From Veillonella parvula (GTDB lineage Bacteria; Bacillota; Negativicutes; Veillonellales; Veillonellaceae), in contig NZ_CP138632.1 in the NCBI RefSeq assembly GCF_036456085.1, forward strand, positions 930,001 through 994,000: a DNA stretch of 64,000 nt, in the 5' to 3' direction. Positions 1 to 64,000 of the stretch are shown in pieces (within the stretch, counting starts at the first letter, position 1; each line of letters begins with the position of its first letter). Made by a program: the position numbers and the translations under genes. The notes under the pieces were generated by a model that made no database searches, had not been told where the DNA came from, and worked only from the letters and a program-made list of their open reading frames with translations.

Positions 1-762
1 GCCATCTGTCATCTCTGCACGCAATTTAATAAACTCTGTAGAGGAAGGAATTACACGACCACGGACACGCAACAATTTACTAGCCGCTTCAAGAGCTTCT
101 TCAATATCTCCATCATAAACTTGAGCAAGCGCAGTGATAAATAGATTACCAAAACTGTGCCCAGAAAGCTCATTCTCACCATCGAAACGATAACGGAATA
201 AGTTCTCCATTACTCCTTCTTGTTCAGCTAATGATACTAAACAGTTTCGCAAATCACCAGGAGCTATCATTTGAAAGTCTTTTCGCAAGCGACCAGAAGA
301 ACCTCCATCATCAGCGACAGTTACAATCGCAGATAGGTTTGATGTATGTGATTTCAAACCACGCAATAAATTTGATAAGCCCGTACCACCACCGATTACT
401 ACAATTTTTGGGCCCTTATCGAGTCGGATATTTTGAAAAATAATATCCGATACCTTGCTGTCAGGATTAGGTAGTACCGCACGAATAATCGTTTTAATAA
501 CTTTACTCGTACCGATGAGCATTAATACAGCACCAATCGATAATACTACAGCCCCTACAGCAATGAGTACATTATAATTGTAAAAGCCCGTCATATTATA
601 GGAAAAGGCAAGCACAATATCTTCAAGAACCGCAAGCCATTGATAGTTAAAAATCAAAGAAATACCAATAATTAAAAGACCTACACCACAACTAAATAGG
701 GCAAGCCAACGTTTTATATTTAGACCCGGAATTAGCCACCGGAACCATCCTTTTCGCAACAT
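1..762 (-). CDS. yvcK: YvcK/CofD-like gluconeogenesis factor, membrane-anchored form (3' end missing)
   Basis: The first 254 codons are present and the C-terminus lies beyond the left edge. The start ATG at 762 follows a GGGGGG-type ribosome-binding site, 12 nt after the rapZ stop. The CofD/YvcK fold begins near residue 119 with the glycine-rich loop VIGGGTGLS, followed by DDGGSSGRLR and PGDLRNCL, which are family hallmarks (nucleotide-sugar binding, required for growth on gluconeogenic carbon and for wall synthesis in Bacillus). Ahead of this are about 115 extra residues with two hydrophobic segments (about 19-38 and 64-84), so this version is probably membrane-anchored, unlike the soluble Bacillus protein. 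The rapZ-yvcK pair is the usual Firmicute arrangement; whiA, often next, would lie outside the window. Confidence 0.9.
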   Translation of the reverse strand, partial: MLRKGWFRWLIPGLNIKRWLALFSCGVGLLIIGISLIFNYQWLAVLEDIVLAFSYNMTGFYNYNVLIAVGAVVLSIGAVLMLIGTSKVIKTIIRAVLPNPDSKVSDIIFQNIRLDKGPKIVVIGGGTGLSNLLRGLKSHTSNLSAIVTVADDGGSSGRLRKDFQMIAPGDLRNCLVSLAEQEGVMENLFRYRFDGENELSGHSFGNLFITALAQVYDGDIEEALEAASKLLRVRGRVIPSSTEFIKLRAEMTDG

Positions 763-774
763 AATCCCCCCTAT

Positions 775-1689
775 CTAGTTATCAAGTGTTATAATTTCAT
801 GAGGATTATAATCTTCTTCTACATTATTTTTCATCATATCTCTATGTTCAACAGTTACACGATATCCTTTTTCTAACAAGTGGGAGTATAGAGCCTCTGC
901 CATAGCTACAGATCTATGCATACCACCTGTGCAACCTACTGCCACAATAAACTGAGATTTCCCTTCTTGTTCATAATTTGGCACAAGGAAGTCCATGGTA
1001 TCAAAGTAACGTTTTTTAAATTCCTCGGTTACTTCAAAGGAATGGATATATTCATTCACTGCTTTCACACGACCTGTTTTATGACGAAACTCAGGAATAT
1101 AAAATGGATTAGGTAGAAAACGAACATCCCATACCATATCTGCATCGAGAGGAATACCATACTTAAAACCAAAGCTCACTACAGTAATCGCCATACCATG
1201 AGCTTCATCAACTTGAGCAAAGCGCGTTTTTAAATACTCTTTCAAGCTAGCCGTCTTCATATTAGTGGTATCAATAATAAAATCTGCTTTATGGCGCACA
1301 GAGTTAAGAATTTGGCGTTCTTTTTTTAGCCCTGTTGTAATTAGCCCATTAGGAGCCAATGGATGACTCCGTCGACTTTCCTTATATCGACGAATCAAAG
1401 TCTCATCTGTAGCATCCATAAATACAATTTCAAAATCTACCTTCATATCTTTTAATGTATCTAAAGATGAAGAAAGAGCTTCAAAAAATTCGCCACCCCG
1501 AATATCTACAACAAGAGCGACGCGATTGGTCCGTTCTCCACCTTGTCGGCAAATTTCACTTAATTTAGGAATCAACACAGGGGGAATATTATCAATACAT
1601 AAATACCCCATATCTTCTAAAGCTTGCAATACTTGAGTTTTGCCGGCACCTGACATACCTGTAACTATTAACAAACGAAATGCTTCCAT
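775..1689 (-). CDS. rapZ: RapZ/YvcJ nucleotide-binding protein
   Basis: This 304-residue protein has the family's usual length. A Walker A motif GMSGAGKT lies at residues 11-18. The C-terminal half carries the conserved block FIVAVGCTGGMHRSVAMAE. In E. coli, RapZ senses glucosamine-6-phosphate and delivers the small RNA GlmZ to RNase E; in Bacillus the orthologue YvcJ is a GTP/ATP-hydrolysing protein of less clear role. It lies between a HAD phosphatase (13 bases upstream) and yvcK, very probably in one transcript. Family assignment is firm, the cellular role in this organism is not. Confidence 0.93.
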   Translation of the reverse strand: MEAFRLLIVTGMSGAGKTQVLQALEDMGYLCIDNIPPVLIPKLSEICRQGGERTNRVALVVDIRGGEFFEALSSSLDTLKDMKVDFEIVFMDATDETLIRRYKESRRSHPLAPNGLITTGLKKERQILNSVRHKADFIIDTTNMKTASLKEYLKTRFAQVDEAHGMAITVVSFGFKYGIPLDADMVWDVRFLPNPFYIPEFRHKTGRVKAVNEYIHSFEVTEEFKKRYFDTMDFLVPNYEQEGKSQFIVAVGCTGGMHRSVAMAEALYSHLLEKGYRVTVEHRDMMKNNVEEDYNPHEIITLDN

Positions 1690-1701
1690 AGTTTTACTCC
1701 A

Positions 1702-2514
1702 TTATAAAAGATTATCTTCAATCCAATGGGCTACTCCATCGTCATTATGATGGCCACAAATTGTATGAGCCACAGATTTAACATGATCTGTAGCATTATC
1801 AACAGCTACAGAGTAACCTGTTTTACGTAGCATAGAAATATCATTTTCTGCATTACCAAAAGAAATAATATGTTCTAAACTAATATGATTATCTAAAGCT
1901 AGTTGTGTCAAGGCACGCCCCTTTGACACATTAGGGGCAATGATTTCTAAAAAATCTTTTTGGCTACGAACTAGAGTCACCAAATCACCAACTCTAGGAG
2001 TTAAAATTTCAATAATTCGATCAATTCCTTCTACTGTATCTATGGCAATTAGCTTATTCGGTTCAGAATTTAAACTATATAACGTATCACCTAAAAATTC
2101 TGCCGTAGCACCAGTCTGTTTTTCATAGAGAGCGGACTGCCACGTCTTATGATGGCATAATAAATAATCATCCACATACGATTGTATATGCCAATCATAT
2201 TGTTTTGCTAATTCATAGATACGACGTACGGCTACAATAGGAACAGTCTGTTCAAATAGCTTATATCCTGTTTCTAATTCTTGAATGAGGCCACCAGAAA
2301 ATAAAATCAGCGGCACATTACCAAGCTTTAACGCCTGACCAATGGGCTTAGCCGTTTGGTACATACGCCCCGTAGCAATCGTAATAGCAACACCCTTTTG
2401 CTGCGACCGATGTAATACATCTACTGTATAGTCAGATATAGAATTATCGCTACGCACCAAAGTTTCATCACAATCGATGGCAATCATTTTGATATGAGAA
2501 AAAGAAGGATTCAT
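1702..2514 (-). CDS. Cof-type HAD-IIB phosphatase
   Basis: This 270-residue protein has the HAD signature DCDETL near residue 14 (nucleophile Asp, acid/base Asp). The second conserved motif is LILFSGG. The C-terminal metal-binding loop reads FGNAENDISML, where the first Asp of the usual GDxxND is Asn. The large cap between motifs marks subfamily IIB, which dephosphorylates sugar phosphates and related small molecules; the substrate cannot be told from sequence. The AAGGCGG ribosome-binding site supports the ATG at 2514. It is first in the probable HAD-rapZ-yvcK transcript. Confidence 0.85.
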   Translation of the reverse strand: MNPSFSHIKMIAIDCDETLVRSDNSISDYTVDVLHRSQQKGVAITIATGRMYQTAKPIGQALKLGNVPLILFSGGLIQELETGYKLFEQTVPIVAVRRIYELAKQYDWHIQSYVDDYLLCHHKTWQSALYEKQTGATAEFLGDTLYSLNSEPNKLIAIDTVEGIDRIIEILTPRVGDLVTLVRSQKDFLEIIAPNVSKGRALTQLALDNHISLEHIISFGNAENDISMLRKTGYSVAVDNATDHVKSVAHTICGHHNDDGVAHWIEDNLL

Positions 2515-2549
2515 GTTCGCCGCCTTTATAGAAATTTTAAATACTCTTT

Positions 2550-2558
2550 ATTATACCA
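2550..2558 (-). promoter_or_regulatory. Extended -10 promoter of the HAD-rapZ-yvcK operon
   Basis: On the minus strand TATAAT (2550-2555) is preceded by TGG, an extended -10. No good -35 is present. A perfect 13-bp inverted repeat, ATAGTGCCACTAT (2562-2574), sits just upstream where a regulator could bind. The assignment is by motif only. Confidence 0.5.
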
Positions 2559-2744
2559 TTAATAGTGGCACTATAGATAGAAATAAGCGGTAATAACCCT
2601 AATAATGATAAGAAAGTTTACTCATGGAACTTTCATTAAATGCAAAATCCTCTATTATCGACAAATCATTCTATATTAATTGAGTAAACAGCATTAATGA
2701 AACACAATAATAAAAAACCTCATATAATTTTATATTAAACACAA

Positions 2745-2770
2745 AAAGAGACTCCCAAAGGAGTCTCTTT
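2745..2770 (-). terminator. Rho-independent terminator after first ompM
   Basis: An 11-bp perfect stem AAAGAGACTCC/GGAGTCTCTTT with a 4-base loop is followed on the minus strand by TTGTGTTT. It is nearly identical to the terminator of the neighbouring ompM copy at 4510-4535. Confidence 0.85.
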
Positions 2771-2789
2771 CATATGAGTAACTATCAAA

Positions 2790-3995
2790 TTAGAATTTGT
2801 AGTTAAGGTCTGCACGGTAGAAGTCAGCTTTATCATTACCGTTTTGATCTTTCCAATCAAAACCGTAGTTAGCTGTTAAGCCCACGTTGTTTTGCAATGC
2901 ATAGTCAACAGTAGCCATCCAACCTTTAGCATCTGTAGTGTAGATGTGGTTGTAAGTAGTATCAATGATAGGAGCATTTTCTTTTGCGTTGAAGTATTGA
3001 CCTTTTACGCCCCAAGTACCTTGTTTTTTGATGTCGTAGTTACCATAACCTACGCCTGCAGTCCAAGCTTGAGATTCTTCAAGGCTAGAAGCTTTCAACC
3101 ATTCGCCACCAACCCAAATTTTATCGAAGTTAGCATCAGCATTGAAACCATATACGTTTCTAACATCGTCATCTTGGTTAATACGGTCATAGAAACCACC
3201 AACCATAGCATGTTTACCAACTTTACCATTAACATTTACGATAAGATCAGTAACATTTTCCTCTTTAGTCAAGCCAGCTGCATCGCCAGACACCATGTAA
3301 CCATAAGCTACTTGTGCATTAACTTTGTTATTACCAGCATTGAATTGAGCACCATCGAAAGTACCATCAAATGCTAAGCCACCACCAACAACTTGGCCGA
3401 AACGACCAGCTTTCAAGGATACGCGTTCGCCGAATTTATGGTTAACATATGCGCGGTCAATTGTAGCATTTGCTTTACCTTTAGTAGTGGAGTCACCCAA
3501 TTCGAAGTTACCAGATGTCAAACGAACTACTGCATCAGTGCGATCGTTTACTTTTGCATTGAATTGTACACGTGCACGAGCGTCGAATTTGGATTTAGCG
3601 TGTTCAGCATCTTTATAACGAAGACGAGCATCACCAGTAACTTTTACGTTACCAACGCGGTCTTCCAAACGAGCTACACGAACGCCCAAGTTGTTCAATT
3701 CGTTGGAGAATTCATCAGCCAAACGATTGATCATAGCTTGTTGTTCAGCGTTAGCACGATCTTGGTTAGCCATAGCTTTAGCCACCATTTGAGCCATTTC
3801 ATAACGAGTGATGTTATTTTGGCCTTTGAAAGTACCATCAGGATAACCGTTAACGATACCAGCGTTCGCCAATTGAGAAACTGCTTGGTATGCCCAAGAA
3901 TCTGGAGTTACGTCGGAGAATGGGTTAGCTGCAAAAGCTGTAGTTACACCCAAAACTGCTGTTGCTGCAAAGATTGCTGCGAATTGTTTTTTCAT
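2790..3995 (-). CDS. ompM: OmpM: SLH-domain outer-membrane porin (copy 1)
   Basis: This 401-residue protein starts with a signal peptide (cleavage after AFA, about residue 22). One SLH domain covers about 25-75 (FSDVTPDSWAYQAV, NGYPDGTFKG, ITRYEMAQ). A short coiled coil (about 76-115) and a C-terminal beta-barrel follow, ending in Phe as outer-membrane barrels do. OmpM proteins tether the outer membrane of Negativicutes to peptidoglycan through SLH binding to polyamine-modified wall, and act as porins. The N-terminal ~135 residues are almost identical to the copy at 4555-5763, while the barrel differs. The gene has its own promoter, leader and terminator. Its number among ompM paralogues is not assigned here. 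Confidence 0.95.
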   Translation of the reverse strand: MKKQFAAIFAATAVLGVTTAFAANPFSDVTPDSWAYQAVSQLANAGIVNGYPDGTFKGQNNITRYEMAQMVAKAMANQDRANAEQQAMINRLADEFSNELNNLGVRVARLEDRVGNVKVTGDARLRYKDAEHAKSKFDARARVQFNAKVNDRTDAVVRLTSGNFELGDSTTKGKANATIDRAYVNHKFGERVSLKAGRFGQVVGGGLAFDGTFDGAQFNAGNNKVNAQVAYGYMVSGDAAGLTKEENVTDLIVNVNGKVGKHAMVGGFYDRINQDDDVRNVYGFNADANFDKIWVGGEWLKASSLEESQAWTAGVGYGNYDIKKQGTWGVKGQYFNAKENAPIIDTTYNHIYTTDAKGWMATVDYALQNNVGLTANYGFDWKDQNGNDKADFYRADLNYKF

Positions 3996-4075
3996 AGTTG
4001 AATTCCTTCTTTCTGAAAAAAATAGAAAATAAAATGTTACAAGTCATAACATTCACATTCTACTTGTTCTTCAGA

Positions 4076-4099
4076 TTAAGAATGTATAGGAGTGTCCAT
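4076..4099 (-). CDS. Upstream leader ORF of ompM copy 1 (MDTPIHS)
   Basis: Inside the ompM leader, a GAGG Shine-Dalgarno four bases before ATG opens a 7-codon ORF (Met-Asp-Thr-Pro-Ile-His-Ser, stop TAA). The Shine-Dalgarno plus the first four codons are identical in all three ompM leaders (here at 4088-4108). Translation is predicted, not shown. Confidence 0.45.
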   Translation of the reverse strand: MDTPIHS

Positions 4100-4163
4100 G
4101 TTTCCTCACCATATTCTACATTGAAGATTTTCGTTTCATGTATGTATCATGACCTGTACGGTG

Positions 4164-4192
4164 ATAGTATCACAACCTTTTTTCTATGTAAA
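4164..4192 (-). promoter_or_regulatory. Promoter of ompM copy 1
   Basis: The -35 TTTACA (4187-4192), a 17-base spacer and -10 TACTAT (4164-4169) with an extended TGA are seen. The other two ompM genes have the same layout. Predicted transcription start is near 4157, giving a leader of about 160 nt. Confidence 0.75.
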
Positions 4193-4509
4193 GCCTTAAC
4201 ACCTATATTCAGCCTTATCAATGAATATTTTCTATTTTAAAAGTTTCATGAACCCAGTAATATTCTAACTTCATGAATATTTCTTCATTTTATAGTTTTA
4301 TACACAAAAAATTTTTTAGCAAATTTAAAATCCTAATTTTAATTAATAATACTAATTAAATGATAATATATTTATTAATATAGAGAATGAATATAAGGCT
4401 ATATTATCATTATATTTATATGCTAAAAAAGAATACCCAACTTGCTCTCTATGTTAAATTGATAATATTCTAGGCTATTCACCGTGTATATTAATTTTCA
4501 AACTACAAA
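4193..4509. other. AT-rich spacer without a recognisable gene
   Basis: About 320 bases between the copy 1 promoter and the copy 2 terminator. It is very AT-rich, with no ORF carrying a ribosome-binding site and no stable hairpin seen by eye. Confidence 0.5.
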
Positions 4510-4535
4510 AAAGAGACTCCCGAAGGAGTCTCTTT
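4510..4535 (-). terminator. Rho-independent terminator after second ompM
   Basis: The same 11-bp stem AAAGAGACTCC/GGAGTCTCTTT as at 2745-2770 has a CGAA/TTCG loop and a following T run (TTTTGTAG) on the minus strand. Confidence 0.88.
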
Positions 4536-4554
4536 CATATAATTAACTATCAAA

Positions 4555-5763
4555 TTAGAATTTGTAGTTAAGGTCTGCACGGTAGAAGTCGGAAAGATCA
4601 GCACCGCTTTGAGTTTTCCAGTCGAAACCGTAGTAAGCGGACAAGCCAACGTTGTTTTGCAATGCATAGTCAACAGTTGCCATCCAACCTTTGGAGTCAG
4701 CACCGTATCTATGGTTCCAAGTGGAATCAACGATAGGAGCATTTTCTTTTTGGTTGAAGTATTGACCTTTTACATCCCATGTACCAGCTTTTTTGATGTC
4801 GTAGTTACCATAACCTACGCCTGCAGTCCAAGCTTGAGATTTATCAGCGCCAGAAGCTCTCAACCATTCGCCACCAACCCAAACTTTGTCGAAGTTAGCG
4901 TCAGCATTGAAGCCATAAACATTTTTATAGTCAGAATCATCTGCATTGAAACGGTTGTAGAAACCACCAACCATAGCATGTTTACCAACTTTACCGTTCA
5001 AGCCAAGGTAAGTGTTAGTTACGTTTTCGTCTTTAGTCAAGCCAGCTGCTTCACCGGATACCATGTAACCATAAGCTGCTTGAGCCATAATTTTGTCGTT
5101 GCCAACGTTCAATTGAGCACCGTCGAAAGTACCATCAAATGCTAAGCCGCCACCGAAAACTTGGTTAAAACGACCAGCTTTCAAGGATACGCGTTCGCCA
5201 AATTTGTGGTTAACATATGCGCGATCGATTGTAGCATTTGCATTACCACCAGTAGTGGAGTTACCCAATTCGAAGTTACCAGAAGTCAAACGAACAACTG
5301 CGTCAGTGCGATCGTTTACTTTTGCGTTGAATTGTACACGTGCACGAGCGTCGAATTTGGATTTAGCGTGTTCAGCATCTTGATAACGAAGACGTGCATC
5401 ACCAGTAACTTTTACATTACCAACGCGGTCTTCCAAGCGAGCTACACGAACGCCCAAGTTGTTCAATTCGTTGGAGAATTCATCAGCCAAACGGTTGATC
5501 ATAGCTTGTTGTTCAGCGTTAGCACGGTCTTGGTTAGCCATGGCTTTAGCTACCATTTGAGCCATTTCGTAACGAGTGATGTTGTTTTGACCTTTGAAAG
5601 TGCCATCTGGGTAACCATTGATAACACCAGCGTTAGCCAATTGAGAAACTGCTTGGTATGCCCAAGAATCTGGAGTTACATCGGAGAATGGGTTAGCTGC
5701 GAATGCAGTAGTTACACCCAAAACTGCTGTTGCTGCAAAGATTGCTGCGAATTGTTTTTTCAT
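4555..5763 (-). CDS. ompM: OmpM: SLH-domain outer-membrane porin (copy 2)
   Basis: This 402-residue protein has the same architecture as copy 1: signal peptide ending AFA, one SLH domain (about 25-75), coiled coil, then a beta-barrel ending DLNYKF with terminal Phe. It differs from copy 1 by only a few residues through about residue 135 (for example VING instead of IVNG in the SLH domain) and diverges more in barrel strands and loops. This suggests recent duplication or gene conversion with diversifying surface loops. It has its own promoter, a 5' leader almost identical to copy 1 and its own terminator. The ATG at 5763 follows the shared GAAAGAAGGAATTC ribosome-binding region. Confidence 0.95.
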   Translation of the reverse strand: MKKQFAAIFAATAVLGVTTAFAANPFSDVTPDSWAYQAVSQLANAGVINGYPDGTFKGQNNITRYEMAQMVAKAMANQDRANAEQQAMINRLADEFSNELNNLGVRVARLEDRVGNVKVTGDARLRYQDAEHAKSKFDARARVQFNAKVNDRTDAVVRLTSGNFELGNSTTGGNANATIDRAYVNHKFGERVSLKAGRFNQVFGGGLAFDGTFDGAQLNVGNDKIMAQAAYGYMVSGEAAGLTKDENVTNTYLGLNGKVGKHAMVGGFYNRFNADDSDYKNVYGFNADANFDKVWVGGEWLRASGADKSQAWTAGVGYGNYDIKKAGTWDVKGQYFNQKENAPIVDSTWNHRYGADSKGWMATVDYALQNNVGLSAYYGFDWKTQSGADLSDFYRADLNYKF

Positions 5764-5831
5764 AGTTGAATTCCTTCTTTCTGAAAAAAATAGAAAATAA
5801 AATGTTACAAGTCATAACATTCATATTCTAC

Positions 5832-5867
5832 TCAGTTCTTCAGATTAAGAATTTCAGGAGTGTCCAT
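5832..5867 (-). CDS. Upstream leader ORF of ompM copy 2 (MDTPEILNLKN)
   Basis: An 11-codon ORF opens with Met-Asp-Thr-Pro behind the invariant GAGGAAAC and ends TGA. The conserved 21-nt element is at 5856-5876. The ATG is 65 bases below the inner edge of the -10, the same distance as in copy 1. Translation is predicted only. Confidence 0.45.
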   Translation of the reverse strand: MDTPEILNLKN

Positions 5868-5931
5868 GTTTCCTCACTATATTCTACATCGAAGTTCTTC
5901 GTTTCATATGTTTGCTACTTCTTGTACGGTG

Positions 5932-5960
5932 ATATTAGCACAACCATTTTTTCATGTAAA
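5932..5960 (-). promoter_or_regulatory. Promoter of ompM copy 2
   Basis: The -35 TTTACA (5955-5960), 17-base spacer and -10 TAATAT (5932-5937) with an extended TGC are seen. The spacer shares GGTTGTG with copy 1. Confidence 0.77.
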
Positions 5961-6313
5961 CCCTTTTTTCTCATTTCCATTCTCATCCAATTAAAATTTT
6001 TAAATGAAAATGCTTACTATATTAGATTTTATCTGGTTTTGTAGATTCATTTTTTTATCACAAAAAAATTTAAATTTTTGTACTTTCCTATTAATCGAGA
6101 ATTATCATCATAATTACTATTAATTTAAACTTATAAATAAAATCGTCTTTAATAAAATATATAATAATTCTTTATACAAGATTTATTATATATCTAACGA
6201 AATTGAAATAGTATTGCTATATAACTACATAAAGGATTAGATAAAAAATATATATTTATGTTACTATATATATACTATTATATATAAAATAATTCATAAT
6301 ACTTTTATGCAAC
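5961..6313. other. AT-rich spacer without a recognisable gene
   Basis: About 350 very AT-rich bases, with long runs such as TATATATACTATTATATAT, lie between the copy 2 promoter and the copy 3 terminator. I see no gene, and nothing beyond simple AT repeats. Confidence 0.5.
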
Positions 6314-6345
6314 AAAAAAAAGACTTCCGAAGAAGTCTTTTTTTT
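6314..6345 (-). terminator. Rho-independent terminator after third ompM
   Basis: A 14-bp perfect stem has an eight-A/eight-T base and the core AGACTTC/GAAGTCT with a 4-base loop. It can work in either direction. Confidence 0.88.
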
Positions 6346-6358
6346 GTTTGTAAGGGAA

Positions 6359-7621
6359 TTAGAATTTGTAATTTAATTCTGCACGGTAGAAATCGGAAAG
6401 ATCATTACCGCTTTGGTCTTTTGAGTTGAAACCATAACCAGCGGATAAACCTACGTTATCTTGTACTGCGTAGTCTACGCTAGCCATGTAACCTTTGTAA
6501 CCATTAGATGTATTTGTTAAATCATATGCTTGATCCCAAGTGGAGCTTACGATTGGTGCATTAGCTTTTTGATTGAAGTATTGACCTTTTACATCCCATG
6601 TACCTTTTTTAGCGATGTCGTAGTTACCATAGCCAAGACCTGCTGTCCAAGCTTGAGAATTATCTACGTTGGAAGCTTTCAACCATTCACCGCCAGCCCA
6701 CAATTTATTTTTACGGAAGTCCGCATTGAAACCGTAAACATCTTGTTTATCGGAATTAACTGTTACACCATTGTGGTTCAAGTTGCCGCTAGATAATCTG
6801 GAGTAGAAACCACCAACGGAGGATTCTTTACCAACTTTACCTTTTAAGCCTACATAAGATACAGATGGGTTATCAGATTTGGAGTTGCCATCAGCAGCAC
6901 CATCAATCATGTAGCCATACGCACCTTGTACTTGAACTTTATCATTACCTACATTCAATTGTGCACCGTCAAATGTATCATCGTACATCAAACCGCCACC
7001 AATTGTTTGTTGGAAACGACCAGCTTTAGCAGATACGTTGCTACCAAATTTGTGATCTACGTAAGCACGATCGATTGTTGCTTGAGAACCTTTAGTAGAG
7101 TCACCAAATTCGTAATTACCTTTTACACGAACAACTGCTTGTGTTTTATCATTTACATTAGCATTGAATTGTACACGTGCACGGCCGTCAGTTAAGGATT
7201 TACTATTAGCTTTGTAAACACCTTTGTCTTCAGAACCTTGGTAACGGATACGAGCATCGCCAGTTACCTTTACATTACCTACACGGTCTTCCAAGCGAGA
7301 TACTCGAACGCCGAGGTTGTTCAACTCGTTAGAGAACTCATCTGCCAAGCGGTTAATCATAGCTTGTTGTTCAGCATTAGCACGGTCTTGGTTAGCCATA
7401 GCTTTAGCTACCATTTGAGCCATTTCATAACGAGTAATGTTATTTTGGCCTTTGAAAGTGCCATCTGGATAACCATTAACGATACCAGCTTGTGCCAATT
7501 GGGATACTGCTTGGTATGCCCAGCTGTCTGGAGTTACATCGGAGAATGGATTTGCAGCAAATGCTGTTGTTACACCTAACACTGCTGTTGCTGCTAACAT
7601 TGTTGCGAATTGTTTTTTCAT
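6359..7621 (-). CDS. ompM: OmpM: SLH-domain outer-membrane porin (copy 3)
   Basis: From the ATG at 7621 (ribosome-binding site AAGAAGGAATTC) this is 420 residues. A signal peptide ending AFA, one SLH domain with the same FSDVTPDSWAYQAV core, a coiled coil and a C-terminal barrel ending AELNYKF are seen. The SLH domain matches copies 1 and 2 closely, but the barrel is longer and clearly diverged, so this is the older paralogue. The frame stays open upstream to a GTG at 7675, which would add 18 unlikely residues; that GTG overlaps the stop of the leader ORF. It is probably an abundant porin and wall tether. Confidence 0.94.
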   Translation of the reverse strand: MKKQFATMLAATAVLGVTTAFAANPFSDVTPDSWAYQAVSQLAQAGIVNGYPDGTFKGQNNITRYEMAQMVAKAMANQDRANAEQQAMINRLADEFSNELNNLGVRVSRLEDRVGNVKVTGDARIRYQGSEDKGVYKANSKSLTDGRARVQFNANVNDKTQAVVRVKGNYEFGDSTKGSQATIDRAYVDHKFGSNVSAKAGRFQQTIGGGLMYDDTFDGAQLNVGNDKVQVQGAYGYMIDGAADGNSKSDNPSVSYVGLKGKVGKESSVGGFYSRLSSGNLNHNGVTVNSDKQDVYGFNADFRKNKLWAGGEWLKASNVDNSQAWTAGLGYGNYDIAKKGTWDVKGQYFNQKANAPIVSSTWDQAYDLTNTSNGYKGYMASVDYAVQDNVGLSAGYGFNSKDQSGNDLSDFYRAELNYKF

Positions 7622-7674
7622 AATGAATTCCTTCTTTCTTATAAATAAGAATTTATATTTACAGAAGACGTTCA

Positions 7675-7719
7675 CTACATAAGTAGTATCACTATGAAAG
7701 ATGTATTAGGAGTGTCCAT
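7675..7719 (-). CDS. Upstream leader ORF of ompM copy 3
   Basis: A 14-codon ORF (MDTPNTSFIVILLM, stop TAG) follows the invariant GAGGAAAC. The conserved 21-nt element is at 7708-7728. Its stop overlaps a GTG (TAGTG) that opens a frame continuing in phase into ompM. Translation is predicted only. Confidence 0.42.
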   Translation of the reverse strand: MDTPNTSFIVILLM

Positions 7720-7784
7720 GTTTCCTCAACTAAATTATCTATCTTAGCTCCACTTCTTTGTAGCGTAGCCTTTCTGTTGATGTG

Positions 7785-7813
7785 AATATACCACCACCCC
7801 AAAACTTTGTAAA
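7785..7813 (-). promoter_or_regulatory. Promoter of ompM copy 3
   Basis: The -35 TTTACA (7808-7813), 17-base spacer and -10 TATATT (7785-7790) with an extended TGG are seen. The leader ORF start lies 66 bases below the inner edge of the -10, matching the other copies. Confidence 0.77.
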
Positions 7814-8152
7814 GCATTTTACACAACTAAATCTTATGAAATTTCTTTCATGAATAAAAATTATCCTAAAAACATAGGTTTTTACTGTATTTTTAAAAAT
7901 TTAATTTTACAAAATTTCATTTTATAGATTAAAAAAATAGATAATTTTATTATCTACATCCATAAAATTAATAATTATTACTTATTAAATACAAATAATA
8001 TAATAATTATAATTAATTTATATATTTGAATTGTTTATTTTCTATAAGATAACTAAGTGATATATTTAGATTCAACCTAGCCGTCTTGCTAAATTTTATT
8101 TAGTATACATTTCACAAGATACAACGTAACTTAATCCTTCTTAACTTATAAA
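7814..8152. other. AT-rich spacer without a recognisable gene
   Basis: About 340 AT-rich bases lie between the copy 3 promoter and the lepB terminator. I see no gene, no stable hairpin and no repeat longer than simple AT runs. Confidence 0.5.
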
Positions 8153-8191
8153 AAAGCCTATCTACGATGAAAAACATCATAGATAGGCTTT
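8153..8191 (-). terminator. Rho-independent terminator after lepB
   Basis: A 16-bp stem AAGCCTATCTA.../...TAGATAGGCTT with one wobble pair and an A5/T5 loop is followed by TTTTATAAG on the minus strand. Confidence 0.85.
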
Positions 8192-8199
8192 CACGATTA

Positions 8200-8784
8200 T
8201 TAAATTGCGTAAGAAACAAATCCTAAAATATGATCAACAGGAACTGGGCCGATAAACCGACTATCACTAGAATGATTACGATTATCCCCCATCACAAATA
8301 CATGACCTTCAGGAACGGTTACAGGTGTAGAACGAGTATAATTCATTTTTGTATCTTTTGTATATGGCTCTTGTAATTTCTCTCCGTTACGCCATACATA
8401 CCCATCTTTAAACTCTAGTACATCACCAGGTCTACCTATTACACGTTTTACCCATACATCATTTGTTTGAGCTGATTTATTGAAAACAGATGCATAGTTC
8501 ATCAATGGTTCTTTTACATCATCCACCCATGTACGAACACGATTAACACGACTATCAATAATAACAATTTGTCCATATTCGGGCATATCATTCATTATGT
8601 GATGCCATTTGGTAACAATCAAATATTGTCCATTGTGTAATGTATCATCCATTGATTCCCCAGATACTCTAGTAGGTTGAATCAAGAAAATATGAATTAC
8701 CATAGCAATGATTAATGCCAATGCAATAGCATAAATCCAATCTAATATCTCTTTTACTATTGTATTACCTAACTTATTACTCAT
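8200..8784 (-). CDS. lepB: Signal peptidase I
   Basis: This 194-residue S26 peptidase is of Gram-positive size. One N-terminal membrane segment (about 17-35) precedes the catalytic Ser44 (GESMDDTL) and the general-base Lys113 in WVKRVIGRPGD. The GDNRNHSSDSR box is near residue 167. It removes signal peptides from secreted and outer-membrane proteins at the inner membrane. It is last in a three-gene transcript behind the YitT-like gene (9 bases upstream) and before a strong terminator. Whether it is the only type I signal peptidase of the organism cannot be told here. Confidence 0.95.
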   Translation of the reverse strand: MSNKLGNTIVKEILDWIYAIALALIIAMVIHIFLIQPTRVSGESMDDTLHNGQYLIVTKWHHIMNDMPEYGQIVIIDSRVNRVRTWVDDVKEPLMNYASVFNKSAQTNDVWVKRVIGRPGDVLEFKDGYVWRNGEKLQEPYTKDTKMNYTRSTPVTVPEGHVFVMGDNRNHSSDSRFIGPVPVDHILGFVSYAI

Positions 8785-8793
8785 AGTTTCCTC

Positions 8794-9663
8794 TTAATGA
8801 CCACCTTTCGTAAATCTCCCACCAAAGACATCATGTACGTCTTGGATTGTAATAAATGCTGTAGGATCTACTTCATAAACGGTATCCTTTAATCTTGTAA
8901 TTTCTAGCCGCGTTACCACAGAATACAATACATGTTTCGGTTGTTTTAAATACCCGCCTTCTCCGTACATAATAGTAACACCACGATTAAGATTAGCATT
9001 TAATGCATCGGCAATAATCTTGGAATTATCTGCATCGGTAATAATCATAACCCCTTTAGATTCTTCAAGGCCAGTTATGGTCACATCAATCATCTTATAA
9101 GCAATAAAATAAGCGATTAAGGAATACATGGCACTATTCCAACTATATACAAAGCCCGCTGCTCCAAGAATAACTAAATTCATGGCCATTACAATTTCGC
9201 CTACAGAAAAGGTGGACCGTTTATCAAAAATAATAGCTACAATTTCAGAGCCATCTAATGAGCCACCATTACGAATAATAAGACCTACCCCAATACCTAA
9301 GATTATACCACCAAAGATAGATCCTAAGAATGGATCTGTCGTAATCGGTGTAAAATCATGAGCAAAGTTAGAAAATATAGCCATCCAGACAATGGAGAAC
9401 AATGTAGATAAGGTAAAGCCTTTACCGATTGCTCTATAGCCTAAATACAAGAATGGTAAATTGATAAGTACTACGAAAATACTAAAAGATATACCAGATA
9501 GTTCCGCAGCCATCAATGAAATACCAACTACACCACCATCGATGATGCTGTTGGGTACTAAAAATAAATCTAAGCCCACCGTATAGATGAAGGCCCCTAA
9601 AATCATCATTACACAACGCATAATAAGGTTTGACCAGTTACGCGTTGAAGTTTCATTCGTCAT
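8794..9663 (-). CDS. YitT family membrane protein
   Basis: This 289-residue protein begins at the ATG at 9663, chosen for its AAGGAG ribosome-binding site; the frame is open 36 bases further upstream. About five to six hydrophobic segments form the YitT (DUF161) part, with family motifs such as GGVVGIS and NGGSLDGSEIVA. A C-terminal soluble DUF2179-like domain (about 205-280) has IIADALNANLNRGVTIMYGE. The family is a common Firmicute membrane protein of unproven function, possibly a transporter. It overlaps the end of the upstream RNase H-fold gene by 11 bases, indicating translational coupling. Confidence 0.85.
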   Translation of the reverse strand: MTNETSTRNWSNLIMRCVMMILGAFIYTVGLDLFLVPNSIIDGGVVGISLMAAELSGISFSIFVVLINLPFLYLGYRAIGKGFTLSTLFSIVWMAIFSNFAHDFTPITTDPFLGSIFGGIILGIGVGLIIRNGGSLDGSEIVAIIFDKRSTFSVGEIVMAMNLVILGAAGFVYSWNSAMYSLIAYFIAYKMIDVTITGLEESKGVMIITDADNSKIIADALNANLNRGVTIMYGEGGYLKQPKHVLYSVVTRLEITRLKDTVYEVDPTAFITIQDVHDVFGGRFTKGGH

Positions 9664-10180
9664 GATTATCTCCTTTTCCGTATAACTGCTCCATAGCATG
9701 TAATCTTTTCTCTTCTAACTCACTTGAACTCATAGTTTCTTCTTTGATTGCCGCTTCGTTCTGAGCTAATTGCTTCGTATAGCGTAAGCCAATAACGAGA
9801 GCCGTCAAATCATCTACAGGTTCTGGTGGAAATTGCATAGATGTAGGAATAATCTTACGCCACCCTGTAGGAGGATTATATTGCCAATATAATTTACGGG
9901 CTTCCTCTGTACTGTGAGATTCATCGATTAAACTAGTTGTAATCTTGTGATTGCGTCCAATTTGTTGAAGAGAAGGATACAAATGTTTATGATTTGTACC
10001 ATTTCCACAAACGATATGAACGATACCATAATATTCAGTTAAAACACGCTCAATATCTTCATTGAAGGTATTTGAAGAAATAATTTTACGGCATATCATC
10101 TCACCGGAAGGTGAGACTATAGCTATACCAGTTTTCTCATTTCCTGGATCTACTGCTAAAATATATGTATTTTCAGTCAT
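9653..10180 (-). CDS. RuvC/YqgF-like RNase H-fold protein
   Basis: The start ATG at 10180 follows AAAGGGGAT, giving 175 residues; an in-frame extension to 10222 lacks a ribosome-binding site. The N-terminus ILAVDPGNEKTGIAIVS is the first strand and catalytic Asp region of the RuvC/YqgF RNase H fold. A conserved Glu (IDESHSTEEAR) and a late Asp (PVDDLTALVIGLRY) fit the remaining acidic residues. It resembles neither RuvC nor YqgF closely along its length, so nuclease activity is plausible and the substrate unknown. The C-terminal 35 residues are charged and probably helical. Confidence 0.7.
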   Translation of the reverse strand: MTENTYILAVDPGNEKTGIAIVSPSGEMICRKIISSNTFNEDIERVLTEYYGIVHIVCGNGTNHKHLYPSLQQIGRNHKITTSLIDESHSTEEARKLYWQYNPPTGWRKIIPTSMQFPPEPVDDLTALVIGLRYTKQLAQNEAAIKEETMSSSELEEKRLHAMEQLYGKGDNHDE

Positions 10181-10212
10181 TTGATTATCCCCTTTGTAAG
10201 TACAGTAGTTAT

Positions 10213-10221
10213 ATTTTAACA
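10213..10221 (-). promoter_or_regulatory. Possible extended -10 of the RNase H-fold/yitT/lepB operon
   Basis: TGTTAAAAT on the minus strand is positioned about 30 bases upstream of the start, just after the preceding terminator. No good -35 was found, so this is tentative. Confidence 0.35.
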
Positions 10222-10223
10222 TA

Positions 10224-10265
10224 AAAAGAAGGTCTTATGTTAAAAATTACATAAGACCTTCTTTT
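10224..10265 (-). terminator. Terminator closing the lpx-kds-lpt operon
   Basis: A 17-bp perfect stem AAAAGAAGGTCTTATGT and its complement have an 8-base loop, with A and T runs at both ends so it may work in both directions. Confidence 0.88.
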
Positions 10266-10297
10266 GTAATGTATGAAACCAACATACCTTCATCATA

Positions 10298-11512
10298 TTA
10301 ATTAGTTTGTATTTTTGCCTTATCATTAAAATCTGGCATTTGAGTAATACGCAACTTCAGATGAACAGGACCAGATGAATATGTGTCGCCATCACTATAA
10401 GCTTCCACATGAACCTTACCACGCATAGTGCTTATTCTCTTAATGGCTGTAAACAAATCATCACCAGGTATCGTTCCAATATCACCTGATAAGGAATCAG
10501 GAATAATCCCCTTTGCCTTAGCACGCTCATTAACTTGTTTCAAGAATTGAAGCATAGAAGATTGAGCATTAGTCCCCCCATCAATTACTGTAGAGTGAAT
10601 TACCTCTCCATTTTTATAGATAAATTGCTGTGGATATACTTGAATAACGGCAACTGCAGGTTCACCTGAAATAATATTTCCTGCAGCCACAACTTGAACC
10701 ACCATAGGGGTTTTGGAATTGATTAACTTTTGAGTAGCTACCTCAACATTTTGTCGATCTACATACACAACGGATTGACCATTATCCTCTATGCCTAATC
10801 GGCGCAAAACAAGTTTATTTGTATCATCGATAATATGTTTAATAGCATTATTACTATCTTCTTCACTTAAACCAGGTCGTACAACAGCTTGTGCTAATAG
10901 CTGATCTACTTGGAAAAGAATGGTTCCTTCCCGTAAATGAATGATGCCATTTTGCAATTGTTCTTGTGTATTTTGTAGATTTTTAATGTGGGCTTCCATC
11001 TTAGCACGTGTTGCTTCAAGCTCAGCTACCTTTTGAGATACCTCTGCATAAGAGGCTTGTAAAGATGCCAGTTCGGCTTCTGTTGCATCTTTAGCAGCTT
11101 GTGCACTCGCCAATTCAGCTTTTGTAGCCTCTACTTCACGGCGAATTTGTTCAATCTCAGCCATCCGTTCTTCAAGCTCTTGTTTATTCTGTTCTAACAA
11201 AGCCTGTCCACGAATCAGTTCTTGCGTCTTTGCAGCGACCTCATTATTCAGCTGCTTCATATCAGCTCGCAACTGATCCATACCGAACAATGCGGTTCGT
11301 ACACTTTGAGACGTAAAAGTTAATACTCCAACCGTAGCTGCTGCAACCAAAAGGCCTGTCACAATAGTAACTATAATAGATGTGTGCTTAGGTCGTAATC
11401 CAAAGAGGGACATACGACGTTTACCAATTTTAGTGCCTAGCTTATCCCCCATGTAAGCAATGAGACCACCCATAAGAGCGATAATTATTAAGATTTTAAC
11501 ACCTACTAACAT
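10298..11512 (-). CDS. DUF3084 domain envelope protein
   Basis: About 404 residues. Two N-terminal membrane helices (about 5-22 and 46-67) flank the conserved IGKRRMSLFGLRPKHTSI segment typical of DUF3084. A long coiled coil (about 80-190) rich in Glu, Gln and Ala follows, then a C-terminal folded domain. Two ATGs are adjacent; the second (11512) is six bases from AGGAGG and is preferred to 11515. The family occurs mainly in cyanobacteria and diderm Firmicutes and has no established function. Being last in the lipid A/Lpt operon, 33 bases after lptF, suggests an envelope role, perhaps structural or linked to Lpt. Confidence 0.85.
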   Translation of the reverse strand: MLVGVKILIIIALMGGLIAYMGDKLGTKIGKRRMSLFGLRPKHTSIIVTIVTGLLVAAATVGVLTFTSQSVRTALFGMDQLRADMKQLNNEVAAKTQELIRGQALLEQNKQELEERMAEIEQIRREVEATKAELASAQAAKDATEAELASLQASYAEVSQKVAELEATRAKMEAHIKNLQNTQEQLQNGIIHLREGTILFQVDQLLAQAVVRPGLSEEDSNNAIKHIIDDTNKLVLRRLGIEDNGQSVVYVDRQNVEVATQKLINSKTPMVVQVVAAGNIISGEPAVAVIQVYPQQFIYKNGEVIHSTVIDGGTNAQSSMLQFLKQVNERAKAKGIIPDSLSGDIGTIPGDDLFTAIKRISTMRGKVHVEAYSDGDTYSSGPVHLKLRITQMPDFNDKAKIQTN

Positions 11513-11545
11513 CATGTCCCTCCTTTCTCCTAAGAATACAATCTG

Positions 11546-12637
11546 TTATTTCGATACACGCCAATTCAAATACAGCCCTGCAATAATACCTAATGTATCC
11601 GGTATTAATGCAGCCAATACAGTTGGCAATGCTCCACCTTTCCCTAAAGCACCAGCAAAGGTCATCACCCCATAATAAATAAAGATGATGAGAATACTAA
11701 TACCAAAGCCGATAGATGAACTAGAGCGTTGTTTTTGAAGGCCTAAAGGTGCACCTACGAGAGCAAACACAAAGCTTGCCAATGGAATTGTAAAACGTTG
11801 ATACATTTCCATTTCAAGTTTATTAGCATTAGTATAAGCAGCCTTATAAGCTCTGATTTGGTGACGTAATTCCTTAATCGTCAATTCCTCAGGTTTACGT
11901 TGATCTTGTTGAATATCTTTTGGGGCAGACTTAATCGGCAAGGATTGCTCCTTAAATTTCATGGTACGTTCAACACCATTACCAGCTGATAAATCGTAAA
12001 TGATACCATTTTGCATCACCCAATATTGACCATTCCAGATAGCTGTATCTGCATTTTCAACTTGTTGTAACTTGCCACCCTCCCCAAATTGTTGAACCGT
12101 AATCATGGACAACTGTTTGGTTTCAGCATCATAGCTCTTAGCATACAACAATGTGCCTAGCTCATCACCATTCATCGTTTTTAATACAATATGATTTTGT
12201 GTTTGAGGTGATGCATTTTTCATGATTTGTTCGCGCACAATCGTTTGATACATATGATTTGTACGAGGCACAACAAATTCATTAAATGCTACAGCCCCAA
12301 TGGAAATGATGAGTGCAATAATATATATGGGCATGGCCAAGCGTAAAAAGCTTAGACCACCAGCACGCATAACAACGATTTCACTAGTGCTACTCAAACG
12401 ACTAAAAGTCATAAGAGAAGCCAACAAAACCGACATTGGGAATGTCAAGATAACAATACTTGGTAAAGCCAAGACAAATGCTTGCATAACAAGCAACAAT
12501 GGCGCTCCATATTCAGTAATATATTGAGCAATCCTAAACAATGTGCCTGTACCAATAAAAATACTAGTAAAAGCAAAAACTCCAAATAGGAATGGGCCTA
12601 CAAAGGCTTTTAAAATATATTTATCTAATAATCTCAT
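11546..12637 (-). CDS. lptF: LptF/LptG family LPS export permease
   Basis: This 363-residue YjgP/YjgQ permease has three N-terminal membrane helices (starting LLDKYILKAFVGPFLFG), a periplasmic beta-jellyroll (about 125-260) and three C-terminal helices. It works with LptB to extract LPS from the inner membrane. Proteobacteria use an LptF-LptG heterodimer; only one such gene lies in this cluster, so it may form a homodimer or pair with a copy elsewhere. The lptB stop is 8 bases upstream. The F versus G name is arbitrary. Confidence 0.93.
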   Translation of the reverse strand: MRLLDKYILKAFVGPFLFGVFAFTSIFIGTGTLFRIAQYITEYGAPLLLVMQAFVLALPSIVILTFPMSVLLASLMTFSRLSSTSEIVVMRAGGLSFLRLAMPIYIIALIISIGAVAFNEFVVPRTNHMYQTIVREQIMKNASPQTQNHIVLKTMNGDELGTLLYAKSYDAETKQLSMITVQQFGEGGKLQQVENADTAIWNGQYWVMQNGIIYDLSAGNGVERTMKFKEQSLPIKSAPKDIQQDQRKPEELTIKELRHQIRAYKAAYTNANKLEMEMYQRFTIPLASFVFALVGAPLGLQKQRSSSSIGFGISILIIFIYYGVMTFAGALGKGGALPTVLAALIPDTLGIIAGLYLNWRVSK

Positions 12638-12645
12638 AGCCCCTC

Positions 12646-13365
12646 CTATAATTTAAAGTTATCCCCTAAATAATGTTCACGAGCGATTGGATCATTCGCA
12701 ATTTCATCAGGGGTACCCTCTAGGAGGATTTTACCACTACTCAAAATATAAGCCTTATCTACAATCCCCAATGTTTCTCGAACATTATGGTCTGTAATCA
12801 AGATACCAATACCTCGATTCTTGACGTGCAAGATAATTTGTTGAATGTCAGCAACCGCAATTGGATCGACACCTGCAAAAGGTTCATCAAGAAGGATGAA
12901 ATTAGGCTCTAAGGCGAGGCAACGCGCAATTTCTACACGACGTCGTTCACCACCAGATAATTGCATCCCCATACGGTCACGGACATGTCCAATATGAAAT
13001 TCTTCAATCAATGATTCCACGATAGCTTCAATCTCATCAGGCTTTTTTGCCGTAATCTGTAGCATGGCACGAATGTTATCTTCTACAGACATGGAACGAA
13101 AGATTGATGCCTCTTGTGGTAGGTATCCAATCCCTTCAGCAGCCCGTTTATACATAGGAATATTTGTAATATCCTTGCCATCAACGGTAATGATGCCAGA
13201 ACTCGGTCTTTCAATGCCTACAATCATATAAAATGACGTAGTTTTACCGGCCCCATTAGGCCCCAATAGACCTACAACTTGGCCTTTATCAACGCGAAGA
13301 CTCACCCCATCTACTACATTGCGTCCGCTAAAGGTTTTAACTAAGTTTTTGGTTTCAATATACAT
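12646..13365 (-). CDS. lptB: LPS export ABC ATPase LptB
   Basis: The 239-residue length is standard. Walker A is GPNGAGKTT (about 35-43), the Q-loop is YLPQEASIF, the signature is [13 protein letters not shown] and Walker B is [13 protein letters not shown], the Asp-Pro pair being typical of LptB. The switch histidine is in [10 protein letters not shown]. It powers LPS extraction with LptF/G and sits 9 bases after lptA and 8 before lptF. Confidence 0.96.
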
Positions 13366-13374
13366 ATATTATCC

Positions 13375-14097
13375 TTATTTATTCGGAACAATGACAAGTG
13401 TGCTACGTCCACCTAATGTTTCAGCAGAATCATCAGCTAAACGAATTTTCAGTTCCGGTGCATTCAGTACATTACCATTTTGAACGGCATGCGCAGAACC
13501 AGATAAGAGTACAACCCCATCATTTTGGTTTGGTGTTTGCGTATATGTAGCTCGGTCAGCAGAACCAGATACGTTTCGTTCAGGATTAGAGAAAGTAACA
13601 TTACCTTGCGCTACAGCACGAACTTCCTTCATCCAGCCTTCTACCTTATCACCTGTCAAGGTTGTCCCTTCAGCAATCAAACGGGCATTGCCTGTAACAA
13701 GACCGTATTCAGAATCAGTACTATACTCAACACTGTCACCAAATATTTGGCGATCAGCACGTTGTAAATGAACGCTACCATTAGCAGTGAATTTATTATT
13801 ATTGTAACTGTGAACCGTTTGAGCAGACATGGCCATATCAGAACCAATCATAGATACACCACCATCAAGATTTGCTTCTTGAGTTTTTGTATTGTACCAA
13901 CCCTTGGCACCAGTCATAGTTTTATCCGCTTGGGTAATAACAACATTACCTGTTGCATCTGCACGACCTGAATTGCCATCATAAGACAATGTATCAGCAC
14001 TGATAGTCAACGGATCATTTGCTGCCCAAACTGTAACAGATGCGGTCATGAGTACAGCTAATATAGCCATACCAATCTGTTTTTTCTTATTCATCAT
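13375..14097 (-). CDS. lptA: LptA/OstA periplasmic LPS transport protein
   Basis: About 240 residues with a signal peptide cleaved after VWA. Repeating beta-strand motifs of the OstA fold follow, such as LSYDGNSGRADATGNVVI, FTANGSVHLQ and RAVAQGNVTF. LptA forms the periplasmic bridge carrying LPS to LptD. It is longer than E. coli LptA (185 aa), with enough repeats for a longer jellyroll. The start is ATG at 14097 (or the adjacent ATG at 14094, better spaced from GAGAGGA). LptD is not in the window. Confidence 0.93.
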   Translation of the reverse strand: MMNKKKQIGMAILAVLMTASVTVWAANDPLTISADTLSYDGNSGRADATGNVVITQADKTMTGAKGWYNTKTQEANLDGGVSMIGSDMAMSAQTVHSYNNNKFTANGSVHLQRADRQIFGDSVEYSTDSEYGLVTGNARLIAEGTTLTGDKVEGWMKEVRAVAQGNVTFSNPERNVSGSADRATYTQTPNQNDGVVLLSGSAHAVQNGNVLNAPELKIRLADDSAETLGGRSTLVIVPNK

Positions 14098-14109
14098 ATT
14101 TCCTCTCAA

Positions 14110-14646
14110 TTACTTCTTTGTTAATTTCGCATGTCCAATGGCTTTAATAATTTTTAAGGACATATTGCCCTCAAGTTTGTCACCTGTGAGGGTTACATCC
14201 TTGCTGTTATAAGTGAAAGCCGTTTTAGATGTCAATGTTTTCGTTTTGTTATCAAAATGAAGGGCCTCAGTTTTAAATTCTGCACCTTCCGTATTAGTAG
14301 CAGTAACGCCTTGATCAATATCAAGAGAGTTTCGATCACCCGTCAGTACAGCATGAGGAGCTGTAATCGTAGTAGTCACATCATCTTGATAGAACAGACC
14401 TTTCAAATTGGTCAGAACGATAGCTTTTGTACGCGGGTCATATTCAATCTTCTCAGCCGATAATGCCCATACTAGCTTGCCATCCTTTTCCTCTTGCAAG
14501 TCCGCACCTTGGAAATTAACGAGTTGTCCACTTTGATTTTGAGTGGAAGTAGCCTCATTAGAGTCTTTCATAATAAATACAATAAGACCGATTAGAGCGA
14601 ATACTATAGCGACCACAATGGCAATTAACTTTTTATTGTTTTTCAT
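14110..14646 (-). CDS. lptC: LptC inner-membrane LPS transport protein
   Basis: The 178-residue protein has one N-terminal membrane anchor (about 7-26) and a periplasmic OstA/LptC beta fold (VWALSAEKIEYDPRTKAIVLTN, FKTEALHFD, VTLTGDKLEG). It links the LptBFG complex to LptA. Its start lies within the end of the upstream acyltransferase gene (14-base overlap), so translation is probably coupled. Confidence 0.93.
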   Translation of the reverse strand: MKNNKKLIAIVVAIVFALIGLIVFIMKDSNEATSTQNQSGQLVNFQGADLQEEKDGKLVWALSAEKIEYDPRTKAIVLTNLKGLFYQDDVTTTITAPHAVLTGDRNSLDIDQGVTATNTEGAEFKTEALHFDNKTKTLTSKTAFTYNSKDVTLTGDKLEGNMSLKIIKAIGHAKLTKK

Positions 14647-15565
14647 GTGCTCTCTCCCGTATAGCTATCTTCTTATCGTAATCAATAATTTGATCCATCT
14701 TAGTCATCCAACGATGTTGGAACCAAAGCCACTCATCTGGATGTTCACGAATAAAGTCTTCTGTAACACGTACACAGGCTTCAGTTAGACGATACATATC
14801 AACATCTTCATCGCCAGTTTCCTCATAATGTAATGCCGGCAAGATATGAACGATATGTCCTCCTTCAGGCTTACGAGATGCAAAAATAGGTACTACAGGG
14901 GAGCCAAATTTCTTTGCAAATGTGGCTGGTCCCATAACAGCTGATGAATCTTGTCCCAAAAACGGAACCGGTAAACCATTTATATATCCATCTTGGTCAG
15001 CTAAGAATCCAAGAAGTTTTTTCTTTTTTAAAGCCTTAGCAGCAGAAACGATTTCGTTACCACCACTAGCAAATACGTCAAGCCCCACCATCTCACGATA
15101 TTCATTCATAAGGCGTGTGAATTGAGCATTAGGTTGTTTCTTAACAATTGTAGTGGAAGGGTATCCATGAGCCGCCATAGCAGCTCCCATCCATTCCCAG
15201 TTGCCTACATGACCAGTAAGAACGATAACCCCCTTATCTTCAGCAATGGCCTTTTCTAAATGTTCAACACCACGCATCTCTATATGTTTATTGATAAAGG
15301 ATTTCGTCAGGTTTGGCATGTACAATACTTCCATAACACTGCGACCGAGATTCTTGAACAACTTATTAATTAATTGTTCCGCCTCTTGATCATTCATGTT
15401 CATGCCAATTTTAATATTATTTATGCCTCTAAGCTTTTGCTTCTTCGCTATTAGCCCATATACAGGACCTAAACAAGCGCCTATGAGCAAAATGAGCTTG
15501 TATGGTAGTCGACAAACAAGCCAACTAATGCCTTTAACTAAATGGTATTGCCATTCGTTATTCAT
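14633..15565 (-). CDS. lpxL: Lipid A acyltransferase, LpxL/HtrB family (copy 1)
   Basis: 310 residues from the ATG at 15565, chosen for its AAAGGAGGTGG ribosome-binding site. One N-terminal membrane segment precedes the catalytic motif TGHVGNWEW (HX4-like His with Glu), followed by LADQD and the VPIFASRKPEGG region. It transfers secondary acyl chains to Kdo-lipid A at the inner membrane. A second family member lies at 27534, so each may add one chain. It sits between kdsC and lptC in the operon. Confidence 0.93.
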   Translation of the reverse strand: MNNEWQYHLVKGISWLVCRLPYKLILLIGACLGPVYGLIAKKQKLRGINNIKIGMNMNDQEAEQLINKLFKNLGRSVMEVLYMPNLTKSFINKHIEMRGVEHLEKAIAEDKGVIVLTGHVGNWEWMGAAMAAHGYPSTTIVKKQPNAQFTRLMNEYREMVGLDVFASGGNEIVSAAKALKKKKLLGFLADQDGYINGLPVPFLGQDSSAVMGPATFAKKFGSPVVPIFASRKPEGGHIVHILPALHYEETGDEDVDMYRLTEACVRVTEDFIREHPDEWLWFQHRWMTKMDQIIDYDKKIAIRERAHEKQ

Positions 15566-15579
15566 TCTGCCCACCTCCT

Positions 15580-16101
15580 TTATTGTCCATGAGCATGGGC
15601 CTCTCGCGCATAATCTGCAACAACAGAATCCCATAAACCTTGATTCTTCAGGATATATTCTACAGCCTCTCTAACAGCACCATGTCCACCATTGACGGTA
15701 GAAATAAATTTAGCTATTGATTTAACCTCTAATACCGCATTATTTGGTGCCATCGGCAAACCTACGAGTTGAAGAGCTCCTAAATCATTAAGATCATCAC
15801 CCATGTAAGCAACCGAAGCTAAGTCGATTTGATGTTTTTTACAAAGAGCTCTTAATACTTCAGTTTTATTAGCATGCCCCATAAGAAGTTCATCAAAATG
15901 CAATTCCTTTGCACGGCGCTCTACCATAGGAGATACACGAGCCGTAATAATTGCTAACTTTATCCCTGATTTACGAGCCGCAGTCAAGCCTAAACCATCT
16001 TTTACAGAAAAGGCTTTGAGCTCTTCTCCAGTCGATGTATAAATTAGAGTGCCATCTGATAAAACTCCATCAACATCGAGAACAATCCATTGAATATTCA
16101 T
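15580..16101 (-). CDS. kdsC: Kdo-8-phosphate phosphatase KdsC
   Basis: This 173-residue capless HAD phosphatase has the motifs LDVDGVLSDG (nucleophile), IITAR and MGDDLNDL. It hydrolyses Kdo-8-phosphate to Kdo. It shares its first base with the last base of kdsD and lies with kdsA, kdsB and kdsD, which makes the assignment secure. Confidence 0.95.
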   Translation of the reverse strand: MNIQWIVLDVDGVLSDGTLIYTSTGEELKAFSVKDGLGLTAARKSGIKLAIITARVSPMVERRAKELHFDELLMGHANKTEVLRALCKKHQIDLASVAYMGDDLNDLGALQLVGLPMAPNNAVLEVKSIAKFISTVNGGHGAVREAVEYILKNQGLWDSVVADYAREAHAHGQ

Positions 16102-17072
16102 TATACAATGCCTCTACGCAATAAATCCGTAATGTGAACAATGCCAAGACATACATTATTAGTATCAACCACAGGTAATACGGTGATAGGGCGAGGTTGA
16201 TTTTTCTCCATCAAATGAAGCGCTTCTGCGGCCAATTTATCCTTTGTAATCGTACGCGGCATAGACGTCATCATATCCTCTACGGGCCATTCTAAAAAAT
16301 TGCTGCCAGAATCAAGTCCACGACGCACATCACCATCAGTCACTAGACCTAACAAATGTCCTTCTTCATCAATAACATTTGTAGCACCTAACCCTTTTTC
16401 TGTCATTACAAAGAGTGCATCACGAACGGTAGCCCCTCTAAATACTGTTGGATTATCATCGCCACCATGCATGATATTTTCTACAGTCAACAATAATTTG
16501 CGACCTAAGGAACCACCTGGATGGAATACAGCAAAGTTTTCTGGAGTAAAATGATGGCGTTCCAATAAACATACTGCTAATGCATCACCTAGTGCTAGAG
16601 CAACAGTAGTACTTGTAGTAGGTGCTAAACCCAATGGACAAGCTTCTCGTTCTACCTCTGCCAACAATACAATATCAGAATTTTTTGCTAATGTAGACTC
16701 TGGTTTCCCTACAACACAGATTAATTTAGCTCCTATGCGGCGCAGAGACGGCAAAATACTAATGATTTCTCCTGTTTCACCACTATTAGAAAATGCTAAC
16801 ACTACATCATCTTCAGTAATCATACCAAGATCACCATGCACGCCTTCACCAGGATGCATAAAAAGTGCCGGTGTCCCTGTACTAGCCAAGGTAGCCGCAA
16901 TTTTACGACCAATATGACCAGATTTCCCCATTCCTGTACATACTACACGGCCCTTACAAGCCAAAATCATATTTACAGCATTTACAAAATTGTGATCCAA
17001 ACGAGAACTTAATTCTTCAATAGCACGAGCTTCCTCATGAAGCACCTGTGCCGCTTGTTCTAAAATAGTCAC
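16101..17072 (-). CDS. kdsD: Arabinose-5-phosphate isomerase KdsD
   Basis: 323 residues. An SIS domain (about 35-175) contains GMGKSGHIGRKIA and the conserved HPGEGVHGDLGM. Two CBS domains (about 205-320) follow. It converts ribulose-5-phosphate to arabinose-5-phosphate, the first step to Kdo. It is 11 bases after kdsA. Confidence 0.95.
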   Translation of the reverse strand: MTILEQAAQVLHEEARAIEELSSRLDHNFVNAVNMILACKGRVVCTGMGKSGHIGRKIAATLASTGTPALFMHPGEGVHGDLGMITEDDVVLAFSNSGETGEIISILPSLRRIGAKLICVVGKPESTLAKNSDIVLLAEVEREACPLGLAPTTSTTVALALGDALAVCLLERHHFTPENFAVFHPGGSLGRKLLLTVENIMHGGDDNPTVFRGATVRDALFVMTEKGLGATNVIDEEGHLLGLVTDGDVRRGLDSGSNFLEWPVEDMMTSMPRTITKDKLAAEALHLMEKNQPRPITVLPVVDTNNVCLGIVHITDLLRRGIV

Positions 17073-17083
17073 AAATACCGCCC

Positions 17084-17902
17084 CTAACCTTTTACGATTT
17101 TATCAATAGCTACTAAATCACGAAGCACAGCTTCAAATTGATCTAAATACAACATATTAGGACCATCAGACAATGCTTCCTCAGGATTATCGTGTACTTC
17201 AAAGAATAACCCATCTACGCCACTAGCCACAGCCGCACGTGCCAAATTTGGTACAAATTCACGGTTACCACTAGATTTAGTCCCTGCACCACCTGGTAAT
17301 TGAACGCTATGAGTAGCATCAAAGATTACTGGATAGTCGAAAGAACGCATAATTGGGAAGGATCTCATGTCAACTACGAGATTATTATAACCAAAGCTAA
17401 AACCACGTTCGGTAAGCATAAGATTTTCATTACCTGTTTCTTTCATTTTATTAAGAACATTTTCCATGTCCTTAGGAGCCATGAATTGACCTTTTTTAAC
17501 ATTTACGCATTTACCAGTTTTAGCAGCGCCGTAAACAAGATCAGTTTGACGGCATAAAAAAGCTGGAATTTGTAGAATATCTAATACTTCAGCTGCAGGT
17601 TCAATTTGCTCGATAGAGTGAATGTCACTGACAACGGGCACATTGAGTTCCTTCTTAATAGAAGCAAGCATTTTTAACCCTTCCTCAAGACCTGGTCCAC
17701 GGAAGGAACTAAAGCTAGAGCGATTAGCTTTATCAAAGGAAGCTTTAAAGATATAGGGAACACCTAAACGTTCGCATATCTCTTTTGCTCGTTTACCGAT
17801 AGCTAATGTGCGGTCATAGTCCTCAATAACACATGGACCTGCAAGGACAAATAAACCCTTGCCGCCACCCACAGTAATATCTTTAATTTGAACTGTTTTC
17901 AT
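17084..17902 (-). CDS. kdsA: Kdo-8-phosphate synthase KdsA
   Basis: This 272-residue class I DAHP/Kdo8P synthase has GPCVIEDYD, the substrate-binding FKASFDKANRSS and KSSGNREFV. It condenses arabinose-5-phosphate with PEP. The metal-binding Cys of metal-dependent forms is replaced by Gly-Pro at GPCV (the Cys in GPCVIE is followed by other residues), so I do not assign metal dependence. The ATG at 17902 directly abuts the kdsB stop. Confidence 0.95.
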   Translation of the reverse strand: MKTVQIKDITVGGGKGLFVLAGPCVIEDYDRTLAIGKRAKEICERLGVPYIFKASFDKANRSSFSSFRGPGLEEGLKMLASIKKELNVPVVSDIHSIEQIEPAAEVLDILQIPAFLCRQTDLVYGAAKTGKCVNVKKGQFMAPKDMENVLNKMKETGNENLMLTERGFSFGYNNLVVDMRSFPIMRSFDYPVIFDATHSVQLPGGAGTKSSGNREFVPNLARAAVASGVDGLFFEVHDNPEEALSDGPNMLYLDQFEAVLRDLVAIDKIVKG

Positions 17903-18634
17903 TTATTTCTCCTCTTGCTCGTAAATTGCATTAACACGAGCTAAGTCTTCAGGTGTATCAACACCGATAAATCGTTTATTTGTTAGAATAACACGAATTG
18001 TATAACCGTTTTCTAGAGCACGTAATTGTTCTAGAGATTCTGTTTGCTCCGCCGGAGTTGGCTCCATCTTAGCGTAGTTTAATAAGAACTCTCTACGATA
18101 TGCATAGATGCCAATATGTTTTAGTGGCGGACGCACAAAGTCATGACGAGGATATGGGATTAAAGATCTAGAAAAATACATCGCATCATTACGATTATTT
18201 AAAATGACCTTTACCGCTGATGGCTCCTCGTACTCTTCCTCTAATAAAGGAGTAGCTACTGTGGCCATCTGCAAGTTTGGATCTTCCTCAAATAGACGTG
18301 CCAAGTCATCAATAAGATTTGGATCAATCATCGGTTCATCACCTTGGACATTGATAACAACATCTAAGTCTGTATAATGACTAGCAACCTCTGCTAATCG
18401 ATCCGTTCCTGTAGGGTGATTAGGATCTGTCATCATAACAGTTCCCCCAAACTGTTGTACTGCAGAATATACGCGGTTATCATCAGTGGCTACAATTGTA
18501 CATACTGTCTTTGTAGCTTGTGATACCCTTGCATAAACCCGTTCAATCATAGGTTTACCTGCAATATCAGCTAATGGTTTGCCCGGTAATCTTGTAGAAC
18601 CATAACGCGCAGGAATAACACATCCAAACTTCAC
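17903..18634 (-). CDS. kdsB: CMP-Kdo synthetase KdsB
   Basis: 243 residues starting at a GTG. The nucleotidyltransferase motif IPARYGSTRLPGKPL and the VQGDEPMI metal site are present. It activates Kdo with CTP for WaaA. It lies 44 bases after lpxK. A TATAAT in that gap could be a minor internal promoter but lacks a -35. Confidence 0.95.
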   Translation of the reverse strand: MKFGCVIPARYGSTRLPGKPLADIAGKPMIERVYARVSQATKTVCTIVATDDNRVYSAVQQFGGTVMMTDPNHPTGTDRLAEVASHYTDLDVVINVQGDEPMIDPNLIDDLARLFEEDPNLQMATVATPLLEEEYEEPSAVKVILNNRNDAMYFSRSLIPYPRHDFVRPPLKHIGIYAYRREFLLNYAKMEPTPAEQTESLEQLRALENGYTIRVILTNKRFIGVDTPEDLARVNAIYEQEEK

Positions 18635-18678
18635 GATAAAACCCCATTTCTGTTATTCGTGTATCTTATTATTATACA

Positions 18679-19791
18679 CTAAATCTCTAAATTTTCTATG
18701 AATTCTTGTTTTCCAGAAACAAATTCAATCCCTATAGATAGCACCAGAATCGGTATTTTCAAGTCTTCAATTGCATGCAACTGACTTAACTTAACTGCAT
18801 CCTTTTCTGTAATGCAAATAGCATCAGCTTGATGAGCAAATGCTTGTTTCCAAATCTCAACTACATCATCATTTGAAAAGTCATGATGATCTCCAAATGG
18901 CAAGGTATGAACAACGTTATACCCTACATCAGTTAACGTTTGTGTAAAGGATTGAGGGTTTCCAATTCCACTTACAGCCATAATACGTTGTTCCTTGTAA
19001 GCATCTACAGAAGCCCCAACAGAACCATTAGCCCACTCATCTAAGGTGTACATAAATTGCGGTTTATGGGTTGTTTCATAGACAGGTATATTGGGAATCA
19101 TCTGAGTTAATCGCTTTCGAATGCCGGATACAATACCTGGTGCTACTTGATCAACCTTAGTAAGAACGATAATATCCGCGCGCTGTAAACCACTAAGGGG
19201 TTCACGTAATAGTCCCCGTGGCAACACATGTTCATAGCCAAACGGATTGGATGCATCAATTAGTACAATATCAATATCTCTTGCTAGTGCACGATGTTGA
19301 AATCCATCATCCATAATAAGACAATCGGCACCTAGCTCATTAATAGCGATTTCTGCAGATTTAGAACGTTCACGTCCAATAATTACATTGGATTTTTGTA
19401 AAACTTTAGCCAGTAACCAAGCCTCATCACCACTGATAGATGGCTCTACAAGCATTGTTCCGTCTTTAGAAATAATAATATTTTTGTTATTATCTTCTGC
19501 ACGGTACCCACGACTAAGAACAGTAGGATGAAGGCCCTTCTGAGTAAGCACATCACAAATAAATCGCACCATCGGTGTTTTTCCAGTACCACCAGCCGTA
19601 ATGTTGCCAACGCTGATTACAGGCACTGTAACTTTCGTAACGCCTTTACCCTCATCAAATCGAGCATTGCGTATTGATACAGCTTTCTCATAACCTTTAC
19701 TCAAAAGGCCTAAACTGGAGCGAGCTATATCACCTAATACGGATTGATCTTCACCACTAACGATGGATTTGAATAATGCTTCCCCACTCAT
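18679..19791 (-). CDS. lpxK: Tetraacyldisaccharide 4'-kinase LpxK
   Basis: 370 residues with the LpxK P-loop SVGNITAGGTGKTP near residue 65. MDDGFQHRALARDIDIVLID (catalytic Asp and His) and PRGLLREPL follow. It phosphorylates lipid A disaccharide at the 4' position at the inner membrane. The first ~45 residues form the amphipathic membrane-association region typical of LpxK. Confidence 0.94.
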   Translation of the reverse strand: MSGEALFKSIVSGEDQSVLGDIARSSLGLLSKGYEKAVSIRNARFDEGKGVTKVTVPVISVGNITAGGTGKTPMVRFICDVLTQKGLHPTVLSRGYRAEDNNKNIIISKDGTMLVEPSISGDEAWLLAKVLQKSNVIIGRERSKSAEIAINELGADCLIMDDGFQHRALARDIDIVLIDASNPFGYEHVLPRGLLREPLSGLQRADIIVLTKVDQVAPGIVSGIRKRLTQMIPNIPVYETTHKPQFMYTLDEWANGSVGASVDAYKEQRIMAVSGIGNPQSFTQTLTDVGYNVVHTLPFGDHHDFSNDDVVEIWKQAFAHQADAICITEKDAVKLSQLHAIEDLKIPILVLSIGIEFVSGKQEFIENLEI

Positions 19792-19845
19792 AGGTGACGC
19801 CTCCTATTATGTAATACAGTAAACTAATCTACAAATTTAGTCTTA

Positions 19846-21150
19846 CTACGGAATAATTTGATGTTTCTCAAATAGCAAACGCAACTCTTGTGTATTACGT
19901 CGCGTAGCACCACGATTTTCTTTAATGATATCCAGGCAGTTTTGCCCCATCTTTTTAGCCAAGTCTCTATCATTACATAACCGCAAGACCATAGCGGTTA
20001 ACTCTTTTCCATTCTTCACTTGCTCACAAGCATTTCGAGAGTTTAATAAGGCGAAAATTTCTTTAAAGTTAAACATATGAGGCCCAACCAAAATTGGCTT
20101 ACCATGTGCAGCTGGTTCCAAAATATTATGGCCTCCAGTTTTAACAAGGGAACCACCAACAAAGATAATATCGCCTAAGCTATACAGTCGTCCAAGTTCA
20201 CCAATGGTATCTAAAACAACAACGGGAATGCCTTCGTGAACAGGCTCCTTCATATCGCTACGACAAATAGCACTCAATTCATAACGCTTTGCAATATTTT
20301 GCACATCATGACCGCGATAAATCTCACGAGGTGCAATCAATAAACGAGCTTGTGGATACGCTTTCAATACTTGCTTGAAAGTTTCAAAAATAGCCTCTTC
20401 TTCACCTTTGTGAGTACTACCTGCAATAATGATAGGATGATTATTCCCAAAGCCAAATTCATCGAGAAGAGCTTGTTTTTCTTCATATGATACGGTGGCA
20501 TATGTTTGATCGTATTTCATATTACCTGTTACGGTAATATCAGGTGTATGAGCACCTAAACTTTCAATATACGCCGCATCAAATTTGGACTGCATGCAGA
20601 AACGCTCAATAGAACGTAACATTTCACGCGTAAAAGCACTGATATACTTATAACGTTTCATACTGCGATCTGAAATGCGTCCATTAACCATCATAACTGG
20701 AATATTTTCCGATTCGGCGATACGCAAGAAGTTTGGCCAGATTTCAGTTTCTACAAGTAAAATAGTAATCGGCTTAATAATATGTAAAATTTTACGAGTT
20801 AAATATGGTAAATCAAGGGGAAAGAAAATAATTCCTTCTGCTTCAGGAATGATACGATGAGCCATAGCATGACCAGTAGCAGTAACTACAGACACGACCA
20901 CAACAGCTTCAGGAAACTCCTTTTTGACTTCTTTTACCAATGGACTGGTAGCCACAATTTCCCCTACAGAAGCGGCGTGAACCCAAATAGCACGACGCCC
21001 TTCAATTTTCTTTAATAGTGAAGCTGGCATATAGCCTGCACTCTGTTTGATACGCTCATAAAATCCATCTTCAAAGGCAAGTCGGTATAAAATAACCGGA
21101 ATCAAGCCAATCCAATAGAATATGAGCAATACGTTATATATCCAGTACAT
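19846..21150 (-). CDS. waaA: Kdo transferase WaaA (KdtA)
   Basis: 434 residues. An N-terminal membrane helix is followed by a GT-B fold with IWVHAASVGEI, ETEIWPNFL, GSTHKGEE and GGHNILEPAAHGKP. It adds Kdo to lipid IVA; whether one or two sugars are added cannot be read from sequence. It sits 2 bases after msbA. Confidence 0.95.
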   Translation of the reverse strand: MYWIYNVLLIFYWIGLIPVILYRLAFEDGFYERIKQSAGYMPASLLKKIEGRRAIWVHAASVGEIVATSPLVKEVKKEFPEAVVVVSVVTATGHAMAHRIIPEAEGIIFFPLDLPYLTRKILHIIKPITILLVETEIWPNFLRIAESENIPVMMVNGRISDRSMKRYKYISAFTREMLRSIERFCMQSKFDAAYIESLGAHTPDITVTGNMKYDQTYATVSYEEKQALLDEFGFGNNHPIIIAGSTHKGEEEAIFETFKQVLKAYPQARLLIAPREIYRGHDVQNIAKRYELSAICRSDMKEPVHEGIPVVVLDTIGELGRLYSLGDIIFVGGSLVKTGGHNILEPAAHGKPILVGPHMFNFKEIFALLNSRNACEQVKNGKELTAMVLRLCNDRDLAKKMGQNCLDIIKENRGATRRNTQELRLLFEKHQIIP

Positions 21151-21152
21151 GG

Positions 21153-22883
21153 TTATCCTTTATTGGAGAATTGAACGGAATAAAGATGGTTGTACAATCC
21201 GCCGTCAATAGCTAATAGCTCTTGGTGAGTCCCCTGCTCTACCAAGCGGCCTTGATTGAGTACAACAATTTGATGAGCATTTTGAACAGTGCTCAATCGA
21301 TGGGCAATAACAAATGCCGTACGCCCTTTCATAAGGCGATCTAACGCCTCTTGCACAAGTTTTTCACTCTCCGTATCTAAAGCAGATGTAGCTTCATCTA
21401 GAATTAAAATACGAGGGTCTTTTAAAATAGCGCGTGCGATGGCAACGCGTTGACGTTGTCCACCAGATAATGAACTGCCTCGTTCGCCTACAATTGTATC
21501 GAGACCATCAGGCATCTTCTCAACGAACTCAAGTACGTTAGCCGCTTTAGCCGCTTCATACACGTCTTCATCAGTAGCATCTAAACGGCCATACAAGATA
21601 TTCTCTTTAATTGTAGCATTGAATAATACGGTTTCCTGTGGTACAAGACCAATTTGTTCACGCAAAGATTTAAAAGTAACATCTTTTATATCGTAACCAT
21701 CAATTGTAACAGAACCACCGGTTACATCATAGAAACGAGGTAGTAAGTTAGCGAGAGTTGTCTTACCTGCACCAGATGGTCCAACAAGGGCTACACTTTC
21801 GCCAGCCTTAACTGACAAGGTAAAGTTTTCTAAGGCAGTCTTTTCTCCATCATAGGAGAAAGAAACATCATTAAACTCCACATTGCCGGTAATAGCAGGC
21901 AATGTAATAGCATCAGGTTTCTCCACAACATCTGTTTTAGTATCTAAAATTTCAAATACACGATCGGCAGCAGCCAACGCCTTTTGAATATTACCATATA
22001 CTTGACTCAAACGTTTTACGGGATTTGACAAGTTAATAGCATAAATCAAGAAAGCAATCAAAGAGCCTGCAGTAATAGCACCTGTTACTACGGAGTAACC
22101 ACCGTACCAAAGGATGACCGCTACAGCGATTGCCGCAGAAAACTCAACCATTGGGCTTAACAAGCTAGTCAATTTAGTAGCTTTGATAACCGCTCTAAAA
22201 TTGCGATCATTTTCGTCTTCAAAGCGCTTACGCTCAAAATCTTCACGAGCAAAGGATTTTACAACGCGAACTGCACTAATTACCTCTTGTAAAAGTGCCG
22301 TAATATCAGCTACACGCCCTTGGACATCGTGCCCCGCCACGCGAAGCTTCTTACCAAAAACATTGATAATCACTAAAACTACGGGAACCGTAATAAAAGT
22401 AACTAACGTCAATTTCCAGTCAATGAGAAGCATGGACACCAAGGAACCGATAAGTGTTACAGATTCAGTGATAAAAGAAATCAAATTATCTACCACGGCC
22501 GTTTGCAATGCAGCTACGTCATTTGTAAGATTACTCATGATAACGCCCGTCTTACGACGATCGAAATAGGATAAGCTTAATTTTTGTAGATGATTAAAAA
22601 TAGCCTCACGTACATCGATAATCACGCGCTGTCCGATGTAGGACATATTATAAGTTTGACCATAGGTAGCAAAGCCACGAATTAGGAAAATGAGTATAAT
22701 AGCACCTACAATAAGGTTCAACATAAACATATTCTTTTCATCTAATACTTGGTCTACTACATTCTTAATTAGCCAAGGTACTACCAAATAGGCAGCAGCA
22801 GCGACAATCATGCAGAATACTGCAAAAAGCATTCGCTTATAATAAGGCTTTACAAAGTATAAGAGCCTAGAATAACTATTCAT
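21153..22883 (-). CDS. msbA: Lipid A flippase MsbA (ABC exporter)
   Basis: 576 residues from the ATG at 22883, preferred because AAGGAG precedes it; it overlaps the lpxB stop by 8 bases. Six membrane helices (about 15-310) are followed by an ATPase domain with GPSGAGKTT, LSGGQRQRVAIARA and ILILDEATSALD. Position inside the lipid A operon between lpxB and waaA supports LPS-core flipping rather than drug export. Confidence 0.93.
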   Translation of the reverse strand: MNSYSRLLYFVKPYYKRMLFAVFCMIVAAAAYLVVPWLIKNVVDQVLDEKNMFMLNLIVGAIILIFLIRGFATYGQTYNMSYIGQRVIIDVREAIFNHLQKLSLSYFDRRKTGVIMSNLTNDVAALQTAVVDNLISFITESVTLIGSLVSMLLIDWKLTLVTFITVPVVLVIINVFGKKLRVAGHDVQGRVADITALLQEVISAVRVVKSFAREDFERKRFEDENDRNFRAVIKATKLTSLLSPMVEFSAAIAVAVILWYGGYSVVTGAITAGSLIAFLIYAINLSNPVKRLSQVYGNIQKALAAADRVFEILDTKTDVVEKPDAITLPAITGNVEFNDVSFSYDGEKTALENFTLSVKAGESVALVGPSGAGKTTLANLLPRFYDVTGGSVTIDGYDIKDVTFKSLREQIGLVPQETVLFNATIKENILYGRLDATDEDVYEAAKAANVLEFVEKMPDGLDTIVGERGSSLSGGQRQRVAIARAILKDPRILILDEATSALDTESEKLVQEALDRLMKGRTAFVIAHRLSTVQNAHQIVVLNQGRLVEQGTHQELLAIDGGLYNHLYSVQFSNKG

Positions 22884-24018
22884 TACATTTCTCCTTACCG
22901 AGATTATATACAAGATGTGCTACCCGTTTTACTGCACCCGGCTCACCTAATTTATGACGTACTTCGCGCAATTCACTGCGCATAGCTTCATTTTTGTCTA
23001 CATCGCTGAGCAATGGTTCTATCAAAGACACAATTGCGTCTGGAGTGACAGCATCTTGTAATAATTCGGGAATGACTTCTTTACCCGCTACAATATTAGG
23101 CAAGCCCACATGTGTTACATTCACAACCATCTTACCAATACCATACGTAATTGGAGATACACGATACAATAATACCGTTGGCAATTCCATCATCGCCGTT
23201 TCTAATGTAGCCGTTCCTGATGCAGCAAGGCACACATCACAAATCTGCATCAAGTCATATGTATGATCTTCCGTAATCGTAACAGGCACCTTATGAGCAT
23301 CGATAAACGCTTCTAGCTCACTTCGATTAATTGTATGTGCTCGAGGCAAGAAGAATTGAATATCTTCATGCTTCGCCATCAATTGCTCACCACTTTTTAA
23401 CATCGTATCAAGTAAGGATAAAACCTCTTGTTTACGACTGCCAGGCATGAGCAATACCTTTTTAGCCTCTTTGCGAGCCCCGAAGTATGCTTCGGCCGCA
23501 TCCTTAGTCATCGTAGGATGTACGATGTCGAGTAAAGGATGCCCTACAAAATCTACATTACATTTATACTTGCGATATGCTTCAGCTTCAAATGGAAAGA
23601 TAGATGCTACCTTAGTTACATACTTACGGATTGTATTACCTCGACTACTATGCCATGCCCAAATCGTTGGAGCAATATAATACAAAACAGGAATCCCCAG
23701 TTCATGAGCCACCGCAGCTAATTTCATATTAAAACCTGGGTAATCTACACAAACGAGAATATCCGGTTTCTCCTTCATCATGACGCGTTTCAAATACGTG
23801 CGCAACTTAAAGAATTTTGGCAATGATTTCACAATCTCTACAATACCAATGACACCAAGATTCTTAATATCATACACGATACGAACACCAGCACGCTCCA
23901 TCAAGGTGCCACCCATACCAAACATTTCTACAGAAGGATCTATTTCTCTCAATGCATTGGCTACACTTGCCGCATGAGTATCGCCGGAAGCTTCACCGGC
24001 GGAAAACATGACTTTCAT
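22876..24018 (-). CDS. lpxB: Lipid-A-disaccharide synthase LpxB
   Basis: This 380-residue GT19 enzyme has the motifs FSAGEASGDTHA, CVDYPGFN, LLMPGSRKQEV and ASGTATLETA. It condenses UDP-diacylglucosamine with lipid X. Its start shares one base with the lpxI stop. Confidence 0.95.
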   Translation of the reverse strand: MKVMFSAGEASGDTHAASVANALREIDPSVEMFGMGGTLMERAGVRIVYDIKNLGVIGIVEIVKSLPKFFKLRTYLKRVMMKEKPDILVCVDYPGFNMKLAAVAHELGIPVLYYIAPTIWAWHSSRGNTIRKYVTKVASIFPFEAEAYRKYKCNVDFVGHPLLDIVHPTMTKDAAEAYFGARKEAKKVLLMPGSRKQEVLSLLDTMLKSGEQLMAKHEDIQFFLPRAHTINRSELEAFIDAHKVPVTITEDHTYDLMQICDVCLAASGTATLETAMMELPTVLLYRVSPITYGIGKMVVNVTHVGLPNIVAGKEVIPELLQDAVTPDAIVSLIEPLLSDVDKNEAMRSELREVRHKLGEPGAVKRVAHLVYNLGKEKCNE

Positions 24019-24854
24019 TATGCATCCTTTCTGGAATTTACAAATTCTTGGTCAACAGCACAGATAACAATACCATGACGATCTGCCATATCAAGCACGT
24101 CTTGTTGTTGTACGAAAATAGTCTTTTCCGCTTCTACAGCTAGTACCTTACAACCACTATCAATCATAGACATGAGCGTTTTTATGCCTACTGCCGGCAC
24201 ATCAAAGCGTACATCTTGATTTGGTTTTTCGGTTTTAACGACAACCGCATCCCCACGGCCGAGCTCGCCACCTCGTAAAATACACTTATCAGTACCTTCA
24301 ATAGCTTCAATAGCCATGGCCGCCTTATGCTTAACAACAACAGTTTGACCTATATCAAGGGCACCCATTTGTTTAGCTAGTTCAAAACCAAAACAAATAT
24401 CAGCCCATTGCTCATCTGTAGGTTGTGCTTTTGAAAGCACTCCAACCTTTGGCATAAATGGTTTTAAGTATACGGTTTGATCTAATACTTTAAAGCCTTC
24501 TCGTTCTATTTCATCAACGATGGCAAGCATAATCGTATCATCTTTACGATTTTTAAGACGCTTTAAAACACCTAATGTTTTTAAATCAGGAAACGTAAGA
24601 CCTTTAAAAAGAATCTCTTTAGTAACTTTTCCAAGCATGGTTAACTCTTCAACCTCTTCTTTTTTCAAGGTTTTGAAGATTTTACCTAGTTTAGCAACAC
24701 CAATATCGTAGAAAGCATCAGCCTCAGCCTTTAGAGCCGGGTCTATATCAGGTACCACACCGATAACAACCACCTCGTGGCCCAATACATGAGCGGCACG
24801 CATGAATTCTACAGGCAAAACACCTATGCCCGCAATTAATCCTACCTTTGCCAA
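24018..24854 (-). CDS. lpxI: UDP-2,3-diacylglucosamine pyrophosphatase LpxI
   Basis: 278 residues. The start is TTG at 24854 with AGGAGG seven bases upstream. The N-terminal GLIAGIGVLPVEF and C-terminal GIKTLMSMIDSGCKVLAVEAEKT are LpxI (DUF1009) hallmarks. It makes lipid X in place of LpxH, which is not seen here. It is the first gene of the 14.6-kb operon that ends with the DUF3084 gene. Confidence 0.93.
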   Translation of the reverse strand: MAKVGLIAGIGVLPVEFMRAAHVLGHEVVVIGVVPDIDPALKAEADAFYDIGVAKLGKIFKTLKKEEVEELTMLGKVTKEILFKGLTFPDLKTLGVLKRLKNRKDDTIMLAIVDEIEREGFKVLDQTVYLKPFMPKVGVLSKAQPTDEQWADICFGFELAKQMGALDIGQTVVVKHKAAMAIEAIEGTDKCILRGGELGRGDAVVVKTEKPNQDVRFDVPAVGIKTLMSMIDSGCKVLAVEAEKTIFVQQQDVLDMADRHGIVICAVDQEFVNSRKDA

Positions 24855-25143
24855 GACTATACCTCCTAGATCGCCTCATGGCCTATATATCAATTAGTAA
24901 TTTCAAGTTCCCTATGAAAAGGCCTAAAAATAGACATAATCATATACAATATATTGTACTATAAATAGCTACTTTTTACCATTAAAAAGCCATGGTTTAT
25001 GCCCTTTTCTTCATCATTTTATTATAATTCCCTTATTCCTTTTAAGCACTAAAAAATCTACGATTATATCTATCAAAACTTTTCTATAAATATAATGTAA
25101 ATTATCATTGATATAAAACTCAACTAGTAATAATGCACACAAA
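24855..25143. other. Leader region of the lpxI operon
   Basis: About 290 AT-rich bases with no gene. It contains a perfect 14-bp palindrome TACAATATATTGTA (24945-24958), a possible operator. I could not assign a convincing -35/-10 pair, although the promoter of the long operon should lie here. Confidence 0.4.
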
Positions 25144-25170
25144 AAGACCTCGTACATTGTACGAGGTCTT
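25144..25170 (-). terminator. Terminator of lpxC-fabZ-lpxA
   Basis: A 12-bp perfect stem AAGACCTCGTAC with a three-base loop is followed by TTTTTGTGTG on the minus strand. Confidence 0.9.
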
Positions 25171-25175
25171 CATAA

Positions 25176-25988
25176 TTAGTCGCGACGAGTACGCATAATT
25201 CCCCTATCAGCATTGCGTAGGAAGCGTAATAAATTTTCAATTTCTACGGAAGAATCCAATTGTAATTCCATTTCTTCAATCGCCTTAGATAAACTGAATC
25301 CAGAACGATAAATAATACGGAATGCCTGTTTCAAATCACGTCGTACATCTTCGGAAATTCCTGCACGAGATAAGCCTACAGAGTTTAGCCCGATAACACG
25401 TGCCGGTTGACCATCAGCAATTACGTAAGGTGGGATATCTTGTACCACCTTAGCCATCCCGCCAACCATTGCATTACGACCGATTTTAACAAATTGATGA
25501 ATACCTGCAAGGCCACCAATAACAACGCGATCTTCAACGATAGCGTGCCCTGCAAGACCAGCACAATTACTCATTATTACATTATTACCAACGATACAGT
25601 TATGAGCCACATGTGTACAGGCTTGAAGTAAACAATTATTGCCTACACGTGTTTCTTCACCTTCACCAGTAGCGCGGCTAATAGTTACGAATTCACGAAT
25701 AACCGTTTCATCGCCAATATTACAATAGCTTTTTTCGCCTTTAAATTTTAAATCTTGCGGTTCCAACCCAATAGATGCGTTAGGATAAATTTCACAACGC
25801 TTACCAATGGTTGTCCAACCACCAATTACAACATGTGCACCGATTTGTGTGCCATCGCCAATCTCGACATGTTCGCCGATAACAGCGCCAGGACCTACGA
25901 TTACATCTTTGCCCAATTTAGCATTTGGATGGACTATGGCTGTACTATGGATGTTGGATTCCGCATTTTCCATGCCTACAACTATCAC
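25176..25988 (-). CDS. lpxA: UDP-GlcNAc acyltransferase LpxA
   Basis: A left-handed beta-helix of hexapeptide repeats (IHSTAIVHPNAKLG, VGNNCLLQACTHVAHNCIVG with the catalytic His) plus a C-terminal helical region. The start is uncertain: GTG at 25988 lies eight bases from AGGAG and is preferred. Alternatives are GTG at 25997, which overlaps that site, and ATG at 25973. It attaches the first 3-hydroxyacyl chain of lipid A and is the last gene of its operon. Confidence 0.93.
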   Translation of the reverse strand: MIVVGMENAESNIHSTAIVHPNAKLGKDVIVGPGAVIGEHVEIGDGTQIGAHVVIGGWTTIGKRCEIYPNASIGLEPQDLKFKGEKSYCNIGDETVIREFVTISRATGEGEETRVGNNCLLQACTHVAHNCIVGNNVIMSNCAGLAGHAIVEDRVVIGGLAGIHQFVKIGRNAMVGGMAKVVQDIPPYVIADGQPARVIGLNSVGLSRAGISEDVRRDLKQAFRIIYRSGFSLSKAIEEMELQLDSSVEIENLLRFLRNADRGIMRTRRD

Positions 25989-26008
25989 TACAATCACTCC
26001 TCATTCTA

Positions 26009-26434
26009 TTATACAAGGGCAAACATGTATTCACCGCTAGCGCACAATTTGTCGCCAACATAGGCACGGCCTTCAACCTTGCCCATTTTACCTTTAATTT
26101 TAACAATATCTACCTCCATGCGAACTTGATCGCCAGGTTTTACAGGATGGCGGAAACGCACTTTATCAATACCTGTAAACATAGGAGTAAGACCACGATT
26201 TTCCTCAGGGTACAATAATGCAATACCACCGACTTGAGCAATAGCTTCAGTCAATAATACACCTGGCATAACTGGGTTCCCTGGAAAGTGACCTTGGAAG
26301 AACAATTCGTTGAATGTAGCATTTTTAATACCCACAGCACGTTTCATAGGTTCTAACTCAACAATGCGATCAACCAAAAGCATTGGGTAACGATGAGGTA
26401 AAATTTCTAAAATATCTTCGTGATTAAGAATCAT
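26009..26434 (-). CDS. fabZ: 3-hydroxyacyl-ACP dehydratase FabZ
   Basis: 141 residues of hot-dog fold. The catalytic His is in GHFPGNPVMPGV and the Glu follows in LLTEAIAQ. It dehydrates 3-hydroxyacyl-ACP and thus competes with LpxA/LpxD for acyl donors, which explains the common lpxC-fabZ-lpxA linkage. It overlaps the lpxC stop by 4 bases (ATGA). Confidence 0.96.
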   Translation of the reverse strand: MILNHEDILEILPHRYPMLLVDRIVELEPMKRAVGIKNATFNELFFQGHFPGNPVMPGVLLTEAIAQVGGIALLYPEENRGLTPMFTGIDKVRFRHPVKPGDQVRMEVDIVKIKGKMGKVEGRAYVGDKLCASGEYMFALV

Positions 26435-27270
26435 GGCTGTGTCTCCCTTATTTCTTCCATTATACTGCGAGCCAATCTTGAATTTAATTCATGACTCGAT
26501 TTCAAAGCAATTACATGGCCTTCAATCGGTCCTAACAAGAATAAATCCCCTATAACATCTAATGCTTTATGGCGAACTAATTCATCCTCAAAGCGTGGTA
26601 TAGATAGACATTTCTCATCATCATAGACTAATGCATTATCTAGGCTACCGCCTTTTGCAAGCCCCATGGCCTGTAATTGTTCCAATTCCTTCATAAATCC
26701 GATAGTCCTAGCCGATCCAATGTGTGCTTTGAAATACTCAGGCGATACTTCAAAATCACATTGTTGCGTACCAAGCAACGGATGGCTGTTAATTGATGTA
26801 AAAGTCATGCGATAGCCATCATATGGCAAAATCACAATAAAACGATCCCCATCATAAACAGCATGAGATCGAGTCACTTTGTATATATGACGCGATGCTA
26901 TTTGTTCTTCAATGCCAGCCTCTTCAATAAGATTGACAAAAATAGCACTACTACCATCACCTACAGGAGGTTCTGGAGAATCCATTTCAATATAACAGTT
27001 ATCAATATTCATAGCACTGAACGCTGCCATCACATGTTCAACAGTAAATACCTTTGCTTCACCATTTTCCAGCGTGGTAGCGCGCATAGTGTTCGTCACA
27101 TTATCAATGTGTGCTCGCACAGAAGGATGCCCTTCAATGTCCGTGCGGACAAACACAATTCCTGTATCTTCAGGTGCAGGCTTAAAAACCATATGTACTG
27201 GTTCACCGCTATGAAGGCCAATCCCTTGATATGAAACAGCCTTTTTTATTGTTTGTTGTGGCTTACTCAT
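26431..27270 (-). CDS. lpxC: UDP-3-O-acyl-GlcNAc deacetylase LpxC
   Basis: 279 residues. Zinc ligands are seen in FTVEHVMAAF (His) and RHKALDVIGDL (His, Asp), with the catalytic Glu in PEPPVGDGSS and an active-site His in GHVIALKSSH. This is the committed step of lipid A synthesis. It is the first gene of the operon, directly behind a good promoter, so its supply can be set separately from the lpxI operon. Confidence 0.96.
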   Translation of the reverse strand: MSKPQQTIKKAVSYQGIGLHSGEPVHMVFKPAPEDTGIVFVRTDIEGHPSVRAHIDNVTNTMRATTLENGEAKVFTVEHVMAAFSAMNIDNCYIEMDSPEPPVGDGSSAIFVNLIEEAGIEEQIASRHIYKVTRSHAVYDGDRFIVILPYDGYRMTFTSINSHPLLGTQQCDFEVSPEYFKAHIGSARTIGFMKELEQLQAMGLAKGGSLDNALVYDDEKCLSIPRFEDELVRHKALDVIGDLFLLGPIEGHVIALKSSHELNSRLARSIMEEIRETQP

Positions 27271-27320
27271 AAGAATGTCCTTTCATAATCCGAATTCACG
27301 TTTACTATACACCAATATGT

Positions 27321-27349
27321 ATTATACCCTATTTGCATAGGCGTTACAA
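27321..27349 (-). promoter_or_regulatory. Promoter of lpxC-fabZ-lpxA
   Basis: The -35 TTGTAA (27344-27349), a 17-base spacer and consensus -10 TATAAT (27321-27326) give a leader of about 45 nt. Confidence 0.78.
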
Positions 27350-27446
27350 GAAATTTACCATATATTACGCTAATTGGAAAGACTATTCTTAGTCTTTAAA
27401 ATTTTAATAGATTATTTTTAAACACTAAGTTATAAGTTATAAAATA

Positions 27447-27522
27447 AAAAGAGATTTCATCCATGCTAGTAGGAATCAGTTTCATCTTGAAGATTCCACA
27501 ATCGCATAAACAAAATCTCTTT
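27447..27522 (-). terminator. Branched terminator-like structure after the lpxL-like gene
   Basis: Outer arms AAAGAGATTT/AAATCTCTTT enclose about 55 bases that contain a second stem GGAATC/GATTCC (27472-27497). On the minus strand a TTTTTATTTT run follows. It is unusually large for an intrinsic terminator and could also be the 3' end of a small RNA. Confidence 0.6.
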
Positions 27523-27533
27523 AAAATTATTAA

Positions 27534-28436
27534 CTATTGAAAAACATCAGGTGGTGTATCTATTTGTTCACCATAAAAACGACGAGTCCATTTCCAACGG
27601 TTATGAAGCCAGAACCAATCTTCAGGATATCGTCGAATATAATCTTCAATAAACTCATTTAGACGAGTTGTTGTTACCGCTATATCACGCTTTTTATCAT
27701 CTGTACGTTCCACATAAATTGGTGGATGTGCTTCAATCTCATATTTCTCAGAAAACGGGCTATAATGTATGGTTACAAAAATAATAGGCACATCTTGCAT
27801 ACGAGCCAGTACAGCTGGCCCAGCAGCCGTCAATGTTTCATAGCCAAAGAATGGTACAAGAACGCCATCATCACCAGGGTCCTGATCCATAATAAGGCCT
27901 AAAAATGCACCTTTTTTTAGTTCATTAATCATTTCACGAACACCTGTTTTATAGGTCACATGTTGATGCATAATCCGACGATATTCATTGATAAACTTAT
28001 CGGCATCACCATTCTGTTTCATAGCCACAGAAATCAATGGATATCCTTCAGAAGCAAGAACGCCACCTAAAAGTTCCCAGTTACCACTATGAACAGCAGC
28101 TAAAATTGCACCTCGACCATTTTCTAAGGCATCATCTAAGTACTCTCGATTAATAAACTCCACCATATCTTTGTATGCGCCATCTTTAATTTCAGGATAG
28201 CGCAATACATCAATAATCATACGGCCAAAGCGTGTAGTACTAGCTTTCGCAATACGTCGAGCTTCTTTAGGGTCATCTGTAATATTACAGAATAAAATTT
28301 GGCCTATCGCCAGGCGCTTGCGTTTAGGTGGCACCACTAACCACACAATTTCACCAAGCAATGTACCAATAGCATATTGCAAACCTTTAGGTAATAAGCA
28401 AATAAAGGCACTAAAGATTTTCATAAACCTATACAT
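27534..28436 (-). CDS. Lipid A acyltransferase, LpxL/HtrB family (copy 2)
   Basis: 300 residues. The catalytic region AAVHSGNWELLGG (HX4E-type) and IMDQDPGDDGVLVPFFG are present, with an N-terminal hydrophobic stretch. It is clearly homologous to, but diverged from, the product at 14633 and lacks an N-terminal anchor as strong. Last in the bamA-ompH-lpxD transcript, 7 bases after lpxD. It probably adds the other secondary acyl chain to lipid A. Confidence 0.9.
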   Translation of the reverse strand: MYRFMKIFSAFICLLPKGLQYAIGTLLGEIVWLVVPPKRKRLAIGQILFCNITDDPKEARRIAKASTTRFGRMIIDVLRYPEIKDGAYKDMVEFINREYLDDALENGRGAILAAVHSGNWELLGGVLASEGYPLISVAMKQNGDADKFINEYRRIMHQHVTYKTGVREMINELKKGAFLGLIMDQDPGDDGVLVPFFGYETLTAAGPAVLARMQDVPIIFVTIHYSPFSEKYEIEAHPPIYVERTDDKKRDIAVTTTRLNEFIEDYIRRYPEDWFWLHNRWKWTRRFYGEQIDTPPDVFQ

Positions 28437-28442
28437 GGATTA

Positions 28443-29474
28443 TTAGCTCTCCTTAAGCTGTGCTTTCAAAGCGTCAATTTCTTTTTGTAATTGTTTTACA
28501 GTTTTCACCATTTCTGGCAAACGATTCTCGTAAGCAGCCAATTTTAACCACTCTTTATGAGGTCTCATTGGATACCCAGCCATAACAGAATTAGATGGTA
28601 CATTGCCAGTAATTCCTGTTTTACCTGCAAATTGTACATTATCTCCAATTGTAATATGACCAGTACAGCCTGTTTGTCCTGCAAAGATTACATGGTTACC
28701 ACATTTTGTACTACCTGCAATCCCAACCTGTGCAATCAAGAAACAATCTTCTCCAATCTCAACATTGTGGCCAAGGTGAACAAGATTGTCAATTTTTGTA
28801 CCGCGACGTACCAAGGTAGATCCCATTGTAGCATTATCAACAGTAGTGCAAGAACCAATTTCTACATCATCTTCAAGAATAACATTGCCTACTTGAGGAA
28901 TATGCGTATGAATACCATTTTCTGTGGCAAAGCCAAAACCTTCACCACCGATAACTGCTTTAGCACGCAATACAACGCGTTTACCCAAAATACAGTTCTC
29001 ATGTACGATAGCACCTGCATAGATATCAGAATCTTCCCCAATTCGTACATTATGACCAATATATACATAAGGTCGAATTGTTACATTATCACCGATAACA
29101 GCATTATCATTAATAACACAATAGGCACCAATAGCTACATTTTTACCAAGTGTAACATTCTTGCCAATAATAGCTGTACTATGCACTTCACGGGGAACTA
29201 CAACAGGTGGATGGAATACTTCTAGCACTTGGGCGAATGCGGCTTTTGCATTATCAACTACGATTTGTGCCATCGGTGCATTTTTTACTTCCGATTCAAC
29301 GATAACAGCACCCGCTTGGCATAATGCAATATGTTCAACATATTCACCTATTGCAAAAGTTATGGATTGTTTTACTGCTTGCTCAAAGCTACGTGTCTCA
29401 GTAATGACAATAGACTCATCCCCTATAAGTTGACCGCCTACTAAATTTGCGAGTTCCTGTAAAGTTTTTTCCAA
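28443..29474 (-). CDS. lpxD: UDP-3-O-acylglucosamine N-acyltransferase LpxD
   Basis: 343 residues from a TTG at 29474, six bases after a GGAGGAG ribosome-binding site. The frame stays open 30 bases further but lacks a ribosome-binding site. An N-terminal uridine-binding domain (LQELANLVGGQLIGDE) precedes a long left-handed beta-helix with the catalytic His in NLVHLGHNVEIG, and a C-terminal helix. It adds the second acyl chain of lipid A. Confidence 0.93.
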   Translation of the reverse strand: MEKTLQELANLVGGQLIGDESIVITETRSFEQAVKQSITFAIGEYVEHIALCQAGAVIVESEVKNAPMAQIVVDNAKAAFAQVLEVFHPPVVVPREVHSTAIIGKNVTLGKNVAIGAYCVINDNAVIGDNVTIRPYVYIGHNVRIGEDSDIYAGAIVHENCILGKRVVLRAKAVIGGEGFGFATENGIHTHIPQVGNVILEDDVEIGSCTTVDNATMGSTLVRRGTKIDNLVHLGHNVEIGEDCFLIAQVGIAGSTKCGNHVIFAGQTGCTGHITIGDNVQFAGKTGITGNVPSNSVMAGYPMRPHKEWLKLAAYENRLPEMVKTVKQLQKEIDALKAQLKES

Positions 29475-29504
29475 GGCAAACTCCTCCCCCGTGGTAATCT
29501 TCAA

Positions 29505-30032
29505 TTATTGTGCAGCTTCAGTTGTACTTGTTGCAGCTTGATCTGCTTGTTGTGCATTTTGCTGAGCATCTTGTTGCTCTTGGGCTTTAGCTGCATTTTC
29601 AACTTCTTTGATTTGGTCGTCAGAAGCTTTACCCATTTTTGTAATCAAATCATCAGTTACATCAGAGCCACCGCCAACAACAGCGCCTTTCTCAATAATA
29701 ACATCAAGTTTTTTCTCTTTCACAAGTTCATTGATTTTTTGTTCTTGATATTGACGATATTCTTGCGCTTTTGCATTCGCAAAGGCATTTAATTCTTGAT
29801 TCGCTTGATTAAATACATTTTGTTTAGATGCTTCATCGGCAGCAGCAATTTTAGCATCTAATTCCGCTTTTTTAGCATTGATTTCTTTAGTAATTTCAAT
29901 GCCTTTTTCAGTACTGTTTGCCACTTTCACGCTATCAACATAACCAACATTATTAGAACCACAACCACCTAAGATAGCCATAGAAGCTACTAAAGATGCA
30001 CCTAATACTAAAGATTTAATACGTTTATTCAT
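29505..30032 (-). CDS. OmpH/Skp-like lipoprotein
   Basis: 175 residues with a lipobox LGGC (Cys24) after a signal peptide, so it should be lipidated. The middle (about 40-115) is a charged coiled coil of OmpH/Skp type (KEINAKKAELDAKIAAADEASK), followed by the family's VVGGGSDVTDDLITKM. The C-terminal tail is Gln/Ala-rich. Third of three consecutive OmpH-like genes between bamA and lpxD. Its likely role is chaperoning outer-membrane proteins. Confidence 0.85.
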   Translation of the reverse strand: MNKRIKSLVLGASLVASMAILGGCGSNNVGYVDSVKVANSTEKGIEITKEINAKKAELDAKIAAADEASKQNVFNQANQELNAFANAKAQEYRQYQEQKINELVKEKKLDVIIEKGAVVGGGSDVTDDLITKMGKASDDQIKEVENAAKAQEQQDAQQNAQQADQAATSTTEAAQ

Positions 30033-30043
30033 AATATAACTCC

Positions 30044-31015
30044 TTATTGAACTCGATAGGACGCCTTCACTGCATCAGTAATATCAAGCCCTTTAATATT
30101 ACCACCATCATCGATGATAACTAAATCCAAATGTTGTTCCTCAGCAATAATTGCTACACGCATACGAACATCTTCTAAAATAGCCTCATGAAGTGCACTC
30201 ACTTCAGCTTCTTTATCTGAAAGCTTTTTTGCCCATGTATCATTCCACTCTTGCGCCACAGGCAGGTTATTATTAGCAATGATGGATTGTGCTTGTTGTT
30301 GTACCATAGAGTCTCGTTTCTCAGCTAATTCCTTCTGTAGGGATGCAGCGTATTGATTGAGCTCTTCCTGCCCTTTTTGTTGCATTGGAGCAAGCTCAGC
30401 CTGTACCCTTGCTTTAATTGAATTTACATCGAAATCCGATGGTTTTCTCTTAGCTAATAAGTCCTTTAATCTTTCTTCTTTTTTAGCTTTTTCAGCCATA
30501 GCCGCTGCTCTTTGTGCATCATCTATATATACACGTGCATCATAGGCATATAAGTCTAGTTGAAGGTTTACGATTTCCAGATCATATTCATTAGTACTAA
30601 CCTTTAACTCAGCTAAATACTTTTGAGTCAATTCATTGCGCTTTGCATTTAATTGCTGATTTAGTTCATTCTCTTTTGTTGCAATACGAGTTTGCAATTC
30701 GACCGTAAGAGCATCTGACAAGGTTGAATCCAGTGCAAGCGTTTTCAACTGTTTATCTTGTGTCTCTGACTTGGCATTTAAGGCTTGTTGTTCAAGTTCA
30801 TATTGACGTTGTAAAAGTTCCAGTTCATTTTTGGCTTGTTTATAATCCGCATAGGATGGATTAAACTCTAGTACATCATCAATGCGTACAACACCTATTG
30901 ACATGCCATCAGGACCCTGTTGGTGATTTGTTACAAAACCATAGGCCCAAACCATAGCACTTATTGCAGCAACGAGAAATATGACTAGTCCTATATATCG
31001 TTGTTTCCCGTTCAT
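30044..31015 (-). CDS. Long OmpH/Skp-like membrane-anchored protein
   Basis: 323 residues with an N-terminal hydrophobic anchor (about 8-28) without a lipobox. IGVVRIDDVLEFNPSY matches the OmpH N-terminal strand, followed by two long coiled-coil stretches (about 55-135 and 160-250) and a C-terminal OmpH end (LDLVIIDDGGNIKGLDITD). The helical part is about twice Skp length, consistent with internal duplication of the tentacle. It is 29 bases behind the first OmpH-like gene. Confidence 0.82.
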   Translation of the reverse strand: MNGKQRYIGLVIFLVAAISAMVWAYGFVTNHQQGPDGMSIGVVRIDDVLEFNPSYADYKQAKNELELLQRQYELEQQALNAKSETQDKQLKTLALDSTLSDALTVELQTRIATKENELNQQLNAKRNELTQKYLAELKVSTNEYDLEIVNLQLDLYAYDARVYIDDAQRAAAMAEKAKKEERLKDLLAKRKPSDFDVNSIKARVQAELAPMQQKGQEELNQYAASLQKELAEKRDSMVQQQAQSIIANNNLPVAQEWNDTWAKKLSDKEAEVSALHEAILEDVRMRVAIIAEEQHLDLVIIDDGGNIKGLDITDAVKASYRVQ

Positions 31016-31044
31016 TGTCGTTCTCCCTTACATAGAACTACAGT

Positions 31045-31533
31045 TTATTTTTTTGCATCAGTAGCTAGTTTTTTCAATACTTGATCTGTAATATCAACAC
31101 CACCGTATAGTACAGTGTCTTTAGTCATGACAACGCTAAGACCTTTAGCATCACCAACCGCTTTTGCAGCCTCCATAGCTTTATCTTGAACGGATTTAGC
31201 AATTTCTTGATCTTTTTTAGCTAGGTTTTGACGAGCTTCTTCAGCAATTTTTTGTTTAGTAGCATCATCTTGTGCTGCATCAATTTTAGCTTGCGTTTCT
31301 TGTTGTAATTGGCTTTGATAGCTCATATATTCTTGAGCTGCAGAGATATAAATTGGATTATCTTGCGACAACATACGAGATGTATCGATAACCCCAATAG
31401 TACTAGTCCCACTATTACTACTAGGCGAAGCCATTTGCGTATAAGCTAACGCACCAATACCAACAATAAAAATAGCAGCAATGACGATGGAAAAAATCTT
31501 TACATTCGCCTTGTTATTCATCATTCGCATCAT
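31045..31533 (-). CDS. OmpH/Skp-like periplasmic chaperone
   Basis: 162 residues. An N-terminal hydrophobic segment (about 11-30) acts as an anchor or signal. The OmpH core includes IGVIDTSRMLSQDNP, a coiled coil (about 65-125) and LSVVMTKDTVLYGGVDITDQVL. Skp-length product, first OmpH-like gene after bamA. Several Met codons at the N-terminus leave the exact start uncertain. Confidence 0.87.
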   Translation of the reverse strand: MMRMMNNKANVKIFSIVIAAIFIVGIGALAYTQMASPSSNSGTSTIGVIDTSRMLSQDNPIYISAAQEYMSYQSQLQQETQAKIDAAQDDATKQKIAEEARQNLAKKDQEIAKSVQDKAMEAAKAVGDAKGLSVVMTKDTVLYGGVDITDQVLKKLATDAKK

Positions 31534-31591
31534 AATAGAGTGCCCTCATTTCTTTAAATCACTGCATCAAAGGATGCCATATAGAGATATT

Positions 31592-31624
31592 GGTGAAAGC
31601 CTCTTTAGAAAAGAGGCCTCCACC
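31592..31624 (-). terminator. Hairpin between bamA and the OmpH-like genes
   Basis: GCCTCTTT/AAAGAGGC with a 3-base loop is extended by GGTG/CACC. It is followed on the minus strand by CTTTCACC and lacks a real T run. It may be a partial terminator or an mRNA-stabilising hairpin that sets bamA above the downstream genes. Confidence 0.5.
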
Positions 31625-31640
31625 ATATACATTTACTATA

Positions 31641-33809
31641 TTAGAATTGTGTGCCGAAGCTGAAGTGGAATTTATTTTTGTGTTTACCCACACCATAGTC
31701 AAGTTTAACTGGACCAATTGGGGTTGTAATACGAACACCAGCACCAACGCCATAGTTAAAGGTTTTCTTACTATTATACCATGTAACATTTGGTGCATCC
31801 CATGCATCACCAATATCAGTAAACAATACGCCACTAACCTTTTTAACGATTGGGAAACGGAATTCCAATGTAGCATTGTACATATACTTGCCACGGAATT
31901 GATCATCTTCATAACCACGTAAGGAGTCAGCACCCCCCAATGTGAACAATTGGCTATAAGGAGCATCACCTTGAATAAAGCCACCACGTGCACGGAATGC
32001 CAATACATTCTTAGCACCAAGTTTTTTATACATGCGTGCTTCAGCTGTGAATTTATAGAAGTCGAAGTCACCGCCTAAACCATGACCAGCCCATTGTGTA
32101 GTATAGGAAATACGACGACCACGAGTTGGTTCATAGATATTATCACGAGAATCGTATACTTTTTGCCATGTTACGGAGTTAATGCGACCGAAGTTATTTT
32201 TTACATAGTTGTCAGATGCAAAGTTATAGGAACCATTATCCCAGTTTGTACCTTTACCCGCATTTTTATCATAACGGAAGCCAGAGCTATCATCATCATC
32301 CCATTTATAAGTATCTTTACGAGATTCTAATGTCAAGTAATCACGAGTATATTCCCCAGTTTGACGACCGAAGGAAATATTGAAACCACGAGATTTCTTA
32401 TTGTATTCTGCTACTTCACTACCATCTTCATTGTAATCTGTGTATTCATCTTCGCGATTGAAGAAGGAGAAGCCAAGGGATGTACCTTTGCTATCGATCC
32501 AAGGTTTCAAGTAGGAGATTTGGTAGTTCTTATATTTTTTCTTACCACCGATTTCCCAGTGAACTTTAAATTTATCACCAGTACCACGGAAGTTATCTTC
32601 ACCAAACTCAACGATGCCCATCAATCCATCAGATTTAGAGTAACCAGCACCTAATGTAATGGTACCAGTCTTATGTTCCAATACATCGATTTCAATAATT
32701 ACATTATTTGGATCTTGTTCACCTGGCAACATACGAACGTTTACGTCATCAAAGAAACCTAAGTTATATACGCGTTCTACAGAACGACGTACCAAGAATT
32801 TATTAAAAGGTTTTCCTTTCTTTTGAACAAATTCACGAGTAATAACTTTATTGCGAGTTTTCTTGTTACCTGCTGGAATGATATCTTCTACGATACCTTC
32901 AACAATGTGTATATGAAGTACGCCTTGGTCATCTACACGGACACCATCAACGTGTGCTAACATATAGCCATCACGAGCATATGCAGCATTAATACCTTGG
33001 ACTTTTTGCCCTACAGATACAGAGTTAAGAACTTGACCTGGTTGAATATCCATGAACTTAGTCAATACTTCGGAGGAATATACAGTATTACCTTCAAAGG
33101 AAACGCCAGTAGTAACTGGATTTACGGTTACGGCAAAGTCCAATTTTACGCCTTCAGGCACGGAAGTAAATACAGGATTTACTTCAGAGAAGTACCCAGT
33201 ATTACCAAGATTAGTTACATCTTTAAATACGCCATCAACAGATACGGCATCGCCAACTTTTTCAGTTAAAATTGGCAACAAATTTGCTTGCTGTTCAGCT
33301 GTAACGCCAGATATAGATAAACCGGTAATCAATTTACCTACGTAAGGATTAACAGATTCTGCACTAGCAGATGTGACATATTGTGCTTCTACTGTTGTAA
33401 CAGCTTGAGTTTGGCCATTTTCAGCAGCCTTATCAAGATCAGTACCACCAGTAGTTTTAGATACCATTTTTACTTGTTTATCATCAGTTTTTAAAGCAGC
33501 ATTATTGACTGTAACAGTTCCATCAGAACCTTTTACTACAGTGCCGTCACTAGATATAGTCGTATCACCACGAGCAGCTAAGATAGCTGCATCAGTTTCA
33601 TCTTGTATAGTTGTAGTAGTTGCATCAGCATTATAAACAGCTTGTGTAGTAGCTGCATCATTTGCTGTAGCAGCATTAGTCGTCGTTGTGCTATTTAAAT
33701 CTGGAGTATAGCCAGCTTGTACCTCAGCAGCAAATACACTGCCTGTCCCCATGACAGCGGTCAACACGGACGCTGCAAGCATACTTTTATAAGCTTTTGG
33801 TTTAAACAT
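31641..33809 (-). CDS. bamA: Outer-membrane protein assembly factor BamA
   Basis: 722 residues. After a signal peptide (cleaved near VFA) comes a Thr/Ala/Asp-rich low-complexity stretch (about 30-155). Three POTRA-like domains (about 160-400) and an Omp85 barrel follow, with the lid motif SLRGYEDDQ near residue 620 and a terminal Phe. It inserts barrel proteins such as OmpM into the outer membrane. E. coli BamA has five POTRA domains. The linker is unusual. No lipoprotein partners (BamB-E) are seen nearby. Confidence 0.94.
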   Translation of the reverse strand: MFKPKAYKSMLAASVLTAVMGTGSVFAAEVQAGYTPDLNSTTTTNAATANDAATTQAVYNADATTTTIQDETDAAILAARGDTTISSDGTVVKGSDGTVTVNNAALKTDDKQVKMVSKTTGGTDLDKAAENGQTQAVTTVEAQYVTSASAESVNPYVGKLITGLSISGVTAEQQANLLPILTEKVGDAVSVDGVFKDVTNLGNTGYFSEVNPVFTSVPEGVKLDFAVTVNPVTTGVSFEGNTVYSSEVLTKFMDIQPGQVLNSVSVGQKVQGINAAYARDGYMLAHVDGVRVDDQGVLHIHIVEGIVEDIIPAGNKKTRNKVITREFVQKKGKPFNKFLVRRSVERVYNLGFFDDVNVRMLPGEQDPNNVIIEIDVLEHKTGTITLGAGYSKSDGLMGIVEFGEDNFRGTGDKFKVHWEIGGKKKYKNYQISYLKPWIDSKGTSLGFSFFNREDEYTDYNEDGSEVAEYNKKSRGFNISFGRQTGEYTRDYLTLESRKDTYKWDDDDSSGFRYDKNAGKGTNWDNGSYNFASDNYVKNNFGRINSVTWQKVYDSRDNIYEPTRGRRISYTTQWAGHGLGGDFDFYKFTAEARMYKKLGAKNVLAFRARGGFIQGDAPYSQLFTLGGADSLRGYEDDQFRGKYMYNATLEFRFPIVKKVSGVLFTDIGDAWDAPNVTWYNSKKTFNYGVGAGVRITTPIGPVKLDYGVGKHKNKFHFSFGTQF

Positions 33810-33878
33810 AAATTCCTCCTAGAACTCATCCCCATAAAGAGTTTACATCTTATTTATAAAGACTAATAAATCTTTATC

Positions 33879-33887
33879 ATTATAGCA
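33879..33887 (-). promoter_or_regulatory. Extended -10 promoter of bamA
   Basis: TGCTATAAT on the minus strand (TATAAT at 33879-33884) lies about 70 bases upstream of bamA. No clear -35. Confidence 0.55.
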
Positions 33888-33940
33888 TAAATTGCTTGGA
33901 ATGAGTACTATATTAAACAAATTTTATGAAATTAATATGA

Positions 33941-33977
33941 CTAGAATGTGCATACCTAAGGGGTTTACACATTCTAG
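33941..33977 (-). terminator. Hairpin after tamB
   Basis: A 10-bp stem CTAGAATGTG/CACATTCTAG with a 17-base loop lies just past the tamB stop. The following minus-strand sequence is AT-rich but lacks a clean T run. Confidence 0.6.
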
Positions 33978-33985
33978 CCATACTC

Positions 33986-36900
33986 TTAAAAGCTACGTGT
34001 CCAACGACCACCTATATAATTGTTCCCTTTTGATGTATGCCATCCCGTGAACTTAAGGTTTCGTTTAACAGAATATTCTATACCATATTTATTTTGTTTG
34101 TTATTAATACCTTGAGAATAAGTCAACATGACTCTCGGTAATACATATTTACCGATTTCAATATTATAATTACTTGCCGTATCCCTATTGGTTGGCTCAT
34201 CGGGATCAATTGACCCTGTTGTAATATTGATGCGGTCTAACCCAAGTGTATTTTGTAATGCATCTTGTACATAGCCAAAAGCAAACATTTGAAGCCCTGC
34301 TGTAGCCACAGCATTCACATCTTCATTTGTCAAAGTACTACTATTTGAATCTGCACCGCGGCCGAAGGTCAACATGGAAATGATTTGCTTTCTAGACAAT
34401 GTAGGATTAGAGGACAATGATAAGTCCATATGATCCACTGTCCCTTTTACGCCAAGCATAATAGTGTAATTACTTACATTTGTTTCAGCCTCTAATTGTA
34501 AGTTTGGTAAATAAGAGCCACCTACGAAATGAGCATTCCCTTTTGTAATATTAAATACATGGCTCAAATACTTAAACGTGCCATTTCTAACATCGAATTG
34601 ACCACTAGCAGTTGGATTTTGTAAGGATCCACCAAAATGAACATCGCCACTGATAAACATGTTGTATAAGGTGCGATCATATAAACGTACACCTTTACCC
34701 GCATGAACAGTAACATCCACCCCCATATCTTTGGTACTTTCACTAGATTGTAAGGAAAGAGGAATTTTGAATTGAATCTTTTCAAGATTTAAAGTACCAA
34801 TAAGGGTCGGCAATCCATCTCGGTCAGCAATATAAAGTTCACCATTCAAAGGTCCTCTTACATATTCACTGCGAACCTCTAAGTCTTCTAGCTGAACTGC
34901 CGCCTTGTAATTAGTAAGAGTATGTCCAGACCAATTTACTTTAGCAGCCAAACCAGCTGAGCCTTTGCCCATATTAATACGGGATTGGAAATCACCTTGT
35001 TGACCAGAGAAAATTAAGTCACCATCAATACCAGTAATTTGATTTTCTACACTTGCCAATTTCATCGTACCATTACGTACCGATACAGTACCATATGCTT
35101 CAGGCTGATCAATAGTGCCTGTAATGTGAACCGTGCCTTTTAACGGACCTGTTGCCTCCTTAACACTAGTTGTAAGAAGAGGGATAACAGCCATATCTGC
35201 TTCGTTAAAATCAATAGTTACATCCATAGATTTGCTATCATTTGCTGGAATATACCCAGACGTAAAGATTGCCGCTAATGGAATCTTACCATAGACACTT
35301 AGCTTATACCCACTTTTGGCACCTTGAATTCGTTGAATCTGAATAACTTGATCTTGCATTGTAGCCAATACAAAACCTTCATCAATACCAACACCATTAA
35401 AGGACCCCGACTCTACAGCACCGGATAATTCTACTTTAGGATTCTTAGTTTCCCCAGTGATATTTACAACGCCAGTCACCCAACCAGTAGCTTGAATATC
35501 CTTACCCATAAGTGGCAAGAACGGTACTATATCAACATCCTTTAATGCAACCTGTAAGTCCGCTTGACCATCAAGATCCATCGTACCGCCTATTGCAATG
35601 AGACCTTCATCAACAGGCAGTTTCAAAGTTGTAACTTTGAATTTACGATTAGCAAGACTTGCATCGATAGTTGCATCACCAACAATCTTTTCATCAATAC
35701 TTACATCATTAATCTTGCCTGTTACATTAACGCTTGGATTGTCGCGTGTACCTCCGATTTCAACAGAACCATTTAATTTGCCATCAATGTGTTCATTGGA
35801 CCGGTCTAGCAAGGTTAGCAAATTCTTTACGCTACCATTAGTAACATCTAATACACCAAATAGTTGTCTACTATCATCAAACTTCATACCACCTTTAGCA
35901 GTGTAGCGACCACCATCGGCTTCAGCAAAGGTGAAATCTTGCACATTTACAACCGATTTATCTGCATAAACACGACCATGAATATCGTTCAATAATTCCC
36001 CATTAACTGATAAGGCATCGGATGAAATATAGCCATTGAATTGAGGGTTATCCACAGATCCAGTAATTTGTCCTCGACCAGATAGCAAACCATCAACTTT
36101 GTAATCCGTATTAATGAGCAATCTGCCCATATCAATTTTTTTGCCTTCAAAATCAATATTAATTGCTTCTTTAGATACTGTACCGCCACCTGTGATAGTT
36201 GCACCATAACCTTCAATATCAAATCTATAAAGCTCTAATGTATCATTCTGATAGTTATATTTTGCAAACGCATTGGTCACGAGTTTGCCATAAGCAGAAC
36301 CATCCCACAAATGAGCACGACCTTCTATAATCGGATTTGCAGCCGTCCCTGTAATATGATTGTCTGTTTCAAACCAACCTGTAATAGGAACATCTGTAAC
36401 AGTACGAATCACATTTTCAATACGAGCAGCCCGAGCCTTGGCATTTAGATCTAACACATCTGTATTAAGATTATACCAACCATTAACATCATAGCCCCCA
36501 TCGCCATCACCAATATGTCCATTGGTGATAGTGAGAATATGGTTATCTAGCTTAATATCTCCATGGATATTATTGAATCGAGCCCCTTTATAATGTACCT
36601 CTTGCCCCCATACAGTGCCCATTACATTTGGATTATCCAATGTACCTTGTATCGCAAAAGAGGTATTCAAGGTGCCATCAACATCTTGACCAATAATAGG
36701 ACTTAGTGCGGTCAATGGCAATGCATTACCGGAAATAGTGGCATCTATATTACCATTTTGGATATAGCCATATCCGCTTAGCGCCCCATCTCCTATAGTG
36801 CCTACAACGGTCATATTTGTACTATTATCTGCATGTGTAAAGTTAGCTTTTGCAGTATCAACTACAACACCGCGAATGCCTATTTGGCGACCTTCAACAG

Positions 36901-38275
36901 CGCCTACAACATCTGTAACTTGATTATTTTTTCCTAAGATACGCATCTCACCATCGATATTACCTGTAACCGGTGAGGTCATATCTTTTGTGAAAGTGCC
37001 TAAAGGTAAATTTTGAATCTTTATAGTAGTATCAAAATCCCCTGTATCAACCACATATTGGCCCTTAACCTTTGCACTACCTTCGCCTACTGATAGGCGC
37101 ACATCATCCGTACGAACTAAACCGTTATCATATACAATATCACCTTGTAAACGATCAATATAGTAACCATTATAAGAAATACCATCACTAGCAATCGTTG
37201 CATCTACACGTGGAGCTACTGTCGTGCCACCAATATGTGCACGCCCACCTACAATACCAGAAACACCGACGTCTGTTATCGCCTCTAAATCTACTTTATC
37301 GGCCACAACATTAAGATTTAAATACTCTTCATCTTTGCCTAGTGTAACTAAGCCATTGATCTTTGTTACTTGATCATTTACCCTCCAAGAACTACGACTA
37401 ATAATGATTTGATCATTATTAAGCATAATGCGACCCGTGCCATCGGTAATATTATAAATTGTATTACCCCGTTTATAAGTGCCTGTTGAACCTTTAAAGC
37501 CTACATTACCACTCATAATGTATTTGCCATCTTCACTTTTAAGATTTAAATGTAAATCTTGTAACTTACCACTCGTTACAGATAGATCCTTACGAAGTGG
37601 AACAAAACTCATAATACCAGCAGTATCAATTTCATCAGCTTGTACAAAGAGATCAAAATTAGATACATTGTTCATATCAATTTTGCCATTCAAGGTAATT
37701 GCGGAACCATCTACATCAGCAGTAAAGGCACCTTTAGACATGCCACTCATATCAAGCGCCATAGTCCCATCAAGATTTCCTACATTCCTCTTTATTCCAT
37801 CTTTAGTACGTAGCGCTACGCGACCATCATTAACAGTCACAGAGCCATCAAAAGTACCCGACTTATTTGGATCGGATGGTTTTACTAACTTAGTTATACT
37901 CCACGACCCATCAGCTAGTTGCCATATATGAAAATCTGGCGCCTCAACGATTACACTAGAAATAGCCGTAGCCCCTGATGTGTTGCCACCGACAATCTTC
38001 GGCAAAGAAGATAGTTTAACTCCTACAGCTACCTCTTGAGCAGTTCCAACTAAATGACCATCTCTATCTTTGATAGTCACATCTGTTAGAACAACATCAC
38101 CATTCCAATTAATTCGGAGAGAATCATAGTCTATAGATCCGTTTATGACATTATTTACTTGTTCTTTAACCATAGGTGCAATGTAAGTTTGAGCCATAGG
38201 ATTGATGCTGGCACCAACAATACCAGACAAACCTAAAATCGCTGCACCGATAAGGAGCCACTTTTTACGGGTCAT
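33986..38275 (-). CDS. tamB: TamB-like translocation/assembly protein
   Basis: 1429 residues from the ATG at 38275 (GGGAG seven bases upstream). An N-terminal membrane anchor (about 7-25) is followed by more than a thousand residues of repeated amphipathic beta-strands (the AsmA/TamB beta-groove, VNITGETKNPKVELSG type). The C-terminal DUF490 region has GVRLYDRTLYNMFISGDVHFGG and ISMLTFGRGA. The protein ends in Phe. TamB spans the periplasm and helps move phospholipids or assemble outer-membrane proteins. It is adjacent to bamA with no tamA, so BamA may be its outer-membrane partner, as proposed in bacteria lacking TamA. Confidence 0.93.
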   Translation of the reverse strand: MTRKKWLLIGAAILGLSGIVGASINPMAQTYIAPMVKEQVNNVINGSIDYDSLRINWNGDVVLTDVTIKDRDGHLVGTAQEVAVGVKLSSLPKIVGGNTSGATAISSVIVEAPDFHIWQLADGSWSITKLVKPSDPNKSGTFDGSVTVNDGRVALRTKDGIKRNVGNLDGTMALDMSGMSKGAFTADVDGSAITLNGKIDMNNVSNFDLFVQADEIDTAGIMSFVPLRKDLSVTSGKLQDLHLNLKSEDGKYIMSGNVGFKGSTGTYKRGNTIYNITDGTGRIMLNNDQIIISRSSWRVNDQVTKINGLVTLGKDEEYLNLNVVADKVDLEAITDVGVSGIVGGRAHIGGTTVAPRVDATIASDGISYNGYYIDRLQGDIVYDNGLVRTDDVRLSVGEGSAKVKGQYVVDTGDFDTTIKIQNLPLGTFTKDMTSPVTGNIDGEMRILGKNNQVTDVVGAVEGRQIGIRGVVVDTAKANFTHADNSTNMTVVGTIGDGALSGYGYIQNGNIDATISGNALPLTALSPIIGQDVDGTLNTSFAIQGTLDNPNVMGTVWGQEVHYKGARFNNIHGDIKLDNHILTITNGHIGDGDGGYDVNGWYNLNTDVLDLNAKARAARIENVIRTVTDVPITGWFETDNHITGTAANPIIEGRAHLWDGSAYGKLVTNAFAKYNYQNDTLELYRFDIEGYGATITGGGTVSKEAINIDFEGKKIDMGRLLINTDYKVDGLLSGRGQITGSVDNPQFNGYISSDALSVNGELLNDIHGRVYADKSVVNVQDFTFAEADGGRYTAKGGMKFDDSRQLFGVLDVTNGSVKNLLTLLDRSNEHIDGKLNGSVEIGGTRDNPSVNVTGKINDVSIDEKIVGDATIDASLANRKFKVTTLKLPVDEGLIAIGGTMDLDGQADLQVALKDVDIVPFLPLMGKDIQATGWVTGVVNITGETKNPKVELSGAVESGSFNGVGIDEGFVLATMQDQVIQIQRIQGAKSGYKLSVYGKIPLAAIFTSGYIPANDSKSMDVTIDFNEADMAVIPLLTTSVKEATGPLKGTVHITGTIDQPEAYGTVSVRNGTMKLASVENQITGIDGDLIFSGQQGDFQSRINMGKGSAGLAAKVNWSGHTLTNYKAAVQLEDLEVRSEYVRGPLNGELYIADRDGLPTLIGTLNLEKIQFKIPLSLQSSESTKDMGVDVTVHAGKGVRLYDRTLYNMFISGDVHFGGSLQNPTASGQFDVRNGTFKYLSHVFNITKGNAHFVGGSYLPNLQLEAETNVSNYTIMLGVKGTVDHMDLSLSSNPTLSRKQIISMLTFGRGADSNSSTLTNEDVNAVATAGLQMFAFGYVQDALQNTLGLDRINITTGSIDPDEPTNRDTASNYNIEIGKYVLPRVMLTYSQGINNKQNKYGIEYSVKRNLKFTGWHTSKGNNYIGGRWTRSF

Positions 38276-38417
38276 AATGATACTCCCATACACATTATGA
38301 ATAATATAAATATATATACTAATCTTACCACAGACACAGTAATAACTATAGTATTTTCAGAGTGAATTTTATAAAACCTATCAAGAACACCCATTGTCTA
38401 TAATGTCCATTACAAGA

Positions 38418-38443
38418 AAAAAGACGACCGAAGTCGTCTTTTT
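38418..38443 (-). terminator. Rho-independent terminator after tolC
   Basis: AAAAAGACGAC/GTCGTCTTTTT with a CGAA-type tetraloop is followed by CTTGTAATG on the minus strand. Confidence 0.88.
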
Positions 38444-38453
38444 AAAGATCATA

Positions 38454-39914
38454 TTATTGATTGCCGCCTAGTTTTGACAATTGTTCAACAGCACCACTAT
38501 TAGCAATAACTTCAGCACCTTGACCTACAGGTGTAGACAATGGAACGCCTGTTAATTGTTCAAGAGCCGCAATGCTAATATTGTAATTGTAAAGAGCTTC
38601 TACATAGTTATTACGAGCTGTTGTCAACTTAGTTTCTGCATCAAGTACATCAAGGTTCGTACCAACACCTGCACGGTAACGAAGCGTAGCAATACGGAAA
38701 CTTTCTTGACCTTGTGCGACTGCAGTTTGTGTACTTTGGATTGTTTGTTCAGCAGCTCGTAAATTCAAGTATGCTTTTTGTACAGCTAACAATACAGCAT
38801 CAACAGTTGCCAAGTTAGCTTCTTTTGCTTGTTCAAGTTGTGCATTTGCTTTTTTAATAGCATTTTGTGTTGCACCACCGTCCCATAAGTTCCAAGTAGC
38901 ACTAGCACCAACACTCCAGGACTTTGTACTTGTACCAAAGTAACCATCTGGATCACCATAGCCACGACCAGCTTTTACAGCAACCGTAGGCAAATAACCC
39001 GCCTTAGCAGATTTTACAGCTTCTTCCGCAGATTTTACATCAAGAGCTGATTTAACAAGAGCGGAACGATGAAGCATAGCATATGCTTTCGCTTGCTCCA
39101 AAGTTACATTATATGGTTTATATTGTAAATCATGCTCTGCTGTAGTAATAGCTGTTTGTGCAGGGTATGCAATAACTTGATTTAAGTTCGCCTCTGCTAA
39201 ATTTGCAGCATTTTGCGCTTTTACAAGAGATGTTTGAGAATCATCAAGATTTGTTTTAGCGGCCAATACATCGGAGCTCGCCACTAAACCAACATTATAC
39301 TGTGCCTCTACATTGGTTACATGACCTTGATAATCTTTAACAGCTTGTTGTGCTACATCTACCATATTACGGCTCATAATCAATGTATAATAACCGTTAA
39401 GAGCATCATATTTTGCTTGTTGTAAAGCCTCTTCATAGCTAGCACCAGTACCTTCACGAGTATAACGTGCAGAATCAATGCTTGCATCGAGTTGTGGATT
39501 GAATACAGGCGCACTAATGGAGAAGTTATGACTACCAGATTTGCCACTACCTGTGTCACCGCCCGTTTTTTGAGCACTCCAACCATAACTAACACTTGGA
39601 TTCTTACCAGCTGCTACTTGGCTTACTGCAGATTTAGCAGCTTCATAACCCCATTTAGTTTGCTTAGCTGTACGATTATTAGCTAATGCTAAATCAACCG
39701 TACGGGCTTCGTTTAAAGCTAATGTACGTTCATAGGTTTTACTATCTAAAACAGATTTTTCTGCTAATTGCTTTTGTGTTAATTGAATAGCTTCTTTTTG
39801 ATATTTGCTTAATTGGTCTCCGTTGTTAACGGATGTAGTTACTACATCAGCGGCAAATGCACCAGTAGTAACTAAAGAAAGCATTACACCTAAGGAAAGA
39901 ACCTTTTTATTCAT
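38454..39914 (-). CDS. tolC: TolC family outer-membrane efflux protein
   Basis: 486 residues from the ATG at 39914 (GGAGG eight bases upstream). A signal peptide (cleaved near AFA) precedes two OEP repeats of paired long helices and strands, with ANLAEANLNQVIAYP and LRYRAGVGTNLDVLDAE as the matching halves. It forms the outer-membrane exit duct for efflux or type I secretion. Being last in the mla operon, 42 bases after mlaD, with no inner-membrane pump beside it, is unusual; it may serve several pumps. Confidence 0.92.
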   Translation of the reverse strand: MNKKVLSLGVMLSLVTTGAFAADVVTTSVNNGDQLSKYQKEAIQLTQKQLAEKSVLDSKTYERTLALNEARTVDLALANNRTAKQTKWGYEAAKSAVSQVAAGKNPSVSYGWSAQKTGGDTGSGKSGSHNFSISAPVFNPQLDASIDSARYTREGTGASYEEALQQAKYDALNGYYTLIMSRNMVDVAQQAVKDYQGHVTNVEAQYNVGLVASSDVLAAKTNLDDSQTSLVKAQNAANLAEANLNQVIAYPAQTAITTAEHDLQYKPYNVTLEQAKAYAMLHRSALVKSALDVKSAEEAVKSAKAGYLPTVAVKAGRGYGDPDGYFGTSTKSWSVGASATWNLWDGGATQNAIKKANAQLEQAKEANLATVDAVLLAVQKAYLNLRAAEQTIQSTQTAVAQGQESFRIATLRYRAGVGTNLDVLDAETKLTTARNNYVEALYNYNISIAALEQLTGVPLSTPVGQGAEVIANSGAVEQLSKLGGNQ

Positions 39915-39956
39915 AATATGTACCTCCATACTCATATAGAGTAAATGTGTTAGTCA

Positions 39957-41216
39957 TTAGAATACTTGTTTAATACCGAAATAGGTACCTCCATTCGTAG
40001 AACTGAACGGTCTGGTCATTTGAATAACGCCATAGGTATCTTTATGCAAACGTATATCACTACGAATACGATATTTACGATGATTAAGGTCATATAGCGC
40101 GGCTGATAAGGACACAGGACCACGGAGGTTATAATCCACTCCAAGACCCAATTCACTTTCAAAAATACCACCACGCACCAACCATTTAGAACTAATAAAT
40201 CGACCTGCATTCAGATCAAAAGTAGTATCATCCCCCATATTAGAAAGGCCAATTTCAGCCATTCCTTTATTATTAAAGGCACGTACTCTACCATTGACAC
40301 GGAATTCATTATCCGTTGTGTTATACAACAAATCTACAGATGGTTCAATCTTGGTAGATGACTTTTTTTCAGTCATACCAACCTCTACACTATTTCCATT
40401 TACATCCGTTTGGTACGCCTTTCCGCCCATCAGTTTATTGATGCGAGCTGAAATCTGTGCCGTATTATGTAAAGTCTCCTTAATATTTTCTTGTGCTTTA
40501 GGATCTGTTACAGTTGATTCCATGGTACGAGCCATATTATCTACACGATCAGTAGTTTGTTTTAAATTAGTTAAAATAGCACGCATATCATTGCCTGCAT
40601 TACCATCAGCATTAAACTGTTGTGCTGCTTGATTTAGCTGAGCCGTTACATCCGCCATATTTTGTGTAATAGCTACCGCATTATCAGCCATCACAGCTGT
40701 AGATTGCAAAGAATATTTAAGTGCACTTTGAGTTGCAGGATCACCAATAATACTATTAATAGACTGTAGCATCTTCTCAGTACCATCCATTAATTTTTGT
40801 GCACTCTGCATGGCCTTATCCACAGCATCAACGCCTTCACCTTTAACGGAGTCACCATCTTGTAAATATACTTTAGACTGTCCTGGTGAAATTTGAATAA
40901 ATTTATCACCTAAAAAACCATCTGACCCCAAGGAAAAGATCGAGTCACTTGGAATCTGCGTTTTTTCATCAAGTTTCATCTTAACCACAACGCCACGCGG
41001 TGTAATTTCAATATCAGAAACAGTCCCGATGGCCACGCCGGAAAATTTAACCTGATTCCCATTTTTTAGGCCATTTACTTGAGTGAAATCACCTGTAATT
41101 GTCATTTGCGGTTTAGCCCAAATATCGATACGGCCTACAAATAGTATGCCTGCAATAAATAGAACTATACCTATTATTGTAAAAGCCCCTACCTTGGCCT
41201 CCGTCGTCCACTTCAT
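39957..41216 (-). CDS. mlaD: MlaD-type MCE protein with C-terminal beta-barrel-like domain
   Basis: 419 residues, far longer than E. coli MlaD (183). One N-terminal membrane helix (about 8-27) and one MCE domain (about 36-115, FTQVNGLKNGNQVKFSGVAIG) come first. A long helical segment (about 120-265) and a strand-rich end (about 280-419) follow, with alternating motifs such as RVRAFNNKGMAEIGLSN and a terminal VF. This fits the reported Veillonella MlaD that spans from inner to outer membrane and ends in its own barrel. It shares one base with the mlaF stop. Confidence 0.92.
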   Translation of the reverse strand: MKWTTEAKVGAFTIIGIVLFIAGILFVGRIDIWAKPQMTITGDFTQVNGLKNGNQVKFSGVAIGTVSDIEITPRGVVVKMKLDEKTQIPSDSIFSLGSDGFLGDKFIQISPGQSKVYLQDGDSVKGEGVDAVDKAMQSAQKLMDGTEKMLQSINSIIGDPATQSALKYSLQSTAVMADNAVAITQNMADVTAQLNQAAQQFNADGNAGNDMRAILTNLKQTTDRVDNMARTMESTVTDPKAQENIKETLHNTAQISARINKLMGGKAYQTDVNGNSVEVGMTEKKSSTKIEPSVDLLYNTTDNEFRVNGRVRAFNNKGMAEIGLSNMGDDTTFDLNAGRFISSKWLVRGGIFESELGLGVDYNLRGPVSLSAALYDLNHRKYRIRSDIRLHKDTYGVIQMTRPFSSTNGGTYFGIKQVF

Positions 41217-41974
41217 TATATATCTCCCATCGCAGATTCGTTAATCGGCTCTGCTTCACCATGAATAAATTGTTGTACCTTCTTATTTGTAGAATTCTTA
41301 AATTCTATTGTATCAGAAATTTCTACAAAATGCCCCTGATCGAGTAAAGCTATGCGGTCAGCAACATAAAATGCTGACTGCATATCATGTGTTACCACGA
41401 TAGAAGTACAACCAAGCCGATTCTGCATCCCCTTAATTAGTATACTAATCGTACCTGATGTAATAGGATCTAACCCTGATGAAGGTTCATCATAAAGAAT
41501 TAAACTCGGATCTAGTGCTATAGCACGAGCTAAGCTAACCCGCTTTTTCATACCACCAGATAACTCATTAGGCATATAGGACTCATATCCCTTTAAACCA
41601 ACCCAATCAAGTCTTTCTGCCACAATGCGTTTGATTTCGTCATCCTTTAACTTCGTATGTTGACGCAAACCAAAAGCTACGTTCTCACCTACCGACATAG
41701 AATCAAACAAAGCTGAATATTGGAATACCATCCCCATTTTTCTTCGTACCGTATTAAATTCATCTTCAGATAATGTAGTTATATCTGTGCCATCTACGAT
41801 AATCTGCCCTGATGTAGGACGTTGTAAACCTATTAATAAGCGAAGTAATGTACTTTTACCACTACCACTGCCGCCTAATATAACTAACGTCTCCCCATCA
41901 TTAATAGTGAGATTAACAGAGTCTAAAATCACACGTGACTCGTAGGCAACTACAACATTGCGTAGTTCAATCAT
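41216..41974 (-). CDS. mlaF: Phospholipid transport ATPase MlaF
   Basis: 252 residues. Walker A is GGSGSGKST, the signature LSGGMKKRVSLARA and Walker B LILYDEPSSGLDP. The KR after the signature is typical of MlaF-like ATPases. It powers MlaE. It lies 21 bases after mlaE. Confidence 0.95.
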   Translation of the reverse strand: MIELRNVVVAYESRVILDSVNLTINDGETLVILGGSGSGKSTLLRLLIGLQRPTSGQIIVDGTDITTLSEDEFNTVRRKMGMVFQYSALFDSMSVGENVAFGLRQHTKLKDDEIKRIVAERLDWVGLKGYESYMPNELSGGMKKRVSLARAIALDPSLILYDEPSSGLDPITSGTISILIKGMQNRLGCTSIVVTHDMQSAFYVADRIALLDQGHFVEISDTIEFKNSTNKKVQQFIHGEAEPINESAMGDI

Positions 41975-41995
41975 AAATCCCTCTAAAAATATCCA

Positions 41996-42757
41996 CTAAA
42001 ATAACAATGTAGATAAAAAGTAATTTAATACAAATACTAGAATAATACTAGTTACTACAGAACTAGTAGTGGAAAAACCAACAGCTTCTGCGCCCATTTT
42101 AGTTTCCATGCCCTTATAAGCACCTACCAATGCAATGACAGCACCAAACACACTAGACTTTATAAGTCCTAAGGTGAAATCTGAAATGGTAGAAAACATT
42201 TGAATAGAATCTAAATATGTACTAGGCGCCAAACCCTTGATAACAGTGGCTACAAAGTAACCACCGGCAATACCGATAACAACACCATAAAATGCCAAAA
42301 TTGGCACCATAATCATACACGCTACTACACGTGGTACCACGAGGTAACCAACAGGATCAACAGCCATAACACGTAGGGCATCAATTTGTTCTGTTACCTT
42401 CATTGTACCAATTTCAGCCGTGATAGCTGCGCCAACACGGCCGGCTAATACTACACCAACTAAGATAGGACCCAATTCACGGCCCATAGCTACAGCCATA
42501 AGGCCACCTACTGTACTTTGAGCACCATAGGTAATGAGTACATCTGTAATCTGTAAGGTCATAACGGCACCAGCAAAGAGTAGAGTTAAGCTAATAATAG
42601 GCAAGGAGTCTACCCCTAAGTGAGCCATCTGTTGAAATACATGCCACAGATTAATCATTTTTAATTGTTTTATTGTTTGCCACACTAATAATGTAGCACT
42701 ACCCATCTGCGATAAGCCGTTTATGACGACTCGACCTATCGATTCTAGCCAACTCAA
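41996..42757 (-). CDS. mlaE: Phospholipid transport permease MlaE
   Basis: 253 residues. Five to six membrane segments and the MlaE family signature around LGPILVGVVLAGRVGAAITAE are seen, followed by ALRVMAVDPVGYLVVPRV. Forms the inner-membrane channel with MlaF and MlaD. MlaA, B and C are not present in the window, as expected for the minimal Mla system of this group. Confidence 0.95.
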   Translation of the reverse strand: MSWLESIGRVVINGLSQMGSATLLVWQTIKQLKMINLWHVFQQMAHLGVDSLPIISLTLLFAGAVMTLQITDVLITYGAQSTVGGLMAVAMGRELGPILVGVVLAGRVGAAITAEIGTMKVTEQIDALRVMAVDPVGYLVVPRVVACMIMVPILAFYGVVIGIAGGYFVATVIKGLAPSTYLDSIQMFSTISDFTLGLIKSSVFGAVIALVGAYKGMETKMGAEAVGFSTTSSVVTSIILVFVLNYFLSTLLF

Positions 42758-42787
42758 CAGTCTATCCCTTTCCCTTACAGTTTCAAC

Positions 42788-44770
42788 TTATTCAGCTGTA
42801 TTTGTTCCACCAGCATTAGCCTCATCTTTTTTATTGGTTTCTTTCGACTCTTTTTTAGAATCCTTTTTAGACTCAGCTTTATCCGTTTTATCTTTTTTAG
42901 ATTGATCTTCCAATTCTAACTTGCGTTCCATCTTAATCTGATGTTTCGCTTCTTTGACACGTTTTGCTAATTCTTTATCCCGATCAGCAGGCTTCATTAC
43001 ATGAATCGTAAATTGACCATCACCTTGCACAATGTACTCAGTATCAACAGCAGTCTTTTCAGGTTTCTTTTCATCATCCTTACTAGAACTCAAATCTTCT
43101 TGACCTGTTTTTTTCTTTACATCCCCTGGCATAGGTTTTGATTCCACATCTTTAAGCTTAGCCTTTTTAACAGATTGAGAGCCATCTTCATCAACTAAGC
43201 TGATACCATCTTCCAAAAATTCTACAACGATTTGATTATTTGTATCTGTCTTTTGAATTTCATCATAAAGCTCATCAAAATCTTTATGAACTTTCAAACG
43301 GCGTAAAATTTCATCTGTTAAATTATATTTCTGTTTTTCCAATACGTATGGTAATGGAATCTCGCCACCGCCACGCACCTCTAAGGTATACTTACCAATA
43401 GCTTGATCTTCAGGTACCTTAAAGAAAATTTGTTTAATAACCTTTTCACCGCGGAACGGCTCTAATGTTACATCTACTACGATAGTATCCCCAGGAGAAA
43501 CTACAGTAGACGAAGCAGAAGCATCGATAAGCTTTGCTGTTTTCTTATCTTGCGTTACGTTTGTTTCAACCGAAATATCCGAAATTTCATAGTTGATGAA
43601 TCGATTGTTCATAAGAACATCAATGACATTATAAAATTCATCAACTGCTTTTTCACTAATAGAATCAGAGCTGTAGAACATATTTGTCCGCGTTAATGGC
43701 TTATGTTCTTTCCCTTTTGGCGTAATAGTATAAGAAATTGTAGCCGTACCAGAGCCACTGCGATCCAATGTTTTATTCAACATATTGTATAAGGCTGTAG
43801 CTGCTAAAGTTGGTGTCATTTCACCATCTTCAATAACCTTGACAGAACTAGTTCTATCACGGCCCATATCAATATCCTTTAAATGGAATCGCAATGGAAT
43901 ACCTGGCGAAATCACGCCTGATACACCTGCAATACCGGCACCTCTATCTTCGGTAACAGAGCCAATCTCTTTACCCATAGAGCCAAGCTTAAAGGCAGCA
44001 TTATAGCTTTTTACAACGGTAAAGATACTTGCATTGTGCATAAAATAGTTAGAAGAACCATGTTTTAAGAATGGATGACCAAAGGCAACAACCTTTTCAC
44101 CATCTACATGAGTAACAGTACCAATAGCGCCCAATTTAAGGTCACCATCAACTAGCAAAGCCGCTACTGAGCCACCAGCTTCTAAAGGTTTTGCAATTTC
44201 ATCACCACTAGCACTTGCGGTGTCATATGTTTCATATTTATATTGTGGTAACTTCGATTTAAAGTATTCCATTGATGCCGCATCGAAGCCATATGCCATA
44301 AGTGGAGTACCTAAAGGAATCAATTGTGTATCATCCCAAGGTTTAGATAAGTTTTTCTCATATGGTATATTCCATAGTTTGACCATATCCTCAATAGGAG
44401 TAATCATACCTATCGTACCATCCGCAAACCCCCAGCCATAAGCAACAGCCCCAACGAGTTTACCATTTATATATACAGGGCTACCACTCATACCATGCGC
44501 AATGCCACCAGTTTGATCCATAACGGGGCCGGAAAACTTGGCTAAAATAAGATGACCAGATGGTCCCTTATCCTTCATGACACCCAGTACCTTTACATCA
44601 AAGGTGGAAATAGTATCCCCTACGATTACAGTTTTTGCAATACCTTCCATACCTGTTGTTACATCATTGACAGGCATAAAATCAATAGCCTGTGCAGTTG
44701 TAAGTGAAGTACAGAAGAAAAGCGCCAGTATCGCTTTTCTATACCGACGCCAAGAATGAGAAAACTTCAT
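42788..44770 (-). CDS. SpoIVB-type S55 serine protease domain protein
   Basis: 660 residues. A signal peptide (to about 28, TTAQA) precedes an S55 domain (about 30-250) with the catalytic Ser in GGIAHGMSGSPVY, an upstream candidate His and the GHPFLKHGSSNYFM motif. A beta-rich middle follows, and an extremely Lys/Asp/Glu-rich tail (about 555-660). In spore formers SpoIVB cleaves SpoIVFA in the sigma-K pathway. Veillonella does not sporulate, so a role in envelope proteolysis is inferred, given its position directly before mlaE (30 bases). Substrate unknown. Confidence 0.85.
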   Translation of the reverse strand: MKFSHSWRRYRKAILALFFCTSLTTAQAIDFMPVNDVTTGMEGIAKTVIVGDTISTFDVKVLGVMKDKGPSGHLILAKFSGPVMDQTGGIAHGMSGSPVYINGKLVGAVAYGWGFADGTIGMITPIEDMVKLWNIPYEKNLSKPWDDTQLIPLGTPLMAYGFDAASMEYFKSKLPQYKYETYDTASASGDEIAKPLEAGGSVAALLVDGDLKLGAIGTVTHVDGEKVVAFGHPFLKHGSSNYFMHNASIFTVVKSYNAAFKLGSMGKEIGSVTEDRGAGIAGVSGVISPGIPLRFHLKDIDMGRDRTSSVKVIEDGEMTPTLAATALYNMLNKTLDRSGSGTATISYTITPKGKEHKPLTRTNMFYSSDSISEKAVDEFYNVIDVLMNNRFINYEISDISVETNVTQDKKTAKLIDASASSTVVSPGDTIVVDVTLEPFRGEKVIKQIFFKVPEDQAIGKYTLEVRGGGEIPLPYVLEKQKYNLTDEILRRLKVHKDFDELYDEIQKTDTNNQIVVEFLEDGISLVDEDGSQSVKKAKLKDVESKPMPGDVKKKTGQEDLSSSKDDEKKPEKTAVDTEYIVQGDGQFTIHVMKPADRDKELAKRVKEAKHQIKMERKLELEDQSKKDKTDKAESKKDSKKESKETNKKDEANAGGTNTAE

Positions 44771-44782
44771 TCCTTCTCTCCT

Positions 44783-45067
44783 TTATTTACTTTCTACAGT
44801 GACAACGATTTGATCACGAGAAACGTCTGAACCCACTGTAACATTAACCGCCGTTACAGTACCAGTTACAGTAGATTTAGCAGCAGCCATAGGACCAGCC
44901 AATGTCTCTACAGTCACCAATGTTTGGCCTTCTGTTACAGAAGTACCAACAGAAACTGTAGAAGCAACTTTACCTGTTAATACACTTTGGTATGATACAG
45001 GGGCCGCCATTACAGAGCTAACACTTAAAATGCCTAATGCAGCTAAAGCTAACGCTACTCTTTTCAT
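44783..45067 (-). CDS. Small secreted biotinyl/lipoyl-like domain protein
   Basis: 94 residues with a clear signal peptide (cleavage near VMAAP, about residue 22). The mature ~70 residues have the hammerhead beta-hairpin pattern of biotinyl domains (VSVGTSVTEGQTLVTVETL ... GTVTAVNVTVGSDVSRDQI). The usual Met-Lys-Met modification site is replaced by Leu-Ala-Gly-Pro-Met, so it should not be biotinylated. Such modules also occur in periplasmic adaptors. It is first in the S55-mla-tolC operon, with a strong AAAGGAGGG ribosome-binding site. Function unknown. Confidence 0.75.
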   Translation of the reverse strand: MKRVALALAALGILSVSSVMAAPVSYQSVLTGKVASTVSVGTSVTEGQTLVTVETLAGPMAAAKSTVTGTVTAVNVTVGSDVSRDQIVVTVESK

Positions 45068-45105
45068 AACGATCCCTCCTTTTACAAAATTAGTTATGTA
45101 TTTAT

Positions 45106-45134
45106 AGTATACTAAATTATTAGTAATATTTCAA
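45106..45134 (-). promoter_or_regulatory. Promoter of the biotinyl-like/S55/mla/tolC operon
   Basis: The -35 TTGAAA (45129-45134), a 17-base spacer and -10 TATACT (45106-45111) are seen. Confidence 0.75.
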
Positions 45135-45155
45135 ACAAAATTGTATGCAACGAAT

Positions 45156-46496
45156 CTATTTTATAATTACTATATCTTCATAACTCATAGGTGCAGAAGA
45201 TTTGTGTACATAATCATCATTGATAACTATATCAATGCTACCTTGATTTGATAATTCAGCGCCATCAACAACACCTAATTTAGACAATAACTGAGCTCCT
45301 TCTTTTTGAGTCACACCTACAGATTGAAGTTCGGATTTATCAACTGTTAGCACAACTAAATCATGTTCCTTTGTAGTTCCAATGAAGCTACGACCTTTGT
45401 TATTAGATTCATCAGCTCCTACATAGCGACCACCTTTCATCACCATAGTGCCCACTTCTAAACTAGCTCCACCGGTAGTGCTAACTTGAGCTAGTTCTTC
45501 TCTATTTTGAATTGTAATAGGTGTTCCAACTTTTAACTTACGTAAAGCATTTCCAGATTCGCCATGACCAGACAATACGTATTGATTTTCCCCAATTTTA
45601 GAATTTCCCTTTTGTTTACTAATAACCTTGCCATTAGCTACAGTCACTTCATAACCATATTCATTGGTCTTTGTAGAAGGACCATAAGTTGACGTATAAA
45701 GGGTCAAAGCGTTCTCTTTACGAACCGTATCAACGGAGGTGATTACAAAACTCTCATTCTTTGTTTTAGCTTGAAGCAAAGGTTTTTTCTCTTCTATAAA
45801 GTATCCTCTATTAGGCGTATATCGTAACGTACCACGATTGGAAATACGCTCTAAATCAATAGCTCCATCACTCGCCACTGAGTAAGGTCGTTCAAAACTG
45901 CCCCCTTTTACCTTTGCTCCAATGATAGCTGTATGAGCTTGAGTGACAGAAGATAATGGTTTACCTTCTGGAACATGCGCCACCACCATAGGTGAATCAT
46001 TATCTACGGTCAATGCAAAGGCTTGAATTTTCCCTTCAGCTACGGTGTTATTAATTTTGCTATACGTTACAGATTTATTTACATCTTTTGTAGTCTGTTG
46101 CGCATAGCCAGAAAATAAATCCACTACTATACGCGAAGGCTTTTCTAATGCAAACTCATGATGTTGTACATCCTTATTCGCTGTTAATGTTACTCGTAAG
46201 GCCCCATTAACCGGTTGTAAGCCAATGCCTTTAAGAACTCCCGTTTTTTTATCATTTTGTGATATGGGGCCAGTTAAACCATTTGTAGTGCCCCCCAAGT
46301 TCAATGTAAGAGCATGTGTTTCTTCATTATAGGATTGAGTCCAAGATACAGGCATTTCAGATACATCTAAAACAATTCGGCTTGTACCTTCATGATTAGA
46401 TACACGCACCCCTGTTAAATTACCTGCCTCAGCATGAGGAACGGTACTACCCAGTAGACCTAAAACAGCAAAAGTCATATACAGATATCGTTTCAT
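45156..46496 (-). CDS. AMIN domain protein with degenerate phosphodiester-glycosidase (NAGPA-like) domain
   Basis: 446 residues. A signal peptide (cleaved near AEA) is followed by an AMIN domain (about 27-130, IVLDVSEMPVSW, PSRIVVDLF), which in other proteins binds peptidoglycan or targets the septum. The C-terminal half resembles NAGPA: LYTSTYGPSTKTNEYGYEVTV, RSFIGTTKEHDLVVLTVD and GVTQKEGAQLLSKLGVVDGAEL. The family's catalytic-region DGGGS is changed to NQGSIDI, so activity may be lost. It lies between the mreB/murA transcript and the mla operon with its own promoter; no terminator was seen after it. Confidence 0.7.
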   Translation of the reverse strand: MKRYLYMTFAVLGLLGSTVPHAEAGNLTGVRVSNHEGTSRIVLDVSEMPVSWTQSYNEETHALTLNLGGTTNGLTGPISQNDKKTGVLKGIGLQPVNGALRVTLTANKDVQHHEFALEKPSRIVVDLFSGYAQQTTKDVNKSVTYSKINNTVAEGKIQAFALTVDNDSPMVVAHVPEGKPLSSVTQAHTAIIGAKVKGGSFERPYSVASDGAIDLERISNRGTLRYTPNRGYFIEEKKPLLQAKTKNESFVITSVDTVRKENALTLYTSTYGPSTKTNEYGYEVTVANGKVISKQKGNSKIGENQYVLSGHGESGNALRKLKVGTPITIQNREELAQVSTTGGASLEVGTMVMKGGRYVGADESNNKGRSFIGTTKEHDLVVLTVDKSELQSVGVTQKEGAQLLSKLGVVDGAELSNQGSIDIVINDDYVHKSSAPMSYEDIVIIK

Positions 46497-46533
46497 CTTT
46501 AATTCCTCTATAGCTACAAACCATAATAATGGC

Positions 46534-46561
46534 CTTATATCATTACATCAATTTTACGCAA
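46534..46561 (-). promoter_or_regulatory. Promoter of the AMIN/NAGPA-like gene
   Basis: The -35 TTGCGT (46556-46561), a 16-base spacer and -10 TATAAG (46534-46539) with an extended TGA are seen. Confidence 0.6.
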
Positions 46562-46617
46562 TATACTTTTACTATAGTATACAGCATAAAGATGAAAAAT
46601 TCAAAAATAAACGAAAA

Positions 46618-46680
46618 ACGAGGTTACAGTCTAAAAATATTCCATACCAAAAATAGAATAATTGTAGACCATAACCTCGT
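46618..46680 (-). terminator. Terminator after the mreB-like gene
   Basis: Outer stem ACGAGGTTA/TAACCTCGT and inner stem GTCTA/TAGAC enclose an AT-rich loop. The minus strand continues TTTTCGTTTATTTTTG. Confidence 0.75.
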
Positions 46681-46722
46681 CAATTTAAGCTTACATCATC
46701 ATGGTATATTATTGTAACTATA

Positions 46723-48117
46723 TTATTGTAACTCATCTAATGTATCACGAAGCTGTGACATTTCATCTAAAGCCTTTGCAACACCTTTAATCACTGCATA
46801 TCTTGGAGATTCTACAAGGTATGCCGCGATTCCAATAGAACGTGTAATAACACGGTCTAATCCATCGATGAGCGCGCCACCACCAGTAAGAATTATGCCA
46901 TGATCGTTGATAGCGGCCACAAGTTCCGGTGGAGTTTTTTCTAGAATAGACTTAACGCCTTCCAAAACATTCATCACTTGTGCTTCTAGAGCACGTTGAA
47001 TCTCTAAAGAATTCACCGCAACCATCTTTGGTAATCCAGAACTTGAATCTCGTCCTCGTACCTCAATCGTGCGCTCCTTTGCACGGCGATCCACAGTCCC
47101 TACAGAAATTTTAATTTTCTCTGCTGTTAGCGGACCAATAACCAAGCGTTTCTTACGACGGATATAGCGAATAATAGATTCGTTAAAAGAATCTCCACCG
47201 ATGCGAAGTGATTCACTTACAACTACACCCGTATCACAAAGAACGGCAATATCCGTAGTGCCACCGCCAACATCGACAACCATCGCCCCTACGTGCTTAG
47301 CATCATTGAGGCCAGTCCCCATAGCAGCAGCCAATGGTTCTTCAATAAGGACTGTCTTTTTTGCACCAGTTCTGAGTAAAGCTTCCAAAATAGCGCGTTT
47401 TTCAACTGGTGTAATGCCCGACGGAACACATACAATAATACGCGTCTTCATCAATCTAGAAGCAGGTACAACGGAGCGAATAAAGTACTTCAACATGAAT
47501 TCTGTCATATCATAATCTGCAATAACGCCCGCTTGAACTGGACGGATGACGGAAATCCCTTTTGGAGTACGGCCCACCATAGAACGTGCAGCCTCACCTA
47601 AAGCAAGAATATCACCGGTTTTATCATCCCGTGCAATATACGCAGGTTCATCTAATACCAAGCCTTTACCCTTCGCAAAAATGAGGATATTTGCAGTCCC
47701 TAAATCAATTCCCAAATCGAAGTTTAAGGATCGATTTAAACGACTCATAAAATCTCCGACTTGCTCAGGTCGAACTAAACGTTTTAATGTCATGGCTGGT
47801 GTTGTTTTAGCAATCGCTACAGTCTCACGACTACGTCGTTCAGCACGGCGCATTTTTGTAACTTTAATCATGGTCTCACGCATATTGGAGGCCAAATGAT
47901 TAGCTTGCTTTGCCACGCCATTTGAAAGCTTAGTAGACTTACGTTTTGTCCTTCTCAATGGTTTGCGTGTAGTACTCACTTTCGAATTTTCAACCTTTGC
48001 AGCACCTAAGTTCTGTTGCTCGTTGTATAAAGCCGGCCCTTTAGAGCGCCGGCTTCTTTTCTTTTTATTTTGTTTTGGCTGTGTACTCTTATTCGTCAAC
48101 CCGAACAATATCAGCAC
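46723..48117 (-). CDS. MreB/Mbl-like actin homologue with basic N-terminal extension
   Basis: 464 residues if translated from the GTG at 48117, overlapping murA by 29 bases. The actin fold starts near residue 132 with [18 protein letters not shown], followed by [15 protein letters not shown] and [12 protein letters not shown]. Residues 10-125 are Lys/Arg-rich and unlike MreB. A second start, ATG at 47748 with GGAG five bases upstream, would give a normal-size 341-residue MreB, so the extension could be an alternative or wrongly included part. The neighbouring murA matches the Bacillus murAA-mbl neighbourhood. MreB in a coccoid lineage is notable. Confidence 0.85.
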
Positions 48118-49354
48118 CTAACCTTTGCAATTTACCTACAAAATCATCATAACCTCGGTCAATATGATGTAAACGACCGACTTCTGTTCTACCTTCCGCA
48201 GTCAATGCAGCGCATACCAGCGCCGCTCCAGCACGCAGGTCAGTAGCATTCACTATAGCCCCGTGTAAGCTTGGCATACCTTCGACAATAGCTTGACGAT
48301 TATCGATGTCAATATGCGCCCCCATTTTACGAAGTTCAGCAACATGCATAAAACGATTTTCAAATACAGTTTCTGTTACTGTACTAGTGCCTTCCGCAAT
48401 CGTGGTAAGAGCCATGAATTGAGCTTGCATATCTGTTGGGAATCCAGGGTATGGCAAGGTTTTAATATCGACAGCTTTAATGCCTTTACCACTACTGATA
48501 ACGCGAATGCCGTCGATTTCTTCCTCTACTGTTACACCAGCTTCCTTTAATTTAGCCACTACTGGTTTTAGATGTTCTGGCAATGCATTTTCTACGAATA
48601 CATCACCACCTGCCATAGCAGCAGCGATTAAATATGTACCAGCTTCAATGCGATCAGGAATAACTGTATGAATAGCACCGTGTAATTGAGGTACACCTTC
48701 AATACGAATCACATTTGTACCAGCTCCGCGAATATTAGCTCCCATAGCATTTAAGAATGTAGCTAAATCAACAATTTCAGGCTCTTCTGCAGCATTTTCG
48801 ATAACGGTTTTACCTTCCGCCATAGAAGCAGCCATAATTACATTCTCTGTAGCCCCCACACTTGGGAAATCCAAATAAATTTGAGTCCCTTTAAGTCCTT
48901 CCGGAGCATGAGCATATACATAATCTTCAGTAATTTCAATTTTTGCACCTAATGCTTCAAATGCTTTTAAATGAAGATCAATGGGACGTGCACCGATAGC
49001 ACATCCACCAGGCATTGAGATTTTAGCCTCCCCTTTACGAGCCAAAAGTGGACCCATGACAAGAAAGGATGCACGCATTTTACGCACAAGTTCATAAGGA
49101 GCTTCCGTAGCAGTCAATGTAGAAGCATCGAAAACAATTTCACCATCTGCATTATTACGAGTGATTTTAACCCCCAAAGACTCGATAACTTGGCAAATCG
49201 TGCCTACATCTTCTAAATTTGGAATTTCAAGCAATTTACTAGGCGTTGATGCTAGCAAAGTACCGGCAATAATAGGGAGTACTGCATTTTTAGCACTACT
49301 AACACGTACACGTCCTTCCAATCGATTGCCACCTTGAATGATTAACTTTTCCAA
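48089..49354 (-). CDS. murA: UDP-GlcNAc 1-carboxyvinyltransferase MurA
   Basis: 421 residues starting at TTG (49354) with AGGAGG seven bases upstream. The active-site Cys is in [15 protein letters not shown]. The N-terminal [23 protein letters not shown] is the substrate-binding segment. It catalyses the first committed step of peptidoglycan synthesis. It is followed by the mreB-like gene in the same transcript. Confidence 0.96.
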
Positions 49355-49435
49355 CAGAATTCCTCCTACACTTTATATCGTTCATCTTGTATAAGCTACA
49401 AGACCTTGTATTTATAACGTCATATACTAAATGTT

Positions 49436-49465
49436 ATTATACTATTTTTCGATATATCTCATCAA
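49436..49465 (-). promoter_or_regulatory. Promoter of murA-mreB
   Basis: The -35 TTGATG (49460-49465), an 18-base spacer and consensus -10 TATAAT (49436-49441) are seen. The leader contains the alternating arms CTTGTA, TACAAG, CTTGTA (49386-49410), which could form alternative hairpins. Confidence 0.65.
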
Positions 49466-49492
49466 GAGAATGAGAGAAAATACAAAGAAAAA

Positions 49493-49551
49493 AAAGCCCT
49501 GAATATATCTCAAAAATTTGTGCCAAATTTTTGAGTATATTTCAGGGCTTT
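49493..49551 (-). terminator. Terminator after glpX
   Basis: A long stem, AAAGCCCTGAA..TATACTCAAAAATTTG with its near-complement, closes on a short loop and is followed by a run of eight T on the minus strand. Confidence 0.9.
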
Positions 49552-49555
49552 ATTC

Positions 49556-50518
49556 TTATTTAGCTTTTAATGTTTTAAGTTTATGATCCATATGCACTGT
49601 ATCAAGGAAACGAACCGTACCAGTTTTAGACCGCATCACAATAGTATGTGTACGCGCACCACCTGGGAAATATTGAATTGGATTTAATAAGTTACCACGT
49701 GTAATGGCAGTAGCCGCAAAAATAACATCATCAGTACGAACTAAATCATTTAATGTGAGCACTTGGTTTACATCGGCAATGCCCATTTCATGGCAACGAC
49801 GAATTTCTTCTTCCGTTTCTGGTTTTAAGCGAGCTTGCATATCGCCGCCTACACATTTTAAGGCTGCAGCCGCTAATACACCTTCAGGTGCACCACCAGT
49901 ACCTACAACCATGTGCACCCCAGAACCTTCGATACAACATTCCATAGCTGGATTAACATCACCATCAGAAATGAGCATAATACGAGCCCCTACTTCACGA
50001 GCCTCTTTCATCAAGCCTTGATGACGCTCACGATCAAGCATAACCAACGTGATTTCATCTACATTACGTTCCATTTTAGCCGCTACATTTTTGATATTTT
50101 CGGTCAAAGATTTCGTAATATCGATAGCACCTGCACCTCGAGGACCAACACAAAGTTTCTCCATGTACATATCCGGTGCATGTAACAAGCCACCTTTTTC
50201 TGCAATCGCCATAACTGCAATAGCACCATTTTGACCTTTAGCAATCAAGTTTGTCCCTTCAATAGGATCAACAGCGATATCTACTTCTGGTCCGCCAGCA
50301 CCTACGTGTTCTCCGATATAAAGCATAGGAGCTTCATCAATTTCGCCTTCTCCGATAACCACAGTACCAGAAATGCGAACAGAATCAAACGCTTGACGCA
50401 TAGCATCTACAGCAAGACCATCGGCTGCATCCTTTTGCCCACGGCCAAGCAAACGACCGCTACGCAAAGCTGCGGCTTCAACGACACGAGCAAATTCCAA
50501 AGATAATGTACGATCCAT
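49556..50518 (-). CDS. glpX: Class II fructose-1,6-bisphosphatase GlpX
   Basis: 320 residues with the family motifs VVIGEGEIDEAPMLYIGE and VDPIEGTNLIAKG (metal-binding Asp/Glu) and GTGGAPEGVLAAAA. It hydrolyses fructose-1,6-bisphosphate in gluconeogenesis, which fits an organism that lives on lactate and organic acids. It lies 59 bases after the aldolase/transaldolase-like gene and probably shares its transcript. Confidence 0.95.
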   Translation of the reverse strand: MDRTLSLEFARVVEAAALRSGRLLGRGQKDAADGLAVDAMRQAFDSVRISGTVVIGEGEIDEAPMLYIGEHVGAGGPEVDIAVDPIEGTNLIAKGQNGAIAVMAIAEKGGLLHAPDMYMEKLCVGPRGAGAIDITKSLTENIKNVAAKMERNVDEITLVMLDRERHQGLMKEAREVGARIMLISDGDVNPAMECCIEGSGVHMVVGTGGAPEGVLAAAALKCVGGDMQARLKPETEEEIRRCHEMGIADVNQVLTLNDLVRTDDVIFAATAITRGNLLNPIQYFPGGARTHTIVMRSKTGTVRFLDTVHMDHKLKTLKAK

Positions 50519-50577
50519 AATGGGCCTCCTTATAAGTCCTCTATGTATTGATATGACTCTTACCTAGAGTCTCTAAC

Positions 50578-51222
50578 TTATTGATTAGCTTGTTTCCAAT
50601 CTTCCATAAATTTTGCAAGTCCTGCATCAGTCAACGGATGTTTCATAGCTTGCATGAGTACTTTAAATGGAACAGTTGCAATATGAGCACCTGCTTTAGC
50701 ACATTGAATAATATGCAGCGGAGTTCTCACACTTGCAGCAATAATTTCAGTTTCAATTTCATGAATAGCGAAAATATCTGTAATATCTTGAATCAATGTA
50801 AGACCATCCATGCTGATATCATCAATACGACCCACAAATGGACTCACATAACTTGCACCTGCACGAGCAGCTAATAAGGCTTGGTTTGCAGAAAAAATCA
50901 AAGTCACATTCGTTTTAATGCCTTCTTTGCTCAAAATAGCAACGGCTTTAAGACCTTCTGGAGTCATAGGAACTTTAATAACCACATTAGAGCCTAATTT
51001 CACAAGGTCATGTGCTTCCGCCACCATGCCTTCAGCATCAGAGGAAATAACCTCTGCGCTAACAGGTCCATCAACAAGGTTTACAATTTCAGAAATAACT
51101 TGTTTCAAATCGCGTTTAGCTTTCACGATAAGCGATGGGTTTGTAGTTACGCCATCAATAAAACCAAAATCATAGGCCTCTTTAATCTCATCAAATTCTG
51201 CTGTATCAATAAAGAATCTCAT
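50578..51222 (-). CDS. Fructose-6-phosphate aldolase/transaldolase-like protein
   Basis: 214 residues, the short FSA/TalC type. [16 protein letters not shown] and [12 protein letters not shown] are at the N-terminus. The Schiff-base Lys is in [23 protein letters not shown]. Members are annotated either as fructose-6-phosphate aldolase or transaldolase, and sequence alone does not settle which. It is 13 bases after serS and before glpX, so it fits sugar-phosphate synthesis. Confidence 0.88.
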
Positions 51223-51235
51223 AAAATGCCCCCTC

Positions 51236-52516
51236 TTATTTAGCCGGTGAAATCACTTCAACGCCACCCATGTATGGCACGAGAACTTTTGGAATTACAA
51301 CGGACCCATCGGCTTGTTGATAGTTTTCCAAGATAGCAGCTACTGTACGCCCTACTGCAAGGCCAGATCCATTTAATGTATGAACAAATTCCGGTTTACC
51401 CTTAGGTCCACGACGGAATTTAATATTAGCACGACGAGCTTGGAAATCAGTCATATTAGAGCAAGAGGAAATTTCTCTATACTTGCCTTGTGCAGGCATC
51501 CACACCTCTACATCATAGGTTTTAGCAGAACCAAAGCCCATATCACCTGTGCACAGAGTGATAACACGGAACGGTAATTCTAATAAGCGCAATACTTCTT
51601 CTGCATTATCTGTTAATGTTTCTAATTCTTTGAAAGAATCTTCTGGTTTAGCTAATTTAACCATTTCAACTTTGTTAAATTGATGTTGTCGAATAAGGCC
51701 ACGAGTATCACGCCCCGCGGAACCCGCTTCAGCACGGAAACATGCGGTGAATGCAGTATAGTATTTAGGCAATTCCTCTTCGCTCAAAATTTCACCACCG
51801 TGATAATTAGTCAATGTAACCTCAGCAGTTGGAATCAAGAAATATTCCGTTCCCTCTACATGGTACATATCTTCAGCAAATTTAGGCAATTGCCCAGTGC
51901 CCGTCAAAGTTTCACGTGTTACCATATATGGAGTCATCATTTCAGTATAGCCATGTTTATCTACATGAAGATCCACCATGAAGTTGATAAGAGCGCGTTC
52001 CAAACGAGCCCCTAACCCCTTATACACAGTAAAGCGAGCTCCACTCATTTTGCCTGCACGATTGAAATCAAGGATATCGAGGCTTTCACCTAAATCCCAA
52101 TGAGCCTGTACATCAAAATTAAATTGACGTGGTTCGCCCCATTTGCGTTGCTCCACATTTTCATCTTCATCGGCCCCTACAGGAACAGATGCATCACACA
52201 TATTTGGCAACATCAATGCCGCATCGCGCAATTTTGTTTCCACTTCGCGAATACGGTTATCAAACTCAGCAATCTCATCGCCTACTTTTTTCATTTCTGC
52301 GATTTTTTCATCAGCATTTTCTTTGTTGCGTTTTAATTTGCTAATTTCTTCTGTTACAGAATTGCGAAGCGCTTTTAATTCTTCTACTCGACCGATCAAT
52401 TGACGACGTTCATCATAAGCGGATACAAAGGTTTTCAGATCGCCTTTTGTATGACGATTATCTAAATTTTGTTGCACTAAATCAATATTTTCACGGACAA
52501 ATTTTAAATCTAACAT
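51236..52516 (-). CDS. serS: Seryl-tRNA synthetase
   Basis: 426 residues from the ATG at 52516 (GAGG eight bases upstream). An N-terminal coiled-coil arm (about 25-100) is followed by class II motifs: [21 protein letters not shown] (motif 2; the stretch is longer than quoted) and [18 protein letters not shown] (motif 3). Standard bacterial SerRS. No T-box leader is visible in the short upstream region. Confidence 0.96.
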
Positions 52517-52569
52517 ACTATAAACCTCATTTTCCAACTATGTTACGCACAATATATTCAATACGTTTA

Positions 52570-52578
52570 AGTATACCA
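52570..52578 (-). promoter_or_regulatory. Possible extended -10 promoter of serS
   Basis: TGGTATACT on the minus strand lies about 55 bases upstream of serS. No clear -35. Confidence 0.45.
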
Positions 52579-52641
52579 TATATTGGTGTATTTATCATTA
52601 AATTATGTGCTATATACTAGACTTCTCACCAATATTTTATA

Positions 52642-53595
52642 TTATTCATCCTCTTCTTCATCTAGCAAATAATCTTTTGCCATCCATTTACGCGTGCCTG
52701 TAAAAGAAATGGTCACCCATTTTTCCGTTGGGTTACCGCCGATTTCTTGGTCAATTTCATTGCGAATAGCATCAATTTCAGCAATGGTTTGATATGGAAA
52801 ACTTTTAGGAACTAAAATATCAATTTCAATGATTCGAGTATTGCCATATACTTGCACGCTCGTCACATAATCTTTAAAATTATACTTTTCCATAAATCGA
52901 TCCATAATTTCTTGCACTTCATTATGCAATGAAGTTGGTGCCCATCCTAATATTTGTTTCATGGATGGCACAATGATACGAAATGCAGAGGGTATCATCT
53001 GTACCGCTAAAATAATTAATACAATAGGGTCAATATAAGTAGCCCATCTAGCATATTCAGTACTTTCTAGCATAGTAGCTACAACGAAACTAATCAAGAT
53101 AGCCGCTTCTAACAAAGCATCGACATACCAGCTTACATTATCAAATTTAATCAAGTTAGACTGCAAACTTTTATTAATACGACGTACATAAAGATAGTAA
53201 GCAGTATCCGCAACAGTAAAGAATATAGCATAGAAAATAGCTGGCCCGAAGTCTACGTGACGTCCACCAGACAAAAGATCTGTAATCCCACTAGATAAGG
53301 CATAAATTACTATGAGAAGAATAAAAAAGCCCTCCACGGCGAGCACCAGAGGTTCAAATTGCCAAAAACCGAATTGGAATCGCTTACTCGTTTCTCTAGC
53401 AACTAACTTAGCTGTCATAAGCATCATAATCTTAATAACAACATCAACGAAGGAGAATACCCCATCTAACAACACTGCACTAGATCCCGTTACAATCCCC
53501 ATTATCGTACCGCTCACAGCCACCAAAGCCATAAGCCCTACGGATTGCATCAGCAGTTTCTGTTCAATGGAGCGCCTTGCCCCTAATATATCCAT
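52642..53595 (-). CDS. Cation diffusion facilitator family transporter
   Basis: 317 residues from the ATG at 53595 (AAAGGAG eight bases upstream). Six membrane segments are seen. The second has the metal site LLDGVFSFVDVV and the fifth NVSWYVDALLEAA, both with the paired polar residues of CDF proteins. A C-terminal cytosolic domain (about 215-300) and an acidic tail (DEEEDE) follow. Probably exports Zn, Mn or Fe; the ion cannot be assigned. It is transcribed alone behind an operator-like repeat. Confidence 0.87.
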   Translation of the reverse strand: MDILGARRSIEQKLLMQSVGLMALVAVSGTIMGIVTGSSAVLLDGVFSFVDVVIKIMMLMTAKLVARETSKRFQFGFWQFEPLVLAVEGFFILLIVIYALSSGITDLLSGGRHVDFGPAIFYAIFFTVADTAYYLYVRRINKSLQSNLIKFDNVSWYVDALLEAAILISFVVATMLESTEYARWATYIDPIVLIILAVQMIPSAFRIIVPSMKQILGWAPTSLHNEVQEIMDRFMEKYNFKDYVTSVQVYGNTRIIEIDILVPKSFPYQTIAEIDAIRNEIDQEIGGNPTEKWVTISFTGTRKWMAKDYLLDEEEDE

Positions 53596-53629
53596 TGAGC
53601 ACACTCCTTTCTGACTTATATACATCTTT

Positions 53630-53656
53630 ATTATACACTAATCATCGAAGTGTATA
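53630..53656 (-). promoter_or_regulatory. -10 box overlapped by an inverted repeat upstream of the CDF gene
   Basis: TATAAT on the minus strand (53630-53635) overlaps one arm of a perfect inverted repeat TATACACT-N9-AGTGTATA (53632-53656). This is the geometry of a repressor operator. The regulator is unknown. Confidence 0.5.
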
Positions 53657-53669
53657 AAATGTATTACAA

Positions 53670-53705
53670 AAAGTCCACCGTATACCTTATGCACGGTGGA
53701 CCTTC
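53670..53705 (-). terminator. Terminator after guanine deaminase
   Basis: GTCCACCGT/ACGGTGGAC stem with an 11-base loop is followed by TTTTTGTAATAC on the minus strand. Confidence 0.88.
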
Positions 53706-53747
53706 AATAATCACTAACATATGAACTTTTATTCTATTATATGATAG

Positions 53748-55034
53748 CTACATAGCCATCGGAGGCTCATCTAACAATTTACCGGCTACATATCTCCCAA
53801 CAATATGGCGATCATCACCTATATATAGCCACCGTTCCAGACGTTCCTCTATACTCCGTTCATTCGGATCAAACAATTCATGATCATCGATAACAAGAGC
53901 ATCAAATTCATAGCCGGTTTCAAAGCTACCTACGTCACCAAAGAATTGTCCGCCTCCCTTAGTCGCCATATAGAAAGCTTCCGGTAATGTAAGCGATGCA
54001 TAGCTGGCATCCACCTCGGCCCACTTCATCTTTGACAAACCCACGGCTTCGGTCAAAACCTTAGCCATACTGATGTCATGGCCTCCTGAAATGTCTGATC
54101 CCAGTGCAATGGAAATACCATGATTCAATAATTTTCGTATAGGTGCAATGCCGCTGGACAAATTCACGTTAGAATACGGACAGTGTGCCACCATCGTCTT
54201 CGTTTCATGCATCCGCTCCATTTCTTCATCGCTCAGATGAATACAATGAGCCATGACCGTCGGCACTGTACCCATCAGACGATGTTCACAGTATACATCC
54301 GTATAACTGGAGGAATCCGGATGAAGTGAATGAACCCATTCAATCTCACCATGATTTTCAGATAAATGCGATTGAATTGGCACATTATACTCCACCGCTA
54401 AATCTCCGAGACCACTCATCAGGCGGCTCGTACAGGATGGCACAAAGCGAGGGGTTACAATAGGTCGTACGAGCGGTCCAAACTGTCGAGCCTCTTCAAG
54501 CCATACTCTCGTATCATGTAAGGACTGGTCCGTATCCTCAATCAGATAATCGGGACTGTTCCGATCCATATTAACCTTGCCTACAAAAGCGGATAGGCCG
54601 GCTTCTGAAAGCAACCTCATCAATAGCAATGTGCTTTCTTTATGAATAGTGCCAAATAAAATACTGCGCGTTGTACCGTAACGCCATAATTCGTTAACAA
54701 AAGCGCTATATACCGTCTTTGCGTAGTCTAAATCCGAAAACTTCGCCTCCTCCGGAAATGTATACGTTTCAAGCCAAGGCAGCAATTCTTTATCCATGCC
54801 AAGGCCTCGATTGCAAAATTGAGGCGCATGAGCATGGGTATCGACAAATCCGGGAATAATTAAATTATCCCCGTAGTCCTCAACCGGATACGACTCAAAT
54901 TCGGAGGGAATACTTTCACCACAATATGCGATACGACCGTCACGCACAATCATATAGCCGTTTGGAATCACTGCAAACTCCGCTGGTCGTGATGTATAAA
55001 TAATATTACCTTTTACTATATAAACGGAATTCAT
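53748..55034 (-). CDS. guaD: Guanine deaminase (amidohydrolase)
   Basis: 428 residues from the ATG at 55034 (AGAGGAG eight bases upstream). The metal-binding PGFVDTHAHAPQ, the later HCIHLSD and LGSDISGGHD, and AHCPYSNVNLSSG match the guanine deaminase branch. It converts guanine to xanthine and ammonia. It is downstream of a purine permease controlled by a guanine-class riboswitch, which supports the substrate assignment. Codon use here has more CG-containing codons than the envelope genes. Confidence 0.88.
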   Translation of the reverse strand: MNSVYIVKGNIIYTSRPAEFAVIPNGYMIVRDGRIAYCGESIPSEFESYPVEDYGDNLIIPGFVDTHAHAPQFCNRGLGMDKELLPWLETYTFPEEAKFSDLDYAKTVYSAFVNELWRYGTTRSILFGTIHKESTLLLMRLLSEAGLSAFVGKVNMDRNSPDYLIEDTDQSLHDTRVWLEEARQFGPLVRPIVTPRFVPSCTSRLMSGLGDLAVEYNVPIQSHLSENHGEIEWVHSLHPDSSSYTDVYCEHRLMGTVPTVMAHCIHLSDEEMERMHETKTMVAHCPYSNVNLSSGIAPIRKLLNHGISIALGSDISGGHDISMAKVLTEAVGLSKMKWAEVDASYASLTLPEAFYMATKGGGQFFGDVGSFETGYEFDALVIDDHELFDPNERSIEERLERWLYIGDDRHIVGRYVAGKLLDEPPMAM

Positions 55035-55163
55035 CGAATAATCTCCTCTTTTCAACAATACCGCTTAACCGTAATATACGTACGTCAACTACAATGAACT
55101 ATAATTGCTCGATGCTACTCTCTCAACAATAAAAACACATATAACAATCCCGACTCTCACAGC

Positions 55164-56513
55164 TTATATAGCAAAATGTATGATGAAAGCAATGGTCATT
55201 ACATACATAACAGGATGGATTTCCTTACGACGTCCTGTAATAAGTTTCACCAATGTATAAGAGATAAAACCGAAGGATAAACCTTGCGCAATACTGAAGG
55301 TAAGCGGCATAAGAAGAATCGTTAAAAATGCAGGCAACGCTTCCGTAAAATCACCGAAGTCGATATGCGTCACTTCACTCATCATAAATACACCTACGAT
55401 AACGAGTACCGGAGCTGTTGCTTGAGCAGGTACCAATAAGAATAATGGCGCAAAAAACAGAGCGATTAAATATAATATACCCGTTACGCATGCCGTAAGA
55501 CCCGTACGTCCACCATCGGCAACAGCGGCCGCACTTTCAATATAGGAAGTTACCGTAGACGTACCGATGATTGCACCGGCCGCGGCACCTATAGATGTAC
55601 ATAGTAATGCATGATTTAACCGTTTAAATTTACCGTCCGCATCAACGAGATTCGCTTTTCGCGTGACACCGATAAGCGTACCGATGTTATCAAACATATC
55701 TACAATTGTAATAGAGAAAATAATAGACAAAAATCCATATTTAATAGCACTCATCACATCCAATTGAGCAAATGTATCCACAGGAAATGGCGGCACCAAG
55801 TTGAAAATATCCGCACTAGTTTCAGGGACCTTTGTATAACCGAAAATCATGGCCGCAACAGTCGTGATAATCATACCCAACAACAAACCGCCCCTCACCT
55901 GCTTGGCTAAGAGCACACTGGTGATGAGCAAACCGGCCAATGTCAACAATACCGCAGGATCCTGCATATTGCCAAGTGTTACGAATGTGGCCTTATCCGC
56001 TACGATAATATGAGCATTTTTAAATCCGATAAAAGCAATAAAGAGACCTATACCGACACCAATAGATGTTTTAAGTACCTTGGGAATACCGTCGATGATA
56101 AGATTCAAAATACGCGTTATTGTCAAAACAATAAAGACAGCACCGGAAATAAATACGGCACCTAGTGCGGTCTGCCAGGTCAGTCCCATCGATCCGCATA
56201 TGGTATAGGCGAAGAATGCGCTAAGTCCTAGTCCCGGAGCGACGATAACCGGAACGTTCGCTACTAAACCGATTAAAATTGTCGTAAATGCGGTCGTCAA
56301 AATAACTGCCGCAACCGTACTTTCATGAGGCATACCGGATGCAACCAGCAAATTCGGTATAACCGCTAAAATATATACGGAAGCGATGAACATAGTTATG
56401 CCCGCAAAAATCTCGGTACGCACATTCGTACCATGCTGAGACAGCTTGAAAAATTTATCAAGCCAGCACCGGTCCTGTCCGTGTCTCACACTCTCATTCG
56501 ACATCGAATTCAT
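55164..56513 (-). CDS. Guanine/hypoxanthine permease (NCS2, AzgA-like)
   Basis: 449 residues with about 12-14 membrane segments. Typical AzgA motifs are RTEIFAGITMFIASVYI, APGLGLSAFFAYT and GTSTVTSYIESAAAVADGGRTG (quoted in part). The ATG at 56513 follows AGGAGG at eight bases. It lies behind a promoter, purine aptamer and terminator, and 129 bases before guaD with no terminator between. It imports purine bases, probably guanine given its riboswitch and partner enzyme. Confidence 0.92.
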   Translation of the reverse strand: MNSMSNESVRHGQDRCWLDKFFKLSQHGTNVRTEIFAGITMFIASVYILAVIPNLLVASGMPHESTVAAVILTTAFTTILIGLVANVPVIVAPGLGLSAFFAYTICGSMGLTWQTALGAVFISGAVFIVLTITRILNLIIDGIPKVLKTSIGVGIGLFIAFIGFKNAHIIVADKATFVTLGNMQDPAVLLTLAGLLITSVLLAKQVRGGLLLGMIITTVAAMIFGYTKVPETSADIFNLVPPFPVDTFAQLDVMSAIKYGFLSIIFSITIVDMFDNIGTLIGVTRKANLVDADGKFKRLNHALLCTSIGAAAGAIIGTSTVTSYIESAAAVADGGRTGLTACVTGILYLIALFFAPLFLLVPAQATAPVLVIVGVFMMSEVTHIDFGDFTEALPAFLTILLMPLTFSIAQGLSFGFISYTLVKLITGRRKEIHPVMYVMTIAFIIHFAI

Positions 56514-56554
56514 CTTACTTACCTCCTAACTTAAAGAGAAGAAAATAAATAAAA

Positions 56555-56593
56555 ACGACTACAAGAGCATCACAAAATAGCTCTTGTAGTCGT
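56555..56593 (-). terminator. Riboswitch expression-platform terminator
   Basis: A 14-bp perfect stem ACGACTACAAGAGC/GCTCTTGTAGTCGT with an 11-base loop is followed by TTTTTATTTATTTT. Its 5' arm contains the 3' strand of aptamer helix P1 and J3/1, so the aptamer and terminator share nucleotides. The precise ligand logic is inferred. Confidence 0.85.
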
Positions 56594-56646
56594 GAATATC
56601 GGTTCCCGCTAGAAAGCCTTGACCCATCATGTCAAGGGTATACAAG
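56583..56646 (-). ncRNA. Purine riboswitch aptamer, guanine-class
   Basis: On the minus strand: P1 CTTGTA/TACAAG; P2 CCTTGAC/GTCAAGG with loop ATGATGG; J2/3 TTTCTA; P3 GGGAA with loop CCGATA and a poorly paired 3' arm; J3/1 GACTAC. The GG of loop 2 and CC of loop 3 can kiss as in the known fold. The C in J3/1 corresponds to the base that pairs with guanine (U in adenine types). J1/2 reads TACC where TAATC-like sequence is usual, so specificity could be altered. It precedes a purine permease and overlaps a terminator. Confidence 0.82.
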
Positions 56647-56717
56647 GTATAGTCTTACTATGAAATTATATATATCAATTGTATAAAATATGTACCGAAC
56701 AAATATGTCTTAGTTTA

Positions 56718-56746
56718 AGTATAAAATTATTTTTATATACTGTCAA
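56718..56746 (-). promoter_or_regulatory. Promoter of the purine permease/guaD operon
   Basis: Consensus -35 TTGACA (56741-56746), a 17-base spacer and -10 TATACT (56718-56723) place the start about 65 bases before the aptamer. The -35 directly abuts the heptanucleotide repeat. Confidence 0.85.
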
Positions 56747-56790
56747 TAATAAATAATAAATAATAAATAATAAATAATAAATAATAAATA
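56745..56790. repeat. AATAATA heptanucleotide tandem repeat
   Basis: Six perfect copies of AATAATA (56745-56786) plus a partial copy lie immediately upstream of, and share two bases with, the -35 box. Copy number could vary by slippage. Confidence 0.9.
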
Positions 56791-56802
56791 AACATCCTAA
56801 CA

Positions 56803-56826
56803 ATGCGCCTCCCTCAGGAGGCGCAT
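56803..56826 (-). terminator. Hairpin after potE
   Basis: A perfect 10-bp GC-rich stem ATGCGCCTCC/GGAGGCGCAT has a 4-base loop. The minus-strand tail TGTTAGGATGTTTATTTATT is a weak T run. Confidence 0.75.
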
Positions 56827-56836
56827 CGTATAAAGA

Positions 56837-58156
56837 CTATTTCCCGAGATTTCGTTCCAAATCAAATCGGTCCGATACAAAGCCGTACAAGGTCCAGCCC
56901 GCAAAGGTTACAATGGCACCATATGTCATTGCTTCAAGACCGGATGCATATAGCGCATATAAGCTATAAATGGAGCCAATGAAAGCGATAAAGGTTGTCC
57001 CCTTCAATTCGCCGCCACTGCGGCCCGTAGCTTTCATCAACACGATGATAGCCCCCATCGACAAGAGGTATGGAATGATATTCGTTACAACCGCTAAATT
57101 AACGAGCGTTTCAAACTGTTCACTCAAAGATGGACTGATTGTCATCAAGCTGAGGAAGGATTGAATGATTGTAATCGTTACCATACCAACTACAGGTGCA
57201 TCTTTAGATGTAATCTTGCTGAATAATTTAGGGAAATATCCTTCGTCCGCAGCACCTTTAAATACATTGGCAATGGTAAACTGCCATCCGAGTAAAGATC
57301 CGAAACACGACATAACCATAAGACCCATAACGATTTTACCGGCTACACCGTTAAACATGGATGCAAAGGCCAAACCAAACGGTGCATTACTGTTAACGAG
57401 TTCATTTGCAGGAACAATACCAAAGATCATATTGGTGGATACGATATAAATAACTGCAACCCCTAATGTACCACCGAGAACTGCTTTCGGTACATTCTTT
57501 TCAGGATTATCTACGGCATCCGCATTTGCACAGGCGGACTCAAGGCCAAGAAATGCCCATAAAGTCATAGCGATGGAATTAGTTGCCGCTTCGCCGAACG
57601 GCATATTATTAACATTCCAGTTCGCCACATACATATCTGTTGAGAAATAAGCCCAACCGACTGTACTGATTACGATAACCGGTGCAATAACACCCCATAC
57701 CGTAAAGCTGGATACACGTCCCGTGATGCTGGCACCACCGAAATTCAACGTCGTCGCCAACCACAATGTGACAATCGTATAAATACCGGTCAACAACGGA
57801 GTCAACGTAACATCTGCAAAGGTCGCCGCATAGCCTACGGCTGAAATAGCGATAGCAATATTGGCGATTAAAAGAGACACGCCATACGTATAATTCGCCA
57901 TGAAGTTCCCCGCCTTGCCAAAGGAATATTCGGCATAACCGCCCATACCGCCGCCTTTACGACTGTACATACCGCACTTTGCAAAAGCATAGGCCAAACA
58001 CATGGAACCTACAGCTGTAATCAGCCATGATACGATTGACAATGATCCTACCTGCGCCAATTTTGTAGGCAGCATGATAATACCTGAGCCCATCATATTT
58101 ACAGCGGTCAAAATTGTAAGCTGCAATACGGACATCTTATTTTTGCCTGTACTCAT
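56837..58156 (-). CDS. potE: Putrescine/ornithine antiporter PotE
   Basis: 439 residues, the same length as E. coli PotE. Long stretches match it as remembered (QLTILTAVNMMGSGIIMLPT, GGMGGYAEYSFGK, LWAFLGLESACANADAV). Twelve membrane segments of the APC superfamily. It exchanges external ornithine for internal putrescine. The ATG at 58156 follows AAAGGAGGTAACT. It lies 62 bases after speF, the same pair as in enterobacteria, suggesting joint acquisition. Strong similarity to proteobacterial PotE makes transfer plausible. Confidence 0.93.
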   Translation of the reverse strand: MSTGKNKMSVLQLTILTAVNMMGSGIIMLPTKLAQVGSLSIVSWLITAVGSMCLAYAFAKCGMYSRKGGGMGGYAEYSFGKAGNFMANYTYGVSLLIANIAIAISAVGYAATFADVTLTPLLTGIYTIVTLWLATTLNFGGASITGRVSSFTVWGVIAPVIVISTVGWAYFSTDMYVANWNVNNMPFGEAATNSIAMTLWAFLGLESACANADAVDNPEKNVPKAVLGGTLGVAVIYIVSTNMIFGIVPANELVNSNAPFGLAFASMFNGVAGKIVMGLMVMSCFGSLLGWQFTIANVFKGAADEGYFPKLFSKITSKDAPVVGMVTITIIQSFLSLMTISPSLSEQFETLVNLAVVTNIIPYLLSMGAIIVLMKATGRSGGELKGTTFIAFIGSIYSLYALYASGLEAMTYGAIVTFAGWTLYGFVSDRFDLERNLGK

Positions 58157-58181
58157 AGTTACCTCCTTTTATCTTGTGTAT

Positions 58182-58210
58182 TGTACCGCCGGAAAACCTC
58201 CGACGGTACA
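58182..58210 (-). other. Intercistronic hairpin between speF and potE
   Basis: A 12-bp stem TGTACCGTCGGA/TCCGGCGGTACA (one G-U pair) with a 5-base loop begins 8 bases past the speF stop and has no T run. It probably stabilises or partly attenuates the transcript. Confidence 0.55.
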
Positions 58211-58218
58211 CAGAGGAA

Positions 58219-60393
58219 TTATTTTTCAAATTCTTTTTTCAACACATAACCGAATGCTTTCTTCGTTCCATCCGGCTGTTCCGTAATGTATACGCCTTGA
58301 ATTTCCGGAGCAAATCCAGGTAATTTGTTGATGCCTTCTTCCAACGCCAAGAAGTAATCACAAGCAGTTTTTGACCAACATTCGCCCGGTTGTACGCACA
58401 ATACCCCTGGAGGATAAGGAAGCGCACCTTCAAGAGCGATGCGCCCTTCCGCTTCGCTCAACGGTACAAGTTCACCTTTGCCGCGCTGGAATTCAAAATT
58501 AGCTTCCTGAGGATTCATAACATATTCCGGGAAGTAATCATATAAGAACAATCGTTGTTGCAAGATACTTACATTCCGGTCTTTATAGAAGTCATGCATT
58601 TCCTGACATAGCTGACGAATGTGATATCCCTTGTATTTATCCAAGTGGCTGTAATAAATGGACGGCAATACATCTTGCATAGGTGCATCAGCTTCAATCA
58701 ATTGTTCAAATCGGACAAGTTGCGCCACTAAATCATCCATCTTCGTCTTTGTTTCCGCCGGTGTCATCAAGAACAGAATGGTATTCAAGTCACATTTTTC
58801 AGGAATGATTCCGTTTTCACGCAAGTAGTTTGCAAGAATATTGGCATGAATACCGAAATCTTCGTATTCACCCGTTTCCACATTAATACCCGGTGTAATC
58901 AATTGAAATTTACAAGGATCTATGAAATATTGACCTTTGCCATAGCCTTTAAAGGAATGCCATTTCGCATCCGGTTCAAATGCGAAGTAATCCACATCCT
59001 GTGCCATTTTCTTTGTGTCGCCGTCTTCCCACTTTTTACCATGTACAACCGGTGGTACTAACGGACGTAGATATTTACAGTGTTTCAATACGGCTTTACG
59101 AGCTTCGATAACCGTTTCCACACATTCAATCCATAATTTTTTACCCGCTTCGCCTTCATGCATTTTTGCATTTACGTCAAGGGCTGCAAACAACGGATAG
59201 AACGGTGATGTAGAGGCATGCATCATAAACGCATTATTCAAACGTTTATGATTTACATAGCGGTCTTGCCCCTTAATATGCTTATCCTTCTTATGAATCT
59301 GAGATGTCTGTGAGAAGCCCGCCTGCTGCTTATGAACGGATTGAGATACCAGGATACCAGGATCATCAGGACCAAGTTCCAAAAGCAACGGACTGCAGTC
59401 TTTCATCATAGGGATAAACTGTTCATAGCCGACCCAAGCGGAATCAAAGAAGATATAATCACAGAGATGTCCGATTTTATCGACTACCTGACGCGCATTA
59501 TAAATGGTCCCGTCATACGTTCCCAATTGAATAACCGCCAACCGGATAGGCCGCTTTGCCTTTGCTTTCTTAGGATCTTTTTCAGCAATCAGCTTGCGAA
59601 TATATTTTTCATCAAAGCAATGTTCTAAGATACCGCCGATGGACCCGAACGGATTACGTGCCGTTTCAAGATATACAGGTGTTGCGCCGGACATGACGAG
59701 CGACCCGTGACAAATCGATTTATGATTATTGCGATCGTATAAAACAATGTCCCCAGGAGTAAGTAATGCATTTAACACGACCTTATTAGAAGATGATGTT
59801 CCGTTCAATACAAAATATGTTTTGTCCGCATTATACACCTGTGCAGCATGTTGCTGAGCCTCAACTGCGGAACCTTCATGAATCAGAAGATCACCTAACT
59901 TAACGTCCGCATTACAAAGATCGGCGCGGAATACATTTTCTCCGAAGAAATCATAGAAAGCACGTCCTGCAGGATGCTTGCAGAAGAATTGCCCCCCTTG
60001 ATGCCCCGGGCAGTCAAATTGAGAATTACCGTCCTCTACGTAATTTGCCAAGGCCTGGAAGAATGGCGGTAACATAGATGCTTCATATTTTGCAGCAGCC
60101 GCTTCAATCTGTCGTTTATATAAATCAAAATTTGTAGTTGATCCGTCGATAACACGTTCCACCTTACCGATAAAAGGAGAAATATCTACAGACTTATCAA
60201 ACACAACCAAGAAAACCGGTATACCAAAGGATTGTACCAACTCATTTTCAAGTACATCTGTATCGGACTCGCTAATGACGATGGCCCCCACATCGGTAAA
60301 ATCAGTTTGACTAAGCTCCACATTTGTACGCCCTTCCATAGAACCGAAGTAGAATTGCGCCTTATGAGAGAAAGCAATTTTTAAATGTTTCAT
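58219..60393 (-). CDS. speF: Ornithine decarboxylase SpeF (fold-I PLP)
   Basis: 724 residues. An N-terminal wing domain (about 1-105) is followed by the PLP core with CPGHQGGQFF, VLNGTSSSNKVV, DSAWVGYEQF and the Schiff-base Lys in SVHKQQAGFSQTSQIHKKD, then a C-terminal domain. Length and many long stretches match E. coli SpeF rather than the lysine (CadA) or arginine (AdiA) enzymes. It makes putrescine from ornithine, consuming a proton. It is paired with potE for export. Putrescine may also feed peptidoglycan modification in this group. ATG follows TTAGGAGGAAACACATC. Confidence 0.92.
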   Translation of the reverse strand: MKHLKIAFSHKAQFYFGSMEGRTNVELSQTDFTDVGAIVISESDTDVLENELVQSFGIPVFLVVFDKSVDISPFIGKVERVIDGSTTNFDLYKRQIEAAAAKYEASMLPPFFQALANYVEDGNSQFDCPGHQGGQFFCKHPAGRAFYDFFGENVFRADLCNADVKLGDLLIHEGSAVEAQQHAAQVYNADKTYFVLNGTSSSNKVVLNALLTPGDIVLYDRNNHKSICHGSLVMSGATPVYLETARNPFGSIGGILEHCFDEKYIRKLIAEKDPKKAKAKRPIRLAVIQLGTYDGTIYNARQVVDKIGHLCDYIFFDSAWVGYEQFIPMMKDCSPLLLELGPDDPGILVSQSVHKQQAGFSQTSQIHKKDKHIKGQDRYVNHKRLNNAFMMHASTSPFYPLFAALDVNAKMHEGEAGKKLWIECVETVIEARKAVLKHCKYLRPLVPPVVHGKKWEDGDTKKMAQDVDYFAFEPDAKWHSFKGYGKGQYFIDPCKFQLITPGINVETGEYEDFGIHANILANYLRENGIIPEKCDLNTILFLMTPAETKTKMDDLVAQLVRFEQLIEADAPMQDVLPSIYYSHLDKYKGYHIRQLCQEMHDFYKDRNVSILQQRLFLYDYFPEYVMNPQEANFEFQRGKGELVPLSEAEGRIALEGALPYPPGVLCVQPGECWSKTACDYFLALEEGINKLPGFAPEIQGVYITEQPDGTKKAFGYVLKKEFEK

Positions 60394-60849
60394 GATGTGT
60401 TTCCTCCTAAATTATGTTAACAACGATAATTTAAAGAATATAACTTACACATAGGGTTGATTTATAAAATTTATTAATGAATTCACCTTTACTAAATACA
60501 CCTCCTTGTTTTAAAGGTAATTCACGTATCTATATTTCTATCTTAACATCTGAATTTTTCATTTAAAAGTGTTTAATTATACACATATATCATAATTATA
60601 CATTGTGCATGATTTAAATGTATAATCTATACTATTACAGGTATGTGTAAATTTAATCACATATATCTCTATAATATTGGAAAATCAACGATAAATACTA
60701 TATATCCATGTTCTTTTATTTCATCACAAAGTAAATCAAAATTTTTTATGTATATCATAATGTAATCATAGATAATCCGTACACCATTTTTATATTGTAT
60801 ATCTAATCACACTTCATATATTTATTAATCAACATTATAAGAGTTGATA
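60394..60849. other. AT-rich leader and spacer upstream of speF
   Basis: About 455 very AT-rich bases with no convincing gene. On the minus strand a hairpin TTACCTTT/AAAGGTGA (60483-60520) exposes AGGAGG (60501-60506) in its loop. Two TGTATAATTA copies (near 60570-60605) offer possible -10 boxes. No match to the enterobacterial SpeFL leader peptide was found. Confidence 0.45.
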
Positions 60850-60882
60850 AAAGCCCGTATCAAAGTGTTTGATACGGGCTTT
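60850..60882. terminator. Strong 15-bp hairpin between lysS and speF
   Basis: Perfect AAAGCCCGTATCAAA/TTTGATACGGGCTTT with a 3-base loop. The plus strand continues to TTTTTTTT; the minus strand to CTTTTATC. Probably a second, bidirectional terminator isolating speF. Confidence 0.75.
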
Positions 60883-60913
60883 ATATCGATTTTTTTTGTA
60901 TGCTAAACAGCAA

Positions 60914-60945
60914 AAAGCTCACCACCATACACGGTAGTGAGCTTT
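60914..60945 (-). terminator. Terminator after lysS
   Basis: AAAGCTCAC/GTGAGCTTT with a further inner pairing (ACC/GGT) is followed by TTGCTGTTT on the minus strand. Confidence 0.8.
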
Positions 60946-60949
60946 AGAA

Positions 60950-62464
60950 TTAATCTTCTTCAGCTTCAAAATGCTTAGGAGCTTCTGGTTTCATCAATGG
61001 GAACAATAATACATCTCGAATAGATGCAGAGTCTGTTAAGAACATAACAAGACGGTCGATACCAACACCAAGACCAGCTGTTGGAGGTAAACCGTATTCA
61101 AGAGCTGTAACGAAGTCTTCATCCATGCGGTGAGCTTCATCATCGCCCGCTTCACGTTCTTTTAATTGATCCAAGAAACGTTGTTTTTGGTCGATTGGAT
61201 CATTTAACTCGGAGAAGCCATTTGCCAATTCACGACCATAGATGAAAGCTTCAAAACGTTCTGTAGCCAATGGATTTTCACGACTTGCTTTAGCAAGTGG
61301 AGAAATCTCTTTAGGATGACCATATACGATAGTTGGCTGAATCAAGTTTTCTTCTACATAATCTTCGAAGCAAAGATTTAAGATTTTACCAATACCATCA
61401 TTTTCTGTGTATTCTACATTTAAGCGATCAGCAATAGCACGAGCTTCTTCTATAGTTGTGACTGCATCAAAATCTTCACCAGTGTATTTTTTTACACCTT
61501 CAGCCATTGTGATACGATTCCAAGGAGGAGTCAAATTAATTTCTGTACCTTGGTATGTAATTTCTTGTGTACCAAGTACTTCTTGAGCACAGTAGGACAC
61601 AAGATTTTCTGTTAAGCGAATGGCATCCTCTACATCGCCATAGGCTTGGTACGATTCGATAGTAGTAAACTCTGGATTATGACGATTATCGATACCTTCG
61701 TTACGGAAGCAACGGTTCATTTCGAACACGCGGTCCATACCACCAACGATTAAACGTTTGAGGTACAATTCTGGTGCAATACGCATATAAATATCGATAT
61801 CAAGCGCATTATGGTGAGTGATGAATGGACGTGCAGCAGCACCACCAGGGATAGCATGCATCATCGGTGTTTCCACTTCCATGAAGCCATCACGCATCAT
61901 GTATTCACGAATTTTAGCAACGATTTGAGAGCGTTTTACAAATGTATCACGTACTTCAGGATTTACAATCAAATCAACATAACGTTGACGGTAACGAAGT
62001 TCTGTATCCTTTAATCCATGCCATTTTTCTGGTAATGGACGTAAAGACTTAGATAACAATGTTAATTTGTTAACTTTAATGGTAACTTCACCTGTATGAG
62101 TTTTAAATACGTGACCTTCTACGCCGATGATATCACCTATATCAAGCATTTTAACGTATTTATAAGCCTCTTCGCCCAAAACATCTTTACGGAAGTATAC
62201 TTGAATATCACCAGATTTATCACGAATATTCGCAAATGCCGTTTTACCATGGGAACGGATTGTCATCAAACGACCTGCAATAACTACAGGCTGGCCATCA
62301 TATTTCAAGAAGAAGTCTTCTTTAATATCTTTTGCGTAATCTTTTACGACAAAACGTTGGCCAAATGGGTAAATACCATCAGCTTCATATTCGGCTAATT
62401 TATCGCGGCGAATTTGCATTTGCTCATTCAGCTCTTCTTGTATATTTTTAATTTCTTCACTCAT
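60950..62464 (-). CDS. lysS: Lysyl-tRNA synthetase (class II)
   Basis: 504 residues. An OB-fold anticodon domain (about 55-160, [18 protein letters not shown]) precedes class II motifs, including [18 protein letters not shown] and [21 protein letters not shown]. The ATG at 62464 follows AGAGGCGAT. It is 29 bases after greA, a common Firmicute pairing. Confidence 0.96.
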
Positions 62465-62493
62465 GTTATCGCCTCTTTGTCGGTAATTGTAAA

Positions 62494-62967
62494 TTATTGG
62501 ATTGCTAACACTTTGAATGTTACAGGACCATCTGGTGTGGAAACCTCTACTTCATCGCCCTTACGTTTTCCCAAAATAGCTTTACCTACAGGAGATTCAT
62601 TAGAGATACGATTGTTAAATGGATCCGCTTCAGAGGAACCAACGATAACATATTCCAATTCATCGTTGTACATAGTGTCAAGTACAGTAACTTTACTACC
62701 TACAGATACAACGTCACCTTTTACAGATTCATCGATGATCTTCGCAGTGTTAATCTTATTCTCTAACTCTACAATATGACCTTCAATAAAAGCTTGTTCA
62801 TTTTTTGCATCATCATATTCAGAGTTTTCACTGATATCGCCATATTCAATAGCAGTTTTAATACGTTCAGATACTTCAATACGGCGTACAGATTTATAGT
62901 ACGCTAATTCTTCTTCTAACTTCTTTAAACCTTCGGCGGTGAGTAATGTTTCTTTTACGTCTGCCAT
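62494..62967 (-). CDS. greA: Transcription elongation factor GreA
   Basis: 157 residues, standard length. An N-terminal coiled coil with [17 protein letters not shown] and the acidic tip [19 protein letters not shown] is followed by the FKBP-like end ([18 protein letters not shown]). It rescues stalled RNA polymerase by transcript cleavage. Confidence 0.96.
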
Positions 62968-63005
62968 GGGTACCCCACTCTTTCTACATATAAATAATAA
63001 GAAAA

Positions 63006-63027
63006 AGTGTCATAATAAGATGACACC
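63006..63027 (-). terminator. Terminator after dus
   Basis: GTGTCAT/ATGACAC stem with a 6-base loop is followed by TTTTTCTTATTATTTA on the minus strand. Confidence 0.82.
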
Positions 63028-63090
63028 TTATCTCTTGTTTCTAAATTATCTCAATCATTATATAAAAATACTATTTATTTGTCAATCTGA

Positions 63091-64000
63091 CTACCCTTCG
63101 GACAGTATTTTGCGATATGATTCTAGCTCATTGTGAAAGCTCGTTACAGTATGAATTGTATTCACTCGATTGCGCCAATATGCAGATTCCGGAAGTCCCT
63201 TCATATACCAGCCCGCATGAGTGCGTATCTCCTTAACGGCCATACTTTCACCTTTGTATTGGCATAACAAGTCAAAATGCTTTAATAACATATCTAGACG
63301 CTCTATATCGGTCGGAGCCGGCAATACTTCACCAGTGGCTAAATAATGATGAATACGACCAAAGATCCAAGGATTCCCCTGTGCACCACGGCCTACCATT
63401 ACAGCATCACAACCGGTTTCATCAAGCATTTGCTTAGCATCTTCAGGATTCACAATATCACCATTGCCAAGTACGGGTACAGATACCGCTTCTTTCACAG
63501 CCTTAATATAAAACCAGTCCGCATGTCCACTATACATTTGCTCCTTTGTACGCCCATGTACGGCTATAGCAGCCACACCTGTAGACTCAATGCGTTTTGC
63601 AAAATCCACAACATTAATAGAGTCACTATCCCAACCGATACGCATTTTTACAGTAACAGGTACATCAACAGCCTCAACAGCGGCTTCTGCAACACGCGCC
63701 GCTAGATCAGGATTTTTCATAAGTGCCGAACCATCGCCAGAGGTAACTACCTTTTTTACAGGACAGCCCATGTTTATATCTACAATATCGGCACCCGCAT
63801 CGGCCACAACCTTAGCCCCCAAAGCGATTGCTTCTGGATTAGAGCCAAAAATTTGCATGGATACAGGACGTTCTGCCTCTTCAATGCGCAATAATTCATG
63901 AGTACGTTCATTCTTATATTTAATACCCATAGCACTGACCATTTCGGTACATACCAAGGCTGCACCTTGTTCTTTGGCCAGTAGTCGATACGCAATATCG
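63091..64000 (-). CDS. dus: tRNA-dihydrouridine synthase (5' end missing)
   Basis: The last 303 codons are present; the frame stays open to the right edge (DIAYRLLAKEQGAALVCTEM comes first), so the start lies outside. An FMN-binding TIM barrel has INMGCPVKKVV with the catalytic Cys, QIFGSNPE, MKMRIGWD and VMVGRGAQGNPWIFG. It reduces uridine to dihydrouridine in tRNA. The DusB group is most likely, but the subtype is not certain without the N-terminus. Confidence 0.93.
   Translation of the reverse strand, partial: DIAYRLLAKEQGAALVCTEMVSAMGIKYKNERTHELLRIEEAERPVSMQIFGSNPEAIALGAKVVADAGADIVDINMGCPVKKVVTSGDGSALMKNPDLAARVAEAAVEAVDVPVTVKMRIGWDSDSINVVDFAKRIESTGVAAIAVHGRTKEQMYSGHADWFYIKAVKEAVSVPVLGNGDIVNPEDAKQMLDETGCDAVMVGRGAQGNPWIFGRIHHYLATGEVLPAPTDIERLDMLLKHFDLLCQYKGESMAVKEIRTHAGWYMKGLPESAYWRNRVNTIHTVTSFHNELESYRKILSEG

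Follow-up and report, generated by a model that had tools for sequence, protein, structure and literature searches.

A repeated element in the ompM leaders of Veillonella parvula as the tip of an RNA hairpin resembling cyanobacterial Yfr2

Sequence comparison indicates that an element repeated in the leaders of three tandem ompM genes of Veillonella parvula is the tip of an RNA hairpin, and no tiny upstream gene. The 21-mer TGAGGAAACATGGACACTCCT is present once per leader on the minus strand, at 4088-4108, 5856-5876, and 7708-7728 of the window (the whole 64-kb stretch of DNA that was analysed), in agreement with an earlier sequence-only reading of the same DNA. It is considered probable, though well short of certain, that this hairpin represents an ancient cis-regulatory element that is recognised by a putative RNA-binding factor. 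OmpM/SlpA-type SLH porins are a proposed ancestral outer-membrane tether; no description of their regulation was found in the openly accessible literature searched.

With up to three mismatches allowed, TGAGGAAACATGGACACTCCT has three matches in the 64 kb, versus none in 100 dinucleotide shuffles. A search of the 2.21-Mb genome revealed no copies besides those in the window. A match with three mismatches at 125815 lies inside a reading frame, without leader context, and was rejected as a chance occurrence, and other three-mismatch matches were judged likewise. A covariance-model scan of the genome gave no convincing fourth copy, the next match below the three having an E-value of 0.04. The features of the three leaders and their genes are as follows.

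2790-3995, minus strand: ompM copy 1, with SLH (PF00395) and Porin_5 (PF16930)
4003-4034, minus strand: U-rich tract and Shine-Dalgarno sequence (GAAGGAA) of ompM copy 1, 3' of the rod
4039-4157, minus strand: rod-shaped leader of ompM copy 1 with the loop at its tip (predicted; -34.1 kcal/mol, z -4.43, equalled by 0 of 200 shuffles)
4090-4107, minus strand: core hairpin copy 1, GAG[GAAACATGGACA]CTC, 12-nt loop at 4093-4104
4164-4192, minus strand: promoter-like site of copy 1, TTTACA-17-TACTAT, TG-extended (consensus match only)
4555-5763, minus strand: ompM copy 2, with SLH and Porin_5
5807-5925, minus strand: rod-shaped leader of ompM copy 2 (predicted; -30.8 kcal/mol, z -5.28)
5858-5875, minus strand: core hairpin copy 2, GAG[GAAACATGGACA]CTC, 12-nt loop at 5861-5872
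5932-5960, minus strand: promoter-like site of copy 2, TTTACA-17-TAATAT, TG-extended (consensus match only)
6359-7621, minus strand: ompM copy 3, with SLH
7661-7777, minus strand: rod-shaped leader of ompM copy 3 (predicted; -35.7 kcal/mol, z -4.69)
7710-7727, minus strand: core hairpin copy 3, GAG[GAAACATGGACA]CTC, 12-nt loop at 7713-7724
7785-7813, minus strand: promoter-like site of copy 3, TTTACA-17-TATATT, TG-extended (consensus match only)

In the predicted fold, each of these leaders forms a rod of ~118 nt, which starts close to the putative 5' end and carries the loop at its tip (z -4.4 to -5.3). The promoters of like design noted earlier were recovered by consensus match at all three leaders, i.e., TTTACA, a spacing of 17, and a TG-extended -10 box, and the distance from the end of the -10 box to the element is 56-57 nt.

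Across Negativicutes, the element conforms to the consensus GAGGAAAC-NN-GGA-N-ACTC. Hardly any change is seen in the 12-nt loop GAAACNNGGANA, and the stem varies by compensation, e.g., GAG/CTC, AAG/CTT, ATG/CAT, and GTG/CAC. Whole stems have been replaced around an intact loop in the porin leaders of a Veillonella genome (GCATATG[GAAACGTGGACA]CATATGC and ATATATG[GAAACGAGGATA]CATATAT), and a further replaced stem is found in the porin leader AAAAAG[GAAACATGGAGA]CTTTTT. For 156 sites, the pairing energy averaged -7.77 kcal/mol with the matched flanks, versus -4.37 +/- 0.22 when flanks were swapped between sites, and the covariation of stem column pairs reached z-scores up to 5.6. Comparison of the sites shows selection at the RNA level, with flanks and stem that pair and covary, and the earlier view that the element is under selection is upheld. 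In 70 diverse leaders, the loop is present in 89% of the minimum-energy folds; a reversed-sequence folding control was uninformative because the reversed hairpin folds too.

Genome comparison also establishes the phyletic range and the gene linkage of the element. Within Negativicutes, it was located ahead of genes for SLH porins or other porins in 235 of 381 genomes and 72 of 102 genera. Halanaerobiales and Limnochordia also carry it before porin genes, reversed-pattern controls in other Bacillota giving zero, and it precedes SLH genes in Thermus and Trueperaceae (Deinococcota) as well as in Atribacterota; in Thermus species, 64 nt separate it from the start of the SLH gene downstream. In total, 266 of 304 unique sites are located 40-168 nt (median 96 nt) upstream of a signal-peptide-like ORF, and the 38 unlinked sites are nearly all from unrelated organisms picked up by the all-genome scan. 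The loop is absent from all 14 plasmid-borne SLH-porin leaders examined, eight of them cyanobacterial, and several ompM paralogues at other loci of Veillonella genomes also lack it. Viral contigs gave 13 matches with a GTG/CAC stem, with no porin linkage among those inspected, and a BLAST search of plasmids and phages with the Cyano-1 consensus as query returned short chance matches only.

The "ATG" of the upstream ORF that had been proposed corresponds to an NNG within the apical loop of the hairpin. Three reading frames of 7, 11, and 14 codons do exist as described. Their interpretation as a Shine-Dalgarno sequence followed by a leader peptide finds no backing, in that start codon, frame length, and peptide sequence all lack conservation. 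At the 266 porin-linked sites, the "start" triplet is ATG (90), GTG (71), AAG (42), TTG (14), or CAG (14), and more rarely ACG (12), GAG (6), AGG (5), or TAG (4). A regulatory upstream ORF (MDTP...) would fit the loop triplet, which is NTG at 175 of these sites, with CTG occurring once only, but whole families have no start triplet (CAG, AAG, ACG, TAG), and the silent positions of Asp-Thr are under constraint; the third base of ACT (Thr) is invariant, although the "start" triplet varies. In Veillonellaceae, the frames range from 4 to >30 codons and some enter ompM without a stop. When conservation of the upstream ORF is set against RNA covariation, the ORF is not conserved and the stem covaries. 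Judging from these comparisons, an upstream ORF as the general function of the element is already contradicted, and a regulatory role for it is highly implausible.

By comparison, loop and architecture match those of the Yfr2/Cyano-1 RNA (RF01701), a small RNA previously known from cyanobacteria alone, and from these two features we infer homology. The earlier remark that no description of the element was known thus stands for porin leaders, where none was found, but not for the hairpin. When RF01701 is aligned end to end with a Thermus leader, the loop GAAACNNGGAAA is identical, with GUG/CAC replacing GAG/CUC. In a comparison of 20 element-bearing loci with 4227 Rfam families, RF01701 accounted for four of the seven matches at E <=5, all four on the element. 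At E <=0.01 it was detected in 15 of 301 Negativicutes genomes and, among 14 control genomes, in Synechococcus only. The curated cut-off of 41 bits was reached by no site in the 301 genomes (best 38.8), and no Rfam family other than Cyano-1 matched a leader above its gathering score. Of the 266 best folds, 128 show a 5'-side bulge at -4 from the loop and 119 have none. The 5' motif by which Yfr2 pairs with Yfr1 was not found in the leaders, the 5' end of which is paired in the predicted rod.

In the favoured reading, the ompM mRNA would start with a structured leader, namely, a long rod tipped by GAAACNNGGANA, in which a G-C pair closes the loop on top of a short, covarying stem that is often bulged four nucleotides below the loop. 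This module would be the Yfr2/Cyano-1 hairpin, placed in cis before SLH-porin (OmpM/SlpA) and other outer-membrane genes, and its tip would be recognised by a conserved trans-acting factor, which is likelier to be a protein than an sRNA. Such a factor may set the stability or translation of the very abundant porin mRNAs jointly, by which tether/porin synthesis would be coupled to the state of the envelope. We infer the binding of the loop by a factor, its protein nature, and its action. The element is common to all three ompM leaders, and coordination of the porin/tether genes, as suggested earlier, is plausible.

There is an outside chance that the rod, released or made as a leader-only transcript, acts in trans as a Yfr2-like decoy and also serves as a 5' UTR. 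Its cyanobacterial counterpart is a free RNA of ~80-95 nt, and two Synechocystis Yfr2 RNAs and the directly downstream gene use one start site (PMC2662882, PMC1242208); in addition, the predicted transcript start is close to the beginning of the rod. However, no intrinsic terminator-like site was found between rod and ompM in the window leaders, and a trans-acting RNA would not need the constant 40-168 nt from the porin gene start that is kept in every lineage. The leader might otherwise be the target of a trans-encoded sRNA pairing with GAGGAAAC/GGANACTC, an idea already raised by the sequence-only reading. Porin mRNAs are classic sRNA targets, and cyanobacterial Yfr1, which represses porins by acting on their 5' UTRs, offers a precedent (PMC6778093, PMC6974561). 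Such a target is nevertheless unlikely because the loop has variable positions in its middle and is otherwise constant from Thermus to Veillonella, which is unlike the evolution of sRNA-target pairs. Positions 9, 10, and 14 vary freely within the would-be pairing stretch. Wholesale stem replacement is tolerated as well, and the exact Yfr1 motif is absent from this genome, where one-mismatch matches number 14 versus 13 for a reversed control.

It is quite improbable that the hairpin merely stabilises an abundant porin mRNA as a generic 5' structure and has no specific partner: the rod ahead of a highly expressed gene is indeed stable and close to the predicted 5' end, but for stability alone no fixed 12-nt loop is needed, and it is the stem that varies and not the loop. 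Conservation and compactness within a 5' leader would also suit a small-ligand riboswitch, which is rated as very improbable in view of the single small loop, the variable distance to the start codon, and the lack of a conserved expression platform or terminator downstream. Scarcely credible is an inverted-repeat DNA operator recognised by a transcription factor; the element does tend to sit 50-60 nt downstream of the -10 box end, but its stems are bulged, asymmetric, and without conserved sequence, and the invariant loop is non-palindromic, which fits RNA and not a dimeric DNA-binding protein.

A single RNA hairpin marks the SLH-porin genes of at least three phyla and is linked here to a family of abundant cyanobacterial RNAs in which conservation of the loop has been unexplained since 2005. 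This points to an old, previously undescribed mode of outer-membrane control, and it raises the question of the timing of such control relative to the diderm-to-monoderm transition. As a tentative extension, diderm Terrabacteria may share a single, ancient outer-membrane regulator that binds RNA and reads the hairpin, which would act in cis within OmpM/SlpA leaders (Bacillota, Deinococcota, and Atribacterota) and in trans as Yfr2 in cyanobacteria, where it was set free as an sRNA. If true, the element would be a trace of outer-membrane control that was inherited along with the SLH tether.

Among known systems, CsrA/RsmA sites and Rsm RNAs likewise present repeated GGA motifs in a hairpin, but conservation in the porin leaders reaches far past GGA. 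The CsrA profile PF02599 has no match in the Veillonellales and Acidaminococcales genomes (G000-G120), many of which bear the element, and CsrA was excluded as the reader in Veillonella. RuvX-like/DUF3084 neighbours were also rejected as readers, being near ompM in Bacillota and absent at the inspected Deinococcota and Atribacterota loci. The slpA leader of Thermus thermophilus is reportedly a regulated 5' UTR, and slpA belongs to the gene family of the element-linked SLH genes. The riboswitch candidates described for Veillonellales (gltD, ldh2, ilvD, and potE; PMC8632094) are cis-regulatory RNAs of the same clade but concern other genes, and the porin motif is absent from that list. Unlike Yfr2, which is a free RNA, the element lies inside porin mRNA leaders of Bacillota, Deinococcota, and Atribacterota, lacks the Yfr1-pairing motif, scores under the Rfam cut-off, and has an upper stem of GAG/CUC instead of GUG/CAC. 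Published Yfr2 has a 12-nt loop, a long stem, and a bulge at -4 (PMC2662882), and its loop contains a GGAAACA repeat (PMC1242208). The porin leaders have in common with it this loop, the G-C closing pair, the 3-bp upper stem, the long helical stem and, in about half of the best folds, the bulge. Yfr2 is tied to porin control too, in that it sequesters the porin repressor Yfr1 (PMC2662882, PMC1242208, PMC6778093).

The features of the window considered here, all on the minus strand, are:

4088-4108, minus strand: 21-mer TGAGGAAACATGGACACTCCT in an ompM leader
5856-5876, minus strand: the same 21-mer in an ompM leader
7708-7728, minus strand: the same 21-mer in an ompM leader
9653-10222, minus strand: RuvX-like gene
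10298-11515, minus strand: DUF3084 protein gene
56567-56665, minus strand: purine riboswitch (RF00167, 44 bits)

The three 21-mer copies, one per leader in a tandem array of three ompM (SLH-porin) genes, were reported by the sequence-only reading and are borne out; no shuffled version of the window contained a match, and there is no further copy in the remainder of the 2.21-Mb genome. All three genes encode an SLH domain, and a porin domain is detectable in two. The same ompM arrangement has been described in V. parvula, and the proteins are among the most abundant of its outer membrane (PMC5491611). RuvX-like and DUF3084 protein genes close upstream of ompM-type genes form a conserved neighbourhood in Negativicutes; one or both also occur in Halanaerobiales-like and Limnochordia-like loci (neighbourhood loci L257-L260, L269, L271, L274, L275, L302, L309), and none were seen at the inspected Deinococcota and Atribacterota loci.

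The earlier reading took the 21-mer for a Shine-Dalgarno sequence and the start of a short upstream ORF (MDTP...). In leaders drawn from 15 genomes of the Veillonella group and another 14 of the same family, the core GAGGAAAC.TGGACACTCC is almost constant, and the first base of the 'start' triplet is A, G or T, which was initially compatible with a start codon. In these leaders the ACT codon never varies at its third position, and the frames run from 4 to more than 30 codons, several extending beyond the ompM start. Outside the family the triplet is CAG, TAG, ACG, AAG or GAG, and at 91 of 266 porin-linked sites it is not ATG, GTG or TTG. The fixed third base, the unconserved frame lengths and the non-start triplets therefore rule out an upstream ORF as the general function. 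The start codon may have a local role in some clades, since C is scarce before TG (1/176), a residual weak hint.

The element is almost certainly an RNA hairpin of porin leaders. The flanks on its two sides base-pair: around a fixed core, matched flanks averaged -7.77 kcal/mol versus -4.37 ± 0.22 for between-site swaps, and individual column pairs reached covariation z scores of up to 5.6. Bulges shift the pairing register: of 266 best folds, 119 are free of them, 57 carry one bulged base in the 5' arm and the others contain small internal loops. Around the intact loop GAAACNNGGANA the three upper stem pairs covary: almost every site has GAG/CTC, six loci have AAG/CTT and two ompM leaders of Veillonella have ATG/CAT. 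The loop-adjoining G-C is the only constant stem pair. Folded without constraint, each window leader forms, from near its predicted 5' start, a rod some 118 nt long that is capped by the loop (z -4.43, -5.28 and -4.69), and the loop is present in the minimum-energy fold of 89% of 70 diverse leaders. Core invariance within the pattern-selected site set is by construction; a one-mismatch search in the order gave a few core departures, e.g., GAGGGAAC and GAGGTAAC. A GGCAA loop variant (GAAACAAGGCAA) occurs in some Acidaminococcaceae-like and Selenomonadaceae-like SLH-porin leaders (L431, L432, L434) from genomes that lack the exact pattern. Acidaminococcaceae-like leaders (L201-L206) also carry a second, AU-rich inverted repeat directly upstream of the Shine-Dalgarno sequence, e.g., GTTTTATAAAAATAAAAC.

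The exact 15-base pattern was found in 235 of 381 Negativicutes genomes (72 of 102 genera), where the reversed-pattern control gave two matches. Other genomes in the phylum sample also carry it, ahead of SLH-porins or other porins, and the control had no matches in that part of the sample. A scan of named genomes added Thermus, Trueperaceae, Atribacterota, Limnochordia and Halanaerobiales, with the element 39-145 nt upstream of an SLH/porin gene wherever downstream sequence was covered. Rhizobium, Streptomyces, Afipia and comparable genomes also gave matches, which have no porin linkage and of which many fall within reading frames; from the size of this collection we would expect some 480 matches by chance. 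Of the 304 unique sites, 266 have a signal-peptide-like ORF 40-168 nt downstream (median 96). On the upstream side, a -10-like box most often ends 50-60 nt before the element.

A GTG/CAC version with the loop intact precedes a TonB-receptor-like gene (L442, G059:C4:33251-33268), so the hairpin's gene set may extend past porins. In several uncultured Bacillota (L288, L290, L324, L341, L388), the first porin is followed by another gene with a signal peptide, and a second hairpin, of the AAG/CTT version, lies in front of that gene. An Acholeplasmataceae-labelled MAG contig with an ompM-type gene and the element (L344) is likely mis-binned. Other Veillonella ompM paralogues (L082-L095, L079) have no hairpin within 450 nt and may therefore be under different control.

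Recognition by a specific partner would be expected to keep the loop fixed while letting the stem covary freely, which is the pattern seen here. CsrA is ruled out as this partner in Veillonella because it had no match in any of 121 sampled Veillonellales and Acidaminococcales genomes. A small RNA as partner of the loop is unlikely, because some loop positions vary, yet the loop overall stays the same across phyla. Taken together with the leaders containing no terminators, these observations therefore somewhat favour a putative conserved RNA-binding protein, which would act on porin-mRNA stability or translation.

The leader of slpA, the Thermus counterpart of ompM, is reportedly regulated. An Rfam scan of a Thermus altitudinis leader gave a Cyano-1 (RF01701) match exactly on the element (28.7 bits), and among 20 other element-bearing loci compared with 4227 families at E <=5, Cyano-1 accounted for four of seven matches, all four on the element. 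RF01701 matched 15 of 301 Negativicutes genomes at E <=0.01, none above the curated cut-off; Synechococcus elongatus was the sole positive of 14 control genomes, and in this V. parvula genome the third window copy (7708-7728) was the top, weak match (18.6 bits, E 1.4). The cyanobacterial porin leaders examined were all plasmid-borne, and they lack the loop.

Cyano-1 corresponds to the Yfr2 family (PMC8400943); Weinberg et al. listed Cyano-1 from cyanobacteria alone and did not class it as cis-regulatory (PMC2864571). Yfr2 RNAs have a GGAAACA repeat within the loop (PMC1242208) and a long stem interrupted by a bulge at -4 below a 12-nt loop, an anatomy taken as a hint of protein binding; no RsmA/RsmE homologue was found in cyanobacteria (PMC2662882). 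With the Rfam consensus GUG[GAAACAAGGAAA]CAC representing the cyanobacterial side, the 12-nt loop and closing G-C pair are identical to those of the leaders, whereas a U-A pair stands where the leaders mostly have A-U. Yfr1 represses porin mRNAs and Yfr2 sequesters Yfr1 (PMC6778093; PMC6974561), and both hairpin forms are therefore tied to outer-membrane porins. The leader hairpin and Yfr2 are very probably modules of one kind, and they may be homologous or else convergent on one binding partner.
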